Below are positions 1 to 45,885 of a DNA stretch of 45,885 bases, in pieces. Positions within the stretch are counted from its first letter, which is position 1, and every line of letters begins with the position of its first letter. The position numbers and the translations under genes were made by a program. Below the pieces are notes generated by a model. That model was not told the DNA's origin, did not search any database, and saw only the letters and a list, made by a program, of their open reading frames with translations. The stretch spans positions 1 through 45,885 of the forward strand of contig JANXRM010000293.1 in NCBI GenBank assembly GCA_025353015.1. Reading direction: 5' to 3'. Origin of the DNA: Hyphomicrobiales bacterium. Lineage in GTDB: Bacteria; Pseudomonadota; Alphaproteobacteria; Rhizobiales; Hyphomicrobiaceae.

Positions 1-1021
1 TGACGCCGGCCGCGGTCATCTCGGCCTGCAACTGCTTTGCGGCAGCGGCCTCCATAGGCTCCGTTCGCACTTGGTAGATCGTGCCCAGCGCCGACGTGAC
101 GGGGGCGATCTTGAAGGCGCCGAAACGGCTCAACTCCACGACCCGCGCACGTGCATTCGCCTCGCTGCGGAAGGCGCCCGCGATTAACAATCGCGTGGCG
201 GGCATGGCGCTGGCCGCGCCCTCAGGCTCGTCCGTCCTCACTGCGCCGGTCTTCAACTTGGCCGATTGTGCCGCGCCCAAGGCCATTGCCGGTTGCCAGT
301 CGGTGGCGGGACCGCTGCGGCCGGCGTCGGCATAGGGGCGCATGTACGGTGCGCGATTGGCTGGCCGGCCCGGCGCTTGCGCCACCGCGCCATGCCAGGG
401 CTGGCTGCGCAGAAACGCCTGCTCGCGCCGGTCGTCGCCATTGAGGGGGGCGGGCCCCGCATAGCGCACACGCACGTGCGAAAGCCCGCGCACTTCCGAG
501 CCGAGCGCGCGCGCTGCCGCCCGCGACAGGTCGATCACACGGTCGTGCGCATAGGGTCCGCGATCGTTGATGCGGACCAGCACCGAGCGGTTGTTGTCGA
601 GGTTCGTCACCCAGACGTAGGAGGGCATCGGCAGCGTCGTGTGCGCGGCCGACAGCGCCATCATGTCATAGATCTCGCCGTTGGCGGTCTTGCGGCCATG
701 GAAATCGTCGCCATACCAGGAGGCGACGCCGGTCCGGTCGTAGCCCGGGTCGTCCTTTGGGTAGTACCAGCGGCCCGACACCTGGTAGGGCACGCCGACC
801 TTATAGATGCCGCCACCCTTGGGAATGGGCGTGTGTGCCCCGTAAAGCCTGGGCGAGGCCGATGTGCCCGTCTTCGGATCGACGCTGCTGCGCTGCGCCG
901 GCCGCGGTTGATATGTGGGCGAGGGCGGTGGATCATTTCGTGCGCATGCCGACGCTAGGATGGCCGCCAGAACGCCGAGCCCCAAGAGCTTCGGGCGGAA
1001 CGCCGGGCGGCGGCCGGCCAT
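1..1021 (-). CDS. rlpA: RlpA-like septal ring lytic transglycosylase (3' end cut by window)
   Basis: RlpA proteins are outer-membrane lipoproteins that cleave glycan strands lacking stem peptides at the division septum. Translated from the ATG at 1021, the frame stays open for 340 codons to the window edge, so the C terminus is missing. It opens with a short hydrophobic signal ending in a lipobox-like LASAC (Cys26), followed by a Pro-rich linker. A double-psi beta-barrel begins near residue 100 with VASWYGDDFHG and continues through VRINDRGPYAHDRVIDLS, the classic RlpA signature with the catalytic Asp of NDRGP. The last visible stretch (LLIAGAFRSEANARA..., YQVRTEP) reads as a C-terminal SPOR peptidoglycan-binding domain. 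No strong ribosome site precedes the ATG. The family call is firm; the exact start is less so. Confidence 0.9.
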   Translation of the reverse strand, partial: MAGRRPAFRPKLLGLGVLAAILASACARNDPPPSPTYQPRPAQRSSVDPKTGTSASPRLYGAHTPIPKGGGIYKVGVPYQVSGRWYYPKDDPGYDRTGVASWYGDDFHGRKTANGEIYDMMALSAAHTTLPMPSYVWVTNLDNNRSVLVRINDRGPYAHDRVIDLSRAAARALGSEVRGLSHVRVRYAGPAPLNGDDRREQAFLRSQPWHGAVAQAPGRPANRAPYMRPYADAGRSGPATDWQPAMALGAAQSAKLKTGAVRTDEPEGAASAMPATRLLIAGAFRSEANARARVVELSRFGAFKIAPVTSALGTIYQVRTEPMEAAAAKQLQAEMTAAGV

Positions 1022-1448
1022 CTTGACGCATGTGGCCGCCAGACCTGGACCACGAACATTTGGACCCAGAATACTGGGGCCACGACCCATCGAACTCGCC
1101 GCGAACTTGTGCCCGCGTTGACTACCTAGACGCATACCCCACCCACACACACATCCAGCACCGCAGTGCCGCCCACGGTTCCCCTTAAACGGAAAACTTG
1201 GTGGCTTGACGGCCGCAACATGGCCGGGAGGATGGCACAGACGATATTAACGGCGCGTAAACCATGCCGGCACGGCGAAGCGGTGCCAGAACCTGCTCTG
1301 CCCTGGTGGCTGGACCGCCGCGATGCCGGCGATTGTGCGCCGGCTCCGGCTAACGTTGCGCGGGCAACTGCCTCGGCAAATTTCCTGACGCGGGCCTGTC
1401 GGTTGGCCTTGTACGATGGGAGCCGAGCGGCTAGCTTCCGCCGTCTCC
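1022..1448. other. Gene-free stretch upstream of rlpA and tRNA-Ser
   Basis: About 430 bases between the rlpA start and tRNA-Ser. All reading frames here give low-complexity, Arg- and Pro-rich translations typical of antisense or non-coding GC-rich DNA. It must hold the promoters of rlpA (leftward) and of the tRNA (rightward), but I could not pick a convincing -35/-10 pair. Confidence 0.5.
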
Positions 1449-1538
1449 GGATGGGTGGCCGAGTGGTTTATGGCACCGGTCTTGAAAACCGGCGTGCTCG
1501 CAAGGGTACCGGGGGTTCGAATCCCTCCCCATCCGCCA
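1449..1538 (+). tRNA. tRNA-Ser(TGA)
   Basis: A 90-nt class II tRNA with the CCA tail encoded (1536-1538). The acceptor stem GGATGGG (1449-1455) pairs with CCCATCC (1528-1534), with discriminator G1535. The anticodon stem CCGGT/ACCGG (1476-1480/1488-1492) encloses the loop CTTGAAA with anticodon TGA at 1483-1485. The long variable arm and the TTCGAAT T-loop follow. It reads serine UCA codons (and probably UCG). Confidence 0.97.
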
Positions 1539-1697
1539 ATATGCTCCGCCACCGGATTGCCTGGCAAGGACCGTCGCCAGCCGCCATCATCTTGAAGTTT
1601 CAGCGCTTTCCGGGCGAAACTGCCTGACCTGCCATCGTTCGGGTGTCCGGCGCGTTCCGGTGCCGTGCCGCTCTCAGTCGCCGTCAAGCTGTCGCTT

Positions 1698-2471
1698 TCA
1701 AGGCCCAAGCCGGTCACCCGGCTCATGACCGAGCGTGAGATCGGTTTCATCCTTCAGGCTGACGCCCGTCAGTTCGCGCGCCAGTGCGGCATCGACAAGC
1801 CAGGCGAGCCTTGCAGCCGCCACAGCAGGCGGCAGGCCATCGGGTCGCACGTTGGAAATGCAGTTGCGCTCGCCGTCGTTGCGGCCAGGGCGCGGGGCAT
1901 ACGTCAGGTAAATACCGAGGCTGTCGGCGGCGGTCAGTCCCGGCCGTTCGCCGATTACGACGGCCACGGCTTTCGCACCCAGGATCGCACCGATCTCGTC
2001 GCCAAGTGCGACCCGGGCGCCTTCGGCAATCACGACCGGCCCCAGCTTGAGGCCGAGACGCGTCGCGTGGGGCAGGAATGCGGAAAGTAAGGCTTGCGCA
2101 TGCGCAGTCACCGCCGTCGCCGAAAGCCCGTCGCCGATGACGACGGCCAGATCGCAGGGCTCCCGGCGTACTTCCAGAAGCGTCCGGGAGCGGAGACTCA
2201 GCGTGCGGCCAAGATCTGGACGCCGCAGATAGACCTGCCGGTCGGTAGCCTCGCTCTCGACGATGACGGCACCGAGGCCAAGACCGGCGAGCGCGTTTGC
2301 AAGCGCATCGCGGTCGAGCCGGGCGTGCACCGCGTCGCGCGCTTGCGCGTGCGCCAACGCAAAGCTCAGCACTTCGCGGGTTGGCAACGAGGCGCCAACG
2401 CGGCCGAGGCCAATCCGCGCCTTGGTCCAACGGGCAAGCCGAAACCATGGATCGTGCGGCGGTGCGCTCAT
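1698..2471 (-). CDS. eutC: Ethanolamine ammonia-lyase small subunit EutC
   Basis: The small subunit of adenosylcobalamin-dependent ethanolamine ammonia-lyase, which splits ethanolamine into acetaldehyde and ammonia in the cytoplasm. The 257-residue protein has the usual EutC length. Conserved blocks are VIVESEATDRQVYLRRPDLG, DLAVVIGDGLSATAV, GERPGLTAADSLGIYLTYAP and the C-terminal GERNCISNVRPDGL, which helps form the cobalamin/substrate interface. Its ATG overlaps the TGA of eutB by four bases (ATGA), so the two are translationally coupled. No other eut genes (no reactivase eutA, no shell proteins, no eutG/E) are nearby, so this is a compartment-free form of the pathway. Confidence 0.97.
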   Translation of the reverse strand: MSAPPHDPWFRLARWTKARIGLGRVGASLPTREVLSFALAHAQARDAVHARLDRDALANALAGLGLGAVIVESEATDRQVYLRRPDLGRTLSLRSRTLLEVRREPCDLAVVIGDGLSATAVTAHAQALLSAFLPHATRLGLKLGPVVIAEGARVALGDEIGAILGAKAVAVVIGERPGLTAADSLGIYLTYAPRPGRNDGERNCISNVRPDGLPPAVAAARLAWLVDAALARELTGVSLKDETDLTLGHEPGDRLGP

Positions 2472-3880
2472 GCTGGCCGCCTCGATCGCAAAGCCTTCGA
2501 TTTCAACAGCGATTGCGCCAGCAACGGATGATCGGCGCGCGCCGGCAACAAGCGGCCAGACCCATCCGTGATGGCTGCACTCTTGAGCCAGGCTTCGAAT
2601 TCAGGCGCCCGTTTCAGGTTGAATGCCTCGCGCACGAACAATGCGTCATGGAACGACGTCGATTGATACCCGAGCATTACGTCGTCGGCGCCTGGAATTC
2701 CCATGATGTACGTCACGCCGGCCGCCGCCAGCGCCGTCAAAATGACGTCCATGTCGTCCTGGTCGGCCTCGGCGTGGTTGGTGTAGCAGACGTCCACACC
2801 CATCGGCAGGCCCATAAGCTTGCCGCAGAAATGATCCTCCAGCGCGGCACGCAGAATTTCCTTGCCGTCGTAGAGATATTCCGGTCCGATGAAGCCCACG
2901 ACCGTGTTCACAACTAGCGGTCGAAAGGCACGCGCCACGGCGTAGGCGCGCACTTCGCAGGTCTGTTGATCGACGCCATGGTGGGCGTTGGCCGAGAGCG
3001 CCGAGCCTTGGCCGGTCTCGAAGTACATGACGTTTTGGCCGATCGTGCCCCTTTTTAAGTCGCGTGCCGCTGCCTCCGCTTCCTTCAGCATGTCGAGCGT
3101 GATGCCAAAGGAACGGTTCGCCGCCTCCGTTCCCGCGACCGACTGGAAGACGAGATCAACGGGGACGCCTTTACCAACGAGCTGCAACGTCGTCGTCACA
3201 TGCGTAAGAACGCACGCCTGCGTCGGGATTTCGAAGCGCTGGATCAAGTCGTCGAGCAGGCGAAGTAGCCCCTCGATACGCGGCAGCGAATCCGACGCCG
3301 GATTGATGCCGATCACGGCATCGCCAGCTCCGTACATCAGTCCGTCGGCAATCGACGCCATGATGCCCACGGGATCGTCGGCCGGATGGTTCGGTTGCAG
3401 GCGTACGGCCATCGTGCCGGGCAGGCCGATCGTGTTGCGGAAGGCGGTGACCACCTGCATTTTGCGCGCTGCCAGGATCAAATCCTGATTGCGCATGAGC
3501 TTGGAGACGGCAGCGGCGATCTCGGGTGTCACCGCTGGAGCCAGCGCTGCGAGCGTCCGCGATGTCGTCGCAGGCGAGAGCAGAAATTCCCGGAATTCGC
3601 CCACCGTCAGCGACGCGATGGGTTTGAACGCCTTGATGTCATGCGTATCGAGAATAAGCCGCGTGACGTCGTCATCGTCATAGGGAATGACGGGTGTCGC
3701 CAGGATGGTCTTCAGCGGCACGTCGGCGAGCGCGAGCTTAGCCGCCACGTTTTCTTCAGCGGTTGCAGCACCTAGGCCCGCGAGGCGATCCCCTGCTCGA
3801 GGGGGTGATGCCTTGGCCAGCAGTTCGGCAAGCGAGCCGAAAACATAGGTGGTGTGTTTGATCTGCCGGCGAAACGTCAC
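2468..3880 (-). CDS. eutB: Ethanolamine ammonia-lyase large subunit EutB
   Basis: The catalytic large subunit of B12-dependent ethanolamine ammonia-lyase, a TIM-barrel protein that forms the active enzyme with EutC. The central block FETGQGSALSANAHHGVDQ, followed by GFIGPEYLYDG, GLPMGVDVCYTNHAEADQDD and GIPGADDVMLGYQSTS, is unmistakable EutB. The frame opens with a GTG at 3889, but the ribosome site GAGGAG sits right against that codon; it is eight bases ahead of the next in-frame GTG at 3880. I therefore choose 3880 (470 residues). Enzyme function requires imported or synthesised cobalamin. No cobalamin riboswitch is recognisable in the leader. Confidence 0.96.
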   Translation of the reverse strand: MTFRRQIKHTTYVFGSLAELLAKASPPRAGDRLAGLGAATAEENVAAKLALADVPLKTILATPVIPYDDDDVTRLILDTHDIKAFKPIASLTVGEFREFLLSPATTSRTLAALAPAVTPEIAAAVSKLMRNQDLILAARKMQVVTAFRNTIGLPGTMAVRLQPNHPADDPVGIMASIADGLMYGAGDAVIGINPASDSLPRIEGLLRLLDDLIQRFEIPTQACVLTHVTTTLQLVGKGVPVDLVFQSVAGTEAANRSFGITLDMLKEAEAAARDLKRGTIGQNVMYFETGQGSALSANAHHGVDQQTCEVRAYAVARAFRPLVVNTVVGFIGPEYLYDGKEILRAALEDHFCGKLMGLPMGVDVCYTNHAEADQDDMDVILTALAAAGVTYIMGIPGADDVMLGYQSTSFHDALFVREAFNLKRAPEFEAWLKSAAITDGSGRLLPARADHPLLAQSLLKSKALRSRRPA

Positions 3881-4320
3881 GTGGGGCACTCCTCAATCGA
3901 GGCCAACCGCGATGGTTTCGGCTGGCGGCGGCCTGATCGGACGGGGTTCGCGACTGAGGTCCGTTCCCGTCTACAGTTTGGCAACTGAAGCTATATCGAC
4001 CCTTAGGGCCGTTGCAACGCAGTGCAACAGGGCCACCCGCAGTCGGTTGCCCGCAAAACTGGCGCGACGTTCTCGAATGATCAAAGATCACGACGAAACG
4101 GTTCCGCGATTCCATTGTTTGATCAGCGAGTTATCTCGGGATCGCCCGCATGCGTTTCGCTCCGGGGGCCGGGTTCGGGTCACGCTGCGCCAATTCGGGC
4201 ATCGCAGTGATGCCGGCGGGAGTGCGGCCGCCAAGCGCAATGTTCAACGCAATGTTCACATGGTCACAGGTCGCTGCATCTGGGCTAGGATAGCGGACCA
4301 CATCATCCAGGAGGACGACC
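3881..4320. other. Divergent intergenic region between eutB and the VOC gene
   Basis: About 440 bases with no credible gene; the short open frames on both strands look like noise. It must contain the eutB promoter (leftward) and the VOC-gene promoter (rightward). Near the right end are a pair of 11-bp direct repeats (listed separately) and a strong ribosome site AGGAGG just before 4321. No cobalamin riboswitch hallmark could be picked out by eye on the eutB side. Confidence 0.5.
4236..4258. repeat. Tandem 11-bp direct repeat in promoter region
   Basis: CGCAATGTTCA occurs at 4236-4246 and again at 4248-4258, a 12-base period, 63 bases before the VOC start codon. Two direct half-sites about one helical turn apart are a common layout for activator binding. 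The cognate regulator is unknown, so the regulatory role is inference. Confidence 0.45.
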
Positions 4321-4767
4321 ATGGCACGTATCCGGCACATCGCGATCCAGACCCAAGACGAAGAAGCAACCAAGACGTTCTACGTCGAGAATTTCGGGCT
4401 GAAAGTCGAGAAGCATTTGAATAACGAGCGTATCGCTGGTTACTACCTCACCGACGGCCACATCAACGTCGCCGTGCTGCGCTTCAAAAACGATACGCTT
4501 GCCGGCACCGAACGCGGTAAGGATTGGAGCGGCATTCATCACATCGGCTTCCAGGTGGAAAGTCTGGAAGAGACCGCGGCGCGGCTGCAAAAAACGGTGG
4601 CGAAGCCGCGCGATGACATCAACCTCGCTCTCGGGCTCGGTGCCGGCGGCGCGGCTGCCGGACATGGCAACGTCGAGGTGCGCTATATCGGCCCGGACAA
4701 CGTCAATTTCGATGTTTCGGAAACTGGTTGGGTCGGCACGCCCAGCAACAAAGCCAAGCACGTATAA
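4321..4767 (+). CDS. VOC-superfamily protein (glyoxalase/dioxygenase fold)
   Basis: A 148-residue single-domain protein of the vicinal oxygen chelate fold, which includes glyoxalase I, extradiol dioxygenases and methylmalonyl-CoA epimerase. It begins ARIRHIAIQTQD with the usual first-strand His at residue 6, has FYVENFGLKVEKH, and carries a second His motif IHHIGFQVESLEE typical of metal-binding VOC proteins. The substrate cannot be read from the sequence. The ATG follows AGGAGG by seven bases. It lies 52 bases ahead of an alpha/beta hydrolase on the same strand, so the pair probably act on the same small molecule (inference). Confidence 0.85.
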   Translation: MARIRHIAIQTQDEEATKTFYVENFGLKVEKHLNNERIAGYYLTDGHINVAVLRFKNDTLAGTERGKDWSGIHHIGFQVESLEETAARLQKTVAKPRDDINLALGLGAGGAAAGHGNVEVRYIGPDNVNFDVSETGWVGTPSNKAKHV

Positions 4768-4819
4768 TTCGAGCGGCTGCGACCAGAACCCAACCCCATT
4801 TCGATCGAGGAAATGCGCC

Positions 4820-5569
4820 ATGCCCATCTACAAGCGAGGCTCCGTCGAGATCCATTACGAGGAAGCCGGCTCCGGCTTTCCGCTGCTGGTCATTCCCGGC
4901 GGCGGATTGAATGCGACGATCCCCTATCTCTCGGAAAGGACGCCGTTCAACCCGATGACAGTGCTCAGTGACGAGTTCCGCTGCATCACGATGGATCTGA
5001 GGAACGCCATCGGCGGCAAATCCTCCGGCCCGGTCGAGGTTGATCGTCCGTGGGATGCCTACGCCGACGACCAGCTCGGCTTGATGGATCATTTGGGCAT
5101 CAAGAAGTTCTTGGTCCTCGGCTTTTGCATCGGCGGGCCCTTCATCTGGAAAATGCTGCAGCGGGCACCGGAACGTGTGGTCGCGGCCGTGCCGGCGACA
5201 CCGAGCGGCTTTCGGCCCTCGGCGCCGGATCTTTTCTATCGCAACAACATGAACAATTGGGCGCCGGCACTGTGTGCCAAGCGACCCGATGTCACGATGG
5301 AGATGTGCGCGGCCTTCCTCAAGAAGATGTACCTCGAGAACAACGATTTCGTGTTCAGCGTGACACGTGATTTCGTGCGTCAATGCCAGACGCCGGTGCT
5401 TGTCATGCCTGACGACACCGAACCGCATCCCTACGCTACGGCTGAGGAAACGGCCATGTTGGCGCCGAACGCGCAGATGACATTCTTCCCGTGGAAGGAG
5501 CCGAAGGATCGCGTTCCCCTGGCTGTCAGGCATTTGCGGACCTTCTTGAAGGCGAATACGCCGAGGTAA
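4820..5569 (+). CDS. Alpha/beta-hydrolase
   Basis: A 249-residue alpha/beta-hydrolase-fold protein, probably an esterase or ring-cleavage hydrolase in the cytoplasm. The N-terminal strand GSVEIHYEEAG, the oxyanion-loop region VIPGGGLN, and LGLMDHLGIKKFLVLGFCIGGPFIWKM are all standard. The nucleophile-elbow motif is GFCIGG, with Cys in the place usually held by Ser, as in dienelactone-hydrolase-like enzymes. A later acid (MPDDTEPHP) is plausible, but the terminal His is not obvious. The open frame extends upstream to 4499, but that part overlaps the VOC gene out of frame. The ATG at 4820 has GAGG eight bases before it and begins the conserved fold. Confidence 0.85.
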   Translation: MPIYKRGSVEIHYEEAGSGFPLLVIPGGGLNATIPYLSERTPFNPMTVLSDEFRCITMDLRNAIGGKSSGPVEVDRPWDAYADDQLGLMDHLGIKKFLVLGFCIGGPFIWKMLQRAPERVVAAVPATPSGFRPSAPDLFYRNNMNNWAPALCAKRPDVTMEMCAAFLKKMYLENNDFVFSVTRDFVRQCQTPVLVMPDDTEPHPYATAEETAMLAPNAQMTFFPWKEPKDRVPLAVRHLRTFLKANTPR

Positions 5570-5580
5570 TCAGGTGACGA

Positions 5581-5603
5581 GCGCACCCTTTGGCCGGGTG
5601 CGC
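5581..5603. terminator. Hairpin terminator between convergent genes
   Basis: Perfect 8-bp stem GCGCACCC/GGGTGCGC with a 7-base loop, 11 bases after the hydrolase stop codon and about 100 bases beyond the end of livF, which runs the other way. It is followed by GCCTTTC, a weak T-run, so termination in either direction is plausible but not certain. Confidence 0.6.
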
Positions 5604-5705
5604 GCCTTTCGGCATCCACATGGCATTGCGTTTGCTCATTGCGGCGCCTGCACGCGTTTCTCGGACGCCGGCCGATTGATGAAGTCGCCACGGACCGGCG
5701 ACATA

Positions 5706-6425
5706 TCAGGCCCCGTCCGTACCACGGAGGATCTGCATCGTTGCGGCATCGCGCTCCGCTTGTGCCACCGTTCCTTGAAACACGATTTCGCCGCGCTCGA
5801 TCACATAGAGCCGGTCGGTGAAATCAGGCACGTGATGGAACTGGCTCTCGGCAATGAGGATGGCGCGTCCGCCTTTTCGGATAGCCGCGAGCCCCTCCGA
5901 TATCTGCGGGATGACGACGGGCGACAGGCCCTCGAATGGCTCGTCCAGCAGCAGCAGTTCCGGGTCGAGAACGAGGGCACGTGCGATCGACAGCATCTTG
6001 CGTTCGCCGCCCGAGAGCTGGCCGCCGCCGCGCGACCTATAGCCCTCGAGCTTTGGAAACATCTGATAGGCCATGCCGATGCGCTCGGCGGCACTGCGCG
6101 TGCTTCTATTTCCCGCCACCCAAGTCGGCATCTCGATGTTCTCGGCAACGGTCAAGTCGGCGAAGACCTCGCTCTCCTCGGGCGAAAAACCTATGCCGAG
6201 GCGGGCAATCTGGAATGTCGAAAGCCCCGCCAGCTCTTGGCCTTTGAATGCCACGCATCCGCCAACCGGTTTGCGCTGCCCCATGATCGTTCGGAACGTG
6301 GTCGACTTGCCAGCACCATTGCGACCGATCAGACAGACGAACTCACCCTGGGTCACGTCGATGTCGACGCGCGACAGGATGCGGCTGCCATCGATGTCGA
6401 CATCGAGCGCTCGTATCTCCAACAT
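5706..6425 (-). CDS. livF: Branched-chain amino-acid-type ABC transporter ATPase LivF
   Basis: The second cytoplasmic ATPase of a Liv-type (HAAT) importer. The 239 residues show Walker A GRNGAGKST (34-42), signature LSGGE (137-141) and Walker B LLLLDEP (157-163). EGLSPVVIPQISEGL after Walker B is the LivF-specific stretch. It is the last gene of the livK-like, H, M, G, F run; its ATG overlaps the livG stop as TGATG. The family also imports amides, urea and aromatic acids, so substrate should not be taken from the name. Confidence 0.95.
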   Translation of the reverse strand: MLEIRALDVDIDGSRILSRVDIDVTQGEFVCLIGRNGAGKSTTFRTIMGQRKPVGGCVAFKGQELAGLSTFQIARLGIGFSPEESEVFADLTVAENIEMPTWVAGNRSTRSAAERIGMAYQMFPKLEGYRSRGGGQLSGGERKMLSIARALVLDPELLLLDEPFEGLSPVVIPQISEGLAAIRKGGRAILIAESQFHHVPDFTDRLYVIERGEIVFQGTVAQAERDAATMQILRGTDGA

Positions 6426-7195
6426 CAGTGGAAGCCTTTCGGTGGCCGGCCGACGACCATCGCGACAACTTCGGCGTCGGTGAAGAAATCGTTTTTGGGA
6501 CGATCGGCGATCACGCGTCCGGCATGCAGGCCGACGATGCGGCCCGCATACGTCGCCACAAGGTCCATGTCGTGCTCGATCAGGACGACGGCCTTCACGC
6601 CCATTTTCTCGGACGCGATGACCAGCGTCTGCATGATGGCGTGCTTGTCCGCGGTCGACACGCCGCTGGTTGGTTCGTCAAGGAGAATGACTTCGGGCTC
6701 CAGTGCGAATGCAGACGCCACATCGAGAAGCTTCTTCTCGCCTTGCGCCAGGAGCCGGGCCGGCTGTTCCAGACGGTCTGTGAGCCCGAACGCGTCGGCG
6801 ACGCGTGCAACACGGCCATTGATATCGCCATCCGAGTGGGCCGACGAAAACCAGTGGTGCGCGCGGCCAAGGCGGGAGAAGGCCGCGACAGCGATCGTCT
6901 CCGCAACCGTCAGCTCGGGAAATACGGTCACGAGCTGAAAGCCGCGCGCCATGCCCATGCGCGCCAGCCGGACGGGTCCGAGCCGGCTGACGTCCTGCCC
7001 CTTGAAGGTGACGCTGCCGGTCGACGGCCGGAGCAGGCCGGTCAACAGATTGACGAGCGTCGTCTTGCCGGCGCCGTTCGGGCCGACGATGGCGACGAAC
7101 TCGCCGCTGCTGATGGCGAGGTCGATCGGGGCGAGTGCCGTAAAGCTGCCGAACGTTCGCGATGCGCTTTTCACCTCGATCAGGGCGGACGTCAT
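6425..7195 (-). CDS. livG: Liv-type ABC transporter ATPase LivG
   Basis: The first cytoplasmic ATPase of the Liv-type importer, 256 residues. Walker A is GPNGAGKT (38-45), and Walker B is VILLDEPTSGV. The usual LSGGQ signature is replaced by LAQGEKKLLDVASAFAL, a variant seen in many LivG proteins where this loop is relaxed. VAETIAVAAFSRLGR and VLIEHDMDLVATYAGRI match the LivG helical and His-switch regions. The start codon overlaps the livM stop by four bases, giving translational coupling. Confidence 0.94.
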   Translation of the reverse strand: MTSALIEVKSASRTFGSFTALAPIDLAISSGEFVAIVGPNGAGKTTLVNLLTGLLRPSTGSVTFKGQDVSRLGPVRLARMGMARGFQLVTVFPELTVAETIAVAAFSRLGRAHHWFSSAHSDGDINGRVARVADAFGLTDRLEQPARLLAQGEKKLLDVASAFALEPEVILLDEPTSGVSTADKHAIMQTLVIASEKMGVKAVVLIEHDMDLVATYAGRIVGLHAGRVIADRPKNDFFTDAEVVAMVVGRPPKGFH

Positions 7196-8211
7196 CGGCG
7201 GCTCCTGAGGTCGAATTGGTTCCGCAGTCGGGTCGTCGCGTCCGCAGCCAGTCCCGCCAGGCCACGCGGCACGAAGATCACGACGAGAACCAGAATGCCA
7301 CCCATGGCCAGCCGCCAGAACTCGGTCATGCCCATCAGCCAGTCGCGCAGGAAGATGAAGGCAAACGCCCCGACGAGGGGCCCGACGAAGCTGGCAAACC
7401 CGCCGAGCACCGTCATGAAGACCAGTTCGCCCGAATGGGTCCAGTAGGCGAGTTCGGGATCGGCGTTGCCCGAGCGCACGGCGAGCAGGACGCCGGCGAC
7501 GGCCCCGTAGGCGGCGGAAAGCACGAAGGCTGCGAGCCGGAAGGCGTGTACACGCACGCCCAGGTACTCAGCCTTGCGGGCATTGTCGCGCTGTGCCCGG
7601 AGGTGCAGGCCGAACGGTGACTGGACGATGCGCCACATCAGCAGTGTCGCGGCAATGACGAGAACGAGCGCGTAGTAGTAGAGCGGGCCAGTCTGGAACT
7701 CGACCCGCGACAAGTGCGAGAGATCTAGCCCCAGCAGACGCACACGCTTGACGGACATGCCGGTGTCGCCGCCGGTCACATTGTAAAACTTGATCAGGAA
7801 CGAGTGGAACAGCATGCCGAACGACAGCGTCAGCATGCCAAAAAAGATGCGCGTATAACGGACGCTGAGAAAGCCGACGGGGATGGCGACGACGACGGCC
7901 GCCGCGATGCCGCCGAGCAGCACCAGCTCGAGGCTCTTGACGCCCCAGTGGCCCGTCATGACGGCGGCCGCATAGGCGCCGATGGCCAGGAACAGGGCGT
8001 GCCCGAACGACAGGAGCCCGCTTGTTCCAAAGAGCAGATTGAGGCCGAGCAGGGCAATCGCATAGGCAAAGACCGGAAGTATCATGGTCAGCGTGTAGGG
8101 CGAAGCGACGCCCGGCAGAAGGGCCAGCACAGCCACGAGCAGAACTCCGCCGCCAATCGCGCACAGATTTCGGTTGCGCCTTGCGGCCTCGGTCGTCGAT
8201 GGGGCCGGCAT
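7192..8211 (-). CDS. livM: Liv-type ABC transporter permease LivM
   Basis: Inner-membrane permease subunit of the Liv-type importer, 339 residues with many hydrophobic helices. Signature stretches are YAIALLGLNLLFGTSGLLSFGHALFLAIGAY near the N terminus and the cytoplasmic coupling loop SPFGLHLRAQRDNARKAEYLGVRVHAFRLAAFVLSAAYGAVAGVLLA, both LivM hallmarks. LivM usually ends in a long basic tail, as here. The ATG overlaps the livH TGA by one base (TGATG). Confidence 0.94.
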   Translation of the reverse strand: MPAPSTTEAARRNRNLCAIGGGVLLVAVLALLPGVASPYTLTMILPVFAYAIALLGLNLLFGTSGLLSFGHALFLAIGAYAAAVMTGHWGVKSLELVLLGGIAAAVVVAIPVGFLSVRYTRIFFGMLTLSFGMLFHSFLIKFYNVTGGDTGMSVKRVRLLGLDLSHLSRVEFQTGPLYYYALVLVIAATLLMWRIVQSPFGLHLRAQRDNARKAEYLGVRVHAFRLAAFVLSAAYGAVAGVLLAVRSGNADPELAYWTHSGELVFMTVLGGFASFVGPLVGAFAFIFLRDWLMGMTEFWRLAMGGILVLVVIFVPRGLAGLAADATTRLRNQFDLRSRR

Positions 8212-9092
8212 CAGACCGCCTCCTTGCCGAACAGTCCGGCGGGCCGCAGGATCAGGACGGCGATGACGATCGCATAGATCGCCAGCAGTTCGGCCTCGGC
8301 GTAGAAGACGATCGCCGCCGCCCGCACCAACCCGACGATGACCGCGCCGGCCAGGGCGCCGCTTATCGAGCCGAGGCCACCGATCACCACGACAGCAAAC
8401 GCCTCGACGACCAGCTCCGCCGCCATGTCGAGGGAGGCTGCCGAGGCCGGGACGACCAGGGCACCGCCGACGGTCCCCAGCGCTACGCCAAGCGTGAATA
8501 CGACCGAGAACATGGCGCGCGCATTGACGCCGACAGCTTCGGCCATGGCCCGGTTCTCGGCGGTTGCCCGCAACAGGCGGCCGAAGTTCGTGCGCTGCAG
8601 GAACCAGCCGAGCCCGGCGGCAACAGTGATGGCGACGGCGATGACGAAGACATTGTAGGCCGGCGTCTTGAACAGGCCGAGATCCAGTGTGCCGAACGAC
8701 AGGAATAGGGAGCCAGTGGTCTGCGGATTGGCACCCCAGCCGATGCGGAACAGATCTTGGAACATCAGCAGGAATGCGAACGTCAGCAACAGCTGGAAGC
8801 TCTCGTCGCGGTCATAGACCGTGCGCAGCACGCGTTCGAGTGGCGGGCCGATGACAGCACACGCGAGCCCGGCTAGAAGAACGACAACGAGCACCAGCGG
8901 CGTCGGCAAGCCAACGCCGATCGCCCATTTGGCGGCGCTGGCACCCACATAGGCGCCGAGCGCGTAAAAGGCGCCGCAGGCTAGGTTGACGATCTTCTGC
9001 ACACCGAACACGAGTTGCAGCCCGGCTGCGACCAGGAACAGAACCGCGGCATGAAACAAGCCGCCGAGAACGATTTCGGCAAAAGCAGCCAC
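8211..9092 (-). CDS. livH: Liv-type ABC transporter permease LivH
   Basis: The second permease of the Liv-type importer, 293 residues, about eight hydrophobic segments. It contains GLQLVFGVQKIVNLACGAFYALGAY, the LivH N-terminal block, and the coupling loop FGRLLRATAENRAMAEAVGVNARAMFSVVFTLGVALGTVGGAL. It starts with GTG at 9092 and has only a weak ribosome site. It follows the binding-protein gene by 25 bases, consistent with one transcript. Confidence 0.94.
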   Translation of the reverse strand: MAAFAEIVLGGLFHAAVLFLVAAGLQLVFGVQKIVNLACGAFYALGAYVGASAAKWAIGVGLPTPLVLVVVLLAGLACAVIGPPLERVLRTVYDRDESFQLLLTFAFLLMFQDLFRIGWGANPQTTGSLFLSFGTLDLGLFKTPAYNVFVIAVAITVAAGLGWFLQRTNFGRLLRATAENRAMAEAVGVNARAMFSVVFTLGVALGTVGGALVVPASAASLDMAAELVVEAFAVVVIGGLGSISGALAGAVIVGLVRAAAIVFYAEAELLAIYAIVIAVLILRPAGLFGKEAV

Positions 9093-9117
9093 GAACGAAG
9101 CTTTCTGCGCCCCCCGC

Positions 9118-10410
9118 TTAGACCGGGAACTTGGCCGTCTCGATCCACTTCCAGAAGTCGGCGCCGGCTGGTTTCTGCAGGACGTCCGAGGTCATGGTGT
9201 CGAAGGTCGACAGCGTGCAGAAGTCGTAGGCGTTCTTGTGGGTGGTGAGGCCTTGAATGAACGTCTGCTCAGCGATGTTATCCTTCCGGAACCAGCCCGG
9301 ACCGCCGAGCGACTGCACCTTGATGCCGGACTTCAGCGTGTCGATGACGTCGTCCTGGGACGGCCAACCGCCCTTTGCCTTATGCGCGGCCTCGACCGCT
9401 GTCTTGTAGGACTCCATGGCGAAATAGGCGCGATCGGCCTCCCAATGCGGGTAGTCCTTGTGCGTGCCCACGTACCAATCGACGAACTCCTTCTGCAGCG
9501 GCGTCGGATTGGGATGCCCGAAATAAAGCGTGTTGTGGCCAAACAGCATGTTTTCCGGTGTGAATGCCTTCTTCAGGCTGGTGTGCTGCCAGCCGGCAGC
9601 CGGAAACACCATTAGGCTCGACTTGGTCAGTTCGGCCGCGTGCGCCTGTTGCATGAAGACCGGCAAATCTGCAAACAGCAGCGACGAGAAGATCAGGTCG
9701 GGCTTGGCGGCTTTCAGCGCGGCAACGAAGGACGTCACCTCCATGTTGCCGACCTTGGGCCATTGCTCGGCGACCACCTCGTACTCGATGCCATAGCGCT
9801 TCAGGATCGCCTTGAAGGCTGCCCAGTTGTTTCGGCCGTAGGAGTAGTCCGGGTTGATGCCGGCGATGGTCTTGAACTTACCCTTGAAGTGCTTGATGGC
9901 CAGCAGCGAGGCCATCACCGCCTCGCACTCGTTGTCGGTCGACTTGAAGCAATAACGCGCATCCGGCAACTTCTCGGTGACGCCGTCCTGGGTCGTGCCG
10001 TCCCACATGATCGTCAGCTTCTTGGAGTCTTCGACGACCGGCCCGAGCGCCAGCGCAACGCCCGTCGACACGACGCCTTGCACCATGTCGACCTTGTCCT
10101 GCAGCACGAGCTTGTTGAACCGCTCGATCGTCTGCTGGGCGTTGGTCTCTTCCTCGACGACCAGCTCGACCTTGCGGCCAGCGATGCCGCCCGCCTTGTT
10201 GAGCCGCTCGACCGCCCACTGACAGCCGCGCAGGCCGTTCTCGCCGGCCGTTGCCGCGATGCCGCCCTTTGGCGTGAGAATGCCGATTTTCAGCGACGTG
10301 TTCTGGGCGATGGCTGGAAAGCCTGTGACAGCGACGCCGGCGGCGACCGCACCTGCTCCCTTGATGACGTCGCGGCGGCGCAGGACGCCCCTCGTGTGCT
10401 GGCCCTTCAT
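9118..10410 (-). CDS. Liv-type ABC transporter substrate-binding protein (Tat signal)
   Basis: Periplasmic binding protein of the Liv/type-I fold that captures the ligand for LivHMGF. From the ATG at 10410 (430 residues) the N terminus reads MKGQHTRGVLRRRDVIKGAG followed by a hydrophobic stretch ending GFPAIAQ. The RRRDVIK twin-arginine motif suggests folded export by Tat. Mature hallmarks are LKIGILTPKGG, NKLVLQDKVDMVQGVVSTGVALA, INPDYSYGRNNWAAFKAIL and DADFWKW-type C-terminal helices. A GTG ten codons further upstream also opens the frame, but GGAAGGA lies just ahead of 10410. Ligand unknown; the homologues bind amino acids, amides or aromatic acids. It is transcribed away from the candidate selenoprotein gene across a 241-base region. 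Confidence 0.93.
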   Translation of the reverse strand: MKGQHTRGVLRRRDVIKGAGAVAAGVAVTGFPAIAQNTSLKIGILTPKGGIAATAGENGLRGCQWAVERLNKAGGIAGRKVELVVEEETNAQQTIERFNKLVLQDKVDMVQGVVSTGVALALGPVVEDSKKLTIMWDGTTQDGVTEKLPDARYCFKSTDNECEAVMASLLAIKHFKGKFKTIAGINPDYSYGRNNWAAFKAILKRYGIEYEVVAEQWPKVGNMEVTSFVAALKAAKPDLIFSSLLFADLPVFMQQAHAAELTKSSLMVFPAAGWQHTSLKKAFTPENMLFGHNTLYFGHPNPTPLQKEFVDWYVGTHKDYPHWEADRAYFAMESYKTAVEAAHKAKGGWPSQDDVIDTLKSGIKVQSLGGPGWFRKDNIAEQTFIQGLTTHKNAYDFCTLSTFDTMTSDVLQKPAGADFWKWIETAKFPV

Positions 10411-10651
10411 GCGATGTCCTTCCCGGTCGGTTGTCGGCACGGCCGATCACGTGTGATCGCACACCGATTTTTGCACAGCGCTTTCAATAGCGACGCTGGT
10501 TGAGCCGGAATACTATGCTTGGGAGGTGCTGCCGTCCAGCAGCTCGCATCCTCGGTATTCCCGGGAGACGTCCGCCAGCGATGAGCGCTTGTACGGCCTC
10601 GCTAACTCGGGCACGCTACGCTTACTTCCAAGCCATTTCCGCGAGGGCCGC
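10411..10651. promoter_or_regulatory. Divergent promoter region, Liv operon and GrdB-like gene
   Basis: A 241-base region between two genes reading outward, so it should carry both promoters and is the natural place for shared control. GGAAGGA precedes the leftward start and GCGAGGG the rightward one. I could not identify a clear operator or a confident -35/-10 pair. Confidence 0.5.
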
Positions 10652-11899
10652 ATGGCGCGCTTGACGGACTTCGACGATATCGGCCGTGACTATTACCAGT
10701 CGATGGCGATGCCGAGCTTTGCGACTCTGCGTTGGGCTCCGGCGAAGCCGGTGCACCAATCACGCATCGCTATGATCTCGACAGCGGGACTGCAGCGGCG
10801 CGGCGACCGCCCGTTCGCCGTCGACTCAGCCGACTATCGCCTGTTGCCGGGCGACGTGCGTGCCGCCGACCTCGTGATGAGCCACATTTCCACGAATTTC
10901 GATCGCACCGGATTCCAGGAGGACCACAACGTCGTGTTCCCCATTGACCGCTTGAACGAGCTGGCGGCCGACGGCGTGATCGGGTCGGTGGCATCGATCC
11001 ATTATTCGTTCATGGGCGCGACACCGCCGGCGAAACTGGAGGCGACCGCCCGCGCGCTGGCAGGACTCCTGAAGCAGGACCGTGTCGATGCGGTACTGCT
11101 GGTGCCCGTCTGACCCGCTTGCACGCGCGCCGTGGGCGCGCTCGGCCACTATCTGGAAAGTGAGGGCTTGCCCACCGCAGGCTTCAGCCTTATTCGCCTG
11201 CACACCGAAAAGATCCGACCGCCGCGCGCGTTGTGGGTACCGTTCGAACTCGGCCGCCCGCTCGGCGTGCCGAACGATGCTGCGTTCCAAACGCGCGTGT
11301 TGAAGGCGCTGCTCGCGACCCTCGCCGAACCGGCTGGGCCAGTGCTGGCAGACTATCCCGAAGAAGCGCCAAGCGGCGGAACCGGCGATATGAGCGGCAT
11401 GGCCTGCCCTATCATCCTGGATCGGCCTGCCGCCGCCGAGGAGACGCTGGAGGCTTCGGTGCTGCGGGAAATCCGCCAGCTGCAGCCCTGGTATGACCTC
11501 GCACGCGAGCGGCGGCAGCGGACCACGTTCGGCAGCGCTGGCCTCGACATCGAGGGCGTCGCGGGCTTTCTCGCGCGCTGGCTCGATCCCAGTCCACCGG
11601 TGAGCCCGCGACCCGACCAATCGCCGGAAGCCATGTTGAAGCTCGCGGCCGAGGACCTCAAGGCCTTCTATTTTGAGGCCATGGCCGGCCAACCTCAACC
11701 GATGACCGGCCGGGCAGCGGCAGATTGGTTCTGGGGTGAAACCTCCGCAGCCCGGTTATTCGCAGCCTTGCGTGAGCGCTGTATCGCCGAGATCGATCCT
11801 GACCGCCAGTTCATCGGTCACAACCTGCTGGTGCCACGAGAGCAATGGACCCGTTTCGGCATCACCGAGCGGTGGTGGCGAGCGCCCGGCACTACTTAG
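10652..11899 (+). CDS. GrdB/PrdB-like reductase with in-frame TGA, probable selenoprotein
   Basis: Two open frames (10652-11110 and 11114-11899) lie in the same frame, separated only by the TGA at 11111-11113. Read through, they give one 415-residue protein with selenocysteine at position 154, in the sequence VLLVPV-U-PACTRAVGALGHYLE, a UxxC redox motif. The flanking blocks PGDVRAADLVMSHISTNFDRTGFQEDHNVVFPIDRLNELAADGVIGSVASIHYSFMG and TEKIRPPRALWVPFELGRPLGVPND match the selenoprotein B family of glycine/sarcosine/betaine/D-proline reductases, whose clostridial members carry selenocysteine (or Cys) at this place. About 140 extra C-terminal residues (LQPWYDLARERR onward) are not part of the clostridial PrdB core; their role is unknown. 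The ATG at 10652 follows GAGGG. A hairpin lies directly behind the TGA. The alternative is a Cys-to-stop mutation making a pseudogene, but both halves are otherwise intact. Confidence 0.82.
11125..11141 (+). promoter_or_regulatory. SECIS-like hairpin directly after the in-frame TGA
   Basis: GCGCGCC (11125-11131) and GGCGCGC (11135-11141) form a perfect 7-bp stem closed by a GTG loop. The loop begins 18 bases after the TGA. Bacterial SECIS elements are short hairpins inside the coding frame immediately 3' of the UGA, with a G at the start of the apical loop, recognised by SelB. A lower CCG/CGG pairing (11115-11117 with 11143-11145) is possible across an uneven internal loop. In GC-rich DNA such a stem can arise by chance, so this is supporting rather than decisive. 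Confidence 0.55.
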
Positions 11900-13475
11900 C
11901 GAGCCAGACGTCTTCGAACCGCCAGCCATTGTAGATGCTGTTCACCATCAGCACGAGGTTCTTGACCTTCGGTGACCAGCACGTGCCGCCCTTGTTGTGC
12001 ATGATGATCGGGCGGGCGAGGTCCTCCTGCAGCCGCCGGTCGATCTCCCAAACCATTGTCCGGCGCTTCTCGAAGTCGGTCTCGACCGATTGTTTATCGA
12101 TCAAGGCGTCGATGTCGCGGTTGCAGTAGTTGGTGTAGTTGCGCTGCGAGCCGCAGGCGTAGTTCTCGTAGAATTGCTGGTCGGGATCATCGATGCCGCT
12201 GCCGGTCAGATTGAGGCCAACAATAAAATCCTTGCGCGCCACCTTGACGTGCCAGAGCGCGGTTTCAACAATGTCGAGTTCGCCGTCGATAAATATTTCC
12301 TTCATCTGGTCGATCAGGATGACGGCCGGATCTCGATAGGTCGGGATATTGCGCGTGGAAACCTTGACCTGGATCTTCTTCGACGGGCCATAACCGAGCT
12401 TGCTCATGATCGCCCGGGCCGTTTCTCGGTTTTTGCTGACATCGGCGCCAAAACCCGGGATCGTTTCCAGGACCTCCTTGGGCATGCCCCAGATCCCTTC
12501 AGGCCCTGGCAGCAAGGCGCCGCCGACAGCGTTCTGGCCCTCGGAAAGAATATCGGTGAAAGCCTTGCGGTCCAGTGCTAGCGCCATGGCTCGCCGGACC
12601 TCGGCATTGTCGAAGGGCGCCTTGTCGAAATTGACCAGCAGATTTGTGGACACATTGGTCGTTGTGACCTCGCAGGTCGCTTGCGGGGCCTGTGCTTTGA
12701 TATCCTTGATCAATGGGATCGTCATCTCATAGGGAAAGGTGACGTCATGCTGGCCGGCGACAAAGGACAGGATCGCGGTCGACCGGTTCGGGATGATCGT
12801 GAAATCGATTGCGTCCAGATAGGGCCGGCTGGGCTTCCAGTAGTCGGGGTTCTTCACCAGCCGGATTGACTCGTTGCGCTTGAACTCGACGAGCTTGAAG
12901 GGCCCGGTGCCGATCGGATTGGTGCGCATCGTCGCGCTTGGCACGTGGCAGGGATAGACGGGCGTATATCCGGACGCGAGCATCGCCAGCATCGATGGCT
13001 GCGGCCGTTTCAAATGCAGCACTGCCCCAGAGGTGCCGTCGGTCGTCACGTCGAGGACATTTGTATACCAGCCGGCGCGGAAATTGAGCCGCAACTTGTC
13101 CTCGGACTTGCCGAGCAGGAGATCAAATGTGCATTTCACGTCGGCCGATGTGAACGGACGGCCATCATGCCATTTGACGCCCTCGCGCAGCTTGAAGGCG
13201 AGCTTCGTGCCATCCGGGTTCCAGCTCCATGCCGTCGCCAGCTCGGGCACGATAGAGTTCATGGTGTTCTGCTTCACGTTCTGGTCATAGACGACCAGAT
13301 TGTTAAAAAGTGCCATGCTTGGCGTCAGAACCGAGTTCGTGCCTTCCTCATGGATCGACAGGCTGGCCGGGTTATCACGATGCGTGATCCGAAGTGTGCC
13401 ACCCGATTGTTGTGACCACGCTACTGGCGCGAACAATGCGATTGCTGCCCCTGTCACCACGAACAATCTGTACAT
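11892..13475 (-). CDS. ABC transporter substrate-binding protein, family 5 (peptide/nickel type)
   Basis: A 527-residue periplasmic binding protein of the DppA/OppA family. It has a Sec signal peptide (YRLFVVTGAAIALFAPVAWSQ), then GGTLRITHRDNPASLSIHEEG. Family landmarks are LATAWSWNPDGTKLAFKLREGVKWHDGRPFTSADVKCTFDLL and NPIGTGPFKLVEFKRNESIRLVKNPDYWK. The open frame starts with GTG at 13490, but those codons (GTG AGG GAG GTC) are the ribosome site for the ATG at 13475, which I choose. No permease or ATPase genes are adjacent. Its 3' end overlaps the convergent GrdB-like gene by eight bases. Confidence 0.92.
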   Translation of the reverse strand: MYRLFVVTGAAIALFAPVAWSQQSGGTLRITHRDNPASLSIHEEGTNSVLTPSMALFNNLVVYDQNVKQNTMNSIVPELATAWSWNPDGTKLAFKLREGVKWHDGRPFTSADVKCTFDLLLGKSEDKLRLNFRAGWYTNVLDVTTDGTSGAVLHLKRPQPSMLAMLASGYTPVYPCHVPSATMRTNPIGTGPFKLVEFKRNESIRLVKNPDYWKPSRPYLDAIDFTIIPNRSTAILSFVAGQHDVTFPYEMTIPLIKDIKAQAPQATCEVTTTNVSTNLLVNFDKAPFDNAEVRRAMALALDRKAFTDILSEGQNAVGGALLPGPEGIWGMPKEVLETIPGFGADVSKNRETARAIMSKLGYGPSKKIQVKVSTRNIPTYRDPAVILIDQMKEIFIDGELDIVETALWHVKVARKDFIVGLNLTGSGIDDPDQQFYENYACGSQRNYTNYCNRDIDALIDKQSVETDFEKRRTMVWEIDRRLQEDLARPIIMHNKGGTCWSPKVKNLVLMVNSIYNGWRFEDVWLAK

Positions 13476-13544
13476 AACGACCTCCCTCACTTTTCTATAT
13501 TTTTTTGCTTAACGCATGAGGCGTGCATCTGGTCGCAAAAGTCA

Positions 13545-13790
13545 ATGAATGCGGAAGGGCCGATCGCAGCTCAAACTTTGACATCCGGCGCCGTCTTGGT
13601 GGCGGAGGTGCCGCGCGTGGCGGGCACGCCGATCAAGTTCAATGGCGCCCATTTTTGCGGCCGGATCGCCACCGCCCGCGCGGGGGGCAGCGCGTGCGCG
13701 AGGTTCTGCGGCAGGCCGGGTTTGGCGATGACGCGAACGATGGTGTCCTGCGCTCCGGCAGCGCTTACGCCGCGGACGGCGCGCAACTTG
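13545..13790 (+). pseudogene. Decayed C-terminal end of a CaiB/BaiF-type CoA-transferase
   Basis: One frame reads VLVAEVPRVAGTPIKFNGAH, and after a shift of frame near 13690 another reads QRVREVLRQAGFGDDANDGVLRSGSA. Together they match the typical end of class III CoA-transferases (a VxGTPIKF block, then HTREVLxEAGFxDxxIxxLxxxGA). No N-terminal part is present; the sequence on the left is the leader of the family-5 binding protein. This looks like a relic left after a deletion. The boundaries are approximate and the call rests on recognition by eye. Confidence 0.5.
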
Positions 13791-13895
13791 GTGGTCCGAC
13801 CGCGAATTACAAATCGTTGCCGGCTCGAACAATATGCTTCGGGCGCGACTGCTCCATCGCGCCCTCTATTTTCTGCCAACGGTGGAGCGTCCGTA

Positions 13896-14207
13896 TTACT
13901 TCGCCATCATGGAGCGAATGACGCCGATGATGGCCATGAGCGCGCCACCGCCAACGCCGCCACCCGCCATCTGTCCGATGATGGCGCCGATATCGATGCC
14001 AGCCCCGCCCGTCTTGCTGGCGGCAACCGCGCCGAGCGACGGAACGAGAATGCCCAGGAGTTTGCCGCCAAGCCCGCCGCCGACAATGCCGGCCACCGAG
14101 TTCCACAAGGTACCGAGGCTGAGGTTTTTCAAAACTGAGCCCGCAATGTTGCCACCGGCGGCACCGCTGATCAGTGATACGATGATGTTGATGAGGCTTG
14201 CATCCAT
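13896..14207 (-). CDS. Small glycine-rich membrane protein of unknown function
   Basis: A 103-residue protein dominated by Gly, Ala, Ile and Leu, with alternating hydrophobic stretches and GG/GxxxG steps (SGAAGGNIAGSVL, GIVGGGLGGKLLGIL, GQMAGGGVGGGALMAIIGVIRSMM). These features suggest several tightly packed membrane helices, or a fold like glycine-zipper proteins. The ATG has AAGGGA upstream. It stands alone between a decayed CoA-transferase and a TctC receptor. I recall similar short proteins from Hyphomicrobiales annotated only as hypothetical. No function can be assigned. Confidence 0.75.
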   Translation of the reverse strand: MDASLINIIVSLISGAAGGNIAGSVLKNLSLGTLWNSVAGIVGGGLGGKLLGILVPSLGAVAASKTGGAGIDIGAIIGQMAGGGVGGGALMAIIGVIRSMMAK

Positions 14208-14398
14208 GGTCGGTTCCCTTTACGTTCCTGTTGTCAGCCGACGCGCGGCGGAGGATCGACCGCTAACATGGTTCGCGGACAGTTGGAAGACAACGCGTTC
14301 GACTTGATTGAGGTGGTGCGGACGCTGGCTAGGTGTGCGGCCTGTCTGCTTGAGCAGCCTCGATACTGCTTGGGGACGGCGATGACATCACCGCGTAC

Positions 14399-15382
14399 CT
14401 ACTGATCGGCCGTAATGCCGGCTTTTGCAATCACATCGGACCAGAGCTTCACGTCACCTGCGATGAATTGCGCGAACTCTTCCGGGCTCGACGTGGTGGG
14501 CGCTAAGCCCAAACCTTCGAGACGCGCACGCACGTCATCAAGTTTCAATATTGCCACCAGCTCGGCGTTGAGCCGCGCGACGATCGGCGCCGGGGTCCCT
14601 GCGGCCACGAAGAAGCCCTGCCAATTTACGGCATCGTAGCCGGCAACGCCCGACTCCGCGAGCGTCGGGATGTCCTTGATCTGGGGTAGGCGGACGCCAG
14701 CCGTCTGGGCCAGAATCACGACACTCCCCGCCTTGGCGTGCTCGAGGATCGCCGTGTCGGTGACGGCCAACAGCAGCTGCCCCGAGACGAGATCCGCGAC
14801 CGCCGGGCCGCTCCCCTTGTAGGGAACGTGCACGATGTCGACCTTCGCCATGAGCTTGAACAGCTCACCTGCCAGGTGCAGTGACGTTCCAACGCCACCG
14901 GAACCATAGGCCAGCTTGCCGGGTTGCGCTTTCGCCTTGGCGATCAGCTCGGCAACGCTTTTTACGCCAAGGCTTGGATGGACAACGAGCAGGTTCGAAA
15001 CGCGCGTCGCGAGCATCACGGGCGCCAAATCGCGCACGGGATCATAGGGCAACGCCTTATAGAGCGAACCAGCCGACGAGATATTGCCCACGGCACCGAC
15101 GAGAACCGTATATCCGTCCTTCAGCGACTTGGCGACGTAGTCTCCGGCAATCGTCCCGCCCGCCCCGGTGCGGTTCTCGACATACACGCTTTGCCCCAGA
15201 CGCTGCTGCAGATGCGGCGCAACCGCCCGCGCCAGAGCATCAACTGTCCCACCAGGAGGATAGGCGGCGATGACTTTAACGGGCTTTTCCGGCCATGTTT
15301 GTGCGCTGAGTGAACAAGGCGCGAGCAACGCCCAAGCGAAAGCAAGGCCGAGCGAACCGAGAGCCGAAAGCAACGTGCGCAT
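14399..15382 (-). CDS. Tripartite tricarboxylate transporter receptor, TctC/Bug family
   Basis: A 327-residue periplasmic solute receptor. It has a Sec signal ending LSAQ, then TWPEKPVKVIAAYPPGGTVDALARAVAPHLQQRLGQSVYVENRTGAGG, the standard Bug N-terminal domain, then LAYGSGGVGTSLHLAGELFKL and VDIVHVPYKGSGPAVADLVSGQ, which form the carboxylate-binding cleft. Bug proteins usually bind di/tricarboxylates, amino acids or aromatic acids for TctAB membrane partners; none are nearby, so it is an orphan receptor. The ATG follows GGAGGGGTGAC. It is divergent from a racemase-superfamily gene, which may work on its ligand (inference). Confidence 0.95.
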   Translation of the reverse strand: MRTLLSALGSLGLAFAWALLAPCSLSAQTWPEKPVKVIAAYPPGGTVDALARAVAPHLQQRLGQSVYVENRTGAGGTIAGDYVAKSLKDGYTVLVGAVGNISSAGSLYKALPYDPVRDLAPVMLATRVSNLLVVHPSLGVKSVAELIAKAKAQPGKLAYGSGGVGTSLHLAGELFKLMAKVDIVHVPYKGSGPAVADLVSGQLLLAVTDTAILEHAKAGSVVILAQTAGVRLPQIKDIPTLAESGVAGYDAVNWQGFFVAAGTPAPIVARLNAELVAILKLDDVRARLEGLGLAPTTSSPEEFAQFIAGDVKLWSDVIAKAGITADQ

Positions 15383-15574
15383 GTCACCCCTCCAGTGCCG
15401 TCCCCGAACTCTAGTTCGCGAACCTGGTCAAGGCCAAGCGAATACATGAGATGAGCGCCGCGCGGTTTCATTGGCGCCCTGCAAGTGTTGCTTCGGCACG
15501 GGTCGCTTGATCGAGCATTGCATCTGGACATAACGTGAGTTCACATGAACTGAGGGCCAGAAACGAGGTCGGGC
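15383..15574. promoter_or_regulatory. Divergent promoter region with two inverted repeats
   Basis: 192 bases between TctC (leftward) and the racemase (rightward). Two inverted repeats with similar half-sites lie at its ends: GTTCGCGAAC at 15414-15423 and AGTTCA-CA-TGAACT at 15538-15551. They flank both starts and may be operators for one regulator, but their length is modest and no regulator gene is adjacent. Confidence 0.35.
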
Positions 15575-16390
15575 ATGAAGCTGTGGTACCAGAGCATGAC
15601 GCGTGAGGGAAACTCGTGGGGCAACTACCCCAAAGCCTTGCGGCAAGTGCTCGATAAGGTGAAGGCGCCCGGAACGGAAATCGAAGTCCACGGACTGACG
15701 AAGACCGGCGGCGCGGGCGACCAATACCGCTACCTCGAGTTCCTGGAGACAGCAGAGGTTCTGGATAACGTGCATATCGCCATGGAGCGCAAGTTCGATG
15801 CGTTCCTCATCGGAATCATTTGCGATCCCGGGCTGCGTGAGGCCAGGGAATTCGCGAATATTCCCGTCCTTGGCCTTTGCGAGAGTTCGCTGCATCTTGC
15901 CTGCATGATGGGCGCCTCGTTCTCACTCGTCACGATCAATTCGAAATTCACGCCGCGCATCGTCGAAAACGTTGAACGGTACGGACTGAAAGGACGTTTG
16001 GCGGCCGTCAGTCGCATGCAGGTCGAGCGCCTTCTCGATCTCTCCGCCGCCTTCGAGGACAAAGAAATCTGCGACCGCCTTGCCGCCGAGTTCGACCGGG
16101 CCGCAGCCGCCAACGCAGAAGCCGGCGCCGAGGTCGTCATTGCCGCCGGCGGCGTGGTCATGGCCCTGCTGGCCCACGCGGACAAACACGAGGCCGGCGG
16201 TGGCCTGCCCATTCTCAACGGCATCACGGCGTTGGTGAAAGCTGGCGAAATGGCCGTCGGCCTGTCGCGCGTCATGGGCGGGCGCTTCGCGAGCCGTGTG
16301 CGCTCCTACGCACCGCCGCCGCCCGATCAGATCGACGAACTGCGGAAATTCTACAACCCCGGCATCTATCCCGGCGTCCGCGGCACGTAA
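15575..16390 (+). CDS. Aspartate/glutamate/hydantoin racemase-superfamily protein
   Basis: A 271-residue protein of the Asp/Glu racemase fold. The block DAFLIGIICDPGLREAREFANIPVLGLCESSLHLA matches the family's ...DPGL..ARE.. signature. Two-base racemases use one Cys on each side of the substrate. Here the first Cys sits directly before DPGL, one place off the common spacing, and the second, normally in a GCAGM-like loop, is absent (EVVIAAGGVVMAL). It may therefore be an isomerase or decarboxylase, or an enzyme of other chemistry. It starts MKLWYQ, like the paralogue at 36487-37269 (MKIWYQ). GAGG precedes the ATG. It is followed by an SDR 146 bases downstream. Confidence 0.85.
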   Translation: MKLWYQSMTREGNSWGNYPKALRQVLDKVKAPGTEIEVHGLTKTGGAGDQYRYLEFLETAEVLDNVHIAMERKFDAFLIGIICDPGLREAREFANIPVLGLCESSLHLACMMGASFSLVTINSKFTPRIVENVERYGLKGRLAAVSRMQVERLLDLSAAFEDKEICDRLAAEFDRAAAANAEAGAEVVIAAGGVVMALLAHADKHEAGGGLPILNGITALVKAGEMAVGLSRVMGGRFASRVRSYAPPPPDQIDELRKFYNPGIYPGVRGT

Positions 16391-16536
16391 GCCGATCGTT
16401 CGTATGCGAGCTTAGGCCGGACAAAAAACGATTACCGACGCGAGGGCGTCATGTCCGTCATTGACGTTCGACAACGAAACATCTCGTGACAACAAAACGT
16501 CGCAGCGCAGGTCAGCAGGTCAATGGAGCGAGTTCG

Positions 16537-17307
16537 ATGACCGACAATCTTTTCCGTCTGGACGGTAAGTCCGCCATCGTCGTCGGCGCGGCGCTCGGCA
16601 TCGGCCGGGCCATCGCGTTGGCCTTCGCGGGGGCTGGCGCGAAAGTCGCCTGCCTGGACATCGACGAAGCCGCCGCAAGCGAAACAATGGCCCTCATCAA
16701 GAAATCCGGCGGCACAGCGATGGCGCACCGGTGCGACGTCACGAGCGAGGCCAGCATCGCCGATGCTGTCAAAGCCGCAATCGCGGCGCACGGTGGGCCC
16801 CGCGTCCTCGTCAACGGCGCCGCCATGCGCGAGCCGAACGGCACGATCACCCAGCTTGACCCTGCCGACTGGAACCGGGCCATCGCCATCAATCTCACCG
16901 GCGCCTATCTGATGAGCCGCGTTGTTATTCCGCACATGGCCGGCGTGGGTGGCGGCAGTATCATTCATATCGCCTCGCAAATGGGCCGTGTCGGCGCGGC
17001 CGGACGCGGCGTTTATTGTGCAACCAAGGGCGCGCTCATCCAGCTCGCCAAGGTGATGGCCGTCGACCACGCCCGCGATAACATTCGCGTCAATACGTTG
17101 TCGCCCGGCGCCATTGAGACTGAGCGCGTCTCTCACCGGTATGGGAGCATGGCCGACGCCCGGGCGCACTCGGTCCCGAAACATCCAATCGGCCGCCTTG
17201 GTCAGGTCGACGAGATCGGCCGCGCCGCCCTCTATCTCGCGAGTGACGCTTCGAGCTTCATGACTGGCTCTGACCTGTTGATCGACGGCGGCTATACGGC
17301 TGTCTGA
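16537..17307 (+). CDS. Short-chain dehydrogenase/reductase
   Basis: A 256-residue classical SDR, an NAD(P)-dependent oxidoreductase. The cofactor motif is GAALGIG (17-23). DIDEAA after strand 2 has an Asp that favours NAD over NADP. Catalytic residues are Asn119, Ser147 (IASQ), Tyr160 and Lys164 (YCATK). The usual NNAG is NGAA (93-96) here, a mild departure. The C-terminal SFMTGSDLLIDGGYTAV is the standard ending. GGAG lies before the ATG at 16537; an in-frame ATG at 16486 would add 17 residues outside the fold. It probably shares a transcript with the upstream racemase-like gene. Confidence 0.92.
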   Translation: MTDNLFRLDGKSAIVVGAALGIGRAIALAFAGAGAKVACLDIDEAAASETMALIKKSGGTAMAHRCDVTSEASIADAVKAAIAAHGGPRVLVNGAAMREPNGTITQLDPADWNRAIAINLTGAYLMSRVVIPHMAGVGGGSIIHIASQMGRVGAAGRGVYCATKGALIQLAKVMAVDHARDNIRVNTLSPGAIETERVSHRYGSMADARAHSVPKHPIGRLGQVDEIGRAALYLASDASSFMTGSDLLIDGGYTAV

Positions 17308-17476
17308 TGTACCGGGCAACAGGAACGGCCGCTGGGCGATCGCGCCATTGCATGGCTCTGAAAAATGGGCAGTTCTGTAAAAACGACTGGCGAGCGACCA
17401 GCGCTCTGCTTGCCAGCGCTCCGATCGATGCGAAAACGTCTCAATGCAGCGCGTTTGCTCGACTGTTCGTGGGCAC

Positions 17477-17866
17477 TCACTCGGCGCGGATGTTGAACGC
17501 GCTGATGATCTGGCTGTACTTGTCGTAATCTGAACGCAAGAGTGCCGCGAGCTCAGCCGGCGAGCCGGCGTTGGGAACCATAGCGAAGCTGAGCAGCAGT
17601 TTCCTGATCTCTGCGTCACCTGATACCTGATTGAATGCTGCAGCCAGCTTGGCGATGATTGGCTCCGGCGTGCCGCCAGGCGCTAAAATGGAAAACCAGA
17701 CGGTCACGTTGATCGAGGGGTGGATTTCCTGTAGTCGCGGCGTGTCGGGATTATCAGGGCGCCGCGACTTGCTGACCACGGCGAGCAACTTGGCTTTACC
17801 GGCGGGCACGTGCGCGAACACCGGCGGATCTGCATTGATGTGCCTCCAGGTCGATGCCTTCATCAA
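17477..17866 (-). pseudogene. C-terminal remnant of a TctC/Bug solute receptor
   Basis: About 129 codons that match only the last 40 percent of a Bug receptor: PAGKAKLLAVVSKSRRPDNPDTPRLQEIHPSINVTVWFSILAPGGTPEPIIAKLAAAFNQV, then the usual C-terminal helices. Full-length relatives have about 320 residues. No signal peptide or first lobe exists upstream: the frame reaches a stop within about 30 bases, and the MmgE/PrpD gene begins to run in at 17966. No good start codon or ribosome site is present. A gene truncated by deletion is the simplest reading. Confidence 0.8.
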
Positions 17867-17965
17867 AGTTCCGACGGATGTACGAGAGCGCTATGCGCAA
17901 GTTGCGGTTTCCCTTGACGACGGCAGCCCGTGATGCCGATGCGACTGCCACGTCCCTCGTCCCAC

Positions 17966-19333
17966 TCAGACGGACGGAACAAGTAGCGCGCCGATCTCGC
18001 GCACGTCGCCGAGGTGTTCGATTGCATCCAGCATCTCGATCAGGCGATCCGAGTTGTCAGGCGGCAACGGAAGCAGCGCGGTCTCGAAATTATGGCGGAA
18101 CTTGGCGAGATGGGCCTCCCGTGTCATCGGCTTCGCCGGATTGCCGTAGACTGTATCGATGGTTCGCGACAGCGCGCGGCCATCCTTCAACCGCACGACC
18201 ACTGTGATCGGCGTCAGCGCATTCGCGTCTGGATTGCCGTCGACGACGGCCTTGATGCGCCGGCCGAGCGCCAGCGTCTGGGGATCGCAGCGACGCTCGT
18301 CGCTGAAGTCGTCGATGCCGAGCCGTCCGCTCAGCAGCGCCCGGGCCGAAACATAAGAACCGCACAGGCGCGCGTAGTTGGGAGACATGTCGTCGATAAC
18401 AGGCCGGCCGACGAGATGGTGGGTGAGTGGCGGAATCCGGGCCTCCGCACTGTCGATCTCGGCGGCGTTGAACCCATGCGCGGCCTGCAGCTCCATGAAG
18501 CCGTCGAGCATGCCGTGTGTGGCGCGCCCACTCGGAAAAGGCTTGTGCGCAACCTCGGTTATCCGCCAGAGCTTGCCGATATCGCCAAGCACGCGCGCCA
18601 TGTCGCCCTTGGCTTCGATCATGCCGAAGTAACCAAACGGCCCTTCGAGGGTGTTCTCGATGCTTGGAATGCCGCGTTGTGCGAGATCGGCCGCGATCAG
18701 TGCGTTGCGCGCATTGAAACCAATCTGCAGACCCAGCAACATCGAGCCCTCGGTATGCGGCTGCATGGTCCCGCACAGCTGGCCGTAGACATGGCCGAAC
18801 AGAGCCTGCTGACGGCCGGCGTCGAAGCGGAGCACGCTTCCAAGGCCAGCCGCGGCCGCAAAGATGCCGGCTGTGGCGGGACGGAAGAAGCGCAGGCCTG
18901 ATGTCGTCGCAACGCCGAGATGGCACGCCACGTCGACGCCCAACACGACCGCAGTCACGAGATCGCGCCCGCTGACACCGCCGATACGATCGGCATGCGC
19001 CATCACGGCCGCAAGGCAGACCGTCACGGGATGAATGACGGCCGCCTCATGCACGCAGTCGAATTCGGAGTTATGGATCTGGTAGCCGTTGACCATAGCC
19101 GCACCCGGCGCCGATAGTGACCGCCGGTGCCCCCAGCATTGCGCCGTCCCCTCGCCCAGCATCGCAGCCGATGCCTCGATCAGCTCGCGAACGCGCGGGC
19201 CGTTGGTGCCGGCAAGCCCGACGCCCAGGGTATCGAGGATGAAGATGCGTGCGGCGCGGACGGCCGTCTCGGGCAGATCCTCGTAGTGCGTGCGGCTCAC
19301 GTGCTCGGCAAATACCCGGATCGGGTCGCTCAT
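17966..19333 (-). CDS. MmgE/PrpD-family protein
   Basis: A 455-residue protein of the family that includes 2-methylcitrate dehydratase (PrpD), immune-responsive gene 1 and many uncharacterised dehydratases. The N-terminal helical domain shows ARIFILDTLGVGLAGTNGPRVRELIE, AAMVNGYQIHNSEFDCVHEAAVIHPVTVCLAAVMAHA, and the later AHKPFPSGRATHGMLDGFMEL. The FDCVHE stretch corresponds to the family's FDD.H active-site region. There are no prp genes nearby, so a methylcitrate-cycle role is unlikely. It probably dehydrates or isomerises another di- or tricarboxylate linked to the Bug receptors. GGAG precedes the ATG at 19333. Confidence 0.9.
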   Translation of the reverse strand: MSDPIRVFAEHVSRTHYEDLPETAVRAARIFILDTLGVGLAGTNGPRVRELIEASAAMLGEGTAQCWGHRRSLSAPGAAMVNGYQIHNSEFDCVHEAAVIHPVTVCLAAVMAHADRIGGVSGRDLVTAVVLGVDVACHLGVATTSGLRFFRPATAGIFAAAAGLGSVLRFDAGRQQALFGHVYGQLCGTMQPHTEGSMLLGLQIGFNARNALIAADLAQRGIPSIENTLEGPFGYFGMIEAKGDMARVLGDIGKLWRITEVAHKPFPSGRATHGMLDGFMELQAAHGFNAAEIDSAEARIPPLTHHLVGRPVIDDMSPNYARLCGSYVSARALLSGRLGIDDFSDERRCDPQTLALGRRIKAVVDGNPDANALTPITVVVRLKDGRALSRTIDTVYGNPAKPMTREAHLAKFRHNFETALLPLPPDNSDRLIEMLDAIEHLGDVREIGALLVPSV

Positions 19334-19946
19334 TGTGATGGCTCCTGCTCAGCGCCCAGATAGCGGCAAATTCCGGCCCCGCGTGGCGCAATCTCGATGC
19401 GTCCACGCCATCCGGCCACGCACAGGTGCAGCCCGCGAGACATCATGCATGGCGCCTGCGCGCGCTCGAAGCAAAAGCAAATTTAACGTGATTGCCGCGT
19501 ACTGCAACCGGTCGGACTGCGCCATCGCAGGAAACGTCCATAGTCCCAAGCTGTGGCAGTCGCTTGATCGCCGCTCTCCGATTTTCGGTTTGGCACAAAG
19601 CGGGCAGAGACCGAACCCGTTCACGCGCATGGGTGACGTGAGAAAGGCGGCGACCGCAACCCGATGAGCGTGATGGTGCTGGCGAACCGCCGGGATGATG
19701 GTCGCAAGCATCAACAAAAGGATCTCGATCGCGACGAAGAGCCGCATTCTGCGCGCAAGTGGCAGCTCGTTGAGCCAGTTGCCGGCGACCTCCCTCAGCG
19801 ATTTCGGAGCGACGGTTCAAGCCGCAGCCTCGATCGGAACAGAAGATCACCAAACTTGACTGCCAGGATCACAACCCCGTCTTCCACCGCACGGCGGAGA
19901 ATTCAAAGAACGTTAGGGTCGCATCGCATCGACATGCCCCTGCGGA
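19334..19946. other. Long gene-poor stretch, possible decayed reading frame
   Basis: Some 610 bases with no recognisable gene. On the minus strand around 19660-19800 a frame reads LREVAGNWLNELPLARRMRLFVAIEILLLMLATIIPAV, which looks protein-like and contains one hydrophobic segment. It is cut off on the upstream side by a stop, beyond which another frame continues DGVVILAVKFGDLLFRSRLRLEPSLRN. This may be a frameshifted relic of a small membrane protein, but I recognise no family and would not call it a gene. Confidence 0.3.
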
Positions 19947-21104
19947 CTAATCGGCCTTACGGATCGGCGCTGATAGATCCCGCAACAGCCGGGCGAGAGC
20001 CGCCTGATCATTGGCGCCGGTCTTGCTGAAGACACGTTCGAGGTGTGATTTGACAGTGCTGTCGGCGATGCCGAGCGTGGCCGCCGCCTCGGCGCGGTTG
20101 CGACCCTCAGCGATCTGCATGAGGACGCGCGCTTCCATCGCGGTCAGGCCATAAAGCGCCGTCAGCGCGGCAGCCGACGGCAGGCTGTATTGCACGGGCG
20201 AAACGAATACCGCGGCCGTTGCGCGGGTTCCCCAGTCGCGCTGGCGCCGGCCTTGCTGCAATGGCAGAACATGTGCGATGGCCGGACCGCCGCTGCGGCT
20301 CCTGAGCGGCACATCGATCCCGTTGGCACCCAACTTGTTCACGGGGTCTTCGGATTGGACGATTGCGGTGCGCAAGGCCCTGGTTGCCGGCAGTTGCCGG
20401 GTGCGCAACTGGCCGTCCTCGGTATCGATCAATGCGCCGCTACGCAACAGCGCGTCACCGGCCGCATTGCAATGCACCACGCGGGCGTCGGCGTCGGTTA
20501 CGACAACCGCGGCGCTGACCGTGTCCAGCGTGGCCTGCAATGTCTGTGCTTTTGATGTCGCCTGATCCAGCAGATCGCCGATCGTCACGGCACGGCGGAC
20601 ATGCGGCACGAGCAAAGCGCCGATTGCCAACTCGCGGGGCCCGACCAGATCTCGGCTCGTCGGAGTGTGCATGGCAAATATTCCAACGCGATCAGACTTC
20701 TTCATAACGACGCTGCCGATGGTATCCTTACGTCCAGATGGCAACGCCCATTCTTTGAAAAACGGGTGCTCATAGACGTTCTGAAGGCCGATCATTTCGG
20801 CCATCTGCGCCGTGTTCCGGACTTCACCGATCTCGAACTGTTGCATCAGCCCAAAGAAGGGCATCAACGCCGCGTATTTCTCGTCGAGCAGCTTGCGCCA
20901 CTTGGGCCAGTCCGGCGACGACGTCCATTCGGTGGCGAACCTGATTTCGCGACGGGTCGTGTCAAGCACACTTATCGAACCTTGGCACGCATCGACGTGC
21001 CGGCACATGGATTCCAGCGCCGTTGGCCAGACCGAAGGATCGATCGCGCAATCATAAATGAGACCGATCGTCTCGTGCAAAGCCGCTTCCGACATATCTC
21101 GCAT
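19947..21104 (-). CDS. LuxR-type transcriptional regulator with PAS-like sensor
   Basis: A 385-residue cytoplasmic regulator. The first half (LIYDCAIDPSVWPTALESMCRHVDACQGSISVLD) resembles the sensor region of solitary LuxR proteins of Hyphomicrobiales. A PAS-like unit follows (LQATLDTVSAAVVVTDADARVVHCNAAGDALL). The C-terminal LuxR helix-turn-helix is YGLTAMEARVLMQIAEGRNRAEAAATLGIADSTVKSHLERVFSKTGANDQAALARLL. The frame opens earlier at 21206, but GGAGG lies five bases before the ATG at 21104, which I choose. No autoinducer synthase is adjacent, and the targets are unknown. Confidence 0.92.
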   Translation of the reverse strand: MRDMSEAALHETIGLIYDCAIDPSVWPTALESMCRHVDACQGSISVLDTTRREIRFATEWTSSPDWPKWRKLLDEKYAALMPFFGLMQQFEIGEVRNTAQMAEMIGLQNVYEHPFFKEWALPSGRKDTIGSVVMKKSDRVGIFAMHTPTSRDLVGPRELAIGALLVPHVRRAVTIGDLLDQATSKAQTLQATLDTVSAAVVVTDADARVVHCNAAGDALLRSGALIDTEDGQLRTRQLPATRALRTAIVQSEDPVNKLGANGIDVPLRSRSGGPAIAHVLPLQQGRRQRDWGTRATAAVFVSPVQYSLPSAAALTALYGLTAMEARVLMQIAEGRNRAEAAATLGIADSTVKSHLERVFSKTGANDQAALARLLRDLSAPIRKAD

Positions 21105-21350
21105 CGAGCCTCCATTTGTGCCGTAAGCTCGCACACGTCCTTTCGCGGCGCTATCCGCCGCGCGGGGGATGTCTGTCGCAGCGCAGAAGCGTGGTCGATT
21201 GATCACGTTGAAGCGCGCCGAGGCCTAGCACGCAAGCGCCGGCAGCTCGTTCAACAGGACTGACTTAAGACGGATGCACGCTTTTCGGAACAGGAGGTCA
21301 GACAATTTTTCAGATTGGCGACATGTTCTGGAAAATATCCTTTGGAATCA

Positions 21351-21425
21351 TGGCGCTCCCTACGGGAGTCGAACCCGTCTTTTCAGATTGAAAATCTGAC
21401 GTCCTAACCGATAGACGAAGGGAGC
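21351..21425 (-). tRNA. tRNA-Glu(TTC)
   Basis: A 75-nt tRNA on the minus strand with encoded CCA (21351-21353). The acceptor stem GCTCCCT (21425-21419) pairs with AGGGAGC (21361-21355), with discriminator G at 21354. The anticodon arm TCAGA-TTTTCAA-TCTGA carries TTC at 21392-21390. The T-arm loop TTCGACT is present. It reads GAA and GAG. Confidence 0.97.
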
Positions 21426-21917
21426 GTGGTCGTGGGCCTTCTCTGGCGTGGTGCGCCGTCCGGAGGTCCTGGCCCGTCCTGTCCGCGGCCGGACACGACG
21501 GTCCAGCGCTTTGAAGCAGATCGGGCGCCGCCCTTCTAGCAGGTCATTTGCTCGGGGGCAAACGGGTGTGACGCGATGCCCATTTGGGGGGCAGACGAGG
21601 TCCAGGAGCAATGCAAATCCCGCCGGTTGGATTGGTCCTGGGTTAGCGGCGTTTGGCGTGGTCGCTACCGGAATTTCGCACCAAGCGGATTGTTCCGATA
21701 TGTTTGCGGGGCAAACCCAGGACCAGATTGGTGGCGTTGCTTCCGATCTCCGCCCACCACGGGCTGCAGCGTGGTTCTCCACGTACGTGCGCCATTGAAG
21801 TGCCCCTGGCGCCACGAGCGTGCCGTTGATCGGCGGGTGGGAAAAATTATGGGGCAGCTTGATTTTTGACAGGCCGCCCCGAATCCGGCGATATGCAACT
21901 CGGATGGGACCAGTCAG
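21426..21917. other. Gene-free stretch between tRNA-Glu and rnhB
   Basis: About 490 bases. Short frames on both strands have noise-like translations and none resembles a known protein. It should contain the tRNA-Glu promoter and the rnhB promoter. I see no repeat or hairpin that stands out. Confidence 0.45.
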
Positions 21918-22535
21918 ATGACGATCAAGGCGACATTCGAACTGGAAGCGAACGAGCTGCAACTGGGCCATGGCCCGGTGGCTGGCGTCGACGAGGCGGG
22001 GCGTGGGCCCTGGGCGGGGCCGGTTGTCGCCGCAGCGGTCATTCTCGATCCCGACCGCATTCCGCTGAGCATCGCTGATTCGAAGGTTCTGCTGCCGGAG
22101 GAGCGGGAGGCGATCTTTCCGCGCATTATGGCGGCAGCGCATGTGGGGATCGGCATCGCCGGCGTCGAGCGCATCGACCGCGACAACATTCTCAACGCCA
22201 CGATGTGGGCGATGGCGCAGGCGGTTGCAGCGCTCGACGTCAAACCGAAGCTTGTGCTGATCGACGGCAACCGCGCGCCGAAGCTGGCCATGGAGCACCG
22301 TACGATTGTCAAAGGCGACGGCAGGTGTTTGTCCATCGCGGCGGCGTCGATCATCGCCAAGGTGACGCGCGACCGCTTGATGGTGGACCTGGGGCGCCAG
22401 TTTCCCATGTACGGCTTCGAACGCCACAAAGGCTATGGCACGCCCGAGCATCAGGACGCCCTGCGCCGTCATGGCGTGACCGATCATCACCGCAGCTCGT
22501 TCAAGCCGGTGCAGTTGGCGTTGAGGTTGGTTTAA
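21918..22535 (+). CDS. rnhB: Ribonuclease HII
   Basis: RNase HII cuts the RNA strand of RNA-DNA hybrids and removes single ribonucleotides misincorporated into DNA. The 205-residue protein has the full family length. Catalytic acids are visible as Asp25 and Glu26 in GVDEAGRGPWAGPV, Asp116 in LVLIDGNRAP, and Asp152 in AAASIIAKVTRDR. The C-terminal HKGYGTPEHQDALRRHG is also diagnostic. GGGA precedes the ATG. It stands alone as a housekeeping gene. Confidence 0.97.
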   Translation: MTIKATFELEANELQLGHGPVAGVDEAGRGPWAGPVVAAAVILDPDRIPLSIADSKVLLPEEREAIFPRIMAAAHVGIGIAGVERIDRDNILNATMWAMAQAVAALDVKPKLVLIDGNRAPKLAMEHRTIVKGDGRCLSIAAASIIAKVTRDRLMVDLGRQFPMYGFERHKGYGTPEHQDALRRHGVTDHHRSSFKPVQLALRLV

Positions 22536-22659
22536 CGCCGAGCGTCCGACGTCCGGCCGCTGTGTTGCGGCGCTTCAGCCCACAATTATCATTCCGCGTC
22601 AATCTTGGCGTCGTGCACCCTGACGCCGAGTGCGGATGATGGCTGCAACTCGCGCGAGG

Positions 22660-24180
22660 CTAATTCGATTTCAGAATAGCGATGGAATTCGGTGCGTTCG
22701 ACGGGCGGAAACTGGCCTTCTTCGCGGTATTGATGGTACTCATGGCTTCACATTGTAACTCCCGGACTTCAAATGGCCGGTAAGTGGCGCCACGGCAGCC
22801 CGGTGTATTGCGGCACACCACGGCGTATCCGGCGCTGGAATCGGATGCCACGAATTTGATCACCTGGCCGTCCAGCAACCAGCCTTCATAGATATCGAAA
22901 CCGTTCTCGGTTCGGTCGGGTCTCACACCAAGCATTTCAGGCGGCACCAGCACGATTTCGGCCTTGGCGGCTAGCTCCGGCGCGGCCGATTGCGCCTTCA
23001 CCCCCGAACGCCACCCCGAGTCTTGCCGTCGCAGCGCGATGCTGTCGAAATGTTGGCACATCCCCATCTGCGGCAATTTCTTGCCGTGCTGGAAACCGAC
23101 GCAGCGCACATCGCTCTCGCAGCCGGCGCGGCAAGCCTCGACGTTCGGCTGGTTCGACTGCCTGATGATGGTGCCATCGATCCAGACATCCTGATCGATC
23201 GTGAAGGCCGTCGGCGCCTTGGCCGGCGGTTTGGGCAGAATCGGGGGGAGCGGACTGGCTCCGGCTGCAGCACTGGCCCCGCTCCCAGATCGCTTGTTCG
23301 CATCATCCTCGAGCTTCTTCAGCCGCTCCTGCAGCGCTGCGACGTCGGCGGGCGAGCCTGGAGCCGGTGCCGCTGTCGTCGCCACCGCCGTGCCCGGCTT
23401 GAAAAAGAAATCCCCCGTCAATGCCGAATGATCCCATGGCACCTGCTTGCCATCGGTCACCGCAACCACGTCCTTGCGGACTTCGATCATGGTGGCGGGC
23501 AGGTTGCGGCCCTGGAAGCCCATGTGCCGGACGAGTGCCGACGTGAACGGCGAATTGCGCCCCGCACCGTCGAGCGCGACATTGCCGGGTTGGGTGGCGT
23601 AGGCGATGAAGGTGCCAAGCCCGGTCGCAGCGGCAGCGAGGCCACGGCCAACGGCGGCGGAGCGGGTGCCCATGGATCGGGCGAGGTTGCGCGCCAGCGG
23701 ATTGTCACGGCATGCATCGAGGATGACGATCGAGGTTTTGCCCTCGCGGTCGATTTCCATCTGGCGCAGCACGAAATTGAGCCTGACAGCCTCGAATTCG
23801 AGATTGCGCTCGCGCTCGAGTTTGGCGTCGATGGGAACAATGTAGTTCTCCTGTCCGACCTGCAACCCGTGACCGGCGTAGAAGAACAGCGCAACGTCGG
23901 CGCCCGTCAGCCGCTCGGTAAAGTCGCGCAAGGCCTGATCAAGCTTAGCCTTGCCAGCGTCCAGCGACGCCACGACGTCGAAGCCGTTGGCCTTGAGGGC
24001 GGCGATCATGTCGGTTGCGTCGTTGGCCGGGTTTGCGAGCGCGCCAGCATGGACATAGGCGCCATTGCCAATGACCAAGGCAACGCGTTTTTCGGCCAAT
24101 GCGGGGCCGCTGCCGAGGGCCACCAGACCCAGAACCAAGACGCAGGTGAGCAAGACGAAACCAAATCGTATGAACCGCAT
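22660..24180 (-). CDS. Secreted caspase-like (C14) protein with PAN-type C-terminal modules
   Basis: A 506-residue exported protein. A signal peptide (FGFVLLTCVLVLGLVALGSGPALA) leads into a caspase/metacaspase p20-like domain: KRVALVIGNGAY, the catalytic His104 in FFYAGHGLQ, and Cys157 in IVILDACRDNP. After an Ala/Pro-rich linker with a short coiled-coil-like ALQERLKKLEDD come Cys-rich PAN/Apple-like modules (WIDGTIIRQSNQPNVEACRAGCESDVRCVGFQ, and a second from about GFDIYEGWLLDG with CRNTPGCRGATYR). PAN modules bind proteins or sugars. The frame opens at 24321, but the ATG at 24180 starts the signal peptide and has AGGAAA upstream. The substrate is unknown. Confidence 0.88.
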   Translation of the reverse strand: MRFIRFGFVLLTCVLVLGLVALGSGPALAEKRVALVIGNGAYVHAGALANPANDATDMIAALKANGFDVVASLDAGKAKLDQALRDFTERLTGADVALFFYAGHGLQVGQENYIVPIDAKLERERNLEFEAVRLNFVLRQMEIDREGKTSIVILDACRDNPLARNLARSMGTRSAAVGRGLAAAATGLGTFIAYATQPGNVALDGAGRNSPFTSALVRHMGFQGRNLPATMIEVRKDVVAVTDGKQVPWDHSALTGDFFFKPGTAVATTAAPAPGSPADVAALQERLKKLEDDANKRSGSGASAAAGASPLPPILPKPPAKAPTAFTIDQDVWIDGTIIRQSNQPNVEACRAGCESDVRCVGFQHGKKLPQMGMCQHFDSIALRRQDSGWRSGVKAQSAAPELAAKAEIVLVPPEMLGVRPDRTENGFDIYEGWLLDGQVIKFVASDSSAGYAVVCRNTPGCRGATYRPFEVRELQCEAMSTINTAKKASFRPSNAPNSIAILKSN

Positions 24181-24276
24181 TTTGCGTTTCCTGAGCGTTG
24201 CCCGGCACGTTCGGTAAGGCATGGACCCAATCGGCTCGCCAATGCTAGGCGATCCCTCGGACGGCTGCCACTGCCC

Positions 24277-24317
24277 GCACCACTGTCGATCAGCACCACT
24301 GTCGATCAGCACCACTG
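24277..24317. repeat. Short tandem repeat, 16-bp unit, about 2.6 copies
   Basis: GCACCACTGTCGATCA occurs at 24277-24292 and 24293-24308, followed by a partial copy GCACCACTG (24309-24317). It lies about 100 bases upstream of the caspase-like gene start. Its half-helix-multiple length could suit a protein-binding array, but slippage expansion is equally possible. Confidence 0.8.
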
Positions 24318-24459
24318 GCACACGGAGCCATGTGATGCATGTGGCATCGCAGAGGTATTGTTCCGAAAATCAACGGGTCAATCCAGGCTCCTGCTTGATG
24401 CTGAGGGGCGGGCGGGCTAGGTGTTGCAGTAGTCAGCGTTAGCGCCAGTCGGGAAGATC

Positions 24460-24876
24460 ATGCTCGGTAATATCGTCAGCTTCTTGATTGTGCATGCCGT
24501 AGCCATCATTCCATTGATATTGTTCGTTCTTATTCTGTTTTTTCACCCTGTGCGCGTTGCCGTGTGTGCGGTTTTGCGGGTTATTGCCCGGCCGTTGCTG
24601 CTGATCGCCGTGGTAGCTCTCGTCTATGATGGAACGCGCACGCTGGCCGGTGGCTCGGGCCTGGTTCTCACGCCGATGGCCGAGCATTGGCAGGCCTTGC
24701 ATCCCCAAAGCCTGGCCGGTTTCAAAGCCCTGTTGGGGAGGCTGCACCCCCTCGCCTGGGAGCTTGGCGGGCAACGCCTGGTCCGGCTGCCGGCGTGGGC
24801 CGTGGTGGGCGTACTCGGGCTCGGCCTGGCCTGGATCGGCCGCAAACGCCACACGCCCAACGTTTACATCAATTGA
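24460..24876 (+). CDS. Small integral membrane protein, unknown function
   Basis: A 138-residue protein with two N-terminal hydrophobic helices (IVSFLIVHAVAIIPLILFVLILFF; VAVCAVLRVIARPLLLIAVVALVY), an amphipathic middle, and one C-terminal helix (AWAVVGVLGLGLAWIG) followed by a basic tail RKRH. GGGAAG is present before the ATG. Neighbours (caspase-like gene, amidohydrolase) give no clue. I do not recognise the family. Confidence 0.7.
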   Translation: MLGNIVSFLIVHAVAIIPLILFVLILFFHPVRVAVCAVLRVIARPLLLIAVVALVYDGTRTLAGGSGLVLTPMAEHWQALHPQSLAGFKALLGRLHPLAWELGGQRLVRLPAWAVVGVLGLGLAWIGRKRHTPNVYIN

Positions 24877-24879
24877 GGG

Positions 24880-26172
24880 TCACGCGCTGGCCGCACCCGC
24901 CAGCCAGTGCGTCATCACGGTGGCGGCATCCAGGAAATCGTCGATCTCCATGGCCTCGTGCGGGTTGTGGCTGCCGTTGGCGTTGCGCACGAACAGCATG
25001 CACGAAGGCACACCCGCGACTGTGAACGTGGCGGTGTCGTGCGAGGCCGGGCTCGCCAGCGGCATGGATTTGAGCCCCATGGCGTTAGCCGAGCCGGTCA
25101 AGGCCGAGAACAGCGCCGGGTTCGAGGGGGCGACCTCGGCCGAGGCGCGGGCCCCCAGATCGATGCGCACACCGCGCTTGGCCTCGATCGCACGGGTGAG
25201 CCCGAGAATGCGCCGTTCCAAGCCGGCGAGGTGGGCCTTGTCGTAAGCGCGGACATCGAGCGACAGCGTCATCAGGCCCGCGACCTTGGTCAGCGCATGT
25301 TCGCTCGCATCGCTGAAACAGCGCCCGATCGTGAAGGCCATTGGCCGTTTCGCGGCGTCCTCGCCTTGCCAGATCTCGTCCAGGCCGAGTGCGAAATCGC
25401 TGGCGGCCAGCACGGCATCGTGGCGGAACCGTCGCGGCAAGCCGACGTGCGCCCATTCGCCGTGGATCCTGACCTCGGGATAGCGGAAGTTTCCGGGTAC
25501 ACCGGTGCCAATGGCGACGGAAACGCCCGCTTCGATCAACTGCGGCGCCTGCTCGATGTGAATTTCAACCCACGCCTTGATGTCTCTGGCCGCGAGGTGA
25601 GCTTTGCGTGCGCGGACGGCTGCAACATCGGCGCCGCACTCTGTCATGTGCTCCGCGAGCGTGCGGCCGGTGTCGACGCGGCGGGCGTCGAGAGCGCCGT
25701 CGGGCAGCACGCCGAACGCCGCGCGGCTGCCGATATAGGAGACCTCGAACCACACGCTTTCCTCAGCCCGGATGGCCATGGTCGTGACGTCGCATGCAGG
25801 TGTGAGCCCGAGCGTCTTTAGCGCCTGCTGCGCAACCAGCCCGCCGATGACACCGGCCGCGCCATCGAAATTGCCGCCGTTACCGACGGAGTCCAGATGC
25901 GATCCCGTCATGAGGCGCGGTGCGGCGCGATCGCGTCCGGGCAGCGTCATGTAGAGGTTGGCGGCGTGGTCGCGCTGCAGCTCCAAGCCCAGGCTTCGCG
26001 CGTGCGCCTCGATGACGCGATAGCCGAATTGCTCACCGGCGCCGTAGGTATCGCGCGTGACGCCAAGCCCCGATTTGTCGAGGCTGCCGGCACGCAATTC
26101 ATCGAACAGTTTTGCGACCTGGGCCTTTTGGGCCACGACGGCGCGACGGATGTCTGTGGGCGAGTGCGGCAC
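24880..26172 (-). CDS. M20-type Zn-dependent amidohydrolase (hydantoinase/carbamoylase family)
   Basis: A 430-residue cytoplasmic enzyme of the allantoate amidohydrolase / N-carbamoyl-L-amino-acid hydrolase / beta-ureidopropionase group. Metal-binding residues of the family are seen as His92 in TGSHLDSV, Asp103 in GGNFDGAAGV, and the Glu pair in RAEESVWF (137-138). The dimerisation-domain motif VAIGTGVPGNFRYPEVRIHGEWAHVG follows, and the C-terminal FVRNANGSHNPHEAMEIDDFL supplies the last His. It starts with GTG after GAGGA. It lies 36 bases after a family-5 binding protein on the same strand, so the pair likely import and hydrolyse an amide or carbamoyl compound. Confidence 0.92.
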   Translation of the reverse strand: MPHSPTDIRRAVVAQKAQVAKLFDELRAGSLDKSGLGVTRDTYGAGEQFGYRVIEAHARSLGLELQRDHAANLYMTLPGRDRAAPRLMTGSHLDSVGNGGNFDGAAGVIGGLVAQQALKTLGLTPACDVTTMAIRAEESVWFEVSYIGSRAAFGVLPDGALDARRVDTGRTLAEHMTECGADVAAVRARKAHLAARDIKAWVEIHIEQAPQLIEAGVSVAIGTGVPGNFRYPEVRIHGEWAHVGLPRRFRHDAVLAASDFALGLDEIWQGEDAAKRPMAFTIGRCFSDASEHALTKVAGLMTLSLDVRAYDKAHLAGLERRILGLTRAIEAKRGVRIDLGARASAEVAPSNPALFSALTGSANAMGLKSMPLASPASHDTATFTVAGVPSCMLFVRNANGSHNPHEAMEIDDFLDAATVMTHWLAGAASA

Positions 26173-26208
26173 GGTCGTCGTCCTCGATTGCTGTTTCCCG
26201 CGCAGGTG

Positions 26209-27822
26209 TCACTGGTCGAGCCACACATCCACCAGGTCCTGCGACAGGTAATGCGATGGTGTCATGCCCCAGCCCTGCACCTTCTTCGGCATCACGACGA
26301 TGCGCTGGGTCCACAGGAATGGCACCGAATAGGCTGTCGTCTGCACGTAGCTGTCGAGCTCGCGTACGATGACCGTTCGTGCAACGGGATCGAGCGTGCG
26401 TTGCTGCTTCTGGTAGAGGTCGTCGATCTTCGTATCCTCGTGGCCGGAGTAGCCGAGCGGGGACAGTTTCTTCGACAGGAACTTGACGAAGTTCTGCGTG
26501 GGATCGTCGAGGTAATCCGAAATGAACTCCATCGCGACGTCGAAATTGCCCGTCGCGAGATTGTCCAGATAGAGTTTCGTCTCCAGCTGCTCGTGCGTCG
26601 CTTTCAGGCCGACGCGCCGCCACTGGTCGATGGCGTAGATGCCGCCCGTCGTATAGCTCTCGATGCCGGAGCGATTGAGGAACTTGAATTCCAGGTTCTC
26701 TTGGCCCGCCTCCTTCAGGAGGCGTCTTGCTTCGGCGCGCGCCTTTTCCGGGTCGCGGCCGTAGCCCGGAAGCTTGACCAGATCTGCTTCGGGAAGTGCC
26801 ATCGCCGACCCGGGCCTGCTGACACCGCCGATAAACCGCAGCGAGGAGATTTTGCCGATGTTGTCGCCGCCGTTCCACCGGTCGATGGCCAGCGACAAGG
26901 CCTGCCGGACGCGGATGTCGTCGAACGGTTTCTTCTTGGTGTTGAAGACGAAGATGTTGCCAGCCAGCAGCGGCAACTCGTACACGGCCACCTTGTCGCC
27001 GAGCTTTTCGACGAGCATGTTGCGTTCAGGCGGCGAGATGAAGCGGAATTCCGCGTCGAACTGGCCGCCGAGGAGGCCTGGGATGACCGCGGTCGATTTG
27101 ACGAAGTACGCCTTGAAGCCGTCGAGATAGGGGCGGCCGGGTTTGAAATAACCGTCGAAGCGCTTGGCCGTCCAATGCGAGCCCTGCACGTGCTCGACGA
27201 ACTGAAAGGCGCCGGAGCCCATGATTTCCTTGGCGGGGTATCCCCCGCCCGCCTGCAGTTTCTGGGCGCTGTAGATGCAGTTGAACGGCGACGCCAGCAG
27301 CTCGAGAACGCCGGCAACGGGCGATTTCATTTTGAAGACGACCGTCGCGTCGTCGGGCGTTTCGATGTCGCCGAAATCCGCATAGTAGGATTTGCGCACC
27401 GACGTGACGCCAGCAGGCGGCCGGATGATGCGCTCGTAGGTGGCCTTGACGTCGGCCGAGGTCAGGGGCGAGCCGTCGTGAAACTTGACGCCTTTGTGCA
27501 ACTTGAATGTGTAGCTGAGGCCATCAGCTGCGGCCGACCAGCTCTCGGCGAGATCGCCTGCCATCTTGGGGAAGTTCGCGCCGTCGATCTTCAGCAACAA
27601 TGAGTAATGCGGCGCGATCGGGTGGACAGCGCCGAACGTGATCTCGGCATGGCAATCGTAGCTCGGTGGACTGGCGACGACGGCGAAGTTGAGAATACCG
27701 CCGGACTTCGGTGGTTTGGCCGACGTCTGGGCGGCGGCCGGCGTCAGGGCCGCGAGTGCACCCGCAAGAAACGTCGTCGCTGCGCGTGCACCGAACGCGC
27801 GACTGATCAGTTTCCGCCGCAT
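26209..27822 (-). CDS. ABC transporter substrate-binding protein, family 5 (peptide type)
   Basis: A 537-residue periplasmic binding protein. It has a signal peptide (FLAGALAALTPAAAQ), then GGILNFAVVASPPSYDCHAEI. The family-5 core is intact: DLAESWSAAADGLSYTFKLHKGVKFHDGSPLTSADVKATYERII, then MGSGAFQFVEHVQGSHWTAKRFDGYFKPGRPYLDGF. GGGAGG precedes the ATG. It shares a transcript with the M20-type amidohydrolase, which suggests the ligand is an amide or dipeptide-like compound. No permease or ATPase genes are present here. Confidence 0.92.
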   Translation of the reverse strand: MRRKLISRAFGARAATTFLAGALAALTPAAAQTSAKPPKSGGILNFAVVASPPSYDCHAEITFGAVHPIAPHYSLLLKIDGANFPKMAGDLAESWSAAADGLSYTFKLHKGVKFHDGSPLTSADVKATYERIIRPPAGVTSVRKSYYADFGDIETPDDATVVFKMKSPVAGVLELLASPFNCIYSAQKLQAGGGYPAKEIMGSGAFQFVEHVQGSHWTAKRFDGYFKPGRPYLDGFKAYFVKSTAVIPGLLGGQFDAEFRFISPPERNMLVEKLGDKVAVYELPLLAGNIFVFNTKKKPFDDIRVRQALSLAIDRWNGGDNIGKISSLRFIGGVSRPGSAMALPEADLVKLPGYGRDPEKARAEARRLLKEAGQENLEFKFLNRSGIESYTTGGIYAIDQWRRVGLKATHEQLETKLYLDNLATGNFDVAMEFISDYLDDPTQNFVKFLSKKLSPLGYSGHEDTKIDDLYQKQQRTLDPVARTVIVRELDSYVQTTAYSVPFLWTQRIVVMPKKVQGWGMTPSHYLSQDLVDVWLDQ

Positions 27823-27947
27823 GGCGACCTCCCCATCTCATTTGTGATTGGGATGAGGCTAACCCAAGTTTGCGGCGGAAGGAAACGGCGATGCTGTGCA
27901 GCTGATGCTGTGCGGCGATGCAGTGCGGTGCGTTGTGAGCATCGCGG

Positions 27948-28817
27948 TCAATACCGATAGCGCGAGCGCCCGTCGGGCCCGTAACCGGGGCCTTCGAAAG
28001 GCCTCAGCGCATCACGCGGTAGGCGATCCACGACAACCACTGCGGTGCCCTTGCCGACCCGGCTTGCCAAATCGACGACGTGGCCGTTGAGCATCCGGAA
28101 ACACCCGGAGGATGAGGCGTGGCCGATGCTTTTGGCATCGTTGGTACCGTGGATGCGATAAAGTGTATCGCCGAGATAAAGCGCTTTTGCGCCCAGCGGA
28201 TTGCGCAGTCCACCCGTCATTTTTTCAGGCAGCTTCGGATCGCGCTCGCGCATCTGCTCGGGCGGGTGCCAGTCCGGCCAATCGGCGATCCGAGAAATAT
28301 GCTCGGTGCCCGTCCAGGTGAATCCGTCGCGGCCAACGCTGATCGGATAGCGCAGCGCCTCACCCACCCGCGTCACCAGCAACAATTGCCGTCCCGATGT
28401 TTCAATGATGATCGTGCCCGGCGCGTATTTGCCAACGAACGCGACACGCTGTGGCGGGATCGGCCTGATATCCGGTTGTGGACCGCCATCCATGACTTTC
28501 TGGCCGCGCGGCTGTTCGAGGCCGGCCGTCCGCTGCCGGCGCTGGGGCGGTTCGTCATCGTCCTCGTTGGCGATCGGCGGCCGTCGATTGGGCGCAAGCT
28601 GGCGCGGGTCACGGTCTTCGGAGCCTTGCCAATTCTGGCGGCCGCGCCACGGGGGTGGCTCTGAGTAATCTTCCGGTTGGCGCCAGGGTCTGAGATAACG
28701 CGGTGCTGCCGCCGGCGCGTTGTCGTCCCAGCGATTGTCCCAACGGGATTGCGCCAGGGCCCCGTCGGCCGTTAACATCAGGAACATCACGATCTGCGCG
28801 GCTGATGCACGGTACAT
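27948..28817 (-). CDS. L,D-transpeptidase (YkuD domain)
   Basis: A periplasmic enzyme that forms 3-3 cross-links in peptidoglycan or attaches proteins to it. The 289 residues show a signal peptide ending GALAQ, then a long Pro/Arg-rich linker (to about residue 120), then the YkuD domain. The catalytic signature is split in the usual way: His223 in RIHGTN, and GHASSSGCFRM with Cys239 as nucleophile. The C-terminal VVDLASRVGKGTAVVVVD matches the family. GGAAGG lies before the ATG. Members of this type are numerous in Hyphomicrobiales and individual roles are redundant. Confidence 0.93.
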   Translation of the reverse strand: MYRASAAQIVMFLMLTADGALAQSRWDNRWDDNAPAAAPRYLRPWRQPEDYSEPPPWRGRQNWQGSEDRDPRQLAPNRRPPIANEDDDEPPQRRQRTAGLEQPRGQKVMDGGPQPDIRPIPPQRVAFVGKYAPGTIIIETSGRQLLLVTRVGEALRYPISVGRDGFTWTGTEHISRIADWPDWHPPEQMRERDPKLPEKMTGGLRNPLGAKALYLGDTLYRIHGTNDAKSIGHASSSGCFRMLNGHVVDLASRVGKGTAVVVVDRLPRDALRPFEGPGYGPDGRSRYRY

Positions 28818-28990
28818 GGTTGAGCCTTCCAGTGGTCACAGTCGTGCCAGTTGACGCGGTTTTGGGCAGCGCTTCCGATGATCGGACGGAACAGAGTACG
28901 GCGTCCATCCAAAGCGTAACTTGATTATTCAATAAAATCAACGACCTATTGTCACGCTTGCAATCGCCTGGAGCAGAAGGGACACGCCTG

Positions 28991-29365
28991 ATGTCGAACG
29001 AAATTCCGGCCATCGAAAGCGTCGTGCAGACCTATTTCGACGGTCTCTATGAGGGCGACACCAAGAAGCTCGGTGCTGCTTTCCACGAGGTGAGCCATCT
29101 CTATTCGATGGGTCCCGGCGGCGTCGTCGATCTGCCGCGCGCGAAATGGTTCGAGATGGTCGCGAGCCGCGGTTCGGGCAAAACGAAAGGTCTAACGCGC
29201 CGCGACCGCATCGTATCCATCGATATGAGCGGGCCGGAGACCGCTTTCGTGAAGGTCGAATGCCAGCTGCCGCCGCGCTATTTCACCGACTACTTGCTGC
29301 TTCTGAAGGGCAACGACGGGTGGAAAATCGTCTCCAAATCCTTCCGCGCCGACGTGCGGGAATGA
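28991..29365 (+). CDS. NTF2-like (lumazine-binding/SnoaL type) protein
   Basis: A 124-residue cone-shaped-fold protein, beginning SNEIPAIESVVQTYFDGLYEGDTKKLGAAFHEVSHLYSMG and ending DYLLLLKGNDGWKIVSKSF, the signature of the small NTF2-like family often labelled putative lumazine-binding. The frame opens at 28949, but AGAAGGGA precedes the ATG at 28991. Such proteins are small-molecule isomerases, cyclases or binding proteins; the ligand is unknown. The last 76 bases overlap the 3' end of the convergent epimerase gene. Confidence 0.85.
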   Translation: MSNEIPAIESVVQTYFDGLYEGDTKKLGAAFHEVSHLYSMGPGGVVDLPRAKWFEMVASRGSGKTKGLTRRDRIVSIDMSGPETAFVKVECQLPPRYFTDYLLLLKGNDGWKIVSKSFRADVRE

Positions 29366-30897
29366 ACGTGTGGGGCAGCGCGACCGGCAACAGATGCCTC
29401 CTTCGCCGACAGTTCTGTGACTGACGGATCGGCAGCAGGTTGCCCAAGGGCCGATGCCAAGGCTGTTGCAAGTGTTGGGTGCTTGAAATGAAAGCCCGAG
29501 GTCAGCGCCTTCGCCGGCGTAACGGGCTGACCGGAGAGCAGGATCTCCTCGGCCATCTGCCCGCCAACAAGGCGCAGCAGCCAGGCCGGCACGGCGAGAA
29601 CAGCCGGTCGCTTCAACGCTTTGCCAAGCGCGTGAGCGAAGTCCTGGCCGCGAACGGGTGCGGGCGCGGTTGCGTTGACGGCCCCCTCCAGGGTTTCGGT
29701 CACGACCGCGTGCGCGATCAGGCGGACGAGATCGTCGCGGCTGATCCAGCTCATCCATTGCCGACCCGAACCCATGGGTCCGCCGAGGCCCAGATCAAAG
29801 GCGGGCAGCATACGGGCAAGCACGCCGCCGGCCCGGTCGAGTACGAGGCCGATGCGCAGATTGACGACACGCAGGCCGTGCGCGGAGGCCCGCAATGCCT
29901 CGGACTCGACGACGCGGCACGTCAACCCGGCGAAGCCGTCGCCGGCAGGCGCTTGCTCCGTCAGCATCTGGTCGGCGAGCACAGGGTCGGCCTGAGGGCC
30001 GTACCAGCCGATGGCCGATGCGGAGATCAGAACACGCGGCGGCGTATGCAACCGGGCGAGCCAAGCATTGAGCCGGCGCAACGTCTTGAGGCGCGAATGC
30101 AGAATGCGGAATCGGTTGGCGCGCGTCCATGGCCAATCAGCGACTGGGGCACCGGCAAGATTGATCACTGCGTCGAGGCGTGTGTCGGGCGGAAGTTGCT
30201 CGAGGCTCGTGATCAGCCTGATCGGCATGCCGAGCTTTGCAGCTTTTTCCGGCGAACGGACAAGGGCGGTAACCTCATGGCCACTGGCGCTCAACGCAGC
30301 CAACAGACGCTCGCCGACGAATCCCGTGGCCCCGGTGATCAGGATGCGCTGGTGGTCCGGAAGTGCGTCAGCCAGCGAGGCTGCCGGTGTGGTGACGAAG
30401 GCCGCAGCGCGGCGCATCGCAAACCAGTCGCGGATGCCGAACAGGGAAACGCCCAGTGCTGCGGCGGATAGCAGAAAACTACCGTAGCCATGCGAAACCG
30501 CCGTCCATCCGGTCTGCATGTGCGCCCAGCCCCACAGGATTGGAATGAGCAACGAGAGGATGGCACCATAGTTGAGCGCAAGCAGCGTGTGCGTGACGCG
30601 TTCGGTGGCGGGCAGCCGCCGCGTCAGGTCCTCCTCGACGAAATCCCAAAGCGTGATGCCGATCTCGATGACAAGCGCGACGAGCAACGCCGCAGCCAAA
30701 AGGCCGTGCGGTTCGCACCAGGCGAGCGTCAGGAAAATCGCCCCATAAAAACCATTGCGGACGGCATGCAGCGCCAATTCCTGGCCGGCGTTCGGACGCC
30801 ATGCCAGCCGCTCCGTGAATTCGTGGTGATAGAGTGTATCGAAGGCGCCCATCGCGATCTGCAAGGCGACCAGTGCCCAAAGCGTCAAGTCCGTCAT
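29290..30897 (-). CDS. Membrane-anchored TIGR01777-type epimerase/oxidoreductase
   Basis: A 535-residue fusion. Residues 1 to about 165 form several hydrophobic helices (MTDLTLWALVALQIAMGAFD onward) that I cannot name. From about 184 an extended-SDR domain begins with ILITGATGFVGERLLAAL, then VINLAGAPVADWPW, ISASAIGWYG and NLRIGLVLDRAGGVLARMLPAFDLGLGGPMGSGRQWMSWIS, all typical of the TIGR01777 (YfcH/SulA-like) family. The frame stays open far upstream, but that part is antisense to DUF4166; the ATG at 30897 overlaps the DUF4166 stop as ATGA. The last 45 residues extend past the usual family end into the NTF2-like gene. Its function is unknown; neighbours point to one regulated operon. Confidence 0.88.
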   Translation of the reverse strand: MTDLTLWALVALQIAMGAFDTLYHHEFTERLAWRPNAGQELALHAVRNGFYGAIFLTLAWCEPHGLLAAALLVALVIEIGITLWDFVEEDLTRRLPATERVTHTLLALNYGAILSLLIPILWGWAHMQTGWTAVSHGYGSFLLSAAALGVSLFGIRDWFAMRRAAAFVTTPAASLADALPDHQRILITGATGFVGERLLAALSASGHEVTALVRSPEKAAKLGMPIRLITSLEQLPPDTRLDAVINLAGAPVADWPWTRANRFRILHSRLKTLRRLNAWLARLHTPPRVLISASAIGWYGPQADPVLADQMLTEQAPAGDGFAGLTCRVVESEALRASAHGLRVVNLRIGLVLDRAGGVLARMLPAFDLGLGGPMGSGRQWMSWISRDDLVRLIAHAVVTETLEGAVNATAPAPVRGQDFAHALGKALKRPAVLAVPAWLLRLVGGQMAEEILLSGQPVTPAKALTSGFHFKHPTLATALASALGQPAADPSVTELSAKEASVAGRAAPHVHSRTSARKDLETIFHPSLPFRSSK

Positions 30898-31583
30898 AAC
30901 GCGACCTCCTCGAAATACGCCACCTGATAGGCAAGCCGCCCGAGCCACGGGTGATCGAGCGCCAGAGTGAAGCTGAAACGGCTCGCACCTTCGGCGCGAT
31001 GCGTGATGCTGCAGTCGCCAGGCGTGAGCGCGCGCGGCAGGGGCAAGCGCACGCTGGCCAAGACGAGATCGTAGCCAGCGCTGCGAAACACCAGCGCGCC
31101 GCCTTCCGCATTGAGCGTCAAGCGCATGACGAGGCCGCGGCCGAGAAATTCCTCGAGACCTGTCGGCCCCGAAAAACGTTTCACCGAGTTGATGGTCTGC
31201 GGGAAGGTGCCCGGCCGCGCGTAGGTACGGGTCCAGATCTGGCCGCCGAGTTCTTCGTCCTCCGTCACGACGACGGTGGCTGGCCCCGTGGCGCCGTTCG
31301 TATCGGGCAGCGGGCCGCCAACGAGCCGCGCGAGCCGGGCCAGGATCCGGCCGGCTCCGGACAGGGTGGTTTCGGTGACCGTGCCAACGAAAACCCGGGT
31401 TGCGGCGGGCGCCAGAACTTTCGAGAACCGGTCGCGGACAACCCGGGGGAGCGAGCCCCAAGCGTCCGGCCCGAGCAGGCGACGAAAACGGTCGTCGTGG
31501 TGCGGCAGCGGCTCATCGGCAAGACCGGCTTTGGACTGGCCTGCTGCAGGATGCTCTTCGATTTGAACCGTTAATTCTGTCAT
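30894..31583 (-). CDS. DUF4166 protein
   Basis: A 229-residue protein. DRFRRLLGPDAWGSLPRVVRDRF, TEDEELGGQIWTRTYARPGTFPQTINSVKRF, and GLVMRLTLNAEGGALVFRSAGYDL match the DUF4166 family, which is often fused to or beside SDR epimerases. The fold is likely beta-rich and soluble; the activity is unknown. The chosen ATG (31583) lies at the exact centre of the palindrome TTCTGTCATGACAGAA. A GTG at 31616 overlapping the regulator's stop would add eleven residues and cannot be excluded. It is coupled to the following epimerase by a 4-bp overlap. Confidence 0.85.
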   Translation of the reverse strand: MTELTVQIEEHPAAGQSKAGLADEPLPHHDDRFRRLLGPDAWGSLPRVVRDRFSKVLAPAATRVFVGTVTETTLSGAGRILARLARLVGGPLPDTNGATGPATVVVTEDEELGGQIWTRTYARPGTFPQTINSVKRFSGPTGLEEFLGRGLVMRLTLNAEGGALVFRSAGYDLVLASVRLPLPRALTPGDCSITHRAEGASRFSFTLALDHPWLGRLAYQVAYFEEVAL

Positions 31584-31590
31584 GACAGAA
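31575..31590. promoter_or_regulatory. 16-bp palindromic operator at the DUF4166 start codon
   Basis: TTCTGTCATGACAGAA is a perfect palindrome, identical to the one at 32216-32231. The DUF4166 ATG is its centre. The site lies between the regulator stop and the operon it presumably controls. The natural binder is the GbsR/MarR-type protein encoded next to it (inference). Confidence 0.75.
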
Positions 31591-31612
31591 ACGTCCATGT
31601 AAAAAAACGGCC

Positions 31613-32224
31613 TCACAGGTCAGGTGAAATTTTCGATCCGGCCGGCTTCGGCGTCTCGGGGGCAGCACCGAAAACTTTGGCCGGCAGGAAACGTAGGATG
31701 GCGCTGCCGAGCTTCATGAGGCCGGCGAGCTTCGCCCGGGGAACCCGGCGCATGTCGGTCGCCCAGGTGTCGATCATCTGCGAGAAGGCCAGCATGGCGG
31801 CGATCCGCTCGCGCGATGTGGCGCTCATGAAGCGGTCGGCGTCGGCTTCGGCCATGCAGGTCTTGAGCATGGCGAGGGTCGGGTCCAATTCCCTTGATTT
31901 CCTGCCCTCGGCGATGCGCGCAACCATTTCCCAAAGATCGCCTTCGGCCTCGTAGAAATCGCGCCGGTCGCCCAGCACGGAGACGCGCCGGATGAGTGCC
32001 CACTGCAGCAGCTCCTTCAGCGAATTGGAGACATTGGAGCGGGCGAGCCCGAGCGTGTCGGCGAGGTCTTCCGCCGTCAACGGGCGCTCAGAGAGGTAGA
32101 GCAGCGCATGGATCTGGCCGATGGAGCGGTTGACACCCCACACGGTGCCCATTTCCCCCCAGTGCAGGACAAACCGTTGCACGGCGGCAGGCAGGGGCGT
32201 TTTCCTGTTTTCAATTTCTGTCAT
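31613..32224 (-). CDS. GbsR/MarR-type winged-helix repressor
   Basis: A 203-residue transcription factor. After a short N terminus it reads VQRFVLHWGEMGTVWGVNRSIGQIHALLYLSERPLTAEDLADTLGLARSNVSNSLKELLQWALIRRVSVLGDRRDFYEAEGDLW, the characteristic GbsR block, with the winged helix at about residues 50-92. C-terminal helices probably dimerise. The open frame reaches back to 32431, but homologues begin close to this ATG. The start codon is at the middle of a 20-bp perfect palindrome, and no ribosome site precedes it. This fits a leaderless, autoregulated gene. It is followed by DUF4166 and the epimerase. Confidence 0.88.
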   Translation of the reverse strand: MTEIENRKTPLPAAVQRFVLHWGEMGTVWGVNRSIGQIHALLYLSERPLTAEDLADTLGLARSNVSNSLKELLQWALIRRVSVLGDRRDFYEAEGDLWEMVARIAEGRKSRELDPTLAMLKTCMAEADADRFMSATSRERIAAMLAFSQMIDTWATDMRRVPRAKLAGLMKLGSAILRFLPAKVFGAAPETPKPAGSKISPDL

Positions 32225-32233
32225 GACAGAAAT
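32214..32233. promoter_or_regulatory. 20-bp perfect palindromic operator at the regulator start codon
   Basis: ATTTCTGTCATGACAGAAAT is its own reverse complement over 20 bases. Its 16-bp core equals the second site at 31575-31590. The regulator's ATG is at its centre, and a candidate -10 box overlaps its upstream edge, so binding should block transcription initiation. On the plus strand the same ATG opens a frame continuous with the metallophosphoesterase. Confidence 0.8.
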
Positions 32234-32259
32234 ATCGCACGAAACCGATTGGAAGTCCA
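32231..32259 (-). promoter_or_regulatory. Candidate promoter of the GbsR-type regulator gene
   Basis: TGGACT (32259-32254) and GATATT (32236-32231) match the -35 and -10 consensus at four of six bases each, with an ideal 17-base spacer. The expected start of transcription, seven bases downstream, is the A of the ATG at 32224, giving a leaderless mRNA. This agrees with the lack of a ribosome site. Confidence 0.5.
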
Positions 32260-32351
32260 GTGTCACCAGGAGGTCATTGTTTGGGCCGCTCCGATGCGGC
32301 AAGCTTCCGGACAGCCGGCGATATTTCCATTGTGGACAGGGTTCGAGAACG

Positions 32352-33113
32352 ATGCCTCGGGGCGACGTGAGATCTGCCGATCGCGAAATCGTGCTCGTGC
32401 ACAGTTCAGACTTGCATATCGACGACGACATCGAGCCGGGCCGCTATCACGGCCTCGAAGGGCTTCGTTATGTGCTCGCGGCGGCCGACGCTGTCGGCGC
32501 GGACGTCGTGTTGCTGGCGGGTGATACCTTCGACAATGGGCGCGTCGCTGAGCCAATCGCGCGCCAAGCCGGCGCTTTGCTGGCGCAAGCCCGAATGCCT
32601 GTCGTGTTGCTGCCGGGCAATCACGACCCAGCCACGCCGGACGGCATCTTTCATCGCTCTGGCATCCTCGGTTTGGAGCAGGCCCTCGTGATCGGCCATA
32701 CCCACCCCGAGAGCATCGTGCTGGACGAACTCGGCCTCGAAATCCTGGGCCGGCCGCATCGCAACTACCATGACATGGCGCCGCTCCCCGAGGTCGCGGC
32801 GCGCAAAACGCGCTGGCAGGTGATCATCGCGCACGGTCATTATGTGCCGCCCGAGGACTGGGCCGACGAGTCCCATCGCTCCTGGCGCATCAGTGAAGCC
32901 GACCTTCGCAGGACTGGCGTCGACTACGTGGCGCTGGGCCATTGGGATCGGCCGGTCGCGGTCGGCGACGGCACCGTCGAGGCCCATTATTCTGGCGCAC
33001 CGGACTTGGCGCAAACCGTCAACGTCGTCCGCTTGAGCCCCCGATTGGGTCCTGGCGCCGGTGTCCGCGTCGAGCGACAGCCGCTCGGCATGCCCTATCC
33101 GCCCCGATGGTAG
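32352..33113 (+). CDS. Calcineurin-like metallophosphoesterase
   Basis: A 253-residue two-metal phosphoesterase related to the SbcD/YfcE group. Motifs run in order: SSDLHID (Asp20, His22), LLAGDTFDNG (Asp58), LLPGNHDP (Asn90, His91), IIAHGHY, and YVALGHWDR. The last motif is normally GHxH; here the final His is Asp, which may alter one metal site. The ATG at 32352 precedes the fold directly and has only a weak ribosome site. An in-frame ATG at 32223 inside the palindrome would add 43 residues with no domain character. It is divergent from the regulator and may share its operator. Confidence 0.85.
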   Translation: MPRGDVRSADREIVLVHSSDLHIDDDIEPGRYHGLEGLRYVLAAADAVGADVVLLAGDTFDNGRVAEPIARQAGALLAQARMPVVLLPGNHDPATPDGIFHRSGILGLEQALVIGHTHPESIVLDELGLEILGRPHRNYHDMAPLPEVAARKTRWQVIIAHGHYVPPEDWADESHRSWRISEADLRRTGVDYVALGHWDRPVAVGDGTVEAHYSGAPDLAQTVNVVRLSPRLGPGAGVRVERQPLGMPYPPRW

Positions 33114-33149
33114 TTGGAGCAGAGCGGCAGTCTTACCGCTGGTCGCAAA

Positions 33150-33968
33150 TTAACTTGGCTCGATTGGCATCCTTGCGATGCTGAGCCAGGCGATCGGCGC
33201 ACCGGCCTTCTTGGCGGCTTCAGGCGCGGGCAATCCCAAGTTCCAGTCGGCGGCAATGAAGCGTTGGCCGTTGACCGCACGCGCTTCGTCCGAAAGCAGC
33301 CAGAGCAGCGGCGGCACCATGATGGCGGGTTTCAGCATTTTGTCCCGCTGACCGGCTTCCCCCACAAGCGGTGTGTCGGTCACGCCACCGGGTACCAGCA
33401 CGTTCGAGGTCACGCCTGTTCCGGCCAGATCCGCCGCCAGCACCGCCATCGCGGATTCCGCCGCCGCCTTGGATGAGCCGTAGAGCAGATAACCCTCGCG
33501 CACCATCGTCCCGAGACTGGTGGTGACGGTCAGAATACGGCCGCGCTTGGCAGCCAACATATACGGCAGGACCGAGCGCGCCATATTGATTGGCGCTGCC
33601 GCATTGATTGCAATGAAGCGACCCCATTGGTCGGGCGTGGTTTCCCAGAACCGGATCGGCTTGCGTGTGCCATTTTGCACGGACGCTTGGCCGATGCCCG
33701 CGTTGTTGACCAGAACATCGATCCGGCCGAATTTGACCAGCGCCGTACCCGTGATGTGTGCAAAACTATCCGCGAGCGCCAGATCGGCCGCGACCGTTTC
33801 CACGGTGCCCTCCAGGCCTGCTGCCAGCTGCACAAGTGCCGCAAGCGCCGCAGCGTTCCGGTCGACAGCGATCACGTCGTGCCCCGCCTCGAGCAGACCC
33901 TTGGTCATTGCCAGGCCGATGCCGCTGGCCGCTCCGGTGACGATCACAACTTTGTTGTCCGAGGCCAT
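33150..33968 (-). CDS. Short-chain dehydrogenase/reductase
   Basis: A 272-residue classical SDR. The cofactor loop TGAASGIG (11-18), NNAG (88-91), and the catalytic Ser151, Tyr163 and Lys167 (YGSSK) are all in place. The acidic AVDRNAA after strand 2 suggests NAD. The C terminus AVNGQRFIAADWNLGLP differs from the usual IDGG ending and extends about 20 residues further than most. The ATG at 33968 follows GGGAGA; an upstream in-frame codon at 33986 lacks a site. It is the last gene of the racemase, MFS, TctC, SDR run. Confidence 0.92.
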   Translation of the reverse strand: MASDNKVVIVTGAASGIGLAMTKGLLEAGHDVIAVDRNAAALAALVQLAAGLEGTVETVAADLALADSFAHITGTALVKFGRIDVLVNNAGIGQASVQNGTRKPIRFWETTPDQWGRFIAINAAAPINMARSVLPYMLAAKRGRILTVTTSLGTMVREGYLLYGSSKAAAESAMAVLAADLAGTGVTSNVLVPGGVTDTPLVGEAGQRDKMLKPAIMVPPLLWLLSDEARAVNGQRFIAADWNLGLPAPEAAKKAGAPIAWLSIARMPIEPS

Positions 33969-34029
33969 TGTATTTTCTCCCGCCAAGGCACGATGAGGTG
34001 AAGCTGCTCCAAACCAATGTTACCCGCAA

Positions 34030-35013
34030 TCAATCCTTTTTCAGCATGCCAAGTTTTCCGAGCATGTCGCGCTCGTCCGCCACCAGCTTGCTTGCAAGCG
34101 CTGTGAAGCCGGCGCTGTCGATGTAACGGCGGCTGAACAGGATCCGCTTGTAGAGTTCAGTTGCATTTGGATCGTCCATCGCCTTTTTGAAGGCATCATG
34201 CAGCGTCTTGACGATGGCCGGATCCATGCCTTTTGGGCCGACAAGGCCTGTCGGTGAGTCGAAGACGTAGGCATATCCGACATCCTTCATCGACGGCACA
34301 TCGGGCCACTGTTGCTCACGCTCGCTGCCAAGCACCATTAGCAGGCGCAGCTTGCCAGCGACCACCATAGGTGCCCACGCCGGGCTCTCGACGATCATGT
34401 CGACATGATTGCCCAGCAGCGCCGCGATCGACTCGCCGCCGCCTTTCGACGGAATGTGTGTCATTTGAATTTGCGCCTCGCGGCTGGCAATTTCCATAGC
34501 CATGTTGGGCGTAGTTGCCGCGCCGAGCGTCGAGTATTTGAGCTTGCCTGGATTGGCCTTGGCGAATTCGATGACATCCTGCCAGCGTTTGAACTGGCTG
34601 TCGGCATTGACGACGGCGCCGACCTGATAGCCCGCGACTACCATGATGTAGGTGAAGTCCGTCAACGGGTCGAACGTCGACTTCTGCATAAGGGGCAAAC
34701 GGAACATCGGCAGCGCCGACTGGCAAATCGTGTAGCCGTCAGGTTTGGCAGTCGCGGCCATTTGCGCCACGCCGAGCGTACCGCTGCCGCCGGCCCGGTT
34801 CTCGACGACGATGGGCTGGCCGAGATGCTTGGTTGCGATCTCGGCGAGACCGCGGAACAAGAGATCGACGCTGACGCCCGCGGCATACGGGATGATCAGC
34901 GTCACCGGGCGGTTCGGATAGCCGGCGGCAGTCTGAGCAAAAGCCGGATTGGCGGCGCCGACTGCTACCAAAATGGCCACCATTGCGCTCAACAGTTTGC
35001 GTTTGAGTTGCAT
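34030..35013 (-). CDS. TctC/Bug-family solute receptor
   Basis: A 327-residue periplasmic receptor with a Sec signal (LLSAMVAILVAVGAANPAFAQ). The Bug core is GYPNRPVTLIIPYAAGVSVDLLFRGLAEIATKHLGQPIVVENRAGGSGTLG, then LKYSTLGAATTPNMAMEIASREA and TGLVGPKGMDPAIVKTLHDAFKKAM. The binding loop reads HIPSKGGGES where many relatives have HVPYKG, so ligand preference may differ. AGGAGA precedes the ATG. It lies 35 bases from the MFS gene and 61 from the SDR, all on one strand. No TctA/TctB partner is present. Confidence 0.94.
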   Translation of the reverse strand: MQLKRKLLSAMVAILVAVGAANPAFAQTAAGYPNRPVTLIIPYAAGVSVDLLFRGLAEIATKHLGQPIVVENRAGGSGTLGVAQMAATAKPDGYTICQSALPMFRLPLMQKSTFDPLTDFTYIMVVAGYQVGAVVNADSQFKRWQDVIEFAKANPGKLKYSTLGAATTPNMAMEIASREAQIQMTHIPSKGGGESIAALLGNHVDMIVESPAWAPMVVAGKLRLLMVLGSEREQQWPDVPSMKDVGYAYVFDSPTGLVGPKGMDPAIVKTLHDAFKKAMDDPNATELYKRILFSRRYIDSAGFTALASKLVADERDMLGKLGMLKKD

Positions 35014-35048
35014 GCCAGTCTCCTGATTCTTGCGTCATCCCCGCATGA

Positions 35049-36440
35049 TCATTTAGCCTCGTTGGAACGGTCCACCGCCGGGCGCCCAGGTAGGTAAGAT
35101 GCCGCGATCATGGCCAAGGCTGCAAGGGCCGAAAGCACCCAGAATGTGACGGCGTATCCCGTCGCGGGAACAGTTGCGCGGGCGATTGCAAATTGCAGGC
35201 AGATCGCTAGTCCCGCGGTCGCGACCGGTCCACCGAAGCGCTGGCAGATATTGATCGCTGTTGTCGCATGGCCAAGGGCTTCCCGCGGGACGGAGGCGTA
35301 GGCGGCGGCAGCAGACGGGATCGTGATCGATCCAATCCCGAACCCTCTGACGAGCAGCGCCAGGCTCAAGCCGGCCAATGGTGTTTCAGAGCCGGCCAGC
35401 GCAAACGGCAACGTACCCGCCAAAGCCAGCATCGCGCCGGTGCCGGAAATCGCACGGGCACCGAGGCGTTCGCTGAGGCGGCTCATGATCGGCAATGCGA
35501 AGAAGAACCCGAGGGCCATCGGTGCAAGGAGGAGGCCGGCATGCGCCGGTGAGAGCTGTCGCACGTTCAGGAAATATAGCGGAATCAGCAGCTGGCCGCC
35601 GAAATTGATCGCATGCGAGAGAAATTGCGTGGCTGCCGCCGCGCGGAATGTCGTGCCTCGAAATAATCGCAAGTCGACCAGCGCCTGCTCGGGGCGACGC
35701 GTTGCATGGATTGCAAAGCCGGCGAGCAGACCGGCACTCGCCGCCAAACTGAGAATTGCGCCTGATTCTCCATGGGCGAGGGCAGCAAGGCCTTGCAACA
35801 AAAGCGCGAGCCCCGGCGCTATCAGAGCAAACCCGGCGAGATCGAGACGGCGCGGCATGGTTGGTTCGTCAGCTGGCAGAACGTGCCATGCAAACGCTAT
35901 CGCAAGCATGCCGATCGGCACGTTCACGAAGAAGATCCACCGCCAGTCCAGGTACGCCAGAATGAGGCCGCCGAGGCTCGGCCCAAGCATTTGTCCAATC
36001 ATAACCGGCATTGCGGCAACGCCGATGACCCGCGCCATCTGCCGGCCAGCGTGGCGCGCCATCATCATCTGCATCATCGGCGCCAGCAGCCCGCCCGCAA
36101 TGCCCTGAGCCACGCGAAACGCGATCAAAGCGCCGGCCGAGGTCGCGCTGGAGGCGAGCATCGAGCAGACTATAAATCCTGCAAAGCAGCCGAGGAAAAT
36201 CCGGCGCGCGCCAACCCTGTCGACGAGCCAACCTGTCAATGGCAACGCCAGCGCGAGCGCCAGCAGATAGCCGGTCGTAACCCACTGGATGGTACCCAAC
36301 GGCGATTGGAACGCCTGACCGATCGAAGCCAACGACACATTGACCATCGTGGCGTCGAGTCCGGACATCAATGGACCGCACGCGCAGGCCGCAGCGATGG
36401 TCCAGACCTTGCGCTCGACACCGCCGTCACTTGTGTCCAT
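35049..36440 (-). CDS. MFS drug/metabolite transporter, DHA2 type
   Basis: A 463-residue, about 14-helix major-facilitator protein of the EmrB/QacA group. The N-terminal LMSGLDATMVNVSLASIGQAFQSPLGTIQWVTTGYLLALALALPLTGWLVDRVGARRIFLGC carries the DHA2 motif LDxTxVNVALP and motif A (GxLxDRxGxRR). MIGQMLGPSLGGLILAYLDWRWIFFVNVPIG is motif C. The frame opens with TTG at 36464, but the ATG at 36440 is a better start. Lying between a racemase-like enzyme and a Bug receptor, it may export or import the compound they handle rather than drugs. Confidence 0.92.
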   Translation of the reverse strand: MDTSDGGVERKVWTIAAACACGPLMSGLDATMVNVSLASIGQAFQSPLGTIQWVTTGYLLALALALPLTGWLVDRVGARRIFLGCFAGFIVCSMLASSATSAGALIAFRVAQGIAGGLLAPMMQMMMARHAGRQMARVIGVAAMPVMIGQMLGPSLGGLILAYLDWRWIFFVNVPIGMLAIAFAWHVLPADEPTMPRRLDLAGFALIAPGLALLLQGLAALAHGESGAILSLAASAGLLAGFAIHATRRPEQALVDLRLFRGTTFRAAAATQFLSHAINFGGQLLIPLYFLNVRQLSPAHAGLLLAPMALGFFFALPIMSRLSERLGARAISGTGAMLALAGTLPFALAGSETPLAGLSLALLVRGFGIGSITIPSAAAAYASVPREALGHATTAINICQRFGGPVATAGLAICLQFAIARATVPATGYAVTFWVLSALAALAMIAASYLPGRPAVDRSNEAK

Positions 36441-36486
36441 TACGCTCTCGTCAGAGAAATCCAAGTCTCGGCAATCCGATGCGCAC

Positions 36487-37269
36487 CTAGCTCTTGAGAA
36501 GCGGCAGGTTGCGGACGCGCGCGCACTGCTCGAGTAGCGCAGGTGGCGGTGTTCGGTAAAGCCGGCGACGGCTGACGTGCACGCCTGTAAGGCGCTTCAT
36601 CGCAACCCATGCTTCGGCCGTCTTCACGAGTAGCCGGTAAGAGTCGAGTATGGGCACGCCGTCGATCTCATGGATGCCTGCTTGCGCCATCATGGCCGCA
36701 GCGGGGCCGGGACAAATCACGACCTCGGCGCCGGTCGCGATCACACGGCGGCACGCATCCTCGATCTGCTTGAGCAACGCGCCCCCGGCCTTGAAGGCCG
36801 GTCCGATATCCCGCACGTTCTCGTAGGGCAAAGCCTCGATCCCGGTCAGCCGGTCACGCATGCCGTAGCGAACGACAATTTCCTTGTAGTGAGCGGCGAA
36901 CTTGTCGTTTGGTACGACGAGGCCGAAACTGTCGCCCATCATTAGAGCCGTCGAGCAGGACACCTCCATGAATGAGAGAACCGGAATGTCCAGGATCTCG
37001 CGCAATTCTGTCAGCCCGGGATCGAGCGAATTGGCAATGACGAACGCGTCATATCCGCCGGATTGCCGGATCCTCAAGCCGTTGTCGATGACTTCGCGCG
37101 CGTCATAGTGCCAGAAGAGCCGGAAATCGTCGCCGAGCGCGCCGTCCTTGGTGCCTCGCACTTCGACCGTGGTTCCGGGACTGGCAGCCGTATCGACCAA
37201 GGCCTGCGTGCCCGCAATAACATCCCGCATCGCCGTTTCAGAAGATAGCAATTGATACCAGATCTTCAT
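36487..37269 (-). CDS. Aspartate/glutamate racemase-superfamily protein
   Basis: A 260-residue protein of the Asp/Glu/hydantoin racemase fold, starting MKIWYQ like its paralogue at 15575-16390. DAFVIANSLDPGLTELREILDIPVLSFMEVSC matches the family, but the first catalytic Cys, expected before DPGL, is absent. EVVICPGPAAAMM carries a Cys near the second site. The loss is thus complementary to that in the paralogue, and neither looks like a normal two-Cys racemase. GGAGAG precedes the ATG. First gene of a four-gene run with MFS, Bug receptor and SDR. Confidence 0.85.
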   Translation of the reverse strand: MKIWYQLLSSETAMRDVIAGTQALVDTAASPGTTVEVRGTKDGALGDDFRLFWHYDAREVIDNGLRIRQSGGYDAFVIANSLDPGLTELREILDIPVLSFMEVSCSTALMMGDSFGLVVPNDKFAAHYKEIVVRYGMRDRLTGIEALPYENVRDIGPAFKAGGALLKQIEDACRRVIATGAEVVICPGPAAAMMAQAGIHEIDGVPILDSYRLLVKTAEAWVAMKRLTGVHVSRRRLYRTPPPALLEQCARVRNLPLLKS

Positions 37270-37470
37270 TGCACGCTCTCCGTTCGGAGGATCGATTTAC
37301 CGGCACGCGGCGGCCCGCGCCAGCGTTTGAGCCAGTGTCCGAGCCATGACTTGATCGCGAAGCGAGAGACTGGTCAACCACCAAGCGGCCGGTTCGCGGT
37401 TGTCGGCTCCGGGTCGTCCTGTCGGGTAGCCCTTGACCACCCACGTCATAGCAGACAACCTCGACCAAGT

Positions 37471-37493
37471 TAGCTCTGTGAAAAACACAGCTA
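37471..37493. promoter_or_regulatory. Imperfect inverted repeat upstream of the LLM oxidoreductase
   Basis: TAGCTCTGTG-AAAAA-CACAGCTA, arms of eight pairs with one two-base bulge, 32 bases before the LLM start and inside the divergent region to the racemase-like gene. The short arms and A-rich loop could serve as an operator or a leader hairpin; neither is proven. Confidence 0.35.
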
Positions 37494-37524
37494 CGGTTCG
37501 TCTGCAAACACGAGCGAGATCGCC

Positions 37525-38886
37525 ATGCGCCAAGTTCATTTCGTCGCCTTCCTGCAGGCTCAGAACTGTACGACGCTGCCGGCGGCCTGGCGCCATCCGG
37601 ACGCGCGCACCGACACCTATTCGCCTGAGTACTACCAGCACATCGCCAGAGTTCTGGAAGCCGGCAAATTCGACATCGGTTTTTTCGACGATCGCTTGGC
37701 CATGCCGGATATGTATCGGGGCGACCATGCCCACACCGTCGAAAATGGCATCCGCTGCGTCAAGCTCGACGCGGTCACCTGCCTGATGACGATGGCGGCT
37801 GTGACGAAGCATCTGGGCCTTGGCGCCACGTACTCGACCACCTACTACGAACCGTTCCACGTCGCGCGCCTGTTCCAGACCGTCGACCTGATGACCAAGG
37901 GTCGCGCCGGCTGGAACGTCGTCACCTCGGTCAACGACAACGAGGCGCGCAACATGGGGCGCGGCGACGAGCATCTCGAACACGACATGCGTTACGACCG
38001 CGCCGACGAGTTCATGGAGGTCGTGCTCGGTCATTGGGACAGCTGGGACGACGACGCCATCGTCGCCGACAAGGCCCGCAACCTCTATGCTCACGCGGAC
38101 AAGGTTCGCCGCATCGACTACAAGGGCAAGTTTCTCGCATCGCGGGGCCCATTCACCGTGCCGCGCTCCGTGCAGGGTCATCCGGTCGTCATCCAAGCCG
38201 GTATGAGCGGGCGGGGCCAGACGTTCGCGGCCCGTTGGGGCGAATTGCTGTTTGTCGTCTATCACGACTTGGGCACGGCCAAGGCCGAGTACGCGAAGGC
38301 CAAGGCGGCCGTTGCAGCGTGCGGCCGCGATCCCGCGAGCCAGAAGATCTGCGCGCTGTTCTATCCAGTGTGTGCTGCAACCAAAGCCGAGGCCGAGGAC
38401 AAGAAGGCGGCCTACGACAAGTTGCCAAACGAGATCGACCAGCTCTCGCTGTTGTCTGAGGCGCTTAACTACGATTTCGCCAAGAAGGGACTGGACGAAC
38501 CCTTCACCGACGCCGAATTAACAGGTCTCGGCGGCATGCAGTCGATGCGCGACCGGGTCCTGCGCGCGGGCAAGAAAAATCCGACCGTCCGTGACTTCAT
38601 GCAGATCACGGGCCGCGGCTTGCTGCGCGAGGCCTGGATCGGTGGCCCCAAGGAAATCGCCGACAAGATCGAGGAATGGTGGTCGGCGCCGGCTTGCGAC
38701 GGCTTCGTCATCGGGCCGACCCACCAGCCCGGCGGTTTCGAGGACTTCGTCAAGTTCGTGATCCCCGAGCTGCAGCGCCGTGGCATCTACCGGAAGGAAT
38801 ACACGGGCACCACGTTGCGCCATCACCTGGGGTTGGCGAAGCCTGCGATCGGTGACTGGAAGACGCGGGGCGCAACAAAGACTTGA
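37525..38886 (+). CDS. LLM-class flavin monooxygenase (NtaA/SnaA/DszA family)
   Basis: A 453-residue FMNH2-dependent monooxygenase of the TIM-barrel luciferase-like class that degrades chelators, sulfides and similar compounds. Family stretches are FDIGFFDDRLAMPDMY, LGLGATYSTTYYEPFHVARLFQTVDLMTKGRAGWNVVTSVNDNEARNMG, HDMRYDRADEFMEVV, and PVVIQAGMSGRGQTFAARWGELLF. The last includes the FMN phosphate-binding region. The 450-residue length fits NtaA/SnaA rather than bacterial luciferase. The flavin reductase partner is not in the window. GAGCGAGA precedes the ATG. Confidence 0.94.
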   Translation: MRQVHFVAFLQAQNCTTLPAAWRHPDARTDTYSPEYYQHIARVLEAGKFDIGFFDDRLAMPDMYRGDHAHTVENGIRCVKLDAVTCLMTMAAVTKHLGLGATYSTTYYEPFHVARLFQTVDLMTKGRAGWNVVTSVNDNEARNMGRGDEHLEHDMRYDRADEFMEVVLGHWDSWDDDAIVADKARNLYAHADKVRRIDYKGKFLASRGPFTVPRSVQGHPVVIQAGMSGRGQTFAARWGELLFVVYHDLGTAKAEYAKAKAAVAACGRDPASQKICALFYPVCAATKAEAEDKKAAYDKLPNEIDQLSLLSEALNYDFAKKGLDEPFTDAELTGLGGMQSMRDRVLRAGKKNPTVRDFMQITGRGLLREAWIGGPKEIADKIEEWWSAPACDGFVIGPTHQPGGFEDFVKFVIPELQRRGIYRKEYTGTTLRHHLGLAKPAIGDWKTRGATKT

Positions 38887-38947
38887 ACCGTTGCGGGCTT
38901 GGCCAGCGATGCTGAGCTCACAACGGCTGCGTCACGCGATGGCTGCT

Positions 38948-39886
38948 TCACGCAACCGGCGGTAGGCCTTCGCTCGCGCGGATGTCGTTGATGACCTCCT
39001 TCACGCGCTGGCGCAACGGCTTATATTGCAGGCCGAACTCCTCGATCAGGCGGCGGTTGTCGATCAGGTAGTTCCCCGATGTCGCACGGCCGCAGGTCTG
39101 CGCCTTGAAGCGGATATCGGCGTCGGGCAGGAACTCGCGTACCAGCGTCGCCAGTTCGCCGAGGCTGATTGTCGTGCCGCCGGAATTGTAGGTCGTCTGC
39201 TTCGGCTTGTCGGCGAGCAACACGCGGGCGAAGGCCTCGGCCATGTCCTCCACGTGGATCATGTTGCGCATCGTATCTGCGTGCGGGAATTCGACGGCTT
39301 TTCCGCGCGCCGGCTCGCACATGCAGTTCACGTGGTCGATCGAGCCGAACTTCTTGTCCGGGCCGGTGACGTTGGCCGGCCGGATGCAGGTGATCGTCAT
39401 ACCGTAGGCGCGACGATAGTCGTGCGCCTGCCATTCGTTCATGATCTTGTTGACGGCGTACTGAGTATCGCCGCGCCGCTCGTCCGTTTCGTCGACCATG
39501 CGTTCGCCGAAATGCGATTGCTGGCCGCTGACGGCCACGGAGCTGGCAAACACCGTGTGTTGGACGTTACAGCGCCTGGCTGCTTCGAAACAGTTGTCCA
39601 TGCCCTGGATGTCGAGCTTGAAAGCCACATGCGGCGCGAGATCGCCGATGAAATACGAGAGATTGACCACCCGTTCCGCGCGCGACTCCTGTACCGCGCC
39701 GATCACGTCGTCGAATTGCGTGACGTCGCCGCGCACCACCTTCACCTTGTCGCCGAGCGGCGCGAACGCCGCCGTCGCGCCTGCTACATCGATATCCATG
39801 CACGTGACGTGATGGCCGGCCTTCGCCAGAATTGGGATCATCCGCCGCCCAATGAAGCCTGCACCACCGATCGCCAGAATGGACAT
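38948..39886 (-). CDS. NAD-dependent epimerase/dehydratase (extended SDR)
   Basis: A 312-residue extended SDR. The dinucleotide motif is GGAGFIG (7-13). MDIDVAG after strand 2 suggests NAD. The catalytic Tyr and Lys lie in YAVNKIM, with a Ser in FASSVAVSG ahead of them. MTITCIRPANVTGPDKKFGS and NMIHVEDMAEAFARVL are the substrate-side motifs of sugar-nucleotide-type epimerases, though many relatives act on non-sugar substrates. It is convergent with the LLM gene, with 61 bases between. GAGGAAA precedes the ATG. Confidence 0.92.
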   Translation of the reverse strand: MSILAIGGAGFIGRRMIPILAKAGHHVTCMDIDVAGATAAFAPLGDKVKVVRGDVTQFDDVIGAVQESRAERVVNLSYFIGDLAPHVAFKLDIQGMDNCFEAARRCNVQHTVFASSVAVSGQQSHFGERMVDETDERRGDTQYAVNKIMNEWQAHDYRRAYGMTITCIRPANVTGPDKKFGSIDHVNCMCEPARGKAVEFPHADTMRNMIHVEDMAEAFARVLLADKPKQTTYNSGGTTISLGELATLVREFLPDADIRFKAQTCGRATSGNYLIDNRRLIEEFGLQYKPLRQRVKEVINDIRASEGLPPVA

Positions 39887-40168
39887 GGTTTGCGTTTCCT
39901 CGTTTTTTGACGCCGCGAGTATCCCGCAGTCATGACTGAGGGCAGGATATCAGCATCGCTAGCGATCGCGAAAGTTTTAGATCAGCAATAGCCAGTGATT
40001 GGACACGAAGCGAACCGTGCAGGATGTGCTGGCGCCGACTACTCGTTGCAATGGGTCGTAGGTTCGCGAAGCGGCGCGTCAATGTTTGCGGCATAGATGA
40101 GAGCACTGGCTCGCGTTCGCTCAGGGTGCCAACCATGTGGCGGATAGGTTTTCTGGAATACCTACCGC

Positions 40169-40606
40169 TTACCCCGTGGGGCGGGCCGCAAATAAGGGCC
40201 CGTCGTCATACATCGCCACCACCATCTCGACCGGTATGTCCGGGGCGAACTGAGCGGGATCGCCGAGCAGGCGGCACATCAACCGAACGCCATCGGCCAG
40301 ATCGACGATGGCGAAATCGTAGAGCCCGTCGGCGACGAAGGCGCGCGGCAGAACATGCACGCGCGTGTAGCTGTAGAGCACGCCCGAAGGCCGCAACTCA
40401 CGCCAATCGTAGTCCTCGGACCAGCATCCGCGGCAAACGAGTTTGGGTGGAAATGTCAGCCGGCCGCAGGCGCGGCAGGCCGTTGTGATCAGCCGGCCCT
40501 CGCCAAGCGTTGTCCAGAACGGACGGGTGAATGCGGAGACGCGCGGCGGAAACGGCCTGAGCCCCGCCCGCTTCAGGATCGGCATGCGCGGAGATTGAGC
40601 GCTCAC
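40169..40606 (-). CDS. Zn-ribbon/OB-fold protein (DUF35 type), thiolase partner
   Basis: A 145-residue two-domain protein. A rubredoxin-like Zn ribbon (TTACRACGRLTFPPKLVCRGCWSEDYDW, with Cys in CxxC pairs) is followed by an OB fold (GVLYSYTRVHVL onward). In archaea and bacteria these proteins pair with thiolases or HMG-CoA synthase and channel acyl-CoA between active sites. Its GTG start at 40606 overlaps the thiolase stop by four bases, and GGAGGGG lies ahead, so tight co-expression with the thiolase is built in. Confidence 0.93.
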   Translation of the reverse strand: MSAQSPRMPILKRAGLRPFPPRVSAFTRPFWTTLGEGRLITTACRACGRLTFPPKLVCRGCWSEDYDWRELRPSGVLYSYTRVHVLPRAFVADGLYDFAIVDLADGVRLMCRLLGDPAQFAPDIPVEMVVAMYDDGPLFAARPTG

Positions 40607-41793
40607 GGCCGCCCCTCCAGGATATGCGCGATGGCCGCGTTGTAATTGCCAAGCTCCGACACGGTCATACCCACCCGCGCATTCGGCACCTGACGCTCCC
40701 CGGCCAGCCCCAGCACCTGAATGCAGGCTTCGACTACGTCGTAAAGTGGCGTCGCTTCGGGTGGATGACCGCGCGAGAGGAGACCGCCCGACGTATTGAC
40801 GGGACGCGAGCCATCGAAGGCCGAACGGCCATCGGCTGCGGCCGCCCAGCCTTTCCCCCGCGGAAAGAGCCCCATGGATTCAGTCGCCATCACCTCGACG
40901 ATTGTGCACGGTGCATAGATCTGAAAGACATCGACGTCGTCGAGCCCGATATTGGCGCGCTCCAGAGCTGTTTTGGTTGCGATGCGAATGCTCTGATAGT
41001 CCGTCATGTCGGTGTGGCGATCCGGAATCTGATGCTCGCCTTCGTGATAGAAGCCGCGCGAGCGCACCAGAACATGCGGCCGGCCGGACTTCTGCGCCAA
41101 CTCTTCGGACGTTATCACGAGGGCGACCGCACCGTCGGCGCGGCCCGGCACCTCGAGCAGGCCCAGCGGTTCGACGATCATGCGCTGCGCCAGGACTTCG
41201 TCGAGAGTCACTGGGGTGCGGTACTGGGCGAGAGGGTTGAGCGCCGCTTGCCGGCGATTCTTGACCGCGACTTCAGCGATCTGGGCGCGGCTCACGCTGT
41301 GCTCGTGCATGTAGCGGCGCGCGCTCATGGCGTACCAGGCGATCGGAACGGCGCCGAAAATCGATTGGAAATCGACGTCGCCCGTCAAGCGGATGCTGAA
41401 ATTCAAGTGGTCGGCGGTGGGCGTTCCGGACTCGAAATGCGCTGCAATCACGACCACGCAGTCGGTCTCGCCGCCGCGCACGAGACGCAGTCCCTCGTCG
41501 AACGCAAGTCCCGCCGTCATACCGTTGCCGAGCACTTGCACGACCGTCGAGCGCGATGTCAGGCCGAGATAGGCCGTTAAGAACGTGTGGAAATAGCCCT
41601 GCTTGGTGTGGTCGCCGGGATGAGCCACGACGACGCCGTTGAGATCTTCCTTGCGCAGCCCCGCCATGCGCACGGCGTCCAGCACCACGCGGACGGCAAG
41701 CTCATGCTCCAGCGGCGGATCGCTGCCGTCCTTGACGCGTTGATAGATGCCGACGGGAACGGCGCCGTACCCGAGAATTGCTGCGTTCCGCAT
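40603..41793 (-). CDS. Thiolase-fold protein without the usual catalytic Cys (SCP2-thiolase-like)
   Basis: A 396-residue thiolase-fold protein. The place of the acylated Cys reads VQVLGNGMTAGLAFDEGLRLVRGG: no Cys is present, whereas active thiolases have a Cys at this position. GGLLSRGHPPEATPLYDVVEACIQVLG keeps the GHP motif. The final Cys-Gly loop is also lost (MTVSELGNYNAAIAHIL). It belongs to the lipid-transfer/SCP2-like group common in actinobacteria and proteobacteria, often paired with DUF35. It may be a retro-aldolase or acyl carrier rather than a Claisen thiolase. The frame is open to 42201, but the ATG at 41793 starts the fold. Confidence 0.88.
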   Translation of the reverse strand: MRNAAILGYGAVPVGIYQRVKDGSDPPLEHELAVRVVLDAVRMAGLRKEDLNGVVVAHPGDHTKQGYFHTFLTAYLGLTSRSTVVQVLGNGMTAGLAFDEGLRLVRGGETDCVVVIAAHFESGTPTADHLNFSIRLTGDVDFQSIFGAVPIAWYAMSARRYMHEHSVSRAQIAEVAVKNRRQAALNPLAQYRTPVTLDEVLAQRMIVEPLGLLEVPGRADGAVALVITSEELAQKSGRPHVLVRSRGFYHEGEHQIPDRHTDMTDYQSIRIATKTALERANIGLDDVDVFQIYAPCTIVEVMATESMGLFPRGKGWAAAADGRSAFDGSRPVNTSGGLLSRGHPPEATPLYDVVEACIQVLGLAGERQVPNARVGMTVSELGNYNAAIAHILEGRP

Positions 41794-41852
41794 CGATGAT
41801 CCCAGCCCTTGCTTGTTTGACTGACCTGAGATCGCGCGCATTGGCCCGCGGC

Positions 41853-43484
41853 TCAAGTTTGTTGTTTCGCCCGTTCGCGATCGCGCAGTGTCTTGCGCAC
41901 AATCTTGCCGGTCGCCGTCAACGGCAACTCCGTAACGAACTCCACGTCGCGTGGATACTGGTACGGCGCCACCCGCGTCTTGACGAACGCTTGGATCTCC
42001 AGCGCCAACGCGCGATCGCTCGAAAAGCCCGGATTCACGACGACGAACGCCTTGGGGACTTCGCCGCGCACGGCGTCCGGCACACCGATCACAGCGGCCA
42101 TGGCGACGGCCGGATGCTTCAAAATGCAATCCTCGATCTCGCCGGGGCCGATCCGGTACGACCCCGATGAGATGACGTCGTCGTCCCGTCCCTGGAACCA
42201 AATGAACCCATCCTCATCCTTGCGCGCGATGTCGCCCGTCAGCCACCAGTCGCCCCGGTATTTGTCCCGCGTGCCTTGAGGGTTTCGCCAGTATTCGAGC
42301 AGGAATACTGGATCCGGCCCCCGCGCGGCCAACACCCCCCATTCGCCCGGCGGCAGCACACGGCCATCTTCGGCAATCACCTCGACATCGTGGCCGGGTA
42401 TCGGCCGGCCGAGCGAGCCTGGACGGATCGCGTGGACGACGCCGGAATTGCCGCACAGCAGGTTGGTCTCGGTCTGACCCCAGAACTCATTCAAGGTAAC
42501 GCCGAACGTGGAATGGCCCCACTCGATCAGCTCAGCGCCGACCGTTTCGCCGCCTGTCGCGATCGAACGGGGACGGGCGCCAAGCCGTTGCGGGTTGCCG
42601 ACCTGACGCATCAATTTCAACGCTGTCGGCGGCAGGAAAGTATTGCGAACTCCATGCCGGGCCATCATCGCAAGCGCTTGTTCCGGATCGAACCGCGGCG
42701 CCCGGTAAGCCAGAACCGGCACGCCGTAGTGCCACGCCGGCAGGAGGCAATCAAGCAGACCACCACCCCACGCCCAATCGGCCGGCGTCCAGAAGAGATC
42801 GCCGGGTTGGGGAAAGAAATCGTGCGTGAACTCGATGCCGGGATAGTGCCCCCACATCACACGATGGGCATGCAGCGCCCCCTTGGGTGGCCCCGTCGTG
42901 CCTGACGTGTAGATCACGAGCGCCGGCTCGTCAGCCAGCGTATCGACGGGCTCGAACGCCGCCCCGCCACGTTCCAGCAATCGCCAGAACTCGTGATCGC
43001 CGGCATCGCCTTCGGGCTCGGTGACGATAATGGTCCGGAGCGCCGGCAGCCGGTCCTTGATCTCGCGGATTTTTGCGACATTGGCGCCATCGGTGATGAC
43101 AACCTTGGCTTCCGCGTTGCCCAGTCGCCAGGCCAGTGCATCCGGCCCGAACTGCGTGAACAACGGCAAGGCGATGGCGCCCATCCGGTAGACGGTAACA
43201 TGCGTCAGCGCTGTTTCCGGTCGCTGTCCGAGCAGGATGCCGACCCGATCGCCGCGCCCAATCCCGATGCCTGTGAAGGCGTTGGCCAGGCGATTGGACA
43301 ACTGCGCGAGATCGCCGAACGTGTAGTGGCGGACCTCGCCCGCAGGGTCTTCGTAGACCAGCGCCAGCGCCGTCGGGTCTTGCGCGTCGATGGCATCGAC
43401 GCCGATATTGAACCTCGCTGGCACCCGATGCCGGAACTCGGATATCAGCTCAGCGTAACTCGCCCCCTGTCGCAACAGCCTCAC
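41853..43484 (-). CDS. AMP-forming acyl-CoA synthetase
   Basis: A 543-residue ANL-family ligase that activates a carboxylic acid to its CoA thioester. The P-loop is YTSGTTGPPKG (192-202). Later motifs are NEFWGQTETN (A5), WWLTGDIARKDEDGFIWFQGRDDDVISSGSYRIGPGEIE (A7-A8), and the catalytic Lys527 in TATGKIVRK. The A8 hinge reads SSGSYRIGP, as in acetyl/medium-chain ligases. The open frame begins at 43649, but GGAGG lies just before the GTG at 43484, and the fold starts there. The operon suggests an acid released by the D-aminoacylase-like enzyme (inference). Confidence 0.94.
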   Translation of the reverse strand: MRLLRQGASYAELISEFRHRVPARFNIGVDAIDAQDPTALALVYEDPAGEVRHYTFGDLAQLSNRLANAFTGIGIGRGDRVGILLGQRPETALTHVTVYRMGAIALPLFTQFGPDALAWRLGNAEAKVVITDGANVAKIREIKDRLPALRTIIVTEPEGDAGDHEFWRLLERGGAAFEPVDTLADEPALVIYTSGTTGPPKGALHAHRVMWGHYPGIEFTHDFFPQPGDLFWTPADWAWGGGLLDCLLPAWHYGVPVLAYRAPRFDPEQALAMMARHGVRNTFLPPTALKLMRQVGNPQRLGARPRSIATGGETVGAELIEWGHSTFGVTLNEFWGQTETNLLCGNSGVVHAIRPGSLGRPIPGHDVEVIAEDGRVLPPGEWGVLAARGPDPVFLLEYWRNPQGTRDKYRGDWWLTGDIARKDEDGFIWFQGRDDDVISSGSYRIGPGEIEDCILKHPAVAMAAVIGVPDAVRGEVPKAFVVVNPGFSSDRALALEIQAFVKTRVAPYQYPRDVEFVTELPLTATGKIVRKTLRDRERAKQQT

Positions 43485-43581
43485 GCGGCCTCCGCAATTG
43501 CCGGGCGCGCCCAAGGCGCGCGACTTGCCGCGTATCGGAGTGGTCAAGCGATTTGGCCACTCCACCGAAAGTATTTTACGC

Positions 43582-45300
43582 TCAGCCCGCGCGCACCAGA
43601 CGGCCCGGAGTAGCACCGGTGAAGACGCCGCCCGCGAATGTCTCGACACCCGATACGAACGTGTGCTTGTAGCCGTCGGCCCGCTGCACGAGCCGCCGGC
43701 CGTTCATCGGCAAATCATAGCGCACCTCGGGAACATGCAACTTGAGGTTCTTGTAGTCGATCACGTTCACGTCCGCCTTCAAGCCCTCGCGCAGCACCCC
43801 GCGATCGTGGAAACCGAAGAACGCCGCTGTGTCGCTGGTCTGGCGTTTCACCATCTTCTCCAGCGGTAGGCGCGGACCACGGCTGCGGTCGCGCGCCCAA
43901 TGCATCAGCATCCAGGTCGGCACACCGGCGTCGATGATCGACGAGCAGTGCGCGCCGCCATCTGAGAGACCAAGCAAAGTGGTCTCGTCCTCCAGCATGG
44001 TCTGGATGATGTTGAGGTTGTCCTCGTTGTAACCGACAACGGGGAAGAACAAGAAGCGGTCGGCACTGGCGGAGAGGTAGTCGTAGGCCACCTCGTCGGG
44101 CGTGCGGTTCGAGCGGGCGGCGATCCCGGCGATGCTGTCCTCCTTGCGCGGCTCGTAGTTCGGCGGGTCGGTCAGGGGGAACATCCGGTCCCAGGCCGTC
44201 GTGATGAATTTCCGGAATTGCGTCAGCCGGTTCAGCAATTCGGGCGACGGCGCTTCCTTCAGAACTTGCGCGCGGAAGGCAGGATCCTGCACTCGCTTCA
44301 TCCGCTCGCCCACCGGCAACTCCAGCAGCGCCTGATAGCTCGGCCGGATTGAGAATGGGTTCAACGCGGTGTCGATGCCAAGCAGCACGCCGACGGGCCG
44401 GCCGGCGATTTGCGCGGTGACCATCGCCCCCTCTTTACGGGCCTTGTGTACGCCCTTCATCAGGCGTTCCCAACGCGCCCTGTCGGTTGGCCGGTCCGTC
44501 AGCAGGAACCAGATCGGGCGGCCGGTTTCGCGGCCGAACTTGGTCATCCACTCCAGTTCCGCCGGTTCCTCGTCGAAGTCGCTGTTCATGCCGAAGGCGC
44601 CGTGCTTCAGCCCTTTGAATGCCGAGCCGATGCCGAGCAACTCCTGCACTTCCGAATAGCGTCCTGGCACCATGTCGCCGGTCGGCGTCTTGTGGCTGTT
44701 GGTGCGTGATGTCGTGAAGCCGAAGGCGCCCGCGTCCAGTGCCTGGCGCACGGCATCGCGCATCGTCTGGATATCGTCAGGGGTCGCCGCCTCGCGCCGG
44801 ACGGCCCGCTCGCCCATCACGTAGACGCGCAGCGGATGGTGCGGAATTTGCGCGGCAACGTCGATCGCGCGCGGCATCTCAGCCAGCGCATCCATGTATT
44901 CGGGAAAGGTTTCCCAGTTCCACTTCAGCCCGTCGGCGAGCGCGATGCCGGGGATTTCCTCGATCGACTCCATCATACCGATGAGATCGGAATGTTCGCT
45001 CTGGCTCCGCTTCACGGGCGCAAACCCGACGCCGCAGTTGCCCATCAGCACCGTGGTGACGCCATGCCAGGAGGAGGGCGCCAGCTCCTTGTCCCAGGTC
45101 GCCTGGCCGTCGTAGTGGGTGTGCACATCGACCCAACCCGGCGTGACCAGCAGCCCATTGGCGTCGATCTCGCGGTTGCCACGGCCGGCTTTGCCGCCGA
45201 CCTCAGCGATCTTGCCGTCCTTCAACGCCACGTCGCCGGTATAGCCGGGCTTGCCCGTTCCATCGACGATGGTACCGCCTCTGATGACCGTATCGTGCAT
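43582..45300 (-). CDS. D-aminoacylase-type amidohydrolase
   Basis: A 572-residue metal-dependent hydrolase of the N-acyl-D-amino-acid deacylase branch of the amidohydrolase superfamily. The metal motif is PGWVDVHTHYDGQ (His60, His62). The branch-specific bridging Cys is Cys89 in LMGNCGVGFAP, and GLSDGGAHCSS provides the late Asp. YVMGERAVRREAA and AGAFGFTTSRTNSHKTPTG are typical of the family's large bacterial subgroup, most of whose substrates are unknown. GAGGAGG precedes the ATG. It lies 98 bases downstream of a Bug receptor and is followed by a CoA ligase. Confidence 0.94.
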   Translation of the reverse strand: MHDTVIRGGTIVDGTGKPGYTGDVALKDGKIAEVGGKAGRGNREIDANGLLVTPGWVDVHTHYDGQATWDKELAPSSWHGVTTVLMGNCGVGFAPVKRSQSEHSDLIGMMESIEEIPGIALADGLKWNWETFPEYMDALAEMPRAIDVAAQIPHHPLRVYVMGERAVRREAATPDDIQTMRDAVRQALDAGAFGFTTSRTNSHKTPTGDMVPGRYSEVQELLGIGSAFKGLKHGAFGMNSDFDEEPAELEWMTKFGRETGRPIWFLLTDRPTDRARWERLMKGVHKARKEGAMVTAQIAGRPVGVLLGIDTALNPFSIRPSYQALLELPVGERMKRVQDPAFRAQVLKEAPSPELLNRLTQFRKFITTAWDRMFPLTDPPNYEPRKEDSIAGIAARSNRTPDEVAYDYLSASADRFLFFPVVGYNEDNLNIIQTMLEDETTLLGLSDGGAHCSSIIDAGVPTWMLMHWARDRSRGPRLPLEKMVKRQTSDTAAFFGFHDRGVLREGLKADVNVIDYKNLKLHVPEVRYDLPMNGRRLVQRADGYKHTFVSGVETFAGGVFTGATPGRLVRAG

Positions 45301-45398
45301 CGGTTTCCTCCTCGGTGAGTAATGTTGGACGACGTCCTAACTCTCCACGCAATCGTGCTCTCTGTTCGTGTATTGGCCGCTGATTGATCTGCGCGGCC

Positions 45399-45885
45399 TT
45401 ATTGCGGGCGCTTCTTCGCCCAATCGGTGTATTTTCGCGCCCGCTCGTGCTGCTCTTTCCAGAACGCCGCGAACTCGGCTGCGAGCATCGGCCTGACGCC
45501 GAGGCCCTGCTCTTCCATTCTCCGCTGGTGCTCGGGATCGTCCATCGCCTGCTTGAAGACATCGCCAAGTTTCTTGACGATGGCCTCGGGTGTCCCCTTT
45601 GGTGCCGCGAGCCCACGTGTCGAGCTTGAGATGATCGCTGGGAAGCCTTGTTCCTTGGTGGTTGGAATATCGGGAAGGAACTTGGAGCGCTCGGGATCGG
45701 TGATGGCGAGAACGCGGATCTGGCCGGCCTTGAGCGGCTTGACCACGCTGCCCACGTTGTCGAACGACACATCGACATTGCCGCCAAGCGTCTCCTTCAA
45801 CTGGTTCGACGCGCCATCGAGATGCACGATCCGGAATTTGACGTTGGCTGCTTCCTCGGTGATCAGAATGTTGAGGTGGTCGTCG
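45399..45885 (-). CDS. TctC/Bug-family solute receptor (N terminus beyond the window)
   Basis: The frame enters at the right edge and runs to the stop at 45399, covering about 162 residues: the second half of a Bug receptor. DVSFDNVGSVVKPLKAGQIRVLAITDPERSKFLPDIPTTKEQGFPAIISSSTRGLAAPKGTPEAIVKKLGDVFKQAMDDPEHQRRM is the canonical C-terminal lobe. An internal GTG at 45827 is not the start. It is the first gene, within view, of the D-aminoacylase, ligase, thiolase run. Confidence 0.93.
   Translation of the reverse strand, partial: DDHLNILITEEAANVKFRIVHLDGASNQLKETLGGNVDVSFDNVGSVVKPLKAGQIRVLAITDPERSKFLPDIPTTKEQGFPAIISSSTRGLAAPKGTPEAIVKKLGDVFKQAMDDPEHQRRMEEQGLGVRPMLAAEFAAFWKEQHERARKYTDWAKKRPQ

What the first reader, a model, noticed from the sequence alone, without database searches (positions are those of the whole stretch)
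10652..11899. Probable uncharacterised selenoprotein: GrdB/PrdB-like enzyme read through an in-frame UGA
Two adjacent frames in the same phase are separated by a single TGA (11111-11113). The residues around it form VPV-U-PACTRA, a UxxC redox motif at the position where selenoprotein B reductases of glycine/sarcosine/betaine/D-proline carry selenocysteine. Both flanks keep strong family blocks (SHISTNFDRTGFQEDHNVVFPIDR; PRALWVPFELGRPLG) with no frameshift. The protein has about 140 further C-terminal residues absent from the clostridial core, and no GrdA, GrdE or PrdA partner is nearby, so this would be a stand-alone aerobic version of an anaerobic Stickland enzyme. A gene caller would split it in two.
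Basis: partly seen in the sequence, partly recalled or inferred. Interest (0 to 1): 0.9.

Follow-up and report, generated by a model that had tools for sequence, protein, structure and literature searches.

The report
PrdA-less PrdB-like selenoprotein of aerobic bacteria
By every sequence test available this gene is read through a stop codon with the rare amino acid selenocysteine, and it belongs to an uncharacterised branch of a selenium-enzyme family best known from anaerobes, found here in bacteria that appear to breathe oxygen and often right beside their selenocysteine-making genes.

Summary
Confirmed. Window 10652-11899 (+) encodes one 415-residue protein through an in-frame UGA (11111-11113). 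Of 51 distinct full-length members (this one included) 48 have UGA at exactly this codon; the other three have Cys, in genomes where no selB or tRNA-Sec was found. The own genome has selA, selB, selC and selD. selB or selC is present in 38 of 40 genomes with a UGA member, against 3 of 36 without. A fixed-position hairpin 11 nt after UGA is kept in 53 of 55 UGA members but 9 of 29 Cys members. Both sides of the UGA are under purifying selection. The naming needs correction: it scores 97.6 bits to PrdB (cut-off 300), no PrdA was found in 40 genomes with UGA members, and it forms its own clade with an extra helical domain without a Pfam or PDB match. It is not new as a selenoprotein: 'PrdB' selenoproteins were counted in the Sargasso Sea and GOS surveys, probably including this clade. 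New here: the clade, the domain, the missing PrdA, hosts with haem-copper oxidases, and location within 2.5 kb of selB/selC in 14 of 32 genomes. Function is inferred only: Sec154/Cys157 probably reductively cleaves a C-X bond of a small substrate.

The parts
10652..11899 (+). CDS of the PrdB-like selenoprotein, 415 aa with Sec154, stop TAG
10643..10647 (+). GAGGG, Shine-Dalgarno-like, ending 4 nt before ATG 10652
   Evidence: sequence
11111..11113 (+). in-frame UGA = Sec154 of the U-x-x-C motif (Cys157 codon 11120-11122)
   Evidence: TGA in 48 of 51 full-length members
11125..11141 (+). SECIS-like hairpin: stem 11125-11130 with 11136-11141, apical CGUGG 11131-11135
   Evidence: at least 5 of 6 pairs in 53 of 55 TGA members against 9 of 29 Cys members
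10706..11374 (+). PrdB/GrdB-like alpha/beta core, about residues 19-241
11435..11851 (+). C-terminal all-helical domain, about residues 262-400, no Pfam or PDB match found

Best explanation
SHOWN by sequence: the gene encodes a selenocysteine protein. UGA 154 is decoded as Sec with the help of a hairpin directly downstream and the cell's SelA/SelB/SelC/SelD. It belongs to a monophyletic, nearly always Sec-containing clade of the PrdB/GrdB superfamily, found here in Proteobacteria, with its own C-terminal helical domain and without PrdA. INFERRED (about 0.35): it is a cytosolic reductase. The Sec154 selenolate attacks an electrophilic atom of a small substrate, as is proposed for GrdB-type enzymes; Cys157 resolves the adduct to a Se-S bond; glutathione or thioredoxin re-reduces it. 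The missing PrdA/GrdE-type partner means either that the substrate needs no Schiff-base activation or that the C-terminal domain takes over binding and activation. The confidence given is for the shown part.
For: Codon: 48 TGA and 3 Cys of 51 full-length members. The Cys members L102, L105, L108 form one nested clade; their genomes G532 (83% complete), G742, G538 have no selB over cut-off and no tRNA-Sec in the upper score group. Co-occurrence: selB or selC in 38 of 40 genomes with a TGA member against 3 of 36 without, Fisher 1e-15 (tabulated by hand; genomes are not independent). Own genome: tRNA-Sec and selB on C209, selA C439, selD C284, and two further TGA-bearing members on C64 and C312. 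Hairpin. Selection. Linkage: gene 36-2417 bp from selB or selC in 14 of 32 genomes with full-length TGA members (distances), and within 160 bp of a SelD-type gene in 8 loci (AIRS domains in 7 of the near genes scanned). Core residues shared with PrdB: H78, D84, D91, P97, position 154, C157, E169, P191, R192, G201, Q213. No PrdA. GST_N domains in 6 of 78 near neighbours against at most 2 of 124 distant ones (Fisher 0.06 if 2), a weak pointer to glutathione.
Against: Two genomes (G658, G407) carry a TGA member with no selB/selC found; G407 is 77% complete, but G658 is rated 100%. The window's own UGA region folds no better than shuffles (z 0.79) and energy tests across members were weak, so the hairpin case rests on the fixed-position comparison, chosen after seeing those folds. 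No Rfam family matches. In one pair, L099/L100, the C-terminal dN/dS was 0.50. No protein-level evidence exists. The mechanism rests on homology and on neighbours that differ between lineages; three of the six GST loci are one family of genomes. Fold searches gave no informative relative.
Confidence: 0.95

Rival explanations
1. General thiol-redox or peroxidase protein: the U-x-x-C pair works like a thioredoxin-type centre reducing disulfides or peroxides rather than a metabolic substrate.
For: UxxC spacing; COX1-bearing hosts; GST domains in 6 of 78 near neighbours.
Against: No thioredoxin-fold match in the lists seen, which excludes nothing; core residues shared with a substrate reductase (H78, D84, D91, E169, R192, Q213) are kept; several diverged paralogues per genome (3 in G000, 4 in G257) suggest different substrates.
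Confidence: 0.25
2. Helper of selenium metabolism: a Sec protein encoded with the sel genes that delivers or reduces selenium for SelD.
For: Within 2.5 kb of selB/selC in 14 of 32 genomes and next to a SelD-type gene in 8 loci.
Against: Genomes with selB and selC but no TGA member exist (G236, G403, G410); Cys versions occur where no selB/selC was found; in the other 18 of 32 genomes, and in the window, the gene was not seen beside selB/selC.
Confidence: 0.15
3. True D-proline reductase (PrdB) or another Stickland reductase subunit.
For: Best NCBIfam hit is PrdB; groups with PrdB in the midpoint-rooted tree.
Against: 97.6 of the required 300 bits; PrdA query 0 of 40 genomes with controls ringing; motif PVUPxCT against AGUGTCH; extra domain.
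Confidence: 0.05
4. Not a selenoprotein: pseudogene, sequencing error, or two separate genes.
For: A gene caller splits it; the local fold is unremarkable against shuffles.
Against: TGA at the same codon in 48 of 51 members, purifying selection downstream, hairpin, sel co-occurrence.
Confidence: 0.01

Closest known systems
PrdB, Sec subunit of D-proline reductase (NCBIfam TIGR04483)
   Same: Homologous core of about 200 residues, TGA or Cys at the same codon, UxxC spacing, 26-33% identity to three annotated PrdB.
   Different: Below the equivalog cut-off; no PrdA found; PVUPxCT motif; about 177 extra residues; Proteobacteria with COX1; often beside sel genes.
GrdB/GrdF/GrdH (PF07355, TIGR01917/01918)
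   Same: Matches positions 199-345 of the 347-position GRDB profile over the gathering score (43.3 of 22).
   Different: Under the TIGR and NF cut-offs; UxxC only in the window protein, not the UxxCxxC described for GrdB in PMC13188914 (passage); PrdA/GrdE-type partner not found.
'Proline reductase PrdB' selenoproteins of the Sargasso Sea (42) and GOS (235 Sec, 110 Cys)
   Same: UxxC selenoproteins called PrdB in marine metagenomes (passages of PMC1088965 and PMC2398784).
   Different: The passages seen do not describe a separate clade, the extra domain, missing PrdA or sel linkage; that they include this clade is inferred, not tested.
FarB, GrdB-like protein of the proposed fluoroacetate reductase (PMC10838667, passages)
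   Same: Suggests that the superfamily can act on bonds other than C-N (C-F).
   Different: Anaerobic Synergistota; encoded with a GrdE-like partner.

Membership tests
Bacterial selenoprotein | in-frame UGA conserved as Sec/Cys across homologues | tested here: met
   48 TGA, 3 Cys of 51 full-length; 7 TGA, 26 Cys of 33 short members
Bacterial selenoprotein | SelA, SelB, tRNA-Sec, SelD in the genome | tested here: met
Bacterial selenoprotein | SECIS-type hairpin just downstream of UGA | tested here: met
   53 of 55 against 9 of 29; but no Rfam match and no excess stability in the window alone
Bacterial selenoprotein | selenium found in the full-length product | not testable with these tools
   needs mass spectrometry or 75Se
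Pfam GRDB PF07355 | score over gathering cut-off 22 | tested here: met
   43.3 bits, profile 199-345 of 347
PrdB (TIGR04483) | score of at least 300 bits | tested here: not met
   97.6 bits
PrdB (D-proline reductase) | PrdA proprotein partner in the genome | tested here: not met
   PrdA query 0 of 40 genomes, two control records ring; PF09338, which recognises PrdA, also 0 of 40 but no control rang in that search; own genome 92% complete
GrdB/TIGR01918 | score of at least 65.45 bits | tested here: not met
   47.1 bits
GrdB | UxxCxxC motif | tested here: not met
   UPACTRA
GrdB | GrdA partner | not tested
   no genome-wide GrdA search was made

The most novel reading that the evidence does not exclude
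A self-sufficient, oxygen-tolerant Sec reductase that cleaves C-X bonds of small substrates with glutathione and without the PrdA/GrdE-type partner of the characterised Stickland reductases, and that is a main client with which the Sec-coding genes travel and are kept in aerobic Alphaproteobacteria.
Probability: 0.3. Interest if true: 0.8.

Novelty: new variant of a known kind. Interest (0 to 1): 0.58.

Why it matters
PrdB/GrdB enzymes are known as multi-subunit Stickland reductases of anaerobes. A PrdA-less Sec version in genomes with haem-copper oxidases asks what selenium chemistry such bacteria keep a whole recoding apparatus for. Its position beside selB/selC/selD in many genomes, and the Cys versions where no selB or tRNA-Sec was found, offer a handle on why the Sec trait persists or is lost. 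Practically, ORF callers split it and annotation files relatives as PrdB or 'selenoprotein B family', so its abundance and function are obscured.

Tried and rejected
Rejected: pseudogene or sequencing error; relaxed downstream half; PrdB proper. Led nowhere: PDB sequence search (no match, and best E 0.07 to an unrelated chain); Foldseek and VIA-align on the whole model (best Z 7.7, rmsd 3.6 over 133, a mixed list of alpha/beta proteins) and on the C-terminal domain (no E below 2, best Z 4.0); a family missing from those lists is not excluded. Rfam on the UGA region (none). The energy test was weak: synonymous-shuffle z mean -0.91 in 48 full-length Sec members, marginally below Cys members overall (p 0.04), and within-gene rank showed no difference (p 0.85). 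I then scored the fixed-position hairpin, a choice made after seeing the folds. PF09338 search had no ringing control, hence. GST: a first count with an HMM built from the near GSTs was biased and was repeated with Pfam, where it is borderline. TctC genes seen beside the gene are not enriched: 2 of 78 near, 8 of 124 distant.

Dropped rows and selections: the 36 comparison genomes are 16 with matches but no TGA member and 20 without matches taken as first listed, of 334 such. and one search left out G407. One search counts a member once per distinct 60-nt stretch from the codon on, and rows with a gap or no coverage there were skipped. One search used 34 of the 39 slices (L031, L089, L097, L100, L106 left out: N, stop codons, odd lengths). 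One search used 78 of the 81 near genes (three L031 genes with N left out); one search used 124 of 140 sampled from 202 distant genes (left out by hand). Thirteen of the 30 loci were fetched because gene and sel genes share a contig, so selD counts there are not a rate.

Full report
What is there. Window 10652-11899 (+) is one frame interrupted only by TGA at 11111-11113; read through it gives 415 residues with Sec154 in PV-U-PACTRA. It sits alone on the + strand between a branched-chain-type ABC transporter cluster (binding protein, two permeases, ATPase) and an SBP_bac_5 gene, both on the - strand. A standard ORF list splits it.

Is the UGA Sec? Five lines agree. (1) Eighteen of 18 related loci from the named-genome collection carry TGA at this codon. 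With the loci of the order and class searches there are 51 distinct full-length members, the window's included: 48 TGA, 3 Cys. Among 33 short members 7 are TGA and 26 Cys, a sample weighted to one order. (2) The own genome has selA (558 bits), selB (428) and selD (301), each over its cut-off, and tRNA-Sec with anticodon TCA. (3) In 76 genomes the tRNA-Sec scores fall in two groups (62.6 bits and above, 53.5 and below); I took the upper group as true, since the family's own cut-off of 47 also admits other tRNAs. selB over cut-off or selC is present in 38 of 40 genomes with a TGA member and 3 of 36 without (Fisher 1e-15; relatedness not corrected). Exceptions: G658 and G407 one way, G236, G403, G410 the other. 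The three full-length Cys members are in G532, G742 and G538, none with selB over cut-off or upper-group tRNA-Sec. (4) A hairpin starting 11 nt after UGA, with apical CGU (once GGU), has at least 5 of 6 pairs in 53 of 55 TGA members against 9 of 29 Cys members. The stem differs between subfamilies (GCGCGC, CCAGAC, TCAGTC) while position and loop stay. That a G at the start of the apical loop suits bacterial SECIS is recalled. Plain folding energy discriminates weakly. (5) dN/dS in the three closest pairs is 0.09-0.11 upstream, 0.03-0.13 just downstream and 0.12-0.16 in the C-terminal part; one further pair reaches 0.50 there. Mean identity over 741 pairs is 0.54, 0.62 and 0.34.

What family? 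PF07355 (43.3 of 22) puts it in the GRDB superfamily. It fails the PrdB equivalog cut-off (97.6 of 300) and the selenoprotein-B subfamily cut-off (47.1 of 65.45). Aligned with annotated PrdB from Terrisporobacter, Enterococcus and Peptoclostridium and six relatives it keeps H78, D84, D91, P97, position 154, C157, E169, P191, R192, G201 and Q213; two of those PrdB have TGA at the aligned codon and the Enterococcus one TGT. In a FastTree of 88 core sequences, midpoint-rooted, the 51 full-length members form one clade (support 0.81), apart from PrdB, from the PAUGLCN forms and from the PVCHQ forms; the three Cys members are one group within it. AlphaFold gives pLDDT 89 overall: an alpha/beta core with Sec154 just before a helix that follows a strand, and a separate helical domain at about 262-400 (alone pLDDT 91.7). 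Neither has a clear PDB match, and the latter no convincing Pfam match.

Partners and hosts. A PrdA query matched 0 of 40 genomes that have TGA members (own genome included), while both control records rang. Thirty-two of 33 genomes searched have COX1, so the hosts probably respire oxygen. In 14 of 32 genomes with full-length TGA members the gene lies 36-2417 bp from selB or selC (distances): G036, G430, G449, G463, G497, G588, G590, G602, G655, G680, G691, G699, G734, G768. With fragmented assemblies this is a lower bound. Eight loci have it within 160 bp of a SelD-type gene, for example L109, where it follows by 16 bp on the same strand. The window's copy is not so placed. Elsewhere neighbours vary: TctC, TauD, Ldh_2, CoA-transferase and cyclase genes. 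GST_N occurs in 6 of 78 near neighbours against at most 2 of 124 distant ones, borderline.

How it works. For glycine and sarcosine reductases a Sec attack on the substrate after Schiff-base activation is described, and C-F cleavage is proposed for FarB (PMC10838667, passages); the like for betaine and D-proline is recalled. I infer a similar attack here, with Cys157 resolving and glutathione or thioredoxin as reductant (about 0.35). A redox-protective role (0.25) and a selenium-metabolism role (0.15) remain open.

Known or new? PMC1088965 counts 42 PrdB selenoproteins in the Sargasso Sea, PMC2398784 235 Sec and 110 Cys in GOS, and the 2026 review PMC13188914 lists D-proline reductase under TIGR04483 (passages of all three seen; also passages of PMC9312934 and PMC12013277). 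Six searches of the held open-access library (for most papers I saw only the listing) showed no title or abstract on a PrdA-less aerobic clade; most subscription papers are not held. Hence a new variant of a known kind.

Noticed in passing
G000:C209, C524, C25, C309 (L001, L002, L009, L010, L016): The own assembly holds two different tRNA-Sec genes and what looks like a second, contig-split selB, while the same-genus genome G257 lists one selB over cut-off and one upper-group tRNA-Sec; either a second Sec locus or a co-binned relative.
   Followed up: partly
G658:C98 (L103): Full-length TGA member with 5 of 6 hairpin pairs in a genome rated 100% complete in which no selB over cut-off or upper-group tRNA-Sec was found.
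   Followed up: no
L109:10772-11947: Two tandem paralogous 190-residue proteins directly after the PrdB-like gene in a selA-selB-selC-selD stretch; the first matches 2OG-FeII_Oxy_3 weakly.
   Followed up: partly
L023:8776-11218: Two diverged tandem copies of the selenoprotein gene, both with TGA, in an uncultured Rhodospirillaceae assembly.
   Followed up: partly
L031:1-5896 and L032:6028-12083: Conserved cluster in two gammaproteobacteria-labelled records: an AMP-ligase-like gene (by eye), two conserved genes, a Cyclase-family gene, the PrdB-like gene, then TauD; a candidate pathway that could reveal the substrate.
   Followed up: partly
L127:5013-9485: Peptoclostridium gene annotated prdB with in-frame TGA and no prdA annotated within 5 kb, an Ldh-family oxidoreductase nearby; a gene of one BLAST cluster, Ldh_2 in L026, also precedes the PrdB-like gene in L022, L024 and L026.
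   Followed up: no
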